Below are positions 1 through 47,063 of a DNA stretch of 47,063 nt, piece after piece; positions within the stretch are counted from its first letter, which is position 1; every line of letters begins with the position of its first letter. A program made the translations under genes and the position numbers. Source of the DNA: an uncultured bacterium. Its GTDB lineage: Bacteria; Armatimonadota; HRBIN16. The notes beneath the pieces were generated by a model, which did not search any database, was not told the DNA's origin, and saw nothing but the letters and a program-made list of their open reading frames with translations. The stretch spans positions 1-47,063 of the forward strand of contig CALJAP010000108.1 in NCBI GenBank assembly GCA_938027655.1, in the 5' to 3' direction.

Positions 1-1
1 G

Positions 2-149
2 TGCGCCCCGATTACACGTATGCGCCCCGATTGCATGTGCGCCCCGATTACACGTATGCGCCCCGATTACACGTATGCGCCCCGATTGCATGTGCGTTCC
101 AATTACATGATGCGCCCCGATTGCATGTGCGCCCCGATGACGGGGGGGG
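2..149. repeat. Tandem repeat block A, 17-19 bp units
   Basis: About eight head-to-tail units start with TGCGCCCCGATT and end either in ACACGTA (19 bp form) or GCATG (17 bp form). Unit starts are near 2, 21, 38, 57, 76, 93, 111 and 128; the unit at 93 is diverged and the last runs into a G-run at 142-150. Degenerate single copies recur near 313-352. One frame stays open through the block, but only because the units repeat, so I do not call it a gene. Confidence 0.85.
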
Positions 150-150
150 G

Positions 151-295
151 CAGACACGCAGGTCTAGGGGCAGACACGTAGGTCTGTGGGCAGACACGCA
201 GGTCTAGGGGCAGACACGTAGGTCTGTGGGCAGATAGCTAGGGTTTGTGGGCAGACACGTAGGTCTAGGGGCAGACACGCAGGTCTGCCCCTACG
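151..295. repeat. Tandem repeat block B, 20 bp units in a 40 bp dimer
   Basis: Seven units of the form CAGACACGYAGGTCTRKGGG start at 151, 171, 191, 211, 231, 252 and 272. The first four alternate strictly between a CGCA/CTAG form and a CGTA/CTGT form, giving a 40 bp higher-order repeat copied twice. The last unit continues into GTCTGCCCC and forms a hairpin with the preceding GGGGCAGAC. The block sits directly after block A. Confidence 0.85.
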
Positions 296-540
296 GGTGG
301 ATCCGCAATCGCGTATACGCCCCAATCGTGTCCCACATGGCATGTGCGCCCGATGGTGTCGGTTATATTCTCCACAATCGCCGGTTCCCTATCCCACACA
401 AAAACCGTGTAGCGACGGAAGGAGTAACCCCCTGAAGCAATGCACGATTTGCAGGAGAACGCCCCTTCCCGCTACAAATATACCAGTGGTACACAACCAG
501 CGAGAAGCGAACGAAGAACGGATAACCGGAGGCACATTCG
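296..540. other. Intergenic region ahead of ackA
   Basis: This stretch holds degenerate copies of repeat A near 313-352 and the Shine-Dalgarno sequence GGAGG eight bases before the ackA GTG. A weak promoter-like pair can be drawn near 458-490 (TTGCAG, 18 bp, TACAAA), but I do not trust it. Short open frames here have no recognisable product. Confidence 0.5.
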
Positions 541-1686
541 GTGAATATACTGGTAGTCAACTGCGGTAGCTCTTCGGTGAAATACCGGCTCTTTAGTGAT
601 TCGCAGGAGCGTGCGCGAGGGTTGATAGAACGGGTCGGCAGCGAGCAAACCCCTGATCATACGGTAGCGGTGCAGCAGATGTTCGCGCAGCTCGGCGAGA
701 TGGAAGATGGCTTGCCGATAGAGGAAATACACGCCATCGGACACCGCGTGGTACACGGCGGTGAAACGTTTACAGGCTCGGTGGTCATTACCCCGAAAGT
801 GATCGAGGCAGTGGAAGCCTGCGCGACGCTTGCCCCTCTGCATAATCCACCGAACCTGCTGGGCATTCGCGCTTGCATGCAGATAGCGCCTCAGGCGATA
901 CAGGTAGCAGTGTTCGACACCGCTTTCCACCACACCCTGCCGAAACATGCCTACCTGTACGCCCTGCCCTACGAACTGCGCGAACAATACGGCATCCGCC
1001 GATACGGCTTCCATGGCACATCGCATCGCTACGTCTCGGAGCGGGTGAACGAGCTGTTAAAACAGCAAAACGCGCTGCACACCCCCAGCAAAGTGATATG
1101 CTGTCACCTGGGCAACGGCAGCAGTATTACCGCAGTGCTGGACGGCAAAAGCGTGGACACCAGCATGGGCATGACACCTGCGGAGGGACTGGTGATGGGA
1201 ACCCGCTCTGGCGACCTGGACCCGGCGATAATCTTGCACCTGCAGCGCACCCTCGGCTGGGACGCCGACCGGGTAGACCGCCTAATTAACAAGGAGGGCG
1301 GACTGCTTGCGCTGGCTGGGGTATCCGACATGCGTGACGTGGAAGCACGAGCCGCCGCCGGAGATAGTAAAGCGCAGGTCGCTTTTGAGGTATTCTGTTA
1401 TCGGATAATCAAATATATCGGGGCGTACGCTGCCGCAATGAACGGCGTCCACGCCATCGCGTTCACAGCAGGTATCGGCGAGAACAGCGCGGCAGTGCGC
1501 AGCAAGGTGTGCGCCTCGCTGGAATATCTGGGGGTGGAGATAGACGAAATCGCCAACCGCCAAGGCAAAGGAGAACGGTGTATCAGTACGCCCCGCTCGC
1601 GAGTCAAAGTATATGTCGTGCCAACAGATGAGGAGCGCGTGATTGCCGAGGAGACGCGCAAGCTGGTGGAAGGATTGCGAAGATAA
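541..1686 (+). CDS. ackA: Acetate kinase
   Basis: Acetate kinase interconverts acetate + ATP and acetyl phosphate + ADP in the cytoplasm. With phosphotransacetylase it forms the Pta-Ack route between acetyl-CoA and acetate. The 381 residues are slightly short of the usual 395-400. Family signatures are in order: NCGSSSVKY at the N-terminus, GHRVVHGG, FDTAFHH, GFHGTSHRYVS, HLGNGSS and a C-terminal AFTAGIGENS. The start is GTG, preceded by GGAGG at eight bases. It is the first gene of the + strand run leading into lipid-synthesis genes. No pta is in the window. The family assignment is secure. Confidence 0.97.
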   Translation: MNILVVNCGSSSVKYRLFSDSQERARGLIERVGSEQTPDHTVAVQQMFAQLGEMEDGLPIEEIHAIGHRVVHGGETFTGSVVITPKVIEAVEACATLAPLHNPPNLLGIRACMQIAPQAIQVAVFDTAFHHTLPKHAYLYALPYELREQYGIRRYGFHGTSHRYVSERVNELLKQQNALHTPSKVICCHLGNGSSITAVLDGKSVDTSMGMTPAEGLVMGTRSGDLDPAIILHLQRTLGWDADRVDRLINKEGGLLALAGVSDMRDVEARAAAGDSKAQVAFEVFCYRIIKYIGAYAAAMNGVHAIAFTAGIGENSAAVRSKVCASLEYLGVEIDEIANRQGKGERCISTPRSRVKVYVVPTDEERVIAEETRKLVEGLRR

Positions 1687-1715
1687 CATATCGCCATAGA
1701 GAGGGGGAGTTCCCC

Positions 1716-2252
1716 GTGAGACTGGATTTAACCGAGATCGCCCAGCATGTTGGCAAGCAGATATCCTACCGGGTAGATGAGCCGGCAAGCTCCATTGAGG
1801 ACGTACGGGTGCTGGCTCCGATTCAGGGTAATCTGCGCTTTACCAACACGGGCGACCTGTTGCTGGTGCGCGGACTTTTGCATACCAGCGTGGAGCTGGA
1901 GTGCAGTCGGTGCTTGCGCCTATTCGAGATGCCTCTGCTCTGCGAGGTGGAAGAGCAAGTAGAGTTGCGGGCTATCGCGGCTCGCCCGTTCGAGCACCCG
2001 CAGGTCACCATCGTGCCGGAAGAGGGTGATACGCTCTTTCTGGAGGGCAACATCCTGGACCTGACGGAGCTGATACGGCAGATGTTGCTGGTCTCTCTGC
2101 CTATCAAACCGCTCCACGATGAGGAGTGCAAAGGGCTGTGTCCGACCTGCGGCGCAGACCTGAACGAGGGAGAATGCTCCTGCGAGCGTCCGACAGGACA
2201 TCCTGCCTTCGCTGCGCTGGCACAGCTTCTTGCGCAGATGGAAGAGGCTTGA
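1716..2252 (+). CDS. yceD: YceD/DUF177 family protein (23S rRNA accumulation protein)
   Basis: A 178-residue YceD (DUF177) protein. In other bacteria this family supports 23S rRNA accumulation and is nearly always encoded just before rpmF, as here. Two cysteine clusters are visible: CSRCL near residue 66, and a C-terminal CKGLCPTCGADLNEGECSC, consistent with metal binding. The start is GTG, preceded by GAGGGGGAG. It lies 29 bases after ackA and 47 bases before rpmF. Biochemical function is not established for the family as a whole, so only the family and gene-order assignment is firm. Confidence 0.9.
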   Translation: MRLDLTEIAQHVGKQISYRVDEPASSIEDVRVLAPIQGNLRFTNTGDLLLVRGLLHTSVELECSRCLRLFEMPLLCEVEEQVELRAIAARPFEHPQVTIVPEEGDTLFLEGNILDLTELIRQMLLVSLPIKPLHDEECKGLCPTCGADLNEGECSCERPTGHPAFAALAQLLAQMEEA

Positions 2253-2256
2253 ATCG

Positions 2257-2265
2257 TGATATAAT
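2257..2265 (+). promoter_or_regulatory. Extended -10 promoter for rpmF-plsX-fab genes
   Basis: TGA followed by TATAAT forms a perfect extended -10 element starting four bases after the yceD stop codon; no convincing -35 is seen. Transcription would start near 2272, about 28 bases before the rpmF start. It could drive rpmF and the lipid genes independently of ackA. Confidence 0.5.
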
Positions 2266-2299
2266 ATATCGGCAATTTTTATCGGAAAGAGGTGAAACG

Positions 2300-2518
2300 G
2301 TGGCTTTACCAAAGAGACGACATTCCCATGCGCGAACAGCAAAGCGGCGCACCCACTATATCCTGAACGCCGCAACGGTGGTCAAGATTGGGCGATGTCC
2401 GACGAACAACCCTAATTGCCCCGGCGCACATCTGTCGCACACCGCTTGCCCCGTTTGCGGTTACTACAAGGGTCGACAAGCGGTACTGATTAAGCAGAAG
2501 AGTCGGCGCGAGAGATAG
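2300..2518 (+). CDS. rpmF: 50S ribosomal protein L32
   Basis: A 72-residue bL32 of the large ribosomal subunit. Starting at GTG 2300 gives the family N-terminus ALPKRRHSHARTAKRRTHY and a C-terminal CPVCGYYKGRQ. An AGAGGTG Shine-Dalgarno precedes it. The frame extends upstream to 2126, but that part is out of family and overlaps yceD, so the internal GTG was chosen. The zinc motif is unusual: cysteines at 33, 40, 50 and 53 give CX6C-X9-CX2C, where zinc-type L32 normally has two CX2C pairs. Position between yceD and plsX is the standard one. Confidence 0.95.
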   Translation: MALPKRRHSHARTAKRRTHYILNAATVVKIGRCPTNNPNCPGAHLSHTACPVCGYYKGRQAVLIKQKSRRER

Positions 2519-2529
2519 TCGCGGTGCTG

Positions 2530-3597
2530 ATGGCTCTTGCTACCTCAGCCATACGAGTCGCTGTAGACGCCATGGGGGGCGATTACGCCCCGCAAGAAGT
2601 GGTTCGGGGATGCTTGACTGTCGCCTCCGAGATGCCCTTCGTGGACATCACGCTGGTGGGCGACCGGGAGCGCATCACCGCCGAATTGCGGGGAGCCTCC
2701 TTGCCCTCCAATGTACACCTTCGCCACGCCTCGCAGGTCATCGAGATGGGCGAAAGCCCTGTACAGGGCATTCGGCGCAAGCGGGATGCCTCTATCGTGG
2801 TGTGTGCCCAGATGGTGCAGGATGGCGAAGCGGATGCTTTCTTCTCCGCAGGCAACAGCGGTGCCGCGATGGCAGTGGCCGCCTTGCAGATTGGTCGTAT
2901 TCCCGGTATCGACCGCCCTGCCATCGCCGCGGCGATACCCAGCAAAAAGGGGCGTTTCGTGCTGATCGATGCGGGAGCCAACGTGGATTGTGACCCTTCG
3001 CACCTGCTGGAGTTCGCCATCATGGGGTCGGTATACGCGCAGGTTATTCTGAACATTCCCAACCCTGTGGTGGGGCTGCTCAGCAATGGGGAAGAAGAGG
3101 GCAAGGGCAACCAGGTGGTGAAGCTGGCGCATAAGCTGCTACATCAGAGCGGGTTGCCCTTCGTCGGCAATATTGAAGGCAAGGATGTGTTTGAAGGCAA
3201 GGCGGATGTGGTGGTGTGCGACGGGTTCGTCGGCAACGTTGCGCTCAAAATCGGCGAAGGAACCGCCAGCTTTATGGTGAGCCTAATCGAGGAAGAGGTG
3301 CGGCGCAATCCGTTGCTGGTGATACCGCTGGGTTTGATGAAGGGCGTGATTCGTCGCCTCAAACAGCGCACCGACTACGCCGAGTACGGCGGCGCACATC
3401 TGCTGGGCGTGCGTGGTGTGTGCGTTATCGGGCATGGGCGGTCTCATGCCAGCGCAATCGCTAACGGCGTACGCCTGACCGTACGTTCTGTACAGGAGCG
3501 AATGGCGGAGCGTATCGAAAGCGCAATGCTCCAGCAAACCGCCTTGCTCAGCACTCTACCCTTCCTCCTGCAGGAGAACGAAGCCGATGCGCAGTAA
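2530..3597 (+). CDS. plsX: Phosphate acyltransferase PlsX
   Basis: PlsX converts acyl-ACP and phosphate into acyl phosphate, the donor used by PlsY to make lysophosphatidic acid, so it links fatty-acid synthesis to phospholipids. It is a peripheral membrane enzyme. The N-terminal VAVDAMGGDYAP and the later FFSAGNSGA, IDAGANVDC and VVCDGFVGNVALK segments are family hallmarks. ATG 2530 gives 355 residues; GTG 2524, two codons upstream, is an alternative. It overlaps fabH by 11 bases, which suggests coupled translation. Confidence 0.96.
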   Translation: MALATSAIRVAVDAMGGDYAPQEVVRGCLTVASEMPFVDITLVGDRERITAELRGASLPSNVHLRHASQVIEMGESPVQGIRRKRDASIVVCAQMVQDGEADAFFSAGNSGAAMAVAALQIGRIPGIDRPAIAAAIPSKKGRFVLIDAGANVDCDPSHLLEFAIMGSVYAQVILNIPNPVVGLLSNGEEEGKGNQVVKLAHKLLHQSGLPFVGNIEGKDVFEGKADVVVCDGFVGNVALKIGEGTASFMVSLIEEEVRRNPLLVIPLGLMKGVIRRLKQRTDYAEYGGAHLLGVRGVCVIGHGRSHASAIANGVRLTVRSVQERMAERIESAMLQQTALLSTLPFLLQENEADAQ

Positions 3598-4582
3598 CGT
3601 GCGTGCGGGTATCATCGGGGTAGGCGTCGGCATTCCCGAAAAGGTCATCACCAATCACGACCTGGAACAGCGCATCGATACCACCGATGAATGGATAGTC
3701 ACCCGCACAGGCATTCGCGAGCGGCGTGTTGCTCCTGCACACATTGCTACTTCCGACCTCGCCGCACAGGCAGCACAGCAGGCGCTGCAAAACGCGAGCA
3801 AGGGCGCAGAAGAGATAGACCTGATTGTGGTTGCTACCGCTACGCCCGACATGCCCTGGCCCTCTACCGCCTGTCTGGTGCAGGCGAAAATCGGAGCGAC
3901 AAAGGCGGCGGCGTTTGACCTGAACGCGGTCTGCTCGGGCTTTGTGTACGCGCTGTGGATAGCGGCACAGGCAGTGGAAACGGGAGCATATCGCTGTGTG
4001 CTGGTGATTGGCGCGGACATCCTGTCGCGTCAGGTGAACTGGGAGGACCGCGCTACCTGCGTACTTTTTGGCGACGGCGCAGGCGCGGTGGTACTGGCTC
4101 CCGTCGAGGAGCCTTACGGCGTGCTTTCGGGCGTGCTGGGCGCAGACGGTACAGGCGCGCCCTTGCTGAACGTGCCCGCAGGAGGCACGCGCGAACCGCT
4201 CACTCCCGAAGTGATTGCCCGGAAACGGCACACCATCCACATGCGTGGGCGCGAGGTGTTTAAGTTCGCGGTGACCATCATGGGCGAGGTAGCGATACAG
4301 GCTCTGCAGAAAGCAGGTGTTTCCCCCGAGGAGGTGAACCTCTTTATTCCGCACCAGGCGAACATCCGCATCATTCAGGCGGCGGCGGAACGGCTGAACC
4401 TGCCGATGGAACGGGTGTTCATCAACGTAGACCGCTACGGCAACACCTCGGCGGCGTCGATACCCATCGCCCTGTATGAAGCGTGGGCACAGGGACAACT
4501 GAAGAAAGGCGATGTGGCGGTGGTGGTGGGGTTCGGCGCGGGTTTGACGTGGGGAGCCTGTGTGTTACGGTGGGTGTATTAG
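3587..4582 (+). CDS. fabH: Beta-ketoacyl-ACP synthase III
   Basis: FabH starts fatty-acid synthesis by condensing acetyl-CoA (or a branched acyl-CoA) with malonyl-ACP. The 331 residues match the usual length. The Cys-His-Asn triad is visible: Cys116 in DLNAVCSGF, His in FIPHQANIRI near residue 255, and Asn in YGNTSAAS near 285. The start lies inside the end of plsX and the next gene begins 10 bases after the stop, consistent with one transcript. Primer preference (straight or branched) cannot be read from the sequence. Confidence 0.97.
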   Translation: MRSNVRAGIIGVGVGIPEKVITNHDLEQRIDTTDEWIVTRTGIRERRVAPAHIATSDLAAQAAQQALQNASKGAEEIDLIVVATATPDMPWPSTACLVQAKIGATKAAAFDLNAVCSGFVYALWIAAQAVETGAYRCVLVIGADILSRQVNWEDRATCVLFGDGAGAVVLAPVEEPYGVLSGVLGADGTGAPLLNVPAGGTREPLTPEVIARKRHTIHMRGREVFKFAVTIMGEVAIQALQKAGVSPEEVNLFIPHQANIRIIQAAAERLNLPMERVFINVDRYGNTSAASIPIALYEAWAQGQLKKGDVAVVVGFGAGLTWGACVLRWVY

Positions 4583-4592
4583 GGGGATAACG

Positions 4593-5525
4593 ATGTATGC
4601 GCTGGTATTTCCGGGACAGGGTTCGCAGGCGCGGGGCATGGGCAAAGAGATTGCCGAAGCGTTCGCATCGGCGCGGAAGGTTTACGAAGAGGCAGATGAG
4701 TTACTGGGCTATCGTCTGAGCGCGTTGTGCTTTGAGGGAGACGAGGAGGAGCTACGCCAGACGGTTCATGCTCAACCGGCGCTATTCGTGACAAGTGTGG
4801 CGACATGGTACGCCCTGAGCGAGCAGGTGGAGCTGCACCCCGTTTGCGTGGCGGGGCACAGCGTGGGCGAATACGCGGCGCTGGTGGCGGCGGGCGTACT
4901 GGAGTGGCAAGATGGACTGAGGCTGGTGCGAGCACGCGCCGAGGCGATGCAGGCAGCTGCAGAGGGGTCACAGGGCACGATGGCAGCGGTGCTGGGTCTG
5001 GATGTGGAAGCGGTGGAAACGGCGTGCACAGAGGCATCGTCCGCCGGAGTGGTATGCGTGGCAAATTACAACTGCCCGGGGCAGGTAGTGATTTCGGGCA
5101 AGGCGGATGCCGTGGCCCGGGCGGCTGAGTTGTGTAGGGCGAAAGGGGCGAAACGGGTAATTCCCCTGCGCGTCAGCGGAGGGTTCCACTCGCCGTTGAT
5201 GCAGCCCGCCGCCGAGCGGTTTCGTCAGGCACTGCAAGGGGTGAGGTTTCGCCCGCCGAAGGTACGGGTGGTGGCGAATCGCACAGCGGACGTGCTGGGA
5301 ACGGAAACCGACTTTGTGGCTCTGCTCACCGAGCAGCTGCTCCATTCGGTGCGCTGGGAGGAAAGCGTGCGCCGGATGTGGGAACTGGGAGCACGGCTGT
5401 TCGTAGAGTTGGGTGCCGGCGATGTGTTGAGCGGGCTGATACGGAGAACGGTCGCCGAGGCGCAGACGCTGGCGGTGCATACCGTCGAAGGCGTACATCG
5501 CGCTGCGGAGATGCTACGAAGTTGA
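4593..5525 (+). CDS. fabD: Malonyl-CoA:ACP transacylase
   Basis: FabD moves malonyl groups from CoA to acyl carrier protein. The 310 residues begin YALVFPGQGSQ, the usual family start. The nucleophile is Ser90 in GHSVGEYAAL, and GGFHSPLM near residue 200 supplies the catalytic His. The frame is open to 4560, but ATG 4593 has AGGGGG seven bases upstream and gives the canonical N-terminus. It sits between fabH and fabG in a classic fab order. Confidence 0.97.
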   Translation: MYALVFPGQGSQARGMGKEIAEAFASARKVYEEADELLGYRLSALCFEGDEEELRQTVHAQPALFVTSVATWYALSEQVELHPVCVAGHSVGEYAALVAAGVLEWQDGLRLVRARAEAMQAAAEGSQGTMAAVLGLDVEAVETACTEASSAGVVCVANYNCPGQVVISGKADAVARAAELCRAKGAKRVIPLRVSGGFHSPLMQPAAERFRQALQGVRFRPPKVRVVANRTADVLGTETDFVALLTEQLLHSVRWEESVRRMWELGARLFVELGAGDVLSGLIRRTVAEAQTLAVHTVEGVHRAAEMLRS

Positions 5526-5574
5526 GAAGGATGCATACCCGTTCTGAAAAAATGCTTTGTGGGAAGGCGATTAA

Positions 5575-5603
5575 GAGGGACACGGATACGCACGGATGAA
5601 ACA
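5575..5603. repeat. Possible fragment of an ACGGAT-type repeat
   Basis: The fabD-fabG spacer carries two near copies of CACGGATRCGCACGGATGAA-like text (CACGGATACG then CACGGATGAA). It resembles short intergenic repeats common in environmental bacterial genomes. No second copy was found in the window, so the call is weak. Confidence 0.25.
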
Positions 5604-5626
5604 GATTGGCAAGGTGGGAGGACAGG

Positions 5627-6379
5627 TTGAGGCTTGAAGGCAAAATCGCGCTGGTTACCGGCGCAGGAAAAGATAACCGGGGCATCGGGCACGGAATCGC
5701 TGTGGCTTTGGCACGTGAGGGGGCAGATGTTGCGGTTGCGTCGCACACGCTGGCGAATGCGCTGCGGGTTGCCGATGCGGTGCAGGCTTTGGGCAGACGT
5801 TCGTTGGCAGTGGAAATGGACGTTTCGCGCGAAGAATCCGTAGAAGCCGGTGTTGCCGAGGTACTGAGTGCTTTTGGCAGAATAGACATTCTGGTAAACA
5901 ACGCGGGTATCACCCGCGACGCCCTGCTGGTGCGCATGCGCGAAGAAGATTGGGACGCAGTGCTGGACGTGAACCTGAAGGGGGCGTTTCTGTGCAGCCG
6001 CGCAGTGGCGCGGGTGATGATGAAACAGCGGGCTGGCAGTATCGTCAACATCACGTCCATCATGGGGCTGACGGGCAACGCCGGACAGGCAAACTACGCT
6101 TCGGCAAAGGCGGGGTTAATCGGCTTTACCAAATCGCTGGCGAGGGAACTGGGTTCGCGCAACATCCGCGTCAACGCGGTTGCTCCCGGCTGGATTGAAA
6201 CCGCCATGACCGACGCCCTGCCCGACCAGGTGCGTGAAGCCATCCTGAAGCAGATTCCGCTGGGGCGATTGGGCAAGGCAGAAGATGTTGCCGGAGCAGT
6301 GGTCTTCCTGTGCAGTGAAGAGGCGTCGTACATCACGGGACAGGTCTTGACGGTAGACGGCGGTCTCGTTATGATATAG
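5627..6379 (+). CDS. fabG: 3-oxoacyl-ACP reductase
   Basis: FabG, a short-chain dehydrogenase/reductase, reduces 3-oxoacyl-ACP with NADPH during elongation. TTG 5627 was chosen because GGGAGG lies five bases upstream and it gives 250 residues, the normal size; the upstream TTG 5606 would add seven residues. NNAG, the SIMG serine, YASAK and the [13 protein letters not shown] loop are clear. The dinucleotide loop reads [11 protein letters not shown], three residues longer than the usual TGxxxGIG, which is odd. It lies between fabD and acpP. Confidence 0.94.
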
Positions 6380-6435
6380 GGAAGCCGTTGCCGAACTTGC
6401 GCAAAACATCCAAAATCATCATACGGAGGGAACGA

Positions 6436-6675
6436 ATGAGCACGTTTGACCGCATCAGAAAAGTGATTGTGGACAAGCTGGACGTCGATGAGGGCGAGGT
6501 AACGCCGGAGGCGTCTTTTGCGGAGGACCTCGGTGCCGACTCTCTCGACGTGGTGGAGCTCATCATGGCTCTGGAAGAGGAGTTCAACATCGAGATCCCC
6601 GACGAAGATGCGGAGGGTATCCGCACGGTACAGGACGCGGTGAACTACATCGAGCAGAAACTGGCTGTAGGCTAA
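6436..6675 (+). CDS. acpP: Acyl carrier protein
   Basis: A 79-residue acidic acyl carrier protein that carries growing acyl chains on 4'-phosphopantetheine. The attachment Ser36 is in the canonical [15 protein letters not shown] 6436 has GGAGGG five bases upstream; the frame extends to 6388 but the upstream part is not conserved. It is placed 56 bases after fabG and 15 before fabF, the common fabG-acpP-fabF order. Confidence 0.97.
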
Positions 6676-6690
6676 CCGACGGTGGATGCG

Positions 6691-7932
6691 ATGTGGCGGC
6701 GGGTAGTGGTGACCGGCATGGGCGCCATTACCCCGTTGGGCTTGGACGTCCCTTCCTTCTGGGAGGGGCTGAAAAGTGGACGCAACGGGGTGGCGACCAT
6801 TACCTCGTTTGACCCTTCCGGACAGCCGGTACGTTTCGCGGCGGAAGTCAAAGGTTTCATCCCCGAAAACTACATCGAGCGCAAGGAAGCGCGTCGGATG
6901 GACCGTTTCGCGCAGTTTGCCATCGCGGCGACCAAAGAGGCACTGGCGAGCTCGGGGCTGGAAATCAGCGACGAGAACCGCGCATGTATCGGCACGCTGA
7001 TCGCCAGCGGCATCGGTGGGCTACAAACCCTCGAAGAGCAGCACAGGGTGTTTCTGGAGCGCGGTCCCGACCGCGTGAGCCCTTTCCTTATTCCCATGAT
7101 GATCGCAAACATGGCATCAGGACAGGTTGCCATCCAGTTCGGGTTACAGGGACCCTGTACGACCGTGGTAACCGCCTGCGCAGCGGGCACGAACGCGGTC
7201 GGCGATGCGTGGGAGATTATTCGCCGTGGCGACGCCGACGTGATGATCGCAGGGGGCACCGAGGCGGCTATCACCGCCCTTGCGCTCGCCAGCTTTGCCA
7301 ATGCCCGTGCGCTCTCCACCCGCAACGACGACCCCGAGCACGCCAGTCGCCCCTTCGATGCCGAGCGGGATGGTTTCGTCATGGGTGAAGGCGCAGGGGT
7401 GCTGGTGCTGGAGGAGCTGGAACATGCTTTGCAGCGCGGTGCTCCCATCCTGGCGGAAATCACCGGCTACGCCATGACTGCCGACGCCTATCATATCACC
7501 GCACCCGACCCAGAAGGCGAAGGCGCAAAGCGTGTGATGGAGCTGGCTATGCGCAAAGCAGGCATCGCTCCCGACGAGGTAGACTACATTAACGCACACG
7601 GCACCTCTACCCCCGCCAACGACCGTCTGGAAACGCTGGCTATCAAGCGTGCTTTTGGAGAACATGCCGGACGTCTGGCGGTCAGCTCTACCAAGTCCAT
7701 GACCGGACACTTGCTGGGTGCAGCAGGAGCGATCGAAGCCATCGCAACGGTGCTTGCCATCCAGCACCAGATTGCCCCGCCGACTATTAACTATCAGGTT
7801 CCCGACCCCGAGTGCGACCTGGACTACGTGCCGAACGAAGCACGCCCGATGAGGATAGACGTCGCCCTGTCGAACTCCTTCGGCTTCGGTGGGCACAATG
7901 CCACGCTGGTGTTCAAACGCTGGGAGGGCTAA
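6691..7932 (+). CDS. fabF: Beta-ketoacyl-ACP synthase II
   Basis: FabF extends acyl-ACP with malonyl-ACP. ATG 6691 (413 residues, GGTGG just upstream) is preferred over the in-frame GTG 6682, which lacks a binding site. The Cys-His-His set is seen: Cys in [13 protein letters not shown] near residue 164, His in [14 protein letters not shown] near 304, and His in [12 protein letters not shown] near 341. It ends the fatty-acid run; no clear terminator follows, and the next start codon lies two bases after its stop. Confidence 0.97.
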
Positions 7933-7933
7933 A

Positions 7934-7993
7934 ATGGGTGAACTCACCACGCATCAGCGCGTCAAGCGAGTGTACGAACCTGGGGAGATATAG
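7934..7993 (+). pseudogene. Truncated gene start, possibly URO-D family
   Basis: ATG 7934 is preceded at five bases by GGGAGGG, the best ribosome binding site in the area, yet the frame stops after 19 codons: MGELTTHQRVKRVYEPGEI. The first 15 residues resemble the start of uroporphyrinogen-decarboxylase-family proteins (TTHERV.R...HREPDRVP), from memory and not searched. The match ends at YE, just before the 3' end of the restriction enzyme gene at 7998. I infer that this is the 5' stub of a fab-linked gene cut by arrival of the restriction-modification cassette. It could instead be a chance short ORF. Confidence 0.45.
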
Positions 7994-7997
7994 CTGA

Positions 7998-8849
7998 CTA
8001 CGTGATGAGGTCAAACGGCAGGTCGCTGATGTCACGTAGCCTTCGGCCGCTTACGAGTGTGCGGAGCATGTCCTCTTGGTCATGATTTTTCACCGCACCA
8101 ATCGCTTCTTGCAGTTCCGGTAATGCGATGTGATACACGCAATCGATATCCCCTGTCCCCAGTGCCAGCGCCGCAATGCGTGTGGGCATAGGCTCCGCCG
8201 TAACGGCAACGATACGCGGCGTATGTCCTTTTCGATTACGGATGATGTTCAGCGCTTCCGTTCGCGTATTCTGCGCCCGGTCACTGCGGATAGTCCATTT
8301 ACAGGAAACAATCGCGTGCAGGATATAGCCATCGTAGTTCACCCGGCGAACAGGGGTCAGCCGCGCCGGTAAACGCTCTTCTGCGAACAGAGAGCCTTCG
8401 GTGTCGAAGAAGACATCCTCTTCACTGTATCGGGCAACGATAACGTCTGGCTTAACCAGATATTCGGTACCCAATATCGCTTTGAGGTCCGCGTCTCGCT
8501 TCGCCAGGTCGTCCAGACGTGATAGATGTTCATACTGATAGTATCGGGAGATGCGTCCGCCCACCTCGAACCGCCACGTGCCCGGTCGAGCGCGCAGGAG
8601 TGTTGTGAACGTCTTCTCTAGGAACCGTCTGGTGATTTCCTGGAACTGCGCTCCTATCTCTTGAGGCGTTAGGCGCAGGGCGGTCGGAGGTGCCGGCAGG
8701 CGTTCGGCGAGTTCCTTGCCGATGCTCACACTACTCGGCGAATCCTTATCTGACCAGTTGGGCACCCCCTGCTTATCCACGAACAGGAGAACCCTGCATA
8801 TTTGGGCAAGATACTCCCTTCGAAAGTTCGGAACGTGTTCGCCTCTCAC
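7998..8849 (-). CDS. NgoMIV-family type II restriction endonuclease
   Basis: A 283-residue protein matching the NgoMIV family (about 286 residues; NgoMIV cuts GCCGGC). The PD...SCK nuclease core is in place: Glu71, Pro134-Asp135 (KPDVIVARY), Ser182-Cys183-Lys184 (VSCKWTIRSDR) and Glu198, close to the NgoMIV catalytic set. The family segments TRTEALNIIRNRKG and ALGTGDIDCVYH are also present. The start GTG 8849 overlaps the methyltransferase stop by four bases (GTGA), so translation is coupled behind the protective enzyme. Recognition of GCCGGC is inferred from family only; that hexamer still occurs in the window, for example at 1791 and 8692. Confidence 0.88.
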   Translation of the reverse strand: MRGEHVPNFRREYLAQICRVLLFVDKQGVPNWSDKDSPSSVSIGKELAERLPAPPTALRLTPQEIGAQFQEITRRFLEKTFTTLLRARPGTWRFEVGGRISRYYQYEHLSRLDDLAKRDADLKAILGTEYLVKPDVIVARYSEEDVFFDTEGSLFAEERLPARLTPVRRVNYDGYILHAIVSCKWTIRSDRAQNTRTEALNIIRNRKGHTPRIVAVTAEPMPTRIAALALGTGDIDCVYHIALPELQEAIGAVKNHDQEDMLRTLVSGRRLRDISDLPFDLIT

Positions 8850-10183
8850 TTGATCAACCCGATGACGTATTCCTGATGCATCCGTTGCTCTATAGTACTG
8901 CCGTTACCGGCATGACGGCTGGCAGGCATCATGCGTCGGTCGCGGTGAATGCGTCGGGTACCCATCCCTGCTACATGAAAACCCACTGCCTGCGCTACCT
9001 CACCCAGGCAGAGGTCAGCGCGAGTATCTATCCCTTTCAGCCGCGAGCTGGCAACCACAAACACCGCACAGCGCCCCGGTTGCAGCACACGATAGGCTTC
9101 ACGCATGACGTGCATCATGTCCTGATAATACCCCTCCAGTGCCTTCGCCTTGCGAGCATCCAGCTTGCCCACTACATCAACCACTTGCTGCACCGGTTTC
9201 GGCAGTGATACGCTGTTCCCATAAGGCGCCACTTCATGCCCCACGTACTCTTTTCTTCGGAGGGAAAGAGCGTCCACAGGATAGCCAAACCACACCAGAG
9301 AGAACTTGTGGGCACGCATGTAATCTATTGCATTTGCGGCGTAAGGAGGCGAAGTGACGATAAGATGCACACTGTTGTCACGCAGAGGGAGTGAACGAGC
9401 ATCTGCACACAGTATAGCCGCCCGCCCAGCACGACGACCTGTCTGCTCGATGCTGACGACGTTTTTCCGTAGCCTTCTGGCAAACTCCTCGATAGCGGAG
9501 CGGGGAACCTTCTCCGCCACCTTATGGGGGCGGGTGTGTGCCAGGTCCATTGCCAGCGATACCCCACCCGATTTGGTAACGATGATGCCGGAAAAGCACA
9601 GGCGCAGGAACTGCCGCACCGCAGGGTTCGGCTCCGCCTCTATCTGCAGGAGCAAAGCCATCAGCTCCTGCTGGGTTTCTTGAGTGAACCAGTAGTCCAG
9701 AAACTGCCGCGTTCGGTTGTCAAACCGCTTCTGTATCTCACGACACACAGATGCCCTGTCTCGTTCCAGAGCATGGTAAGCGCGATTGCACACGCTTAAC
9801 CCGGACTGGAACGCCCACGCAGGGTCAGGAGGATTCGTTTTAACTTGGGAAAGCAGGAGCGCAAGCGGGTCTATATCGCTGCCAATACCCTGTCGCCCCC
9901 TCTGCACCGCTTCCAAAACGGTTGTGCCGGAGCCAACCATCGGGTCGAGCACCACCTCTCCCGGCTGCGTCAGGTGCTGAACGAAAAGGCGAGGCAGTGC
10001 GGGGGGATACTTCGCAGGAAAGGCATGCAGGTTGTGGATACCAGCACTGTCAGAATCTTGAGCGAAATCCAGGTCCCCTTCCAGAAGTTCGCTCAGCACG
10101 TCACCCAGCGATGACCCAGGAGAACCCGAGCAGGCGCTCTTATCGATACGTTGCTCGATAACCACCTGTCTCTGTTGCGTCAT
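8846..10183 (-). CDS. Site-specific DNA amino-methyltransferase (probably N4-cytosine)
   Basis: A 445-residue SAM-dependent DNA methyltransferase. Motif I is DPMVGSGTT at residues 80-88, preceded by HAFPAKYPPALP; motif IV is TSPPY at 277-281. SPPY points to N4-cytosine (or N6-adenine) methylation and not C5. The motif order is I then IV, with about 190 mostly helical residues between. The gene precedes and overlaps the NgoMIV-like nuclease, so it is almost certainly the cognate protecting enzyme. No control protein gene is present. The target sequence is not readable here. Confidence 0.9.
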   Translation of the reverse strand: MTQQRQVVIEQRIDKSACSGSPGSSLGDVLSELLEGDLDFAQDSDSAGIHNLHAFPAKYPPALPRLFVQHLTQPGEVVLDPMVGSGTTVLEAVQRGRQGIGSDIDPLALLLSQVKTNPPDPAWAFQSGLSVCNRAYHALERDRASVCREIQKRFDNRTRQFLDYWFTQETQQELMALLLQIEAEPNPAVRQFLRLCFSGIIVTKSGGVSLAMDLAHTRPHKVAEKVPRSAIEEFARRLRKNVVSIEQTGRRAGRAAILCADARSLPLRDNSVHLIVTSPPYAANAIDYMRAHKFSLVWFGYPVDALSLRRKEYVGHEVAPYGNSVSLPKPVQQVVDVVGKLDARKAKALEGYYQDMMHVMREAYRVLQPGRCAVFVVASSRLKGIDTRADLCLGEVAQAVGFHVAGMGTRRIHRDRRMMPASRHAGNGSTIEQRMHQEYVIGLIK

Positions 10184-10207
10184 TGAGGTGTTCGCTCCCC
10201 CTGCCTC

Positions 10208-10236
10208 ATTTTACCAAGATTCGCCTAGGAAGTCAC
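10208..10236 (-). promoter_or_regulatory. Candidate promoter of the restriction-modification operon
   Basis: On the minus strand GTGACT (10231-10236), a 17 bp spacer and TAAAAT (10208-10213) form a plausible sigma-70 promoter 24 bases before the methyltransferase ATG. It overlaps the end of ctaA by four bases. Confidence 0.4.
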
Positions 10237-11174
10237 CCCTGGACAGGCGCAGTTGGGGACACCGCCGAAATCTCTCGGACAGATACCTCGGCAGAAAGCG
10301 ACTCGGCGGAAAGTAACACCAGCACAATCCATATCACGTCCGACAACAGTAGATGGGCGAGCTGCATCCACACTGGGGCTTTTAACGCCACGTTGATTGC
10401 ACCCGCAAGCAACTGAATTACAATCAGCACCATCAGCGTCATCACAAAGCGGGCGACCAGCGGCTGAGGGCGATGGTTCAGCACCCAAATAGCGGTCATG
10501 GAGAGATAAACTCCTGCCAGCACCGCAATCACAGGGTGAATCGGACGGAGGGCGACCAGCGTGCGAACCAGCGGAGACTGCTCAGGGGCAATGCCCAGTC
10601 CGAGCGTCAGCGTGTCGCCCAGTGCGATCACCGCACCCGTCATCCCTGTTACCAGCATTGCCACCATTCCCCCTGCCAGCACCTGCAGGAGCTTGCCCTG
10701 TCCGCGCAGGCGGAAGCGTGCTCCACCGGACGCCCACCATGCCGTCAAGGTAAGCGCAGCCAACAACAAGAAGGTATTCGCCAGATGCACCGCCATCGAT
10801 ATCGCCCGCGCGACTGACGTGTCGCGTGCTACCCACTCGAAGAGCACCAGTCCCGCGCCCACCAGCGCCTCGGTGATAATGAAAAACAGCGACAGCGACG
10901 CGCCGAGACGCACGATATGCCTGCGGGGATATGTGCGGAACGCCCAGATGAACATCGCCAGCACCGCCAGCAGTGCCAGCCCACTTGTGGCGCGATGGGC
11001 GAACTCGATGAGCATTTCCACCGACCGGGCACGTGGAATCACCTCCCCGTTGCAGGTGGGCCAGTGACTGCCGCAGCCTGCACCGCTGCCCGTGGCTCGC
11101 ACATACGCTCCCCACAGGATAACCGCAACGTTGTACACTAACACGCCCCAGCTGAATCTGGCTAATCGGTTCAT
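10233..11174 (-). CDS. ctaA: Heme A synthase (COX15/CtaA family)
   Basis: An integral membrane enzyme that oxidises the C8 methyl of heme O to give heme A for aa3-type cytochrome oxidases. The 313 residues form about eight hydrophobic segments. The family block RATGSGAGCGSHWPTCNG carries the conserved cysteine pair. Candidate heme-ligand histidines are in EFAHR, VHLAN, IHPV and LAHLL. ATG 11174 lies nine bases after AGGAG; the ORF's GTG two codons earlier is too close to it. Cytochrome oxidase genes and ctaB are not in the window, so an aerobic respiratory role is inferred from family. Confidence 0.93.
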   Translation of the reverse strand: MNRLARFSWGVLVYNVAVILWGAYVRATGSGAGCGSHWPTCNGEVIPRARSVEMLIEFAHRATSGLALLAVLAMFIWAFRTYPRRHIVRLGASLSLFFIITEALVGAGLVLFEWVARDTSVARAISMAVHLANTFLLLAALTLTAWWASGGARFRLRGQGKLLQVLAGGMVAMLVTGMTGAVIALGDTLTLGLGIAPEQSPLVRTLVALRPIHPVIAVLAGVYLSMTAIWVLNHRPQPLVARFVMTLMVLIVIQLLAGAINVALKAPVWMQLAHLLLSDVIWIVLVLLSAESLSAEVSVREISAVSPTAPVQG

Positions 11175-11203
11175 AAGCACTCGCTCCTGTTTTTTCCAGC
11201 CCG

Positions 11204-11231
11204 ATTATACCCTATCGGTTCGCTATCGCGA
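11204..11231 (-). promoter_or_regulatory. Candidate ctaA promoter
   Basis: A perfect minus-strand TATAAT (11204-11209) sits 16 bp from a poor -35 (TCGCGA, 11226-11231), thirty bases before the ctaA ATG. It overlaps the last codons of the upstream gene. Confidence 0.35.
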
Positions 11232-13065
11232 CGGGGCGCGGGTGTATCTCCAGCACCACTACCGACCCTGTTCGAAACCGCTCCACCAGAGCGCCGCGCG
11301 CTATCGCATCTATCAATAGCCTGCGCCAGTGCTCGCTCTCCGAGCCTGGCGGCGCAAAAGCCAGATTCTGTAATACCACCTGATACCCCATGCGGTGCAG
11401 GGCGCGTACCAGCATGTCACCGTCGGTGAAGGAGTCATAGTCAATCAGCGTGTGGTGCCCCGGATTGCCCCACAGGTAGCGTCGTTGCAGGTAGAAGCCG
11501 CGCGTTTCATCATAAAGTATCACTCCTGCTTCACGCGGCGTGTTACGGTTTATCCAGTCGCAGGCTTGCCACACGCCCGGCAGGGCGCGTTCCAGATACG
11601 CTGGTGCGCCATCGCTCCATACGAGAAGTGACCTGTTCCACAAGGGCGATATGCCGATGGCACACCACAACGCCTGTAATACAATCGCAATCTGCATCGC
11701 TCGTGCCGTCCACTTCCGCTCTGCTTGCACCGCCAGCCACCCGCACCACAACGATACCAGCGGGAAGATGGTCATCAGGTAGCGCACCTGTTGCATCAGC
11801 ACGAACCACAGTAGCAGCGATACCAGCGAGAACAGAATCCACCACCGAGCTGCATCTGGCAATCGCCTGGCGAAAAAAAGCGGTATCAACCCCGCCAGGT
11901 ACACAAAACCCACCGACCCCACAAACGGCAGGGGGTCGAAGAAACGGCTCCAGAAGAAGGTGAGGTTAAACGGCGACATGAGCAGCTGGTACGGCTCGCG
12001 CCCCAATCCGAACGCCAGCTGCGCTTCGCGGTAGATTCGGGCGTGTTCCGCCGTCCAGTTGCGCCCACCGAATATCTCGTAGAAGTAGGGATAGACCGGA
12101 TTTCCGGTGTAGACGTAGGTCTTGATGTACCATGGCGCGCCCACCAGCAGGGCAATGCCCACACAACCCGCTATCTCCGCAAGGCGCACCGGACGTCGAC
12201 GCACCGCTTCCCAAGCCATTAGCACCGCCAGCAAGCCAACACTGCCCAGCGCGGTCATCTTCGTGCCCAGCGCGAGACCACCGGTGCAACCCGCCAGCGC
12301 CAGCCACCGGCGTCGGGTGGAAACGTCCTCTTCTCCGGCTGCGTTCCACGCGGCGAGCAGACAGAGTAGCGTGTACGCGGTGGTGGCAAGGTCGGCGTAG
12401 GCAACGGTGGCTTCCCACAACACCACCGGCACCGAAATCAGGCTAACGGCTGCCCAGGAGCCGGAGAACCCTGCCCGCCGCGCGAAAGCGAACACCGCCC
12501 CCACCGTGAGCAGCAATGTCGCCCAGTGGAACACTTTTGCCCCGCCCGCTCCCGCACCAATGCCCAGCGCCCATAGATACTGCATCTCCATCACGAAGGG
12601 AAAGTTAGACTGGTGCATAAAGGGAATGTAGCCGATTCGCCCTTCGCGCAACCAGATGGCAGGCGCGGCTAAGTGATAGGAAAGCCCATCCCAGTCGGTA
12701 GCGGCAGGTGGCGAAACCACCATCGGCAGCAGGAGCAGCGCCACCACCGCAACAGGAAGCCACGAACGCCAGGCGAACGGTTGTCCTTCCTCCCCGACCG
12801 CGCGAGTACGCCACCACGCCACCGCGCCCGCCAGCAGGATTACCGCGAACAGAGACCACAGCACCCCTGCCTGAAGCCGTCCGAACAACCCGCCTGCAAG
12901 CACCAGATACGACAGCGCACCGGTGCTCAGCGCGAGACCGAAAGCGAACCTCTCTGCTGCATCCACGAAAGGCAGCCGCCAGAGCCGACACCACCGGCTG
13001 CCCGCCCACGCCAGCAGAACGACAGCCAGTATCGCCCAGAACCATCCCCAGGGGTGATACAGCAT
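11212..13065 (-). CDS. GT-C fold glycosyltransferase-like membrane protein
   Basis: A 617-residue polytopic protein with a dozen or so hydrophobic segments followed by a C-terminal soluble part. The first periplasmic loop reads ATDWDGLSYHLAAPAIWLREG, the acidic loop typical of GT-C/ArnT/PMT-type enzymes that use polyprenyl-phosphate sugars. I infer transfer of a sugar to lipid, protein or glycan at the outer face of the membrane; donor and acceptor are unknown. ATG 13065 overlaps the upstream stop (TGATG); GTG 13068 or 13077 are alternatives. It is translationally coupled to the esterase-like gene. Confidence 0.75.
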   Translation of the reverse strand: MLYHPWGWFWAILAVVLLAWAGSRWCRLWRLPFVDAAERFAFGLALSTGALSYLVLAGGLFGRLQAGVLWSLFAVILLAGAVAWWRTRAVGEEGQPFAWRSWLPVAVVALLLLPMVVSPPAATDWDGLSYHLAAPAIWLREGRIGYIPFMHQSNFPFVMEMQYLWALGIGAGAGGAKVFHWATLLLTVGAVFAFARRAGFSGSWAAVSLISVPVVLWEATVAYADLATTAYTLLCLLAAWNAAGEEDVSTRRRWLALAGCTGGLALGTKMTALGSVGLLAVLMAWEAVRRRPVRLAEIAGCVGIALLVGAPWYIKTYVYTGNPVYPYFYEIFGGRNWTAEHARIYREAQLAFGLGREPYQLLMSPFNLTFFWSRFFDPLPFVGSVGFVYLAGLIPLFFARRLPDAARWWILFSLVSLLLWFVLMQQVRYLMTIFPLVSLWCGWLAVQAERKWTARAMQIAIVLQALWCAIGISPLWNRSLLVWSDGAPAYLERALPGVWQACDWINRNTPREAGVILYDETRGFYLQRRYLWGNPGHHTLIDYDSFTDGDMLVRALHRMGYQVVLQNLAFAPPGSESEHWRRLLIDAIARGALVERFRTGSVVVLEIHPRPVAIANR

Positions 13066-14987
13066 CACTCTATCCACCGCAGTATCTCTCCATCCGATGC
13101 CTGTACCGGTGATACAGAGACTGCCGGTGCGAAACCAGCCAGCGGAGCACGGCGCGCTTCCTCACCGCTCAAGTGGTGAACCAGTACTTTGGCAGGCAGA
13201 GCCAGCACCGCTGCCGTTGCCCAATCGCCCAGCCTGCGGATACCGGGAACCCATACGTTCTGCAAGAAGAAGCGGTTGCTGCCGTCACATCCGTTCAGGC
13301 CGGCAACCACAGCGTGCACCTTGCGATCGCAGGATGCTGATAGTAGAGCCCACCATCCCGCGTTGCCTACACCGACGACGGACACCCGTCTTACCCCGCG
13401 CTGCGAACGTAGCAGTGCCAGAGCGGTGAGGGTATCCTGTACCTGCCACTGTACGTCCGTTCGGTTAAAGGTTTCGGGGAAATTGCCTTTGAGTTCGCGT
13501 TTGCCGAACCGGCGCAAATGCTCGCCCGTGCCAAAGGCATCCAGCGTCATCACCGTATAGCCGGCGTTCAACAGGCGATGTAGCAACGTCTCGCCGTGCA
13601 GCCACGCCTCCGTGCCGTCGGGATGGAGGAGCAACACCGCTTTCCCGGAACCCCGTCTTTCGGGCGAGAACAACGACGCCAGTACCACCTCGCCGCTCCC
13701 TCGGCGTCGGAAGGCGATACGCCTGTGGGGCAACGGTTCGGCGGCATTTTGCTCGCTCAATACTTCTATCTGGGCAGGTTCCACCGGTTCTACCGCCAGC
13801 GTGTGTTTCCATGCATCTCCTACCCAACGACGGAATGCAGAAACCCCCTGAGGGTGGCGCGGAAAGCGATTGCGTAGCTGCTCGCTATCGCGCTGTCGCA
13901 AGGCTTCCAGCACCGCATCCCCACGTGCGACCGAGGGTGGCAAACTGCCGTCAGGGAACACACGCAGCGCGTCGGGCGGTTCGGCGGTAAACGGCAGCTC
14001 GTTCGAGGGGGCGTTTCCGCCAAGCCACTTTCCGAAGAAAGCGTACACCGCTTCCCTGCTGGCGCGGTTGTAGTTGTGGTCGGCGTCAAAGCGCACGGCG
14101 GACACATGTGACTCCGCCCCTATTAGGGCATAGATGGCTCTGGCGGCAGGGTACTCCTCCTCCATCGTGTGCCGTGTCCAGTCGCCGGTGGCAGCAACCA
14201 GCAGCAACGGACGTGGCGCAGCAAGTGCGGCGATCTCCACGTTGTTCGTGTTCAGGCGCAAGCCGGGCGCGTTCTCGCAGAAACACCCACCCTGATAGTG
14301 TGCCGACACCATGCAAACCGGCGCAGAAGCGGTCACGCGGGAGTCCACTGCCGTCAGCAAGAAGGTTTGTGTGCCTCCGCCTGATGCGCCCGTGCAACCG
14401 ATGCGCTTTTTATCCACCTCTTTGAGCGAATACAGAAAGTCCAGCGCGCGGATACTGTTCCATAGCTGCAATCGGAGCAAATGGATGCCCCACAACTCCC
14501 ACTCCTGCGCGATGCGCTGATGAGGCAGCTGCAGGCTATCATTGTAGCCCACCATGTCGTAGGCAAAAGCGACATATCCCTGCTTCGCCAGGTTGATGCA
14601 CAAACCGATATACGAAGCGCCGCTGCGTTCATCCAGATTGTTCGCCAGGCGCCCCTCGCGCACGTGCCCATGCGGGCACAACACCGCAGGAAACGGTGGC
14701 TTCTTGCCCAGCGGACGATACAAGTTGCCAGTGACCAGAAAGCCGGGGAAGCTCTCGAAGTACACCTTTTCCACACTATAATCACCCCGCTCGATGCGTC
14801 CGAAGACACGTGCGCGAAGGGGGGTGCGTGGCGGTAAAGGCAGCAATCCCGCACTGTTCAACAGCTGCTCCCGCAACCAGTTCGCCCGTACCTCCCACTG
14901 CTGGCGAGAGGTGTACACAGGTGTAGGCAGGTGCATCTCTCCATACCGAACGGTGCTCACGCGCTCGTCATGAGAAGGAATATCCAT
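13065..14987 (-). CDS. Two-domain acetyl-xylan-esterase-like alpha/beta hydrolase
   Basis: A 640-residue protein with two tandem alpha/beta-hydrolase units. The first (about 55-324) has a full catalytic set: Ser202 in GCTGASGGGT, a likely acid at Asp269 (ATGDWT) and His304 (DADHNYN); it resembles acetyl xylan esterase/DUF-type hydrolases. The second (about 400-635) has LLLHPDGTEAW and a nucleophile elbow that reads GVGNAG, so the serine is missing and it is probably inactive. No signal peptide is seen, so it is probably cytoplasmic. GGAGG lies seven bases before the ATG. It heads the operon with the GT-C gene, suggesting carbohydrate ester removal; the substrate is unknown. Confidence 0.8.
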   Translation of the reverse strand: MDIPSHDERVSTVRYGEMHLPTPVYTSRQQWEVRANWLREQLLNSAGLLPLPPRTPLRARVFGRIERGDYSVEKVYFESFPGFLVTGNLYRPLGKKPPFPAVLCPHGHVREGRLANNLDERSGASYIGLCINLAKQGYVAFAYDMVGYNDSLQLPHQRIAQEWELWGIHLLRLQLWNSIRALDFLYSLKEVDKKRIGCTGASGGGTQTFLLTAVDSRVTASAPVCMVSAHYQGGCFCENAPGLRLNTNNVEIAALAAPRPLLLVAATGDWTRHTMEEEYPAARAIYALIGAESHVSAVRFDADHNYNRASREAVYAFFGKWLGGNAPSNELPFTAEPPDALRVFPDGSLPPSVARGDAVLEALRQRDSEQLRNRFPRHPQGVSAFRRWVGDAWKHTLAVEPVEPAQIEVLSEQNAAEPLPHRRIAFRRRGSGEVVLASLFSPERRGSGKAVLLLHPDGTEAWLHGETLLHRLLNAGYTVMTLDAFGTGEHLRRFGKRELKGNFPETFNRTDVQWQVQDTLTALALLRSQRGVRRVSVVGVGNAGWWALLSASCDRKVHAVVAGLNGCDGSNRFFLQNVWVPGIRRLGDWATAAVLALPAKVLVHHLSGEEARRAPLAGFAPAVSVSPVQASDGEILRWIE

Positions 14988-15074
14988 CTGGCGTCCTCCT
15001 GGCGTTTTGTGGTTCTCTTACACTCTACGCCAGTACGCTCATGGTTCCTGCTTTTCGCCACGCTCGCCTGCGTA

Positions 15075-15083
15075 TGGTAGAAT
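15075..15083 (+). promoter_or_regulatory. Extended -10 promoter of the 15107 gene
   Basis: TGG followed by TAGAAT fits an extended -10 element, with no good -35. It lies 24 bases before the ATG, in the short divergent spacer shared with the esterase gene. Confidence 0.35.
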
Positions 15084-15106
15084 AGGGGTGAAGGAGGGAG
15101 AGGGGC

Positions 15107-15625
15107 ATGAGAAATCTGTCTCGGTGGTTTCCGCTGGTAACAATGCTATCCGTTGCCTTGCTGGCATGGGCGCAAGGCGAAAACAGTCCCTGTGCCAAAC
15201 TGCTACCCGCCACTGAATTCAAGGGCTGGAAGGAGGTCAGCGGCTCCTATCTCTACGGCAAAGGCGAGGGATTAACCAGCATCTACAACGGCGGCTACCA
15301 GCTCTATCTGAAAAACGGTGTGCAGGAGGCGGCGCAGAAGCTTTACCAGCGGGATAACCTATACGCCACCGTGACCATCCACACCATGAAAAACGCTCTC
15401 GTCGCAAGCAAATTCGTGGATTACTGGCGCAACACACACCGCAAGCAAAAGCCTCAGCCACTGAAGATAACCGGGACGGGCTTCTGGATACAGTCTGACG
15501 GCGCAACCACCCTGTACTGGGCAAAGGGGCGATTCTTCGTTACGGTGATGGTCATGCGCGACGACCGGCAGGCAGTAGACGCGGGGCTGGAGATGCTGCG
15601 GGCGGTAGCTGGCAAGGTGAAGTAG
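15107..15625 (+). CDS. Exported protein resembling DUF6599
   Basis: A 172-residue protein with a clear signal peptide: basic MRNLSRWF, a hydrophobic core and cleavage probably after AWA. The mature part (SYLYGKGEGL, IYNGGYQLYLKNGVQEAA, LYQRDNLYATVTIHTM) recalls DUF6599 proteins, in which an N/GGA..LYL segment is followed by a YxxxxxxVTIxxY strand. Function is unknown for that family. It stands alone on the + strand between two minus-strand genes. GGAGGGAGAGGGG precedes the ATG. The GC-rich hairpin after the stop (15632-15647) lacks a T-run. Confidence 0.7.
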   Translation: MRNLSRWFPLVTMLSVALLAWAQGENSPCAKLLPATEFKGWKEVSGSYLYGKGEGLTSIYNGGYQLYLKNGVQEAAQKLYQRDNLYATVTIHTMKNALVASKFVDYWRNTHRKQKPQPLKITGTGFWIQSDGATTLYWAKGRFFVTVMVMRDDRQAVDAGLEMLRAVAGKVK

Positions 15626-15662
15626 GGAGCGGGGTTCCCCGCCCCCTGCTCCACACGGAACA

Positions 15663-16436
15663 TTACGTATCCGCCGTTCCACCCGGTATACCCGACAGGT
15701 CACAGGGCAGAGTGTAAGTAGGCACAGTGCCGGAAGATGTGGGCGAGGTGCCGGGAATGTTGCCCCTGCGCGGGTAGTATTTGGCGTGTCCATCCACAAA
15801 GTTCACGTTAAAGCCGTCGGAATGGCGCGGGTGCGCGGGGAAATTGTCCCAGCCAAAAGGACCGGTCGGGGCACGACAGAGGGGGTCCACCTGCGTTCCT
15901 CCAAGGGGGATGTAGGTGCTATCGTAGAACATAGTGGTATTCGCCGGTTCTCCAATGGCTCCTAAACTCACCACGGGGTCATTGTCAAATAAGCCGGGCG
16001 GCAAAGCAGGGTCCTGAAAAACGGCGAAGTTGAGCGCATACGACGAGTAACGGAAATTACCGCTTCCGTTTAGCCCTAATGACCGCAAAATCGCCACGAA
16101 ATCGATGCCCGGGCGATGCGAGGGACAGACCATAATGTCCACGTTCTTGACGTAGGGCATGGTGGCATCGTACACAGTAAACACACGGTCACCCGTACCC
16201 GGCAACAAAATGGCACGGTCCATGCTGTAGACGCTCTGCGGGAAGGTCTCATCATAATCTTGCACATAGGCAAGAGTTGCTAAGGCATACTGGCGCAGGT
16301 TGCTGAGGCAGGAAGCAGAGCGTGCCTTTTCGCGTGCTTGCGCAAAGACGGGGAACAGAATGGCTGCCAGTATCGCGATAATCGCGATGACTACGAGCAG
16401 CTCGATGAGTGTAAAAGCCTGTCGTGTGTTCGACAT
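15663..16436 (-). CDS. Type II secretion/type IV pilin-like protein (DUF1559-like)
   Basis: A 257-residue pseudopilin of the family abundant in Armatimonadota and Planctomycetota. The class III signal is [14 protein letters not shown], with Glu at +5 and Ala, not Gly, at -1. It is followed by a hydrophobic helix, [22 protein letters not shown] and a globular domain ending in [20 protein letters not shown]. It is expected to be cleaved and assembled at the membrane by a prepilin peptidase encoded elsewhere. ATG 16436 has AAGGAGGG just upstream; the frame extends to 16496 without homology. It is apparently monocistronic. Confidence 0.92.
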
Positions 16437-16467
16437 CTTGCCCTCCTTGTGGATAACTTGCTTTACT

Positions 16468-16496
16468 ATTTTAACTGCCTGCACGTGCGAGCGCAA
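16468..16496 (-). promoter_or_regulatory. Candidate promoter of the 16436 pseudopilin
   Basis: On the minus strand TTGCGC (16491-16496), 17 bp and TAAAAT (16468-16473) lie 31 bases before the ATG. Confidence 0.45.
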
Positions 16497-16566
16497 GTGC
16501 TAGCGATTAAGAACCTGTTAAATCCGTAGCTGTTGTATCAATAATGTCATAGCGATTGGTGCTTAC

Positions 16567-16595
16567 TTGACAAAACTAGTATTTCATGGTATATT
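16567..16595 (+). promoter_or_regulatory. Near-consensus sigma-70 promoter facing an ORF-free region
   Basis: TTGACA (16567-16572), a 17 bp spacer and TATATT (16590-16595) match consensus at 11 of 12 positions, the best + strand promoter in the window. No protein gene follows on this strand; the predicted transcript runs to the terminator at 16805. Confidence 0.7.
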
Positions 16596-16704
16596 GATAG
16601 CGAGTTACAGCGGGTTTTTGTACTTGGTCTGAATGAGATATTACCAAAAAAGGGGTCAAAAGAGCAGATTTTCGAATAGATTTCGAGTATAATAATACTA
16701 AAGA

Positions 16705-16746
16705 AACTCAGGTTCGCAGCCGATAATTGTAGTAGCGAACCGAGTT
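16705..16746 (-). terminator. Hairpin, possible terminator of the parB operon
   Basis: AACTC-GGTTCGC pairs with GCGAACC-GAGTT over a 17-base loop. Read on the minus strand the stem is followed by TTTCTTT, so it could end the parB transcript. The same hairpin would lie inside the proposed + strand RNA. Confidence 0.4.
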
Positions 16747-16759
16747 CACCTTCCTTCCT

Positions 16760-16805
16760 CGGGGTAGCAGGCTTTGCTCTCCTTTCACTGCTACCCCGCT
16801 TTTTT
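16760..16805 (+). terminator. Strong intrinsic terminator
   Basis: C + GGGGTAGCAG (16760-16770) pairs perfectly with CTGCTACCCC + G (16788-16798) and is followed by C and six T (16800-16805). The polarity is + strand: the opposite strand has no T-run after the stem. Confidence 0.8.
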
Positions 16806-16813
16806 GTACTGGC

Positions 16814-17758
16814 TCACTCTTCCATCAGCTGGTCGATGAGCGTTTCCGCCACAATCAGCAGGGAGCGAAGCACCTCGACGGTCTCCACACGTTGCTCCGG
16901 GGACATCTGCCCGGGTTCCAGTTCGCCCAGCAGTTCGATGGCTTTGCGCACCACGTCGGCGGGTTGTCGCGTGATGGTCGCTGCCGGAGCGGTGGGTCTG
17001 TCTGCCGTTGCAGCTGGAGAGGGAGACACTGCGGCGGTTTCCTCTTCGGGCAGGGGAGGTAGTTCTGGGTTGATCCACTCCGCCCAGTCAGGCGCGGAGC
17101 CACGCAGTAACTCTTCGGCACGCTCAGGTGACATGCGCAATGCCTTCACCAGTTTGGCGGTGTCGTCGGTGCTCAGGCGGTCGCTCTTGATTTTTTCCGC
17201 CACCTGCGCCTGCACTTCCGGCATCTCGTTCAGCTGCTTCAAGAAGCGGGCGTGTTTTTCGGTGATGGCGCCTTCGGCAGGACGGTTAGGACGCGAAACC
17301 ACCTGTTCGGCGATCTCCTCAGGCAGCTCCAGCAACTCCAGCATATAGCCTACCATGCGCTCGCTAATGCCCAGACGACCTGCTAGGTCGCGGTTAGAAA
17401 GCCCCAGCCGTGTCTTAGCGATTTGCAGGGCGCGGGCACGGTCGATGGGACGCAGGTCTTCGCGTTGCAGGTTCTCGATCAGCTGGTCGGTAAGAGCCTC
17501 CTCGGGGTCTACCTCGCGCACGATGCAAGGGATTTCGAACAGTCCCGCCATCTGCGCCGCGCGCCAGCGTCGCTCACCAATCACAATCTGATACATGTTC
17601 ACGTTGTGCAGTGGTTTGACCACGATGGGCTGTAACATCCCGTGCTGGCGAAGGCTGTCTGCCAGTCCTTGCAGACTCTCCGCGTCCATGCCGCGACGAG
17701 GCTGGTCGGGGTCTTCCACGATTTGCGAAACGGGTATCATGCGAACTTCCACTGCCAT
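16814..17758 (-). CDS. parB: ParB/Spo0J-like protein
   Basis: A 314-residue ParB-type protein. The N-terminal nuclease/CTPase-like domain carries DPDQPRR and GERRWRAAQ (61-69), then ENLQREDLRPIDRARAL and a helix-turn-helix (LSNRDLAGRLGISERMVGYML). Chromosomal ParB binds parS, loads CTP and spreads. Here the C-terminus is a proline/alanine-rich linker (about 225-260) plus a short helical end, unlike the standard leucine-zipper dimer domain. No ParA gene and no parS-like site are in the window; the gene follows a KaiC-like ATPase by 12 bases. A transcription-regulator or non-chromosomal partition role is possible. Confidence 0.85.
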   Translation of the reverse strand: MAVEVRMIPVSQIVEDPDQPRRGMDAESLQGLADSLRQHGMLQPIVVKPLHNVNMYQIVIGERRWRAAQMAGLFEIPCIVREVDPEEALTDQLIENLQREDLRPIDRARALQIAKTRLGLSNRDLAGRLGISERMVGYMLELLELPEEIAEQVVSRPNRPAEGAITEKHARFLKQLNEMPEVQAQVAEKIKSDRLSTDDTAKLVKALRMSPERAEELLRGSAPDWAEWINPELPPLPEEETAAVSPSPAATADRPTAPAATITRQPADVVRKAIELLGELEPGQMSPEQRVETVEVLRSLLIVAETLIDQLMEE

Positions 17759-17770
17759 TTTGTTCTCTCC

Positions 17771-18484
17771 CTAAACCTGTAACACAATGCCTTTGGATGT
17801 GATTTCGAACGGTAGCCAGTCCAGAGGGTGCACGACGCCTTCCATCTTCTCGATTCTCATCTCCCTGCGCAACTTTCCTCCTGCCTCGCGGATGCGGAAC
17901 CGGAAGATATTGTGCGCCAGCGAGAAGGTAAAATCCATCAGCCGGTTGGTCACCGGGTCGCGTTCGCTCACCTCGGTCATGATGTCGATGTTGGTGATGT
18001 TGTCGTAGTGACACCAGTTAATCGTCCAGTGTTCTACCAGCATCCATTGCTCCTCGCTAAGGCTGGTGAAGATGTGTTCGAAGTTATCGCCCGCTACGAA
18101 GCGCGACACGCCCGCCCGCGATAGCTCGAGGTCAATCTCCTGCATCGTGTTGAAATCAGCCAGCGAGAAGTAGCGCACCAGCGGGTCTTTGGGGTATTCC
18201 TTGGGATGGGGAAACGCCTGTATCGGGATAAACTTTCGGCTCTTCTCATAAGCGGTGATGTCCCATCCGAAGGACGCAAAGTAGCGGCGCATATGCGTCC
18301 AGGGGCGGTCAAACACATCGTAAGAAACGGTCTCGCCCTCCTGCAACCCTGTCCACAGAAACTGCATGGCGAACACGGTTTTACCGGTACCGGGCGGACC
18401 GTATATCAGGTTTCTGCTACCGCGCGGGATGCCACCGATTAGTCTGTCCAGCCCATCAATGCCGGTGCGTTGCGGTTCGGTCAT
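17771..18484 (-). CDS. KaiC/RAD55-like RecA-superfamily ATPase
   Basis: A 237-residue single-domain ATPase. It opens TGIDGLDRLIGGIPRGSRNLIYGPPGTGKT, the KaiC/RadA-type start with Walker A GPPGTGKT near 29-36. SRFVAGDNFEHIF is the probable Walker B strand. There is one ATPase domain, where circadian KaiC has two, and no kaiA or kaiB is nearby. ATG 18484 has AAGGGGGG eight bases upstream; GTG 18493 is the alternative. It lies 17 bases after the DUF6785 gene and 12 before parB, so the three are probably one operon. The role is unknown; a signalling or positioning ATPase acting with the ParB-like protein is my inference. Confidence 0.8.
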   Translation of the reverse strand: MTEPQRTGIDGLDRLIGGIPRGSRNLIYGPPGTGKTVFAMQFLWTGLQEGETVSYDVFDRPWTHMRRYFASFGWDITAYEKSRKFIPIQAFPHPKEYPKDPLVRYFSLADFNTMQEIDLELSRAGVSRFVAGDNFEHIFTSLSEEQWMLVEHWTINWCHYDNITNIDIMTEVSERDPVTNRLMDFTFSLAHNIFRFRIREAGGKLRREMRIEKMEGVVHPLDWLPFEITSKGIVLQV

Positions 18485-18501
18485 CGCGAACACCCCCCTT
18501 G

Positions 18502-20475
18502 CTATTGCTGCCAGCCAAGGCGGCCGTTAATGGAGATACTGTAGGTAGCAATCTGCGTGCCCATAGTAATGGATGACCATATCAGCTCGGCGGTGAACTC
18601 TGCCAGGATGATACCGATGGCTACCAGACGCAGCTTCTCGTAACCCTTCAAGCCGTAGTAGCGCTGGATGAAGGACTTAATGACCAGCACGATAATCAGC
18701 CCGAACCAGAAGTAGTCTACCCCGAAGTTCATCGACAGCGCGTAGCCGACGGGATGCAGGGGAAACCCCGGCACCTGAAAGCGGATAGCGTCCAGCAACA
18801 TCACGACGGCGAAGCCAGTAACCACCGCCAGAATCGCCGCCACGTTCACGGGATGCGGTTGCTCGATAATCTGTCGTGTTGCACTGCCGATTTCGCCCCA
18901 GGCGGCCGGTGCGCCGCGCAGGTAGCCCCGGTAGATGTACGCTATCTGCCCCACCGCTACCCCGGCGAAAATGGCGATAAGCATTGTCCAGAACAACGAA
19001 CGCGCCGAGACGCCCACGCTCTCACCCATCTTGTATGCCTCCAGCTGGTAGGGCATGGGGTGCGAGCGGTGAATGCGGTTAAAGATGAAGAACAGATGGT
19101 AGATGCGCACCGTATCCGCCTGCGAGAGCATCTGGTTCGCGCCGAAGCCCAGCACCAGCTGATGCGGTCCCATGAACGCCATTTCGTGTGAGGGGGGGCC
19201 CAGCTGTGCCCTCATGCGCGTCAGCGCAGTGCTGAAAATCAGGAACACGCCCACGTACGCTATCACCAGCCACGGCGATAATCCGCTGAGCAACCCGATA
19301 TATCCCAGCCCTGCCAGCGAGAGCACCAGCCCCAGCAGGGCGTAGCGCGGGCGCAACTCGTGTGGGGTGGGAGCGGTGTTCGCCTTGATATGCTGCCACA
19401 GCTCACGCAGATAGCTGCGCGAGGAAACCATCGCGCCCACAAACAGTCCGAAGAACGCTCCCCACGTCTGCTCGCTGAAGTAGGGCGGGCTGGGCACAAG
19501 CCATCCTCCCCCAAACACCCCCTGCTCGTATCCGTACATCAGCATCACGATTTGGATCGCCTTGCGCAGGAAGAAGAAAAAGATGCAGCTGAACAGCAGG
19601 TCGGTGGGCATGAACACGGCGATCGCGCTCATGTAGGGGAAGATGCCGATGGGCGTCCAGCCGATGGCGTTCCAGGGCGGGTCGGGAAGCCACTCGTTGA
19701 CGTTGGCGATGAAGCGCACTTTAATCATCGGCACGGAGGGATAAAGGAAGCTGATGCCGTTGAGCATATCGATGGCGAACATCACCGCGAACGCGCCCCA
19801 CAGGTAGCGGTTTTTCCATGCGGGGGCATCGGGGCGGGTGAGCAGCATCGGTACCTGAATAATGGGGAACGCCAGCTTTTCGCGTCGGCTCCACTGGTCG
19901 CGCATCAGCGTGTTGATACACAGCATGGCGGTGCATATCAGCCCGAACAGCATTGTCCAGGCAATCAGTGGTTTGGCGAAAAGGTGCAGGCGCGACAGGG
20001 CATAGGAAAGCCCAAACCCACCTCGCTGGAAATCCTGCAGCTGGCTGGCATCTTTGAAATAGAACCAGTCCGGCAAGCGAGGCAGGATGTTCTCGCGGTT
20101 CCAGGGGTTCTGGTCGGCGAACATGGCGTAGGAGTAGATGTAGGGATAGTTGATGTTCATCCACTCCGAGCAGATAGCGGTGGCGACCGACAGGAAAGCG
20201 TAAATCAGCACCAGTTCCCCACTGCTAAACGCCCAGCGGCGCGCGTATCGTCGCAGGAAGATGTTGACGAACGCCAGTACAATGAGAGAACACATCGGGG
20301 GCACGAGCAGGGAGAATATCACATCCACCAGTACATCCGCTGCCCAGTAGGCGTTGATGGGCAGGAGTATCAGGCTAACGAGCAGCGCCCGCAGAAAACG
20401 CAAGCGCGGCGTGAAGGTTATCGCCACCGGCGCCTCTGTCACCGCAGGTTTTGCACGTTGTTCCAGCACTGCCAT
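18502..20475 (-). CDS. DUF6785-like polytopic membrane protein
   Basis: A 657-residue protein with a short cytoplasmic N-terminus and about a dozen hydrophobic segments. The segments SGELVLIYAFLSVATAICS, REKLAFPIIQVPMLL and the later LGFGANQML recall the DUF6785/DUF6784 proteins of Planctomycetota and Armatimonadota, which look like OPT-type transporters. The substrate is unknown. It is the first gene of the operon with the KaiC-like ATPase and the ParB-like protein. The 415-residue antisense frame across it is not believed. Confidence 0.75.
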   Translation of the reverse strand: MAVLEQRAKPAVTEAPVAITFTPRLRFLRALLVSLILLPINAYWAADVLVDVIFSLLVPPMCSLIVLAFVNIFLRRYARRWAFSSGELVLIYAFLSVATAICSEWMNINYPYIYSYAMFADQNPWNRENILPRLPDWFYFKDASQLQDFQRGGFGLSYALSRLHLFAKPLIAWTMLFGLICTAMLCINTLMRDQWSRREKLAFPIIQVPMLLTRPDAPAWKNRYLWGAFAVMFAIDMLNGISFLYPSVPMIKVRFIANVNEWLPDPPWNAIGWTPIGIFPYMSAIAVFMPTDLLFSCIFFFFLRKAIQIVMLMYGYEQGVFGGGWLVPSPPYFSEQTWGAFFGLFVGAMVSSRSYLRELWQHIKANTAPTPHELRPRYALLGLVLSLAGLGYIGLLSGLSPWLVIAYVGVFLIFSTALTRMRAQLGPPSHEMAFMGPHQLVLGFGANQMLSQADTVRIYHLFFIFNRIHRSHPMPYQLEAYKMGESVGVSARSLFWTMLIAIFAGVAVGQIAYIYRGYLRGAPAAWGEIGSATRQIIEQPHPVNVAAILAVVTGFAVVMLLDAIRFQVPGFPLHPVGYALSMNFGVDYFWFGLIIVLVIKSFIQRYYGLKGYEKLRLVAIGIILAEFTAELIWSSITMGTQIATYSISINGRLGWQQ

Positions 20476-20525
20476 AGTGCGGTTAGGTTATTCTCTGCAC
20501 GAGCGGATTCCTTCCAGAAACACCC

Positions 20526-20555
20526 AAAAAAGCCCTCCCGCTGGGCGGGAGGGCT
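20526..20555 (-). terminator. Intrinsic terminator after the 21361 pseudopilin
   Basis: GCCCTCCCGC (20532-20541) and GCGGGAGGGC (20545-20554) form a perfect 10 bp stem with a 3-base loop, flanked on the minus strand by six T (20526-20531). It ends the lacI-pseudopilin transcript. Confidence 0.85.
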
Positions 20556-20572
20556 AAAAGTTCATGCGCCAT

Positions 20573-21361
20573 TTACCGCGACCAGTCGTTCTCGTCTTTG
20601 CCAGTGAGTGACCAGTTCCACGGGACCTTTACCAGTCCGCGGCGGATAGCTTTGGCGTGACCGTCCGCGAAGACGAAGTTTGCGGTCATGTTGTGGCGAT
20701 AGCGCACCTGACCATAGCCCTGGTTCCTCGTCCAGTCCCATGTGTTACCGTCCCAGTCACCGGGTCCCAGGTCGCGGTCCAGCAGCTTCCACAACGGGTC
20801 GTTGTCGCCCTGCGGGAAGTTGCCCCACCAGCAGAACTCCTGGGAGGGCCACCAGCAGAAGTTGGCGGAGGTATCGTAGCCCCACGCGCCAATCTGCGTG
20901 CCGTCTCCGTACACGATGGTTTCTGCGGGGTGGGTGAAGATGGCGTCGCTATCGGGCACATAGTGCACCCATCCGTCCCAGTCGCCCCATAGCGGGCAGA
21001 TGTGGTCGTTCATGCTGTAGTTGAACCGTCTGGCGATACCCGATGGGCAGATGCGAATCTCACCGCTCTGCCGATAGGTATCCCAGTTGTCACCCGTACC
21101 CGATTTGATGTAAGGCGAGATGCGGAAGAACCAGTGTCCGTTGCCCTCGGGGCGGTTGTGCCAGGCGGGGAACCAGGTTTCGTCGTAGTCCTGCAGGTAC
21201 ATGCGCGTTGCCAGACCCATCTGCTTCATGTTGCTCAGACAGGTAGCCTGGCGTGCCTTCTCCCGCGCCTGCGCGAAAACAGGGAACAGGATCGCTGCCA
21301 GTATCGCGATAATCGCGATGACTACAAGCAGCTCGATAAGCGTAAAGGCTTTGCGTTTCAT
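20573..21361 (-). CDS. Type II secretion/type IV pilin-like protein (DUF1559-like)
   Basis: A 262-residue pseudopilin with the class III signal [12 protein letters not shown], Glu at +5 and Ala at -1, then the [22 protein letters not shown] segment and a C-terminal [19 protein letters not shown] box. It is tryptophan-rich in the middle. The first 60 codons are nearly identical in DNA to those of the 15663-16436 gene, including a 32 bp perfect match. An AAGGAGG site precedes the ATG. It follows the LacI-type gene by 20 bases and is closed by a terminator, so it is probably expressed under that regulator. Confidence 0.92.
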
Positions 21362-21381
21362 GGAAAGTTACCTCCTTGTTG

Positions 21382-22410
21382 TTAAGATGATAAACCGGGA
21401 GCCGGTGCTGTGCTTTCCCGCAGCACCAGTTCCGTCGGGAGTTTCCGTTCTTCTTCCACAGGGCACTCGCGTTGCTCTATCCACGTCATGAGCATCCCGA
21501 CTGCCTCGACAGCCATCTGCTCCAGCGGCTGGCGAATCGTACTCAGCCGCGGCGACAACATCTGCGCGAAAGGTGTATCGTCAAAGCCCACTACAGACAG
21601 GTCTGTCGGCACGCACACTCCCAGCTCCTGAGCCACCTGCAAGATGCCAGCCGCCGTCTCATCGTTCGCTGCCAGAATGGCTGTAGGAGGCTCAGGGGAG
21701 TTCAGCATCGCTCGTGCCCCTGCTACTGCGCCTGCTGCCGTGAAATCCCCTTCAGCAATCCACTCGCCGCGCAGAGGCAGGCGATGCTCCTCCAGATACC
21801 GACGGAAGGCAAGTAGACGCTGACGCGCATCATAAAAAGCGGGGGGACCGCCGACAAAGCCGAAACGGCGGTGTCCATGTGCGTAAAGCCAATCCATCGC
21901 GGCAAAGACACCTGTGGCGTTGTCTGCGCACACAGAGGGTAACCCCTCTACCCGTGCCGATATCACCACACAGGGAACGTTGCGCCGACGGATCTCCTCC
22001 GGCACCTGAGAGGTACTCAGAGGGGCTATCAGCACAATGCCGTCCACCTTGCCGCTGAGAAGCGATTGCACCAGACGCACGTCGTCCATCGGGGCGGCGG
22101 AGGTGTGCAGCAGGATGTCATACCCGTGTTCGCCGACCGCATCGGCGATACTCGACAGCGTCGCGTGGATATAGGGGGAACGAAGCATGTTGCGCGTGAC
22201 CATCGGTGGCACCACGGCGATGGTCTCGGTCTTGCCGGTAACCATCGAACGGGCAAGCCGGTTCGGACGGTAGTCGAGCTCACGGGCGACCTCCAGCACA
22301 CGCCGGCGTACCTCTTCGGGCACGGGGCGGGGTCCGCCGTTCAGCGCGTAGGAAACGGTAGACACCGAGATGCCCAGCCTTTTCGCGATGTCGCGGATAG
22401 TAGCAGGCAT
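21382..22410 (-). CDS. LacI-family transcription regulator
   Basis: A 342-residue LacI/GalR repressor. The N-terminal helix-turn-helix and hinge helix are typical (TIRDIAKRLGISVSTVSYAL, then YRPNRLARSMVTGKT), followed by a periplasmic-binding-like sugar sensor domain with DGIVLIAPL, FVGGPP and VVGFDDTPFAQ. The effector is probably a sugar, which one is unknown. A pair of palindromes lies at its own transcription start, so autorepression is likely. No sugar-uptake or catabolic gene is adjacent; the only co-transcribed gene is the pseudopilin downstream. Confidence 0.94.
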   Translation of the reverse strand: MPATIRDIAKRLGISVSTVSYALNGGPRPVPEEVRRRVLEVARELDYRPNRLARSMVTGKTETIAVVPPMVTRNMLRSPYIHATLSSIADAVGEHGYDILLHTSAAPMDDVRLVQSLLSGKVDGIVLIAPLSTSQVPEEIRRRNVPCVVISARVEGLPSVCADNATGVFAAMDWLYAHGHRRFGFVGGPPAFYDARQRLLAFRRYLEEHRLPLRGEWIAEGDFTAAGAVAGARAMLNSPEPPTAILAANDETAAGILQVAQELGVCVPTDLSVVGFDDTPFAQMLSPRLSTIRQPLEQMAVEAVGMLMTWIEQRECPVEEERKLPTELVLRESTAPAPGLSS

Positions 22411-22424
22411 GGATCTCTCCTTGA

Positions 22425-22446
22425 GAAACGTTTCGCGAAACGTTTC
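22425..22446. promoter_or_regulatory. Twin palindromic LacI-type operator
   Basis: Two perfect copies of the palindrome GAAACGTTTC (22425-22434 and 22437-22446) are separated by GC, making the whole 22 bp a palindrome. Half-site spacing resembles LacI-family operators centred on CG. It starts at the predicted +1 of the lacI-type gene, so binding would block transcription. Confidence 0.75.
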
Positions 22447-22452
22447 GAATAG

Positions 22453-22481
22453 AGTATAACATCCTCTTCCAGCGTTGTCAA
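22453..22481 (-). promoter_or_regulatory. Promoter of the LacI-family gene
   Basis: On the minus strand TTGACA (22476-22481), 17 bp and TATACT (22453-22458) match consensus at 11 of 12 positions. The predicted start near 22446 coincides with the edge of the operator. Confidence 0.8.
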
Positions 22482-22509
22482 GGGTTTGGGAGAAAATTTT
22501 CTGAAAACC
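22482..22509 (-). other. Hairpin between larB and the LacI-type gene
   Basis: GGGTTT and AAACCC enclose the inner palindrome AGAAAATTTTCT just after the larB stop. It may help end the scpA-larB transcript, but there is no T-run after the outer stem. Confidence 0.3.
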
Positions 22510-22513
22510 CGCA

Positions 22514-23269
22514 CTATCCGCAGTTAATCAGGTGTGCCAGATAGCCCGCACCAAAGCCGTTATCGATATTCACCACCGCTACGCCGGGCGCACAGGAGTT
22601 GAGCATGGTCAACAGGGGAGCCAGACCGCCGAAGTGTGCCCCGTAGCCCACACTGGTCGGCACAGCGATCACAGGACGGCTCACCAGTCCGCCCACCACA
22701 CTGGGCAAGGCGCCCTCCATCCCCGCCACCACCACGAGCACATGCGCCCCGAACAGCTTCTCCGACTGCGACAGCAGACGATGCAAGCCCGCGACGCCCA
22801 CATCGTACAACCGCTCTACACGACTTCCCATCTCGGCAGCAGTCACCGCCGCCTCCTCTGCGACAGGCAGGTCGGAAGTGCCTGCGGCTACCACCAGCAC
22901 GTAGCGGTCTTGCGGAACATCGCTCTCCGGTTCACTCTCACCCAGCACGAGGATACGCGCTATTTCATAGTACCGTACGCGGGGAAATCGCTCTTTCACC
23001 GTCGCTGCCAGTTCGGGGGTAGCGCGGGTGGCTAGTATCTTGCGATGGCGGTTACTCAATCGTTCCAGAATCGCCAGCACCTGCTCGGGCGTTTTGCCCT
23101 GACAGAACACCACCTCCGGAAAGCCGGTGCGCAGAGCGCGGTGTGTGTCAATGCGGGCAAACTCCAGGTTCTCGTAAGGCAAGGCACGCAGTCGCCGCAG
23201 AGCATCCTCTACTGAAAGCGTGCCTGCGCGTACCGCCTGCAGAATCTCCTCCAGCGCGCTAACGTCCAT
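22514..23269 (-). CDS. larB: Nickel-pincer cofactor biosynthesis protein LarB
   Basis: LarB carboxylates and hydrolyses nicotinic acid adenine dinucleotide in the first step toward the nickel-pincer nucleotide of lactate racemase-type enzymes. The 251 residues have the expected N-terminal helical part and a C-terminal PurE-like core, with VAAGTSDLPVAEEAA, VVAGMEGALPSVVGGL and the C-terminal VVNIDNGFGAGYLA. The ATG lies 11 bases inside the end of larE, so the two are coupled. LarC and LarA are not in the window; LarC would be needed to complete the cofactor. Confidence 0.92.
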   Translation of the reverse strand: MDVSALEEILQAVRAGTLSVEDALRRLRALPYENLEFARIDTHRALRTGFPEVVFCQGKTPEQVLAILERLSNRHRKILATRATPELAATVKERFPRVRYYEIARILVLGESEPESDVPQDRYVLVVAAGTSDLPVAEEAAVTAAEMGSRVERLYDVGVAGLHRLLSQSEKLFGAHVLVVVAGMEGALPSVVGGLVSRPVIAVPTSVGYGAHFGGLAPLLTMLNSCAPGVAVVNIDNGFGAGYLAHLINCG

Positions 23270-24113
23270 GCTTTACCACCCCAACGGCACTGGCAGGGAT
23301 AACACCCTGTTTGCGCAACGGCTCATTCAGGCTGCCCGTGCGGTAGCCCGCAAGGTCTAACGTGACGTACAGATAGCCTATCTCCTTGAAGCGGGTCACG
23401 ATGATGTCTGCCAGTTCCACCACGCGGGCAAGGTCGGTTTTTTCCACCTCGATGCGGGCGATAGTATCGTGATGACGTACGCGGAACTGTCGGAAGCCCA
23501 GCTCGCGCAGGCATCGCTCGGCGGCGTCCACCTGCGCTAACAGATCAGAGGTAATGGTAGTTCCGTAGGGGAATCGCGAGGAGAGGCACGCGAACGAGGG
23601 CTTATTCCAGTTGGGCAAGCCCGCCGCCTGCGCCGCCTGACGGATGTCCTCTTTGGTGAAGCCTGCTTCCCGCAGAGGACTGCGCACCCCTTTCTCTGCT
23701 GCTGCGCGCATCCCGGGACGGTAGTCGCCCTCGTCGCCCGCATGCGAGCCATCCGCCACCCATCTGATGCCGTGCTCATCCGCTATCTGCCGTATCACCC
23801 CAAATAGCTCGGTTTTACAGTGGTAGCAACGGTCGGGGTTATTCACCCGGAAGTGCGGGTTGCTCAGCTCGTGCGTGCGTACCACGACATAACGCCAGCC
23901 TCGCTCCTCTGCCAGCCGGCGCGCCTCCTCAATCTCACCGGCGGGGAACGCCTCCGAGTCGCCGATGACCGCCAGTGCGCTGTCGCCCAGTACTTCGTGC
24001 GCCGCGTGCATCAGGTAGGTGCTGTCTACCCCGCCGGAATATCCGACCGCCACACTACCCATCTCGCGCAAGATGGCGAACAGACGCTCCCGTTTGCTCT
24101 GCCAATCCAGCAT
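23259..24113 (-). CDS. larE: ATP-dependent sacrificial sulfur transferase LarE
   Basis: LarE adenylates the LarB product and donates sulfur to it. The PP-loop SGGVDST is at 26-32. Cys176 in KPSFACLSSRFPYG falls exactly at the position of the sacrificial cysteine of Lactobacillus LarE, so the self-consuming mechanism is expected. DRCYHCKTELF adds a CX2C pair. ATG 24113 has GGAGGGG six bases upstream and gives 284 residues; the earlier ATG 24128 lies within dacA. It sits two bases after dacA and overlaps larB. Confidence 0.93.
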   Translation of the reverse strand: MLDWQSKRERLFAILREMGSVAVGYSGGVDSTYLMHAAHEVLGDSALAVIGDSEAFPAGEIEEARRLAEERGWRYVVVRTHELSNPHFRVNNPDRCYHCKTELFGVIRQIADEHGIRWVADGSHAGDEGDYRPGMRAAAEKGVRSPLREAGFTKEDIRQAAQAAGLPNWNKPSFACLSSRFPYGTTITSDLLAQVDAAERCLRELGFRQFRVRHHDTIARIEVEKTDLARVVELADIIVTRFKEIGYLYVTLDLAGYRTGSLNEPLRKQGVIPASAVGVVKHGR

Positions 24114-24115
24114 GT

Positions 24116-25318
24116 TCAACCCCTCCATTTCATGATACCCGAACGGCGCGTGCTGTTGCGTCGACGATAGCCATTAAGCATCCCCTGCCGAACGAGACGA
24201 TTAGTTACCCATATCAGCGCACCCAGCACCAACCACAGCGTGAGGCTGGTTCGGGTTATCATTCTCGCTTCCACCGCTGCCGCCACAGGCACTTTCGCCA
24301 CCACCTTGCCGTTAAGCACTGCCCGCAGTTCGCCCAGCGGCTGACCTTGCTTAATGGGCGGTCTGGCAGGCACCAACTGCAGTTCCGGTTTTACCCGGTC
24401 TTCCCATCGCCTCGGCACGATAACACGCAAGGGTGCGGAAGCGACAACAGGTACTGCCTCCGGCTCCGCCCCGTTTACTTTGACCTCGCCGACGGTGCCT
24501 CCCGCCTGCGCCAGGTCAATGCGTGTATACTGCTTATACGCCCACTCGATGAGCGCATGGGTATCTTTGTCCGCGTTGGTGCTGCCCAGCACCACCGAAA
24601 TCAGTCGCCAGCCGTTGCGCGTGACCGAACCGACAAAGCACCTGCCCGCTTTCGCCGTGTAACCCGTTTTGATGCCGTCCGCGCCTGGCAGGTGCTTCAG
24701 GCAATGAGCATGAGTGGTCACTACCACATCTTGCTGGTTCACCGAGCGCAAGATGCGAGCCCTCTGCGTGCGTACAATCTCGTTAAAGAGCGGGTTCTGG
24801 ATGCAGTAACGAGCCAGCGTCGCCAGGTCGCGGGCGGTGGAGTAGTGATTCGGGTCGTCCAGCCCGTGCGAGTTGGCGAAGTGTGTGTTCATCAAGCCTA
24901 GCTCCCGCGCCTTCTCGTTCATCAGCTCCACGAACCGCTCTTCGGTGCCGCACAGGTACTCTGCCGCCGCCACACTCCCATCATTGGAGGAGCGCAACAG
25001 GATAGCGTAAAGCATGTCGCGCAGGGGAATGGTCTCGCCGGGCGTCATGTTGAGGTTCGCGTAGCGTGTATGGATGGCGTTCTCGGTCGCTACCACCAGG
25101 TCGTCCAGATTGCCCCGCTCGATAAGCAGAATAGCGGTCATCATCTTGGTAGTGCTGGCAATGGCGCGCCGGTCGTCCGCCCGCAGTTCGTACAGCACCT
25201 GACCGGTCTCGGCATCCACCAGAATTGCCGATTTCGCCTTCAAAATGGGCGGCGGGATGGCAGATGCGGCTCCTGCTACCAGCCAGTAGACAAAACACAG
25301 AATGATTGCTCGCCGCAT
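24116..25318 (-). CDS. dacA: D-alanyl-D-alanine carboxypeptidase (PBP5-like, S11)
   Basis: A low-molecular-weight penicillin-binding protein that removes the terminal D-Ala of peptidoglycan stem peptides. The 400 residues start with a signal peptide (cleavage probably at GAASA). All three active-site motifs are present: SxxK at 55-58 (STTK), SxN at 110-112 (SSN) and KTG in GADGIKTGYT near 228. A C-terminal hydrophobic segment (LTLWLVLGALIWV) would anchor it; PBP5 proteins use an amphipathic helix there, so this one may be a true transmembrane anchor. It lies 61 bases after scpB. Confidence 0.94.
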   Translation of the reverse strand: MRRAIILCFVYWLVAGAASAIPPPILKAKSAILVDAETGQVLYELRADDRRAIASTTKMMTAILLIERGNLDDLVVATENAIHTRYANLNMTPGETIPLRDMLYAILLRSSNDGSVAAAEYLCGTEERFVELMNEKARELGLMNTHFANSHGLDDPNHYSTARDLATLARYCIQNPLFNEIVRTQRARILRSVNQQDVVVTTHAHCLKHLPGADGIKTGYTAKAGRCFVGSVTRNGWRLISVVLGSTNADKDTHALIEWAYKQYTRIDLAQAGGTVGEVKVNGAEPEAVPVVASAPLRVIVPRRWEDRVKPELQLVPARPPIKQGQPLGELRAVLNGKVVAKVPVAAAVEARMITRTSLTLWLVLGALIWVTNRLVRQGMLNGYRRRNSTRRSGIMKWRG

Positions 25319-25371
25319 GTTCCGATTGTTCCTCCTACCCTACGCTCCGTCCCAACCATGCTTCATGTAGC

Positions 25372-25389
25372 CGCAGGCTTCAGCCTGCG
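25372..25389. repeat. Palindromic repeat spanning the scpB stop
   Basis: CGCAGGCT-TC-AGCCTGCG is a perfect 8 bp inverted repeat with a 2-base centre. It resembles short palindromes scattered in many environmental genomes. The scpB stop codon and last codons lie inside it, and it separates scpB from dacA. Confidence 0.6.
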
Positions 25390-25922
25390 CCTGCATCGGG
25401 CTGATTCCCCTCTGGTGGGCTCAGTTCCTCCAGCTCCGGCAGTTCCTCTAACGAGTTCAAGCCGAAATAATGCAGAAACTGCGGTGTGGTGCCGTAGAGC
25501 ACCGGTCTTCCCGCCGTGCTTTTACGCCCCACCTCCTGAATCAGCCCTCGCTGTAGCAAGGTGCGTATCACGCCATCCGATTGTACCCCACGAATCGCCT
25601 CGATTTCGGGCAGGGTGATGGGTTGGCGGTAGGCGATAATGGCGACAGTTTCCAGAGCAGCTCGGGAGAGTTTGCTGGGCTGCGGTTGCAGGTACCGCGC
25701 TACCACTTCGGCGAACTCCGGGCGCGTGCACAGCTGGTAGCCTCCCGCTACCTGCACCAGCTGCAGCCCGCTCGCCTGCAGTCGTTCCTCCAGAGCGCGC
25801 AGGGCGGACTGAACCTGCTCCTCGTTTGCCTGTAGCACCTCACCCAGCGTTTTCATCGGCACAGGCTCTGTGGCGATAAACAGCACACACTCCAGCGCGC
25901 GGCTAAGCTGCGGGATGTCCAT
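25380..25922 (-). CDS. scpB: Segregation and condensation protein B
   Basis: ScpB dimers bind ScpA and SMC to form the bacterial condensin that compacts and separates chromosomes. The 180 residues hold two winged-helix domains; AALETVAIIAYRQPITLPEIEAIRG and the following GVQSDGVIRTLLQRGLI are the family core. ATG 25922 has GGGAG just upstream and lies inside the end of scpA; the frame is open to 25961. The C-terminus (QPDAGAG) is encoded by the palindrome at 25372-25389, so the end may have been altered by it. Confidence 0.93.
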   Translation of the reverse strand: MDIPQLSRALECVLFIATEPVPMKTLGEVLQANEEQVQSALRALEERLQASGLQLVQVAGGYQLCTRPEFAEVVARYLQPQPSKLSRAALETVAIIAYRQPITLPEIEAIRGVQSDGVIRTLLQRGLIQEVGRKSTAGRPVLYGTTPQFLHYFGLNSLEELPELEELSPPEGNQPDAGAG

Positions 25923-26664
25923 CGGCTCCCTCTCTTCGCGCCCACAGGGTAATCTCTCCAAACAATGCCTCTTGCCGAGCTTCCACCCGTTCCTGTCGCA
26001 TCAGCTCCAGCACCGCCAGAAAGGTCAGCAGCACATCCCACTTCGTGAACGGCACATCCAGCAAATCCTCGAAACGCAAGCCCTCCCCTGCTGCCTGTAT
26101 CCGCCGCCATACTTCCACCATCTTCAGACGCAGTGAGAGCTTTTTTCGTGGAATGAGGATGGCGGGAGGCGGAGCGTCTACTGCTTCTGCCAGCAGCCTC
26201 TCCAGCGCACGCAACAGGTGCTGAGGCGTGAGCTCGCCCACTGGGATAGGCAGCTCGTAATCGGGCACGGGTGCATCCGGGCTGCGGAAGAACCACTGTT
26301 TGCGCTCCGCCTCCCACGTCTGTAGCGTCTCCACCAGCGCTTTGTACTTTTGATACTCTACCAGCCGCGCGACCAGTTCCGCGCGGGGGTCTTCTTCCTC
26401 GTCCTCATCGCTGACGCGAGGCGGTTTGGGCAGTAACATGCGCGATTTTATCTCCAGCAGCGTCGCCGCCATCACCAGAAACTCACTGGCGACCTCCAGG
26501 TCTAGCTCCTCCATCATGCGCAGGTATTCCAGATACTGGTCGGTGATGACGGCGATGGGAATATCGGTGATAGGAACTTTGTTCTCGCGTACAAGGTGAA
26601 GCAGAAGGTCTAAGGGACCCTCGAAGATAGGCAGGTGGAGCACCATCGGGGCGAGGGATGGCAT
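25903..26664 (-). CDS. scpA: Segregation and condensation protein A
   Basis: ScpA is the kleisin that bridges the SMC heads. The N-terminal FEGPLDLLLHLVRENKVPITDIPIA is diagnostic, followed by ASEFLVMAATLLEIKSRMLLP and a C-terminal winged helix with TFLAVLELMRQ. The 253 residues match the family. A GGAGGGGGAG site precedes the ATG. It is the first gene of scpA-scpB-dacA-larE-larB and overlaps scpB by 20 bases. smc itself is not in the window. Confidence 0.95.
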   Translation of the reverse strand: MPSLAPMVLHLPIFEGPLDLLLHLVRENKVPITDIPIAVITDQYLEYLRMMEELDLEVASEFLVMAATLLEIKSRMLLPKPPRVSDEDEEEDPRAELVARLVEYQKYKALVETLQTWEAERKQWFFRSPDAPVPDYELPIPVGELTPQHLLRALERLLAEAVDAPPPAILIPRKKLSLRLKMVEVWRRIQAAGEGLRFEDLLDVPFTKWDVLLTFLAVLELMRQERVEARQEALFGEITLWARREGADGHPAA

Positions 26665-26746
26665 TACTCCCCCTCCTTCAGTTCACTCACTCGTTCTTCA
26701 CGCATTGGCTAAGCAATCTCTCCGCACAATCATCTTCGGACACTAT

Positions 26747-26774
26747 AATATAGCATATCACCACCGTTTCGCAA
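26747..26774 (-). promoter_or_regulatory. Candidate promoter of the scpA operon
   Basis: On the minus strand TTGCGA (26769-26774), 16 bp and TATATT (26747-26752) lie about 83 bases before the scpA ATG. The surrounding text is AT-rich. Confidence 0.4.
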
Positions 26775-26789
26775 AGACGCAAACGGGTA

Positions 26790-26832
26790 CCAAATAAACA
26801 CAAACCCCTCTCCCGAAGCGTCGGGAGAGGGG
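26790..26832 (-). terminator. Hairpin terminator/interspersed repeat after the giant gene
   Basis: CCCCTCTCCCGA (26805-26816) and TCGGGAGAGGGG (26821-26832) form a perfect 12 bp stem with loop AGCG. On the minus strand it is followed by TTTGTGTTTATTTGG, so it can end the 26855-33676 transcript. The motif also resembles a widespread intergenic repeat type. Confidence 0.65.
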
Positions 26833-26854
26833 CATGGGGTGAGGACGACATCCC

Positions 26855-29800
26855 TCACGGCACGATCACGTCGGGGTAGAGCCGCGGGCTGAAAGTCTGG
26901 AAGAACAAGTCGCTGGTGCCGGCGCGCGTGCTGCTCCAGAACAGCCACACCTTCGGCTCGAACTCGTCCTTCAGGGCGAACAGCCCGCTTTCGCTGGTCG
27001 CACCTACCAGCGGCACCATCGCCTGCGAGCCTTCGGTGGCTTCGGAGGTCTCGTCAATCCAGCGCACCACGCCTACCACCTTACGCGGCGAGGGTTCGGG
27101 GTTGCCCTGCGCATCCAGACCGATGTAGGTGACGCTGACCAGCTTGCCCTCGTCCGCTTCGGTGAAGTACACGCGCCCTCGCGCGAAGTCTACCTCCACA
27201 GGGCCTATCGGCGCTGCTTCTCCTGCTACCGCCACGCCAGAAACGTCGGGGCGCCGCTCGCCCTGTCCGTCGGTGATGATGGGGGTGTATACCGGCGTGG
27301 GCAGTTGCACACCGAGGCGCATGGTTTTCACCACGAACACCTCCGCCGGTGTGGAGCCGGTGGACTTACGATAGAACAGCCATAGCCGGTCTACCGGCGG
27401 CGATTGCGTGGGGTTATTCAGCGCGGGCAGGATATACTTCCAGCGCGGGTTCTGCGATTTCTCCAGCCCGCCGGTGGGCGCGCTGTTTGCCCCCGCGTAG
27501 AAGGCGATAGGCTGAGGCACCGGCACGCCATCATTGGGCACCAGCGAGTTCCAGCCATGGTTCGCGGTCAAGCGCATCGCGCGCGGCGTATAGTCCGCAA
27601 ACACCACGTCGGTGCGGGCAGGAGCGCGGTAGGGGAACGTCACCGTGCCTGCCGACAGGTCAATCACCGCCTGCCAGTCGATTTGCGTGCGTGCGCTGTC
27701 GGTGTAGCGGGTCAGGTATAGGATGCCCGTGTTCGAGTCGTATCGCTGGTCGTACCAGTATACCGCCGGGTCGCCCGACTGCTGGATATCGTTGGCTGCC
27801 AGCGGGTGCGGGTCGCCCACACGCCAGATACGGATGCGCTGCCCACGCAACCACGAGAGGTCGCGCGACATCCACACGTTCGTGGTTCCGATTCGCTGCA
27901 GCACCTCACCGCGCACCGGCGGCAGGTTCACCGGAACCAGCCTGCCCCCACCGCCCAGCGTGAAGCGGGTGAGTATCAGTTCGTTGGTCTGCCGGGTCTT
28001 GGTGGACGCGGTATAGATGACGTCGATAGCCCCCTGGCGCGGGATGGCTAAGGGTTCAAGGGCGTTGGTCACCACACCCGGCACTGGCAACTGCTGGTCG
28101 CGTGTCCACGCGCTGGGGTTCAGCGGGTTGCCCAGGCAGGCGTTGTAGTAAATGGTATAACGCCCGCTCGCGCCGCTGTACCAGAACATCACCGGCACAC
28201 CGCCTATCACCACCACGCGCGGCTGGAATCGCGGTAGCGCAGCGTCGTTGCCGAGCGCAACAGGGGTCCCCGGCACGCCGTTGACTATGGGCGCAACGAA
28301 GGTGACGTTTTCCGTGAGAACAGCGCCGGTATTCTGCCTCTTCACTGCTTGTCCCTGCCACAGCAGGTAGGGCTGTCCACCCACCACAAAGAAGGCGGGC
28401 GAGTAGTGCTTGATGGAGGACGGTATCACCGTGCCCGGCTGGGTGGTGAACAGCCTGCCGTACTTGTCGCGCACGGAGCTGTTGGTGGGGTCACGCGGGT
28501 ACTCCACGCTGCGCCCGCTCCACCATTGCGTGGGTAAGGCAGGTGTCCACACACCTCGCTGTGCGTCGCGAGGCAGCACCGCAAGATGCAGGAACCAGGC
28601 GTTACTGCCGGAAGGCTGCGTCTCGCGGTAGCTATCGCTTCCGTCTTCGGTCACGCGATTTCGGCTCCAGTTGCTGCTCCACGCCAGCAACATTCCATCC
28701 GGCAGCATCAGCGCAGCAGGCTGCACGTTCGCCGCCAGGTAGCCGGGCTGTCCGGGTTGCGGTGGAATGCCCTGCCACACGGTGTCCACCTGGGGCAAGG
28801 AGCCGCGTGACGCACTGTTAGTCAGGCGCGATTCGGTGACCGTCACCTTCACGCGCATGGTGGGTTCGCTAACGGGTTGCGCGGGTTCGTTGTTCGCCAG
28901 AATGCCCAGCACGTACGGGCTCCACGACGCCGCCTCGAAGATGCGGATGTAGTTGCTGTAGGTTCCTGCCGGTGTGCCGAGCGGAACCTGCACGCTGACC
29001 AGCGGCTTGGCGGTTGCTACGTTATCGAATGCACCGCCGGCTGCGCCCGGATAGGGCTTGTCGGGTATCGAAAGAACCGTCGGGCTATGGTCGGGTCGCG
29101 GTTTGTGCAACGTGTGCATCCCCGGGAAGCCCTGATACTGCGGCGGGCGGAACGTCAGCCACATCGGGTCGTAAATCAGGTCCAGCGAGGTGAACACGTT
29201 CTGCTGCACCACGCTGCCGTCCGGTCGGCGCACCCAACCCGCGGTCAGCGCAGGCTTGTGGAAGGTGAAGGTCGGGTCGCCGATGGGACTGACCTCCCAG
29301 TAGAACGGGCTCACCTGGTCACTCATCAGGGTGACGGGCAACGGGTTCTGGAACAGCGGGTTGCCGCCCGCGTCCAGGTAGTCCACCGACCCCACGGCGC
29401 GCGCGTTCAGCAGGTTGACGTTGCTGAGACTGCGCACGGTAAACGGCTTCCAGAACGGTTTCAACGCCTGGTACCATGGGTTGGTGTTATACACCGGGTC
29501 TGCGTCCGTGACGGGTGGTCGGAAGGCAAAGTTCGCCGGGTCGGGATGGACGCCGAAGCCGTGCGGCACCGCGCCGATGTCCACCGTTTCCTCCTCCACC
29601 CGCAGGCGCATGTCCGGCGGCACGCCCAGCGTGATGCGGAACTCACGGTACGGCTCCTCGCGGGTAGCGGGAGGCGTCTGCCTCAACCCGACGCCGCCGG
29701 GTAGGTCAAGCTGACCGTTGTTGTTCACATCCACATAGATGCGAATCGGTCGGCGGATGCGGGTAGCATAGCCGCGCGCGGTGAACGGATTCTGCCCATC

Positions 29801-32800
29801 AAATCCCACCAGGTTCGCCGGCTGGAACTGCGGCACCTGTACGCTGGTCTCGCCCACAGTGGGAACCAGCGTCCAGCTCGTCCAGTCGGGAGCAACACCC
29901 ACCGGGTCGGTGGGGGCTGCCAGAGCACCACCCCGCGAGGAAGCATACAGGTCGACACCGCCAGCTGCTACCTTCACCGCTCGCTCCGGTATGTCGGGAT
30001 AGTCCACGCTGGTGTTCGGGACGTTCACGGGCAGTTCGTCCCAAGGCAGCGGGTTGATCACCGCCAGCGAACCGTCATCATTGTTGTGCCAGGCGACGTT
30101 CGCTCGCTGCACCTTCACCCGCAGCGGGTCACCGCCCAGCAGAGCAACCTTTGAACGGTCGGCAATCTGGATGAGCCGTCCACTGCTGGCACCATGCGGT
30201 ACCAACCCCAGCTCCAGCTGCAGGAACTTGCCCCCGTTGCCGTTTATGCTCAGCTCCTGTGGCACCGAACCACCTACCACTGTTTGCCCGATCCAGCCTA
30301 CCTCCAGGCTCGGGTTCACCGTGCCATCCGGGTTCAGGATGCGCAGAGCCAGCGGATGGGCGATGGTGAACTCGAAGTACGGCTCCGGGTTACGCTCCAG
30401 CGTCATGGTAGCGGTTTGCTGACCGCCTCCGCCAGTGGTTGTGGAGGTCACCCGCACCGCAGCGCTGTAGCGTGCGCCCGGCGTCCAGGCGTCGCCGTCC
30501 TGCGTGGGGATGATACGGAAGGCGTGGTACGCCATCCACTTCTGGTTTACACCCACATCCGTGCCGTAAGGCACAACGCCTACCGTACGGTTGACCGTGG
30601 CGGCGCGACTGCGCAGGGTAAGCGTCACCGAACGCGCAGGCGGCACCAGCCCCTGCATTCCGTAGGCGATGACGTACACCGTATCGCCCCACTCGTAGCC
30701 GATTTTGCGCGTATGCCCACCGGCAACCACCTCTTCGGGCGTGCGGGTGCGCCGCTGAACAATGTCGGCGTACTCCTCGGCGGTAAACACCTCTACCTTC
30801 AGGTTCGCCAGGTTGGGGCTGAGCGCACTATCCACCAGTTCCGCGCCAGGCGGCTCGCCCGGCGTCAGGTAGCCACCCGTGGGCGAGAAGGCATAGACGA
30901 TGCCGTCATCGCCGGCGATGTACATCCAATCGTTTGCCACAGCGGGCGAGGCGAACACCTGCTCACCCAGCGTCTGCCAGCCCCATATCACGTCGCCGCG
31001 CACGTTGATCAGGTTATTATTATTGTCCAGCACCTGCCGGAAGGTGCCCGGACCGCCGTTGAAAGCGTTCAGCGCGAGCACTTTGCCGTCCATTAAACCG
31101 AACACCACCGCAGGCACAGGGGGCGTGCCCGTCACCGAACGGCTTGGGATAATCTGGGTGAAGGTAATGGACGAGTACACCGATGCGCCAAGTGAACCAC
31201 TGCCGGAGGGCACCGGGTTCAACGGGTCTCGCACATCCTGCCAGACGAGCTCGGTCTTGCCGTTGCCTGTACCCTGCGCGTCCAGCGCGTAGACGGTACC
31301 TCCCCGGTCGCCGATAAACACCACATCGCGCACACCGGTGATGGTATTCACCTGCGCCGCAACCGTTGGCGAGGAGTACAGGAACGGCTCTACAGGTTCT
31401 TCGTCGCCGACGGTGCTAATCGGCGGTCGCTGGGCGTAGGGCCAAACCCACACGCGCTCGGTGCGTCGGCGTCCGGTACCCCTTTCCCTGACGCAGTACA
31501 CGCGCCCGTCCGCCGAGGCGAAATACACCTTGCCGTCAAACACAGCGGGCGTGGTGGAGATGGGGTCTAACGGCAGCTCCTCCGGCAGAGCAGGGTCGTT
31601 TCCCGAAGCGGGTTCGTATTTGCCCGGGTAAATCCAGCGTTCGGTGGTGGTACCGCCGGAACCTTCGGCGTTGAGCGCGTACAACCGCCCGTCCAGACCG
31701 CCGACGAAGACGGTGGGGCCCTGACCGCTCGTCCTATTGTATGCGGGAGAGGAAACGAAACCGCCCACTACTGCTGCCTTGTCCGCCGCCGGGTAAATCC
31801 AGATACGGTCGGTAGTGCCCGGGTTGTTTGCGCTGAAATCGCCGTTGCCGCCGGCATCCAGACAGTACACCCGCCCGTTGGAGTTCGCCACGTACAGTCG
31901 CCAATCGGGGGTTCCGCTGGTGCCGATGTTGACCACCACCGGCGAGGAGTAGCCAAAGGAACCCACCACAGGACGCTCATTCAACGGCTCTTGAGGCCAC
32001 ACCCAGTAGGAGAAGGTGGTGCCGTCGCCATTGCCTATCGCATCCAGGGCGTACACTTTTCCGTCGTTCGCCGAGAAGAAAACCACCTGCCTGTCGGCGA
32101 CGCTACCACCCGACAAACGCATGGGAACTGTCTGTACAACGGGCGTGGAGAAGATGCCGCTGGCTCCGGTGCCCTGCTCCACAAATCGCGCCGCGTCGGC
32201 TATCACCACGCGCCCTTCGGTGACCTCGCTGGCGATACGGGTGTAGTTCACCAGTTCCACGTAATTCGTTGTGCCCTGACGCATCAAGTAAGTGCCCAGA
32301 CTGAACCACTGCCCGCCTGCGGTGTTCTGCGTCTGGTCTATCTCCACTACCGTGTTGCCCTCTTCATGGTGCACGATGTAGCGTGCCACCGTCGTGCGGT
32401 TCACCGTACCGTCGTTCTGTGGCAGCCAAACATAGACCGTATATCGGGCTGTTTCCGCGCCGTTGGAGGGTTGCAAATCGGGCTGCCAGCGCACCCGTGA
32501 CCACAGGGTGGGGTCATTCACGTTTACCACTACCGTCTGCATGTAGGAGGTGCCGTATGGTTCTGGCTGTACTATTGCCGGAGGCAGCCACAGAGGGTCG
32601 GACTGAAAAGAAGGGGCACCGTCTGCATCATCTACTGTTACTGCACGCTGACCACTGACGTTCAGCGGGTATCGCCACACCACGCGCCCGGCGTTGTCAA
32701 AGCAGTACATCACGCCGATTTCCACGCTGGCGGTAGGGTCATTGACAGCGGGGACGCGCTCGATTCGCCCGATGAACACGCGCTGCACGAGCTGTCCGGG

Positions 32801-33676
32801 TGCTACCTGTATCGTTGCCGCCACGGGCGAGGAGTAGAACGCTCCCACGTCGGGCATAAAGCGCACGCCGTCGAACACTACCAGCCGTCCGGCGTCGTCG
32901 AAATTGCCGTCTTCGTCGGTATGGGTAGATGTATTGTAAGCGTACACCTCTACCGGACGACGACCGTCGAAGGGGAACATGAGGTCGGAGCGCAACTGGG
33001 TGCGTTCCCACTGTCCGCTCTGGTTCTTAATGTAGGCGGTACTGCCCGCGCGTCCCAGGCGTATCCACTGACCGCCGGTCGTCTGGTTCACAATCAGGAT
33101 AATCTCGCCGTAGGTGCTGGTTCCGGTGGGGTAGCGCACCCTGTATACGGCTTCGCGCACGTTACGGTTGCCCTGAGTGCCACTGGAGGGGAACCACACG
33201 GCGATTTGATAGCGGGTGGGTCTGGCAACAAGCGGGTTATAGGCAGAGTCGTTCGGGTCGAGCTCGTTTGGGGTGGCGTTGCGCCAGCGGACAACCACCG
33301 TTGCGCCGCTGGTGGGGTCGTCTGCACTGCTGGGGTTCACTGCGGCAGCGTAGTCATACGAATCACGGAACCCGTCGGTCACGGCGTTGGTGTCGGTAAT
33401 CTGGATGGTGGTTACCGATCCCTGTATCACCGCGTAATCGCCTGCACGATTAACCCCATCGCGGTCGATCTCCAGGGTGACGCCTCTATCTTGCTGAGAG
33501 GGCCACCACCAGCGCAGGTATGCCCTGCCCGGACCGGCCTCCGTGCTCAGGTTGGTTGCCCCCGTGCGCTGGGGATCCCGGCGGAACATCGGAAAGTCGT
33601 CCGCCTGCAGTGCGCACTGCACCAGCAGCACGCTCCCGATTACCCACGCCAATAACCAGTTTCTCGCTGTTGCCAT
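26855..33676 (-). CDS. Giant exported protein with golvesin-like domains and a PQQ-like propeller
   Basis: A 2273-residue protein with a signal peptide (cleavage near QCALQA|DD). By eye: two golvesin/carbohydrate-binding-like domains (about 70-290 and 380-510, each with a TTGGQW or AGGQW strand and an aromatic YxVxVWLP strand). Then come seven PQQ-like blades (about 535-930; DGKVYALDA, GRVYCLDA, DGRLYALNA and so on), Ig-like and proline-rich regions (about 980-1750), and a second propeller-like, BNR/sialidase-like region (about 1750-2150). DVNNNGQLD near 1315 looks like a calcium loop. PQQ binding itself is unlikely. It is the last gene of the pseudopilin cluster and may be a surface or tip protein; function unknown. 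Confidence 0.85.
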   Translation of the reverse strand: MATARNWLLAWVIGSVLLVQCALQADDFPMFRRDPQRTGATNLSTEAGPGRAYLRWWWPSQQDRGVTLEIDRDGVNRAGDYAVIQGSVTTIQITDTNAVTDGFRDSYDYAAAVNPSSADDPTSGATVVVRWRNATPNELDPNDSAYNPLVARPTRYQIAVWFPSSGTQGNRNVREAVYRVRYPTGTSTYGEIILIVNQTTGGQWIRLGRAGSTAYIKNQSGQWERTQLRSDLMFPFDGRRPVEVYAYNTSTHTDEDGNFDDAGRLVVFDGVRFMPDVGAFYSSPVAATIQVAPGQLVQRVFIGRIERVPAVNDPTASVEIGVMYCFDNAGRVVWRYPLNVSGQRAVTVDDADGAPSFQSDPLWLPPAIVQPEPYGTSYMQTVVVNVNDPTLWSRVRWQPDLQPSNGAETARYTVYVWLPQNDGTVNRTTVARYIVHHEEGNTVVEIDQTQNTAGGQWFSLGTYLMRQGTTNYVELVNYTRIASEVTEGRVVIADAARFVEQGTGASGIFSTPVVQTVPMRLSGGSVADRQVVFFSANDGKVYALDAIGNGDGTTFSYWVWPQEPLNERPVVGSFGYSSPVVVNIGTSGTPDWRLYVANSNGRVYCLDAGGNGDFSANNPGTTDRIWIYPAADKAAVVGGFVSSPAYNRTSGQGPTVFVGGLDGRLYALNAEGSGGTTTERWIYPGKYEPASGNDPALPEELPLDPISTTPAVFDGKVYFASADGRVYCVRERGTGRRRTERVWVWPYAQRPPISTVGDEEPVEPFLYSSPTVAAQVNTITGVRDVVFIGDRGGTVYALDAQGTGNGKTELVWQDVRDPLNPVPSGSGSLGASVYSSITFTQIIPSRSVTGTPPVPAVVFGLMDGKVLALNAFNGGPGTFRQVLDNNNNLINVRGDVIWGWQTLGEQVFASPAVANDWMYIAGDDGIVYAFSPTGGYLTPGEPPGAELVDSALSPNLANLKVEVFTAEEYADIVQRRTRTPEEVVAGGHTRKIGYEWGDTVYVIAYGMQGLVPPARSVTLTLRSRAATVNRTVGVVPYGTDVGVNQKWMAYHAFRIIPTQDGDAWTPGARYSAAVRVTSTTTGGGGQQTATMTLERNPEPYFEFTIAHPLALRILNPDGTVNPSLEVGWIGQTVVGGSVPQELSINGNGGKFLQLELGLVPHGASSGRLIQIADRSKVALLGGDPLRVKVQRANVAWHNNDDGSLAVINPLPWDELPVNVPNTSVDYPDIPERAVKVAAGGVDLYASSRGGALAAPTDPVGVAPDWTSWTLVPTVGETSVQVPQFQPANLVGFDGQNPFTARGYATRIRRPIRIYVDVNNNGQLDLPGGVGLRQTPPATREEPYREFRITLGVPPDMRLRVEEETVDIGAVPHGFGVHPDPANFAFRPPVTDADPVYNTNPWYQALKPFWKPFTVRSLSNVNLLNARAVGSVDYLDAGGNPLFQNPLPVTLMSDQVSPFYWEVSPIGDPTFTFHKPALTAGWVRRPDGSVVQQNVFTSLDLIYDPMWLTFRPPQYQGFPGMHTLHKPRPDHSPTVLSIPDKPYPGAAGGAFDNVATAKPLVSVQVPLGTPAGTYSNYIRIFEAASWSPYVLGILANNEPAQPVSEPTMRVKVTVTESRLTNSASRGSLPQVDTVWQGIPPQPGQPGYLAANVQPAALMLPDGMLLAWSSNWSRNRVTEDGSDSYRETQPSGSNAWFLHLAVLPRDAQRGVWTPALPTQWWSGRSVEYPRDPTNSSVRDKYGRLFTTQPGTVIPSSIKHYSPAFFVVGGQPYLLWQGQAVKRQNTGAVLTENVTFVAPIVNGVPGTPVALGNDAALPRFQPRVVVIGGVPVMFWYSGASGRYTIYYNACLGNPLNPSAWTRDQQLPVPGVVTNALEPLAIPRQGAIDVIYTASTKTRQTNELILTRFTLGGGGRLVPVNLPPVRGEVLQRIGTTNVWMSRDLSWLRGQRIRIWRVGDPHPLAANDIQQSGDPAVYWYDQRYDSNTGILYLTRYTDSARTQIDWQAVIDLSAGTVTFPYRAPARTDVVFADYTPRAMRLTANHGWNSLVPNDGVPVPQPIAFYAGANSAPTGGLEKSQNPRWKYILPALNNPTQSPPVDRLWLFYRKSTGSTPAEVFVVKTMRLGVQLPTPVYTPIITDGQGERRPDVSGVAVAGEAAPIGPVEVDFARGRVYFTEADEGKLVSVTYIGLDAQGNPEPSPRKVVGVVRWIDETSEATEGSQAMVPLVGATSESGLFALKDEFEPKVWLFWSSTRAGTSDLFFQTFSPRLYPDVIVP

Positions 33677-33866
33677 ATTTGCTCCAACCTCGCTTCACTC
33701 GGCAGTGGTCTATTGACTCTTCCATGCTTTTTGACGAGATTCGCAGGAAGTTCGTTCGCTAAAGCGCCCTATGTTGTCTTTTGTAGTGTTTGTCGTGAAC
33801 ACATCACAGCTCGACAGGAGGCTCGACCTCCAGACGGGCGTGATTGCATCCACCAGACATTCCCCC

Positions 33867-33939
33867 TGTCATGCTGAGCGTTCGCGAAGCATCTCTGCCC
33901 ACCGCTACATCGAGATTCTTCGCTTCGCTCAGAATGACA
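33867..33939. repeat. Interspersed imperfect palindrome, copy 1
   Basis: A 73 bp element beginning TGTCATGCTGAGCG and ending CGCTCAGAATGACA. The arms (about 29 bases each) are near-complementary, so the RNA would form one long hairpin. The same element recurs at 45711-45913. It lies in the 275-base gap between the two giant genes, in which no other feature was recognised beyond the ribosome binding site at the right gene start. Confidence 0.8.
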
Positions 33940-33951
33940 GTTCACCCACCC

Positions 33952-36900
33952 TTAGAACGGTCTATCCGCGTAGAATGGCGTATCGATCCGGTACGAATCG
34001 CTGCTGACCACCTCATTGATGTTCGCCCAGCTTTTCACCCGTCTGGGCGTCCACCACACGATGTCTTCCGGGCGCATCCCGTCGGTCAAGTAGGTGTGCG
34101 GACCGTCTATCTCGTTCTCGGTGTGAGTGGCGCCCGGGTTGTAGTTGCTGGGGTCTATCTCGAACACTTCGCCGCTGAAGCGGCTGCTATCGGGTAGCAT
34201 ACCGCGATAGGCGTTCGCTACCAGATAGTGCCCGTTGGGCAATCGCACTGCGCTGACCGCCCACAGCGGGATAGCGCGACTGATGTATACGTCCACCGGC
34301 TGCGGGCCCCGGATGCGGTCACGCAGGTGAGTCAGGCTTCGGTACACCTCATCGGTCAACCGCCACTTGATGCGCCACCGGTTGGGCGCGAGCCGCTCGA
34401 GGTCAAACACCCCTTTGTCCGTCGCCAGCACGATGTTGTACACAACGCTTCCTGTGGCGCTGTCGTAGCGCACCGGATAGACCTGCACACTGTTGGGACT
34501 GCCGATAGGCACGCGATTGTTAGAACCCGGCGGCTCGTTGGGCAACAGTACCTCACTGAACGCTTCGGTGATGTCCAGCCCCGCGCCGATGGTGCGCACC
34601 ATGACCGTGCCTCCAACGCCCTCCTCACCGGTTCCGTCAGGGCGTACGCGGTAGTTCGCCACCGTCGCCACCAGCGTAAACACCGGTGCGCCGCCACTGT
34701 AGCCGGATACAATGCGCTGCACGCCCGTATAGCGATACTTGCGCCGTTCCGCACCCTCTGCGCTTGTCCAGAACAGCTGTCGCGCGGCGATTAGCGGACC
34801 TACCGCGCCGGTGCTTGTATCTGCAACGTAACGGTCCACCACGTCGATAAGCCGTCCGTTGCCTGTGTCGGCAATCAGATAGTGCACCCAGAACTCTAGG
34901 TCCTGTGCATCCTCGAAGGGGTTGAGCCGATTGCCGCCCGCGCTCTGTTTCGGCACATATTCGGTGTAGATATTCACGTCCTGCGGCTCGCGCAGCTCGT
35001 GTGGGTCGCCCGGGGCGAGAGGCGCAGGCGGCTTGCTCAGGTCAGACAGATTGAGACGTGGCGGGTTCTCGAAGCGACGCAGCTCCGACATCACATTACC
35101 CGCTTTGTCCACCCACACGATGCGGTTGTTGCCGGTATCCACCACAATCATCTCGTTTGCGCCGGTACGGTATACCCGGGCGGGGCGCGCCACGGAAGTC
35201 GGAGCCACGCTGACCACCGGCGCGGAACCACCCGACGCGGCGCCCCACAGCCTGCTGGCGTCCATGCTCCAGGCTACCTTGCCGCCCGGATCCATCTCCA
35301 GCAACCGATGGCTATCGGCAATCAGCGTCATCTGTCGCTCGAAGACCTTGATACCCGTGTCACCCACTGCCGCCAACAGCCCATTAGATGCCGCGACCGC
35401 CGCAATTCCCTGCGTGCCCACCTGCGCCCGACGCAGCTCGCTCAGGGTGGCATCAAGCAGGCTCAGCAGTGAAGGTCCCCACGTTGCCGGGTTATTCGGG
35501 TCGTAGCCGTAATCGGCTGGCTTGCCCAACGCGGGCCACAGCACATGGTTCGGCTTGTCCGAATCCGGTGTAATCAACGGCACATCGTCGCCCTGCTGGA
35601 TGCTGGGGTCGGTCGCGGTGGGGTCTGCCGAAACCGCAATCACCGTGGCAACCTGGACGCCCGGCGCGTCTACCTGCGCCGACAGATAGACCACATCGCC
35701 CGCCACCACCGGCGAAGCCTTCACACGCACCGCCGGAATGAACATGAACCACTTCAGATTGCTGTATTCGGTGGGCTGGATGTAGTACTGGCGCGGCGGT
35801 TCGCTGCCTGCGGTCACCACCACCAGTGTGGGTTGAGAGAGGCTGAAGGCAAATACCGCGCCTCCTCCACCCGAGCCGGGCATCATGTTGTGGATGCTGA
35901 TGATTCCGCCTGCACGGTTCACCGAGTACTGTGCGGGCTGAACATAGGTGTACTGCGTGGGGCCGCTTGCGCTGCGTATGACGTCCACCTGCCGAATCTG
36001 CAAGGTGGCGTTGCCCGGAAGGGAAACGGGGTTGCCAGCTTCGTCGCGCAGGCGCAGGTCTACCCGCGGGTTGTTGTTGAAAGCCATCAGCACCGTGCCG
36101 GGTATCGGGAAGGGAATGCCAGGGAACGTAGCGCGTGCTTCCGCGACGGCGTAAGTGGTGTCCCCCCACACGGCAGGCGGTGCCGTAAAGCCTGCCGGTA
36201 TCAGCCCCACCTCCGAACCGGAGGGTAGCCGTGTACCAAACAGTGTTCGCTTCAGCAATAGCGATGGCGGAACGTTCTGCGATTGTTGCGGTGTAATCTG
36301 GTCCTGATAGCCACCATGCAACTGCCATCGCCAGCGCATGACGGTGCGGTTACCGGGCTGTTCCAGCAAGCCGTAGATACTACCGTTGTCGGTGGTATAA
36401 ATCACGTTGTCATTGGCGTCCAGTGCGGGCTGGTCCACGATGGTCTTGCTGGGGTTGGGAACGATGTCGGCGATACCCACCGTGCTGCGAATGGGCGTGC
36501 CGGGCGACTTGCCCCAGTCGATGAAGTAGTTCATCACCACCACAGGGTTCGTCGCGGGCGGATTGGCAAAAACGATAGTGCCCGCGTTGACGGTTATTCG
36601 GGAGTCGGGCAGGTCATAACGCTCTACGAGAACCAGCGCGCCATTAGACTGGCGGTCGTACACCCAAACCACCGGGTTCAGAGCGGTGTACGGACTGCTG
36701 GTGTCCGCCAGGAAGATATGCAGTTGCCGTCCCTGCGCACGGGTAACGAAGGTGCGCTTGTCGTTGTTCGGGTTGCTGAGCACCTCGCCCTTTGCGCCCA
36801 ACCAGAAGGCGTACACCGAGCTGGTCAGCGTGCCGGTCGTGGAGCTGGGCGCGGTGGAGACGTATGCCATTAGGTCGTTCGCCATAGAGCCTTCGCCCGT

Positions 36901-38496
36901 TTGACCTCTGTCCTGCACATATCCCAGCGTCACGCCGCCGCGAATTGGCGGCAGGGTGGTACGGGGCTGTATCCAGTCTTGCCCTGAACTACCGGAGTTA
37001 ATGACATCCCCCGTCGCTGCCCACAGCACGTACAGGCGTCCGTTATTGCCGCCGGCACCTGCCTGCACCGCCGGAACCACGATAAGCCCCTCCGCAGAGG
37101 CGGGGACGGGGACTGCATCCCCGTCGAACGGCACGGCGCTGGGCAAAGAACGATCCCACACGAGGTTCGAGCCGTCCGAAAGCGCTGCGATGGGAGAGTT
37201 GATGCCTCCGGTGCGCGGGAAGGCGCGGTACGCCTGCACCGTGCCGTTCTTGAGCGTCACCACCACCAATGCACGCTGCAGGGGGTCATTACTGCTGGTG
37301 GGTATCTCCACAATCTGTGGGGTGGAGGTGGGTTCACTGCCCAACGGGGCTTCCCATATCTCGTCATAGGGTGTTCCGCGTTGCCACAGGTCGGGCAGAC
37401 CGTCATCCTCGTTGCCGTCTCCGTCGATGTCACGACGGGGGTTGGCGTCAAAGCAGTACAGGCGCAACCCGCCCAGCGGCGAGGAGCCCACCACAAACAG
37501 CGCGCCGTTATAGAAGACGGGAGCCGAGGCAAAAGTGCCCACTGCCTGCAGCCCGGTTAATCCCCACTTTTCCACCAGCGGCGCGCCGATGCTTTCGAAG
37601 GTTCCCGCGGTACGCCGGGCGTTCTTGCGCTGGGCGGTAAACGCCGACGCCCACTGTATCATGTTGTAGCCGAACTTGAGGTTCTGCGGCGCTGCGGCGG
37701 CGAAGTTGTCGTTGGCTACCGGCACACCCGGGGGAGCCACCGCATGGCTGAGGGCATAGGCGATGCCTATCGAAGACACCACCACCGCGCCACTGCCGTA
37801 CTGCCCCGCCACCAGCACCGGGCGGCGGTTATCCTGGCGCACCGCAATCGGAGCCAGCACGCCGGGCGCAGGAGGTGCGTTCAAATCCGCTCCCACCGCG
37901 CTTAACGAGCCGCGAATACCTGCTCCCATCCGGTTCAGCTCGCCCACGCTGATTGGATAGGGCGCGTTGACCAGCGGATGGGTGGGATGGACCAGCAGCC
38001 CATTGGTCAAGCCTTCGTCGTTGAACTGCAGGTCCAGAAAGAGCGGAGCGCGTGTGTCGATGGTATACGCGGCCTGGTTGTCTATCCAGAGCAGACCACC
38101 CGCGTCCACAAATTTACGCAACTTCTCGCGCTGTTCTGGGGTGAAGCCGATATTACTGCCCTGTGTGGCGATGACCATTGCATCGAACCGGCGCAGGTCT
38201 TCCATCGATATCTGGTCGAGGCTCACCACCCAGTACGGCGCCATGTTCTTGCGGCTACCGGGGGCTGCCAGCGGGTTCACAAAATCCCAGCCGGCGGGCT
38301 TATAATCTGTACGCCGGTCCAGAACATGCCACACAAAGGGCGTCAGCACCGGGTTATTGCCGATTTGTATTACGCAGACGCGGATTTGCTTGCGCACGGC
38401 GGTGTAGGTGTAGGTGTCACCCCGCGCTGTGCGAAACATACCCAGCCAACCAGCTAGTACGCCCAGCAATATCAGTAGAACCAGTCGGTTTCGCAT
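33952..38496 (-). CDS. Giant exported protein with GATase-like domain and PQQ/NHL-like repeats
   Basis: A 1514-residue protein with a signal peptide (LVLLILLGVLAGWLGMF...ARG). Residues about 30-250 resemble a DUF4159/glutamine-amidotransferase-like fold (VCVIQIGNNP, AMVIATQGSNIG, AGGLLWIDNQ, GSGAVVVSSIGIAYAL). Propeller repeats follow; YCFDANPRRDIDGDGNEDDG near 345-365 carries a DxDxDG calcium-type loop, and MIVVDTGNNRIVWVD near 1125 and ADTGNGRLIDVVD near 1210 are NHL-like. ATG 38496 has AAGGG eight bases upstream; ATG 38502 and GTG 38505 are alternatives. Function is unknown; by position it is a partner of the PilV/W/X-like proteins. Confidence 0.82.
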   Translation of the reverse strand: MRNRLVLLILLGVLAGWLGMFRTARGDTYTYTAVRKQIRVCVIQIGNNPVLTPFVWHVLDRRTDYKPAGWDFVNPLAAPGSRKNMAPYWVVSLDQISMEDLRRFDAMVIATQGSNIGFTPEQREKLRKFVDAGGLLWIDNQAAYTIDTRAPLFLDLQFNDEGLTNGLLVHPTHPLVNAPYPISVGELNRMGAGIRGSLSAVGADLNAPPAPGVLAPIAVRQDNRRPVLVAGQYGSGAVVVSSIGIAYALSHAVAPPGVPVANDNFAAAAPQNLKFGYNMIQWASAFTAQRKNARRTAGTFESIGAPLVEKWGLTGLQAVGTFASAPVFYNGALFVVGSSPLGGLRLYCFDANPRRDIDGDGNEDDGLPDLWQRGTPYDEIWEAPLGSEPTSTPQIVEIPTSSNDPLQRALVVVTLKNGTVQAYRAFPRTGGINSPIAALSDGSNLVWDRSLPSAVPFDGDAVPVPASAEGLIVVPAVQAGAGGNNGRLYVLWAATGDVINSGSSGQDWIQPRTTLPPIRGGVTLGYVQDRGQTGEGSMANDLMAYVSTAPSSTTGTLTSSVYAFWLGAKGEVLSNPNNDKRTFVTRAQGRQLHIFLADTSSPYTALNPVVWVYDRQSNGALVLVERYDLPDSRITVNAGTIVFANPPATNPVVVMNYFIDWGKSPGTPIRSTVGIADIVPNPSKTIVDQPALDANDNVIYTTDNGSIYGLLEQPGNRTVMRWRWQLHGGYQDQITPQQSQNVPPSLLLKRTLFGTRLPSGSEVGLIPAGFTAPPAVWGDTTYAVAEARATFPGIPFPIPGTVLMAFNNNPRVDLRLRDEAGNPVSLPGNATLQIRQVDVIRSASGPTQYTYVQPAQYSVNRAGGIISIHNMMPGSGGGGAVFAFSLSQPTLVVVTAGSEPPRQYYIQPTEYSNLKWFMFIPAVRVKASPVVAGDVVYLSAQVDAPGVQVATVIAVSADPTATDPSIQQGDDVPLITPDSDKPNHVLWPALGKPADYGYDPNNPATWGPSLLSLLDATLSELRRAQVGTQGIAAVAASNGLLAAVGDTGIKVFERQMTLIADSHRLLEMDPGGKVAWSMDASRLWGAASGGSAPVVSVAPTSVARPARVYRTGANEMIVVDTGNNRIVWVDKAGNVMSELRRFENPPRLNLSDLSKPPAPLAPGDPHELREPQDVNIYTEYVPKQSAGGNRLNPFEDAQDLEFWVHYLIADTGNGRLIDVVDRYVADTSTGAVGPLIAARQLFWTSAEGAERRKYRYTGVQRIVSGYSGGAPVFTLVATVANYRVRPDGTGEEGVGGTVMVRTIGAGLDITEAFSEVLLPNEPPGSNNRVPIGSPNSVQVYPVRYDSATGSVVYNIVLATDKGVFDLERLAPNRWRIKWRLTDEVYRSLTHLRDRIRGPQPVDVYISRAIPLWAVSAVRLPNGHYLVANAYRGMLPDSSRFSGEVFEIDPSNYNPGATHTENEIDGPHTYLTDGMRPEDIVWWTPRRVKSWANINEVVSSDSYRIDTPFYADRPF

Positions 38497-38517
38497 TGTC
38501 ATCACCCTTCTCTCGGC

Positions 38518-39189
38518 TCAAATCTGCTCGGGATCGATACCCAGCTCTCGCAAGCGTTGCGCCATCCTTTCGGCGCGCTGTCGCTCCTGCTCTGCTTGCT
38601 GTTGTGCGCGTAATCGCTCCTGCTCAATCTCCAGATAGGTCAAAAAGCGTTGCCCGTCAGGGCGAATGATGCGTAAATTGCTGTTCTCCCTTTCGAAGCG
38701 CACGCCCAGACGTGGGCTCGTCCAGCCCTCAATGGGGTCTATCACGTGTAAACGACCGTCTTCACCGCGTATCCAGCCGGTGAAATCACCCGAATCGGGG
38801 TCGTACAGGTAGTACTCTTCCACGCCATAACGGTCGTAGAACTCCAGCTTCTTCGCCATCTCCAGCAGAGAGTTGCCCGGCGACAGCACCTCGAACACCA
38901 CTTGTGGGGCAATGCCTTCTTCTTCCCACTGCTTGTAAGAGCCCCTATCTCCCTTCGGGCGACCGAAAACAATCATCACGTCCGGAGCCATGCGGATGTC
39001 CGGCCGTCCTTCCACGGGATACCAGAACAGGTCGCCCGCAACGAACACATCCTCGCGGTCGTGGAAGAGCGCCTCGAAGCCCCCCTCAAGGGTCACAATC
39101 CACCGAAATTGTTTGGTGTTATCCGCCATTGGCTTCCCATCGGATTCGGGATAAACCACTTGCTCCTTGCGTGATGCGACAACCGCCAT
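38518..39189 (-). CDS. Uma2-family putative endonuclease (DUF820)
   Basis: A 223-residue Uma2 (DUF820) protein with a PD-(D/E)XK-type core: PDIRMAPDVMIVFG, then VVFEVLSPGNSLLEMAKKLEFYDRYGVEEYYLYDPDSGDFTGW. A charged coiled coil (about 185-215) follows and ends in RLRELGIDPEQI. The family is expanded in cyanobacteria, Chloroflexota and Armatimonadota; its biological role is unproven. The ATG starts one base after the stop of the PilX-like gene and the next gene begins 21 bases later, so it is embedded in the pseudopilin operon. Confidence 0.88.
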   Translation of the reverse strand: MAVVASRKEQVVYPESDGKPMADNTKQFRWIVTLEGGFEALFHDREDVFVAGDLFWYPVEGRPDIRMAPDVMIVFGRPKGDRGSYKQWEEEGIAPQVVFEVLSPGNSLLEMAKKLEFYDRYGVEEYYLYDPDSGDFTGWIRGEDGRLHVIDPIEGWTSPRLGVRFERENSNLRIIRPDGQRFLTYLEIEQERLRAQQQAEQERQRAERMAQRLRELGIDPEQI

Positions 39190-39190
39190 C

Positions 39191-41896
39191 TCACCTCATC
39201 TCCCCAACATAGAGCAGTCCCGGACATACCGGCAGGCGCGGCACCGGAGGCAACCGGCGTCCATACTGATCGACGCGCACCACGCCCGCGCTGGTGAATA
39301 CCGGGTCGTACTCCATGACCAGATTGTAACCCATCGGCAGGGTGCGAGTGGGGTCGCTCGGGTCACGCAGATGGGTAGGCGGTATCGGAATACCCGAGTT
39401 GCCGTATTGAGGCGGTATCCAGCCCCACTTTTTCAACCATTCGCCCTGGTCCTGTATCGCCCAGGGCAGGTTCTCGGCTATCGCGCCCCGAATCACGATG
39501 CGAATGTCCAGCGGCTGCCCGTAGAAGGGGTAAACAGGCGACAGCACTGCGTACAACTGCCTGCGCAGGTTCTGGTCCACCGAGGACGGACTGGAGCCAA
39601 CGGGGAAAGTATCGCGCGGGTCGGTGTTAAACCATTCACCCGGCAGCACCACAAACGAACCCTCCTGCGCGTACATCAGCGCCTCGATGGCGATATCCAG
39701 AGGCTGTACCGCCACGCGGCTGAGATGGTATTCGTTAGCGGGCGCGTTGCCCCATCCGCTGTTGACCTCGAAGGTCAATCGGTTCTCCGCGCCGGGCGCG
39801 GTGTTCAGCACGTAATCGCTGCGCGGATTGGTCGGGTGCGTGGGCGGATTGCTATTGAAGGGCGACATGTTCCGCAGCAGTTCCAGCCCCAGATGCTCGT
39901 AGTTCACCCCCGAAGCGTTCACCAGGTAGATGGTGGGCAAGCCCAGCGCGTCCAGAATGCCGCCCGGGAAGCGGTACAGGTCCTCATCCAGCACACCGTT
40001 GCCGTTCGTATCGTTCACCGGATAGTTCACATGCAAGAAAATACTGGTCTGTTCGTTCTCGATGGCGGCGTGACGCACCAGCAGCTTTAAGCCGTGAGGC
40101 CAGGTGTTACTGTAGTAGTTATTCAACGAGATTGCCGAAGAGAACACGAACGATTGCCTCTGCGTCGGCAACATCGCGCGGTGCCACGAGGGGAAGTTCA
40201 ACGGTGCATCCTGCTCGTTCCAGCTGCCCGCCTCGGTGCCCAGCTCAGGGTCGATGAACAACGTGGTATTGACCACGATGTTCTCCCTTGCCAGCAGGGC
40301 GATCGCGCTGGTGTTGTCGGGCTGACCGTTCGGCAGGCGAGGCTTCATCAGATTGCCTTCGATGAAGATGTTTCCTCCCGAAACCACCGTCAGCTGCCTG
40401 CCCTGTGGGATGATGCCGCGAATGCGTACGTTGCCTTCCGCATAAATCACGCCGGAGAACGGGGTGACGAAAGGCAGTCCCACAGCCGGCTTATTCAGCG
40501 AGGGGTCCAGCAGGTCTTGCGATAGCCGCCCATCTGGCAGGTATGTGCATACCATCGTGATGGCATTGGTGTTTGCACCGTTGGGGGCGCGCCACCGCCC
40601 GCGCGTGAGCTGGATAGTGAAGCCGGAAGGGTTCAGGCGGATAATCGCGCCCGGAGGGACGTAGTAAGGTCCCTGCCAGTTGCGCGAGTCCACCAGCCGC
40701 AGGAACTCGCTGCGCACTGTGGGACCGCCGAACAAGCCCGGCTCACGCAACTGGTCGGCGCGGTTGTTGATGTAGATACCCCTGCCGAAGCCAAACAGCC
40801 CGCTATTACGTCCCCCCACCAGCGCGCCGGAGTTGCGCGTCATGCTCCAGTAACGGCTGACATTAGTAGCGGGGTCGGCTAGGTCGATAGTCGGTGGCTC
40901 CAAGCGCGTCATGGAGCGTCCGCCGCCGTCTACTCCCACGCCGGTACGCCCGTCGCGCACGATGCCGCCATAGGTGTTGAAGCCCGTGCTATGGCTGGGT
41001 AGCAGCGCATTGTTATTTACGGTCACCTGCGCCCGCGGCGCCAGCAGGATGTCGCCCGCTACCTCTATTCGGTCACCGTTTTGCGGATTGAGAGTCAGGG
41101 TTACCCCGCCGTACCACTTGAGGTTGCCGTTCACGCGAATGGGGGCGCCGCTGGTATTACTCCCCCAAATCAGCCGAACCGGCAGAGGGTTCCCGTTGGC
41201 GTCATGTCCCACAATGCCATCGGGCACTCCCAACTCCACCACGACGTTGGCGCGGTTGTCGCGGTTGGTTACGAAGCGCAGGTAGTCGGTAATCCCGATA
41301 GCTTTATACGCCACCAGCTCGCGCCGCAGACCGGTAGCAGCAGAAGTGAGCATGGTTGGGTCGTTGGGGTCAATCCGCCCCACTCGCCCAATGGATTCGA
41401 TCTTGATGAAACGCGAGAGCGGACCCGATTCCGGGTCGTTCGGGTCGTACGGACGCGGGTTATAGCTCACCCGAATCAGCGCGCGCCCATTTTCGAACAA
41501 CACGCGGCTGTAGCCCCCGCTGGGTCCTGCCACCGGCGTACCGCATGGGTTTAAGGTGGCGGATTCGGTGGCAGCGTATGGGCGCAGCCACGCATAATCG
41601 GGGTCACGACACTGGTCAGGAGGCAGGTCAGCCGGCACAGGACGCCAGTCCGCGCCCTCTTCGCTGAAGGTCAGCTGCTGGTCGGCATACTGGACACCCG
41701 CCTCAGCGAAGTACTGGGCGTCGGTCACCCTGCCGCTGCGTGCGGCGTTTTCGAGGTTGCGCCCGATGATTGCCACGAACAGCGCGCCCATGAACATCAT
41801 CACGAACATGACAATCACCGCCACAACCAGCGTTTGCCCACGCTGTGTGTCTGCGGCGCGAGTGAAACCGGCTCTCATCCATGCTGGACTGTTCAT
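39191..41896 (-). CDS. PilX-like minor pilin with very long C-terminal domain
   Basis: A 901-residue protein. The N-terminus RGQTLVVAVIVMFVMMFMGALFVAII followed by NAARSGRVTDAQYFAEAGVQYA is the PilX/GspK-type start, in which Glu+5 is absent. PilX proteins are usually near 200 residues. The remaining 800 include FxxGRALIRVSYNP, repeated EGNVRIRG/GGNIFIEGN beta-rich text as in bacterial autotransporter-like or bactofilin-like shelves, and a NDTNGNGVLDEDL calcium-type loop near 630. ATG 41896 has GGGGAG eight bases upstream; GTG 41905 is the alternative. It sits between the PilW-like and Uma2 genes. Confidence 0.8.
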   Translation of the reverse strand: MNSPAWMRAGFTRAADTQRGQTLVVAVIVMFVMMFMGALFVAIIGRNLENAARSGRVTDAQYFAEAGVQYADQQLTFSEEGADWRPVPADLPPDQCRDPDYAWLRPYAATESATLNPCGTPVAGPSGGYSRVLFENGRALIRVSYNPRPYDPNDPESGPLSRFIKIESIGRVGRIDPNDPTMLTSAATGLRRELVAYKAIGITDYLRFVTNRDNRANVVVELGVPDGIVGHDANGNPLPVRLIWGSNTSGAPIRVNGNLKWYGGVTLTLNPQNGDRIEVAGDILLAPRAQVTVNNNALLPSHSTGFNTYGGIVRDGRTGVGVDGGGRSMTRLEPPTIDLADPATNVSRYWSMTRNSGALVGGRNSGLFGFGRGIYINNRADQLREPGLFGGPTVRSEFLRLVDSRNWQGPYYVPPGAIIRLNPSGFTIQLTRGRWRAPNGANTNAITMVCTYLPDGRLSQDLLDPSLNKPAVGLPFVTPFSGVIYAEGNVRIRGIIPQGRQLTVVSGGNIFIEGNLMKPRLPNGQPDNTSAIALLARENIVVNTTLFIDPELGTEAGSWNEQDAPLNFPSWHRAMLPTQRQSFVFSSAISLNNYYSNTWPHGLKLLVRHAAIENEQTSIFLHVNYPVNDTNGNGVLDEDLYRFPGGILDALGLPTIYLVNASGVNYEHLGLELLRNMSPFNSNPPTHPTNPRSDYVLNTAPGAENRLTFEVNSGWGNAPANEYHLSRVAVQPLDIAIEALMYAQEGSFVVLPGEWFNTDPRDTFPVGSSPSSVDQNLRRQLYAVLSPVYPFYGQPLDIRIVIRGAIAENLPWAIQDQGEWLKKWGWIPPQYGNSGIPIPPTHLRDPSDPTRTLPMGYNLVMEYDPVFTSAGVVRVDQYGRRLPPVPRLPVCPGLLYVGEMR

Positions 41897-41918
41897 CCTT
41901 CGCACTCCCCTCCCGCTC

Positions 41919-43787
41919 TCATCGTAACAGGTTGCGTACCCGCACCTGCGTGGTCAAAGCCATCAGCAGCGGGTCACCCGTTGTTGGGTCGTACAGTTTG
42001 ATGTTTATCGCCACCGTGTACTGCGAGCGAGTCATATAGTCTACCTTCACCACGTCGTTTTCGGTGTTCGCCTGAATCGCGTAGGTGACGCGCAACAGGT
42101 CATAGGGTGTGCCGTCCCCTCGCGTGCCCGACGGTATCTGCCACTGTGACCAGAACTCTACATATCCCGTTTGCAGGGTGGGATGACCTCCGCTGGTGCC
42201 CCGATAGTTAATGCGATACTGATTTGGGCCAGGCGTGACGTTCCACGGCACCCGCGTGTAAGGCACTAGGCGAGGTTCCACGCCGGGCGGGGTGGTCTGG
42301 TCAGGTCCCCAAATCCTTTCGGAGCCGGGCACGATGGACACCGTTTGCAGCAGCCTCAATGGGCTCTGCCGATTGTTGGACGCCGTATTATTGATGTCCG
42401 GTTCCGAGAGCAACAGGTATCGTCGTCCGCTTTCGTCCACCTGCGTGTTGCGGGCAAGATATTCGAACACCGGTCGCTCCCCCGGTCGGAACACCGCTAC
42501 CGCAGGAATGGCGAAGTTCACCACGCCCGAACGCGGGTCGATGTTGAACGGCAGATAGGGATACGGTGCATCTAGCGAAGCGGGGTTGCGCTCCCACGAA
42601 CCGCTTCCCTGTATCCATGGGTCGGGCAGGCTGGAGCATACTCCCGCGTCCCAAGTACCTTCATCGTAACAGCCTGCCGCCTCCATTATCTGGTAAGCGG
42701 TGATGTTGAAGCGGAAGGCGTCCGCCGCCCCTCGTGCCACCATCAGCTGGTTGCCCACACTGCCCGTTATATACACGGTCGCAAATCCGTTGCGATAGAC
42801 GGTGATGACAAACGGATGGCTCCAGCCGCCTTTCTTCGTGGTGTAAGCGGTGGGGATGGCGTTGGGCACTTCGTTTGCTGCGTCGCTTAAACTGGTTGGC
42901 ACCGCCGGGTCGTCCGTGACCAGACCGGGCAGGAACTGAATCAAGGGCGTTACCTGCACAATCTGCCCCGTGCGGGGGTCGTACTGCACGTTCACCAGAT
43001 CGATATCCTCGACCTCGGTGACGGGGCGGCTGACCTCCAGCCAGTTCTGCATGTATGACCTGCCGTTCGGGGCTGTGCTGGTATCATAGAAAAAGCCCGG
43101 CTCGTCGAGAATGGGTTGTCCGCTGGAGTCCAGTTTGAACAGTCGGGTGTTGGGCACAAAATTTCCGTTTCCGCTGCGCTCGTACAACACAAACTGCGCT
43201 CGCCACAACACGTATGGGTTATCCAGCGCCGCCGTTGCCAGCAGTTGTTCATTGCGGTTGCTGTAGGGTCGGCTCGGGTCGCGCCGGGCGATGAAGTAGC
43301 GCACCACCGTACGCCCCGCCAGCACAGGCAGCAAAGGAGGCTTGCCTACCCGTCGGTCTGGCGGCACATAGTCACTGCCATCGGTGGGGTCGGTCACACC
43401 GGTGCTCGCAGGCGTCACCCGTTCCGGCAACACGAAGTCGATTTTGGTATACGGCAGGTAGAAGGTGGCCGGGTTGCCCTGGCGGTCAATCAGGTCGAAA
43501 CGCAGAGTGGCATCGTTGACCGGATTGCTGGTCACCAGCGGGTTGAACACGCGCGAGTTATCGAACACGTACGCCGCATCGGCGATCTCGCGAGAGATGG
43601 TCTCCATCAGGTCGCGAGCGGTATCCTGCGCCTGTGCCACGCGCTGCACCCGCCGCGTGAAGTTAAAGCTCTGCAGCATGGGACCGAGCAGTAGCCCCAG
43701 CATGATGGCGGTAATCGCCATCACCACCAGCAGCTCCACCAGCGTAAAGGCTGCCTTCCACTTCTTCGTGTTGCCTATTGCTTTCAT
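41919..43787 (-). CDS. PilW/GspJ-like pseudopilin with long C-terminal domain
   Basis: A 622-residue protein with the class III signal KWKAA|FTLVELLVVMAITAIMLGLLL, Glu at +5 and Ala at -1. The following helix (AQDTARDLMETISREIADAAYVF) is typical of PilW/GspJ minor pilins, which are near 200-270 residues. The long remainder, rich in Asp-Pro and beta strands, is not recognised. ATG 43787 has CAGGAG nine bases upstream; the frame is open to 43823. It lies between the PilV-like and PilX-like genes, the order used in minor-pilin operons. Confidence 0.82.
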   Translation of the reverse strand: MKAIGNTKKWKAAFTLVELLVVMAITAIMLGLLLGPMLQSFNFTRRVQRVAQAQDTARDLMETISREIADAAYVFDNSRVFNPLVTSNPVNDATLRFDLIDRQGNPATFYLPYTKIDFVLPERVTPASTGVTDPTDGSDYVPPDRRVGKPPLLPVLAGRTVVRYFIARRDPSRPYSNRNEQLLATAALDNPYVLWRAQFVLYERSGNGNFVPNTRLFKLDSSGQPILDEPGFFYDTSTAPNGRSYMQNWLEVSRPVTEVEDIDLVNVQYDPRTGQIVQVTPLIQFLPGLVTDDPAVPTSLSDAANEVPNAIPTAYTTKKGGWSHPFVITVYRNGFATVYITGSVGNQLMVARGAADAFRFNITAYQIMEAAGCYDEGTWDAGVCSSLPDPWIQGSGSWERNPASLDAPYPYLPFNIDPRSGVVNFAIPAVAVFRPGERPVFEYLARNTQVDESGRRYLLLSEPDINNTASNNRQSPLRLLQTVSIVPGSERIWGPDQTTPPGVEPRLVPYTRVPWNVTPGPNQYRINYRGTSGGHPTLQTGYVEFWSQWQIPSGTRGDGTPYDLLRVTYAIQANTENDVVKVDYMTRSQYTVAINIKLYDPTTGDPLLMALTTQVRVRNLLR

Positions 43788-43829
43788 CGGTAACACTCCT
43801 GTTTCACTCTCGCGTTTATCCACTTTTTG

Positions 43830-45662
43830 TTATTCCACTTCGCGCGTGAGGATAGTTTCCACCTCATAGCGCTGCCAACGATTGTTCTCCTTCCAGATAA
43901 CACGCGCCTTGAATGACGCTCCCTTCACGCCACGCACCACATAGCCGTAGGTTGTGTAGGCATCCAGGTCCAGTGAGACCGCGGTTGGCTTGATATCGCG
44001 GATGTCAATATAGCACAGGGGTCGTCCGCCCACCGCTTCGGTGCGGGTGCTGATACGCGCCAGCACACCGCGCATCACATCCTTGCCCAGCGCGCTGTCC
44101 ACATAGTACACCTCTCCGAGGATGACCTGCTTGCCCGCATCACACACGGGGAAGTAGATGCGCGTGGGCGAGCCGCCGTCCGAGCCTCCACCCACATAGA
44201 ACTCACGGTAGCTCAGCAGGTTGCCGTAACGCTCGCGATACAGTTCATACGGCTTCAGAATCTGTACGCCCCAGTCTCCATCCGCCTGATAGTAGAAGCG
44301 CAGCGTGTGCCCCGCCAGCGCAGGGTCCACCACGTTCACGATACCGTTGCGGTAGTCTACCTGATACGAGCCGGTGTCGCCCTGCCCAACGATGGGGTCG
44401 ATCACCTGTCCTGTTTGCAGGTCTACCGCTACGAAATCCGGTTGCTGGCGCACCGGGTCGCCTTGAGGCAGAGCGTTCCAGTTGACGCCGCGTATCAGCC
44501 CTTCATAAGTGGTCTGGTCGTCCAGTTTATCACCGCGCCTGCGCAGGAAGCGCAGGTTGAGCTTAATCTCTGCGGGCACGGTGGGTACCAGCCTATCCTC
44601 GCGGATGATATGCCAGTCCAGCACGGTGTAGTCAATATGTGCAGTCAGAGGCACGACGCCGCGTGCGGTACGCTCGGTGTAGTCGCGTCCGCGCGGGTTA
44701 AACAGCAAGACGCCCACATTGGCGTAGGGACCGATGTTGCCGTAAAGTATCTTGAACTCGTAGGGGTCTGCTGACCACGCTTGCGCCAGCGGAAGCAATC
44801 GGAACTCCCGGCTGACCAGCTCGCTGCCGCCGCGCATCCGCCACCCCGACTCCAGAATCGGCCTGCCGTCCGGTCCGGTGTAGCTGCGCAGTTCAATCTT
44901 CACCGGCTCGCCCGTCAGGCTGACCACGTTGGGGATGGTTTTGGAAACCGACTTCAGTTTCCACCCATCGTTGCCGTCGTAGTAGTCGTACGAGATGGTG
45001 AAGTCGCGCGGATAGGGCGTCGGATAGAACCAGATGACCACGTCGTCGTGTGAGCCGTCATCACTGGCATCGTAGTCGATAGCGTACTGATGCGGGCCGC
45101 GCAGAGGCGGTGGGGCGTCTTCTTGAGCCTGCCACCAGATGCGTACCATCGGCGAGCCGTACACGTTGAGGTTGCTCAGTCGCCACACCTGCGAGACCGG
45201 ATCGTACAGCGGCTGGTCAACAAACGGGCCCGCTCCCAGCACGTACACCGACCCCTGTCCGACCATTGTTGGCACAGGGATGGGGATACGCACCTTTTCA
45301 GCCACCACACGCCGCCAGCGGTTTATATCGGAGTAGTAGTAGGGGTCGATACCGGGCGGCAACGAAGGCGGCGAAAGGTTATCCGGGTGTGCCCCGACAT
45401 CGATAGCCTCGCCTGTCGTGCTGCCATCGCTGTACGGCGCCAGTGCCAGTATCCCTGCTGGCAGGGCGGTGGCACTGTTCTTCCATCGCTCTATCTCTTG
45501 CTGAGCCAGCCGGCTGGCAAACGAGCGGTTCTCCGCCGCGCGGGTCACGAAGAACCCGCTCGGGAACAGCTTCAGAATCACCAGAATGCCGATGGTCAGC
45601 ACGGCGATCGCCGCCAGCACCTCAATCAGCGAAAAGGCGTATGTCCTTGTGTTTCTCTTCAT
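43830..45662 (-). CDS. PilV/GspI-like pseudopilin with long C-terminal domain
   Basis: A 610-residue protein with the class III signal MKRNTRTYA|FSLIEVLAAIAVLTIGILVIL (Glu+5, Ala-1), matching the FSLIEVLxAxxVLxIGxL signature of PilV/GspI. Those proteins are usually 120-190 residues. The next segment (RAAENRSFASRLAQQEIERWK) is also typical. The long remainder is beta-rich with several YRxGIVNV/VDYRNG-like strands and is unassigned. ATG 45662 has GGAGG five bases upstream; the frame is open to 45686. A 317-base gap full of palindromes separates it from the upstream pseudopilin gene. Confidence 0.84.
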   Translation of the reverse strand: MKRNTRTYAFSLIEVLAAIAVLTIGILVILKLFPSGFFVTRAAENRSFASRLAQQEIERWKNSATALPAGILALAPYSDGSTTGEAIDVGAHPDNLSPPSLPPGIDPYYYSDINRWRRVVAEKVRIPIPVPTMVGQGSVYVLGAGPFVDQPLYDPVSQVWRLSNLNVYGSPMVRIWWQAQEDAPPPLRGPHQYAIDYDASDDGSHDDVVIWFYPTPYPRDFTISYDYYDGNDGWKLKSVSKTIPNVVSLTGEPVKIELRSYTGPDGRPILESGWRMRGGSELVSREFRLLPLAQAWSADPYEFKILYGNIGPYANVGVLLFNPRGRDYTERTARGVVPLTAHIDYTVLDWHIIREDRLVPTVPAEIKLNLRFLRRRGDKLDDQTTYEGLIRGVNWNALPQGDPVRQQPDFVAVDLQTGQVIDPIVGQGDTGSYQVDYRNGIVNVVDPALAGHTLRFYYQADGDWGVQILKPYELYRERYGNLLSYREFYVGGGSDGGSPTRIYFPVCDAGKQVILGEVYYVDSALGKDVMRGVLARISTRTEAVGGRPLCYIDIRDIKPTAVSLDLDAYTTYGYVVRGVKGASFKARVIWKENNRWQRYEVETILTREVE

Positions 45663-45710
45663 GTTCGCCTCCACCGCCTTGCGCATGGTGGGTTTCTACG
45701 GGTTGTCACG

Positions 45711-45740
45711 CAGAGATTCTTCGCTTCGCTCAGAATGACA
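45711..45740. repeat. Interspersed palindrome, half copy
   Basis: Only the right arm of the element is present (AGAGATTCTTCGC...AGAATGACA), matching the right arm at 33911-33939 almost base for base. Confidence 0.7.
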
Positions 45741-45757
45741 GCACTGATGTCCTTTTC

Positions 45758-45830
45758 GTCATGCTGGGCATCAGCGAAGCATCTCGGTCTACCGCTACCA
45801 CGAGATTCTTCGCTTGCGCTCGGAATGGCA
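45758..45830. repeat. Interspersed imperfect palindrome, copy 2
   Basis: It begins GTCATGCTGGGCATCAGCG and ends GCGCTCGGAATGGCA, with the CATCTCGGTCTACCGCTACCACGAGATTC centre seen in the related copies. Arms are imperfectly complementary. It lies in the 317-base gap before the PilV-like gene. Confidence 0.75.
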
Positions 45831-45839
45831 TATCCCCTC

Positions 45840-45913
45840 TTGTCATGCTGAACGCAGTGAAGCATCTCGGCGTATCGCCACAACGAGATTCCTCGCGTGC
45901 GCTCAGCATGACG
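45840..45913. repeat. Interspersed imperfect palindrome, copy 3
   Basis: It begins TTGTCATGCTGAACGCAG and ends GCGCTCAGCATGACGG. It is 10 bases from copy 2, so the gap holds two and a half units. The rest of the gap (45914-45979) shows no further feature. Confidence 0.75.
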
Positions 45914-45979
45914 GTATGCTCAGGGTGGCGATTACACCCTCTCACAAGGGCTACCCCATCTGTCGAGCGTACACACATC

Positions 45980-46765
45980 TCAGTCCAGGCACCAGAGCTT
46001 ATTCTGCCCGGCAGTGCTGAAGTTCGGGTCGCTACCTGTCATCTTCTGCTTGATGATGCGCGAGTCTATCGCCTTCGCCGTGCCGTTCAACAGCAGGACG
46101 ATATCCTTGCTACCTGCCGTCGGCAGTCCCGAGCTGTCGCAACTGCGATGGTCGGTTACCCACGTGACGATGGTGTTCTCCGGCGGCAGGTTGTATTGCA
46201 GCTGGCACATGTCGTCCAGCGGACCGGCGGTGTTATTTGTCGGCACGTAGGGGCGATACAGGCTGTAGTGTTGCTCGAACACCCCGCTGCCCGGGCAAGT
46301 TTGCCCCACGTCCATGCTGTCGAAGGCGTAGTACGGGCGCGTGACCAGAAGACCGTTGATTTCGTTCACGCGCTGGCTGGGGTTGTTCGGGTCAGGAAGC
46401 AGTACCTCCACCGCCTTCCAGCTCACCTTGTCGTTTACCGGGTTGTTCGGACTGCGGAAGATATTGATGTCCCGAATGTACGCCTGATACAGGAAGCTTC
46501 CGCGAATCCGGTCTGCAGGCACCGGGTTGTTGTTGTCAAACTCCACGTAGCCTAACAACACCTCAGGATACACACGGTTGTCCTGCTTGTACATCTTCAG
46601 CGCCACCTGTATCTGGTGCAAGTTCGACATGGTGGTGGTGCGACGTGCCTGTTCGCGCACCGTCGCCGCTACCGGGAAGATGATGGCGGCGAGCACGGCG
46701 ATAATCGCTATCACCGTGAGCATCTCCACCATCGTAAAGGCTCTGGCGTTGTTCCGGTCTCGCAT
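45980..46765 (-). CDS. GspG/GspH-like pseudopilin
   Basis: A 261-residue pseudopilin with the class III signal NNARA|FTMVEMLTVIAIIAVLAAIIFPVAATVREQAR (Glu+5, Ala-1), then MSNLHQIQVALKMYKQDNRVYPEVLLG, a major-pseudopilin-like segment. The C-terminal part has CPGSGVF, CQLQYN and DHRSCDSS cysteines that could pair. GAGGTG precedes the ATG. It is the first complete gene of the cluster that continues with the PilV-, PilW- and PilX-like genes. Confidence 0.86.
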   Translation of the reverse strand: MRDRNNARAFTMVEMLTVIAIIAVLAAIIFPVAATVREQARRTTTMSNLHQIQVALKMYKQDNRVYPEVLLGYVEFDNNNPVPADRIRGSFLYQAYIRDINIFRSPNNPVNDKVSWKAVEVLLPDPNNPSQRVNEINGLLVTRPYYAFDSMDVGQTCPGSGVFEQHYSLYRPYVPTNNTAGPLDDMCQLQYNLPPENTIVTWVTDHRSCDSSGLPTAGSKDIVLLLNGTAKAIDSRIIKQKMTGSDPNFSTAGQNKLWCLD

Positions 46766-46825
46766 AGTCGGTCACCTCGTTCCTTTCCTGTCGGTTTTGA
46801 CGACGCCTCCGGGCGTATTGTTCCC

Positions 46826-47063
46826 TTACGCGAAGAGGCGGTTGGTATCTATCTGACACTCCGGCAACAGCTCCGAACGCACAATGTCACCTCGCCCGTA
46901 CAATCCGATACGCTCGGCACCCGCTTCGCCAAGGCGCAACACCTCTACCGTTTCCGCTTCGGGACTGACCAACCAGAACTCCCGTACGCCGACCTGTCGG
47001 TAGTCCTCTATTTTCTCCTCGACGGACTGTCTCCTTTCACTTGGCGAGAGCACTTCCACCACT
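46826..47063 (-). CDS. Uma2-family protein, partial (5' end beyond the window)
   Basis: The C-terminal 78 or so residues of a Uma2 (DUF820) protein: VVEVLSPSERRQSVEEKIEDYRQVGVREFWLVSPEAETVEVL carries the conserved EVLSPS and the lysine/Asp-Tyr helix of the PD-(D/E)XK core. It ends at TAA 46826-46828. The reading frame runs off the right edge, so the true start is not visible. It is upstream of and co-directional with the pseudopilin cluster. Confidence 0.85.
   Translation of the reverse strand, partial: VVEVLSPSERRQSVEEKIEDYRQVGVREFWLVSPEAETVEVLRLGEAGAERIGLYGRGDIVRSELLPECQIDTNRLFA

Follow-up and report, generated by a model that had tools for sequence, protein, structure and literature searches.

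A conserved small RNA gene of Armatimonadota with a sigma-28-type promoter and predicted pairing partners

An intergenic region of a bacterial genome from the phylum Armatimonadota, situated on contig G000:C108 (the window, that is, the whole stretch of 47,063 nucleotides that was analysed), appears likely to encode a small RNA that belongs to the flagellar sigma-28 regulon and would act in trans, by pairing with other RNAs. In the proposed mechanism, FliA would transcribe an RNA of approximately 72 nt from a promoter at 16699-16726, with transcription ending at a terminator at 16760-16805. An open 5' region (GCGAACCGAGUUCACCUUCCUUCC) and the terminator loop (GCUUUGCUCUCCUUU), both of which are C/U-rich and resemble an anti-Shine-Dalgarno sequence, would then pair with purine-rich stretches of other RNAs, Hfq perhaps assisting. 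The best target candidates in the genus are an exopolysaccharide/exosortase operon (containing a site termed ‘X’) and a leader RNA that precedes a PEP-CTERM-like gene (containing a site termed ‘Y’). In this way, matrix genes would be repressed while cells swim, if the presumed direction of regulation is correct, and a complementary RNA driven by sigma-54 would act as a regulated partner or sponge, countering or timing the small RNA. As read from these sequences, the RNA probably links swimming to the production of a surface matrix.

The small RNA gene and its conservation

The features that define the gene are as follows.

16734-16805, plus strand: conserved small RNA, its start near 16734 (and therefore its length of about 72 nt) being taken as 7-9 nt past the -10 element, and its 3' end lying in the T run
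16699-16726, plus strand: sigma-28 (FliA)-type promoter, with TAAA at 16699-16702, a 16-nt spacer and GCCGATAA at 16719-16726
16741-16758, plus strand: CGAGTTCACCTTCCTTCC, an unpaired C/U-rich seed region, predicted to pair with complements X and Y
16760-16805, plus strand: intrinsic terminator, with stem 16760-16770/16788-16798, loop 16771-16787 and T run 16800-16805

The genus was sampled using the source genome itself (G000, 3.5 Mb) and nine relatives from the same genus. A DNA search of the relatives located the region in six other members at 80-93% identity, and the 72-nt body proved to be 100% identical in the seven genus genomes where the RNA was found, as compared to 84-93% identity for ParB within the genus. 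In other families, the same type of search matched only the 3' part of the region. A covariance model in which the terminator stem was specified (R2) matches the window at 16699-16806 with an E value of 4.7e-24, and identifies homologues in 88 of the 291 genomes of the phylum. That model replaced a first version (R1), in which the RNAalifold structure was wrong and the variable stems were misaligned, and which identified homologues in 53 of 291 genomes; a weak match to R1 alone, in genome G074 (family f22, L095), was left out of the counts. Full-length copies are present in eight families (f1, f7, f24, f29, f30, f31, f32 and f33), and in f12 the terminator hairpin and its loop are mostly all that matches. 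When 84,980 species (one genome each) were scanned with a sequence pattern, 29 loci were returned, with no identifiable organism outside Armatimonadota. Rfam 15, searched at the gathering cut-off and also at E values up to 10, gave no relevant match to the window or to the homologous loci (where two neighbouring tRNAs were the sole matches), and the Rfam check that had been suggested in a preliminary description of this DNA consequently assigns the window to no family. Judged in this manner, the RNA is a new family, without an Rfam match and confined to Armatimonadota as scanned.

The most strictly conserved portions of the RNA are its single-stranded motifs. The seed region CGAGTTCACCTTCCTTCC is identical in 11 of 11 sequences of an alignment (A2) drawn from f1, f7 and f24, with few changes elsewhere, and CTCTCCTTT within the terminator loop is likewise invariant in all 11, while the sequence of the stem varies by family. 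When folded alone, the RNA is predicted to display a mostly open 5' half followed by the terminator hairpin. The 11-bp stem (CGGGGTAGCAG/CTGCTACCCCG) and the CTTTTTT that follows it (16799-16805) are present as previously described, and the 17-nt loop that the stem encloses (GCTTTGCTCTCCTTTCA) is conserved; the loop word TTTGCTCTCCTTT has one exact occurrence in the source genome. Across 48 sequences, changes on both sides are observed at 9 of the 11 stem pairs, and 99.4% of cells in the stem are paired (0 of 500 shuffles; slid versions at most 74%), in an alignment that was fitted to the structure and is therefore biased towards pairing, albeit with a large margin over the controls. These observations argue for an RNA in its own right, with an intrinsic terminator whose structure is under selection.

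Conservation and covariation together strongly support the presence of an orphan small RNA gene at this locus. The preliminary description had proposed a candidate small RNA of some 200 nt, and had named conservation and covariation in homologues as a check; that check bears out the RNA gene, which is conserved phylum-wide with a covarying terminator stem, but the length (approximately 72 nt conserved, rather than 200) and the main promoter required revision. Conservation throughout the phylum, the C/U-rich motifs that do not vary and the promoter of sigma-28 type are additions to that description. The arguments originally given would have been insufficient by themselves, because the promoter motif on which they drew occurs at chance level and the fold of the whole region is weak. 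The interval had also correctly been described as devoid of open reading frames, none of at least 40 aa being found in 16596-16790. A smaller reading frame, on either strand, was considered and rejected: indels between families break the frame, and by eye no start codon is accompanied by a ribosome site.

A sigma-28-type promoter and its association with FliA

A FliA-type promoter lies directly upstream of the RNA and is its predicted main promoter. Its TAAA and GCCGATAA elements correspond to the sigma-28 (FliA/SigD) consensus established for Escherichia coli and Bacillus, and nearly all families display CTAAAGA, a spacer of approximately 16 nt and GCCGATAAT at a fixed distance upstream of the invariant core. 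Of the 48 homologues, most agree with the sigma-28 promoter at no fewer than 9 of 11-12 positions. Across the ten genomes of the genus sample, the pattern TAAA-N14-16-GCCGATAA produces 32 matches, versus 3 for the reversed pattern. The four sites found in the source genome precede flgM, the RNA itself, a SigB/F-GGDEF gene and an flgF/G-like gene, and in relatives within the genus the pattern also precedes flagellin. Flagellins of family f31 are similarly preceded by TAAA-16-GCCGATAA, with the same spacing as at the RNA. In one genus of that family (g109), the -10 element of the RNA promoter reads GCC-ATAAT, which is one base short and also fits the extended -10 of the housekeeping sigma factor; it is possible that the latter factor uses that promoter as well.

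The distribution of the RNA closely follows that of FliA. Among genomes at least 90% complete from the eight RNA-bearing families (with FliA scored as present at TIGR02479 E < 1e-50, and counts made by hand), the RNA is found in 40 of 41 FliA-positive genomes and in 0 of 9 FliA-negative genomes (Fisher 4e-9, not corrected for phylogeny). When incomplete genomes are added, the corresponding figures are 47 of 54 and 1 of 15, and the sole FliA-negative genome that harbors the RNA (G104) is 64% complete. Genomes devoid of both FliA and the RNA arise separately in f1, f7, f24 and f30. Because many FliA-positive families do not carry the RNA, it is lineage-restricted to part of the phylum.

The SigB/F-GGDEF gene mentioned above (G000:C119, L213:116-1429, minus strand) encodes a SigB/F/G-type sigma factor fused to GGDEF, 438 aa in length, and its sigma-28-type promoter is located 71 nt upstream. 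It is conserved across members of the genus (L189, L192, L201, L203 and L208). This fusion is unusual, and may couple c-di-GMP-type signalling to the motility regulon.

Complements of the RNA within the genus

Two additional DNA matches to the RNA, located away from its own site, are near-perfect complements when read on the opposite strand, and are kept in the genus.

Complement X, 8 genomes: contains the stop codon of a gene for a Wzc-like tyrosine autokinase, about 90 nt before a sugar-transferase gene
Complement Y, 6 genomes: separated by about 210 nt from the PEP-CTERM-like gene downstream of it (an assignment that scores under curated cut-offs)

The operon that contains X is an exopolysaccharide/exosortase operon, which also encodes a Wza-like protein (by eye) and exosortase. 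The predicted duplex between the RNA and X reaches -59 to -74 kcal/mol in seven genus genomes, and that with Y reaches -70 to -77 kcal/mol in six genomes, as compared to approximately -37 to -43 for shuffled sequences in both cases. The position of X across a stop codon is unusual for a target site. Pairing is predicted to involve two blocks (RNA/complement), UUCCUUCC/GGAAGGAA and GCUCUCC/GGAGAGC; within Y, GGAGAGC (facing the loop) and CCTGCTACCCCGAGGAGGGAAGG (facing the linker and 5' arm) are found in collinear order. Y is preceded by TGGTACGATTCTTGCA, which is near the sigma-54 consensus, and RpoN is encoded in 7 of 8 genomes checked, including G000 and G200; Hfq is also encoded in the source genome. 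Because a second promoter is found between Y and the PEP-CTERM-like gene, Y may lie outside the corresponding mRNA.

A third conserved similarity to the RNA (L019) was rejected as a target, being in sense orientation within coding sequence. Since L019 is conserved despite that orientation, similarity alone is no proof of targeting.

A sigma-54-type partner RNA

In family f31, a free-standing RNA has the promoter elements TGGCAC-N5-TTGC and a terminator of its own. It starts with GGAGAGCAAAGCCTGCC, a 17/17 complement of that family's version of the sigma-28 RNA, and the predicted duplex between the two (-57 to -65) is again stronger than those of shuffled sequences (approximately -40 to -44). 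A complementary RNA driven by sigma-54 would suggest that the pairing of RNAs across the two flagellar sigma factors is a solution that has recurred. A different emphasis follows from this arrangement, in which the sigma-28-dependent RNA mainly titrates, or is titrated by, the sigma-54 partner and so functions as an RNA-RNA timer linking the two flagellar sigma factors, with the exopolysaccharide site being secondary. The fact that a sigma-54-type RNA complements the terminator loop and 5' arm in f1 (as Y) as well as in f31, the possession of a terminator by the f31 partner, and the precedent provided by Campylobacter (PMC4626219, PMC11187230) are all consistent with that scheme, but in the window's genus Y has no clear terminator and may be a mere leader, and f7, f24, f29 and f30 have no demonstrated partner, such that we regard it as possible but unlikely.

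A still less probable interpretation is that X and Y represent repeated DNA or protein-binding sites, and that the RNA acts otherwise, for example through protein sequestration or general competition for Shine-Dalgarno sequences. X and Y are indeed also near-perfect DNA repeats, and orientation suits pairing at two loci, with the third similarity being in the sense direction. Pairing between RNAs, and thus the reading that is favored here, is better matched by three further observations: (i) a C-to-T change in Y of genome G006 retains the pair as G-U; (ii) a second block, in which GGAGAGC faces the loop sequence GCUCUCC, is collinear with the first; and (iii) complementarity occurs independently in f31, with a different sequence.

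A more elaborate version of the pairing model is offered tentatively. In that version, the sigma-28 small RNA and its sigma-54 complement would form an RNA-RNA switch of the Armatimonadota, titrating each other and balancing flagella against an exopolysaccharide/exosortase (PEP-CTERM) matrix; such a switch would have arisen separately from the Campylobacter sigma-28/sigma-54 RNA pair, and would have been re-used with other promoters (in an ECF-type copy in f31 and a hairpin-only relative in f12).

The sigma-54-type RNA of f31 (L248-L250, L253, L254, L256-L259 and L270-L282) is divergent to a dTDP-glucose 4,6-dehydratase-like gene, and contains a conserved CCTCATAAG/CTTATGAGG hairpin. At three loci of f7 and f29 (L264, L265 and L266), sigma-54-type boxes are followed by GTGAGGAGAGCG, and L264 and L265 have a GCCTATCGTCGC stretch in common; these loci resemble another RNA. 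Considered as partners on the basis of their sigma-54 and GGAGAGC elements, they were rejected, their duplexes being no better than shuffles.

Relation to known regulatory RNAs

A literature search returned no description of a small RNA in Armatimonadota. In E. coli, the sigma-28-dependent small RNAs UhpU, MotR, FliX and FlgO are controlled by FliA, linked to motility and derived from UTRs (PMC10578931). Control by FliA and a link to motility are likewise predicted for the Armatimonadota RNA, and Hfq is present in both organisms; in contrast to the UTR-derived RNAs of E. coli, however, the Armatimonadota RNA has a separate gene between other genes, preceded by a FliA-type promoter of its own. 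In Campylobacter, CjNC1/CjNC4 (CJnc170) are sigma-28-dependent non-coding RNAs with predicted targets in sigma-54-dependent 5' UTRs (PMC4626219), and CJnc230 and CJnc170, an RpoN and a FliA small RNA respectively, have opposing effects (PMC11187230). The resemblance consists of a sigma-28 non-coding RNA that is predicted to pair with a sigma-54-dependent RNA and, in the proposed scheme, of a FliA and an RpoN small RNA that counter each other, and the differences are threefold: (i) CjNC1/4 are approximately 44 nt in length, versus approximately 72 nt for the Armatimonadota RNA; (ii) CJnc230 arises by processing of the flgE mRNA, whereas the sigma-54-type RNA of f31 is free-standing; and (iii) the Campylobacter targets are flagellar genes, whereas the Armatimonadota complements are located at matrix/exosortase genes or constitute a free RNA. 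Compared by description, the two systems look convergent rather than homologous.

The RsaE/RoxS RNAs of Firmicutes are C-rich small RNAs that bind the Shine-Dalgarno sequence. They resemble the present RNA in that both a linker and a hairpin loop present single-stranded C/U-rich motifs complementary to the purines of ribosome-binding sequence, but differ in promoter class and lineage, and the Armatimonadota RNA matches no Rfam family. If the proposed function is correct, post-transcriptional control would connect matrix building to swimming in a group of bacteria that is distant from the enterobacterial and Campylobacter models.

Upstream elements and a possible longer form

Three further elements are located upstream of, or overlap, the start of the RNA.

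16567-16595, plus strand: distal sigma-70-type promoter P1 (TTGACA-17-TATATT), which would give a longer form of about 204 nt
16689-16694, plus strand: TATAAT box with no good -35, a possible second sigma-70 start by sequence reading only
16705-16717/16735-16746, plus strand: inverted repeat AACTCAGGTTCGC/GCGAACCGAGTT, with 12 pairs and one bulge, overlapping the sigma-28 promoter

P1 had been put forward as the promoter of the RNA. It is present, with 11 of 12 consensus matches, but the 2.3 kb scanned contained 1 such site versus 0.9 expected by chance, so that the motif alone is not significant. All seven genomes of the genus retain GACAAAAC and a TATAYT -10 (as well as GTATAAT at the second box), six of the seven retain the complete TTGACA, and P1 was not seen in other families; the element is thus conserved at close range, but secondary to the sigma-28 box. 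The internal 12-bp hairpin exists but is specific to the genus (10-12 pairs in seven members) and absent elsewhere, while the suggested long-range pairing between the 5' and 3' ends is not supported, the 206-nt fold being weakly better than shuffles (z = -2.0) with nothing conserved.

Given that P1 and the TATAAT box are both kept in the genus, the locus may also yield a longer version of the RNA; one possibility is that in a transcript driven by P1 the inverted repeat would cover the 5' end, which stays accessible when transcription begins at the sigma-28 promoter. The stronger proposal, that the conserved element is simply the terminator and 3' UTR belonging to a longer RNA that starts from the TTGACA promoter (16567) as originally drawn, is very improbable: the P1 elements and internal hairpin are kept in seven genus genomes, but neither P1 nor the interval 16596-16690 is conserved beyond the genus, in contrast to the sigma-28 promoter and the 72 nt of the RNA itself.

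Neighbouring genes

Both neighbours of the RNA gene are encoded on the opposite strand, as had been noted.

15663-16496, minus strand: prepilin-like gene, DUF1559-type by eye, facing away from the small RNA region
16814-17758, minus strand: parB (ParB_N, HTH_ParB), a convergent neighbour outside the RNA gene

A parB-like gene is found near the RNA in f1 and at several loci of f7, f29 and f33, and is absent from the RNA loci of f24, f30 and f31, which indicates that the RNA is not an appendage of parB. The RNA had been described as partly antisense to the 3' end of the parB transcript; this holds for the 3' UTR only and does not extend to the coding region, as the last base of the RNA, 16805, falls short of the parB stop codon at 16814. 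A cis-antisense RNA of parB was rejected on that ground and because the adjacency is missing in three families, and a cis-antisense effect on parB is not the likely function; the RNA adjoins other genes in other families, and its trans complements are kept in the genus. That the element is nothing but a bidirectional terminator or parB 3' end, with no separate RNA, is scarcely credible even with parB adjacent in four families, as a T run is present on the plus side only, the loci devoid of parB already contradict it, and the most conserved part consists of unpaired motifs outside the hairpin.

Related hairpins in other families

Family f31 contains a second relative of the RNA (L083-L094; one to two per genome), which shares the terminator loop but is preceded by an ECF-type promoter (GGGAAC...CGTCTATA) and differs in its 5' half (GTAGCAAGCAACTACACACCTCTCTTGG). 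Hairpin-only relatives in f12, f30 and f32 (L168-L184, L088, L096 and L097; one per genome) correspond to a candidate RNA of approximately 110 nt, in which the terminator loop GCTTTGCTCTCCTTTC is accompanied by unrelated 5' parts and other promoters.
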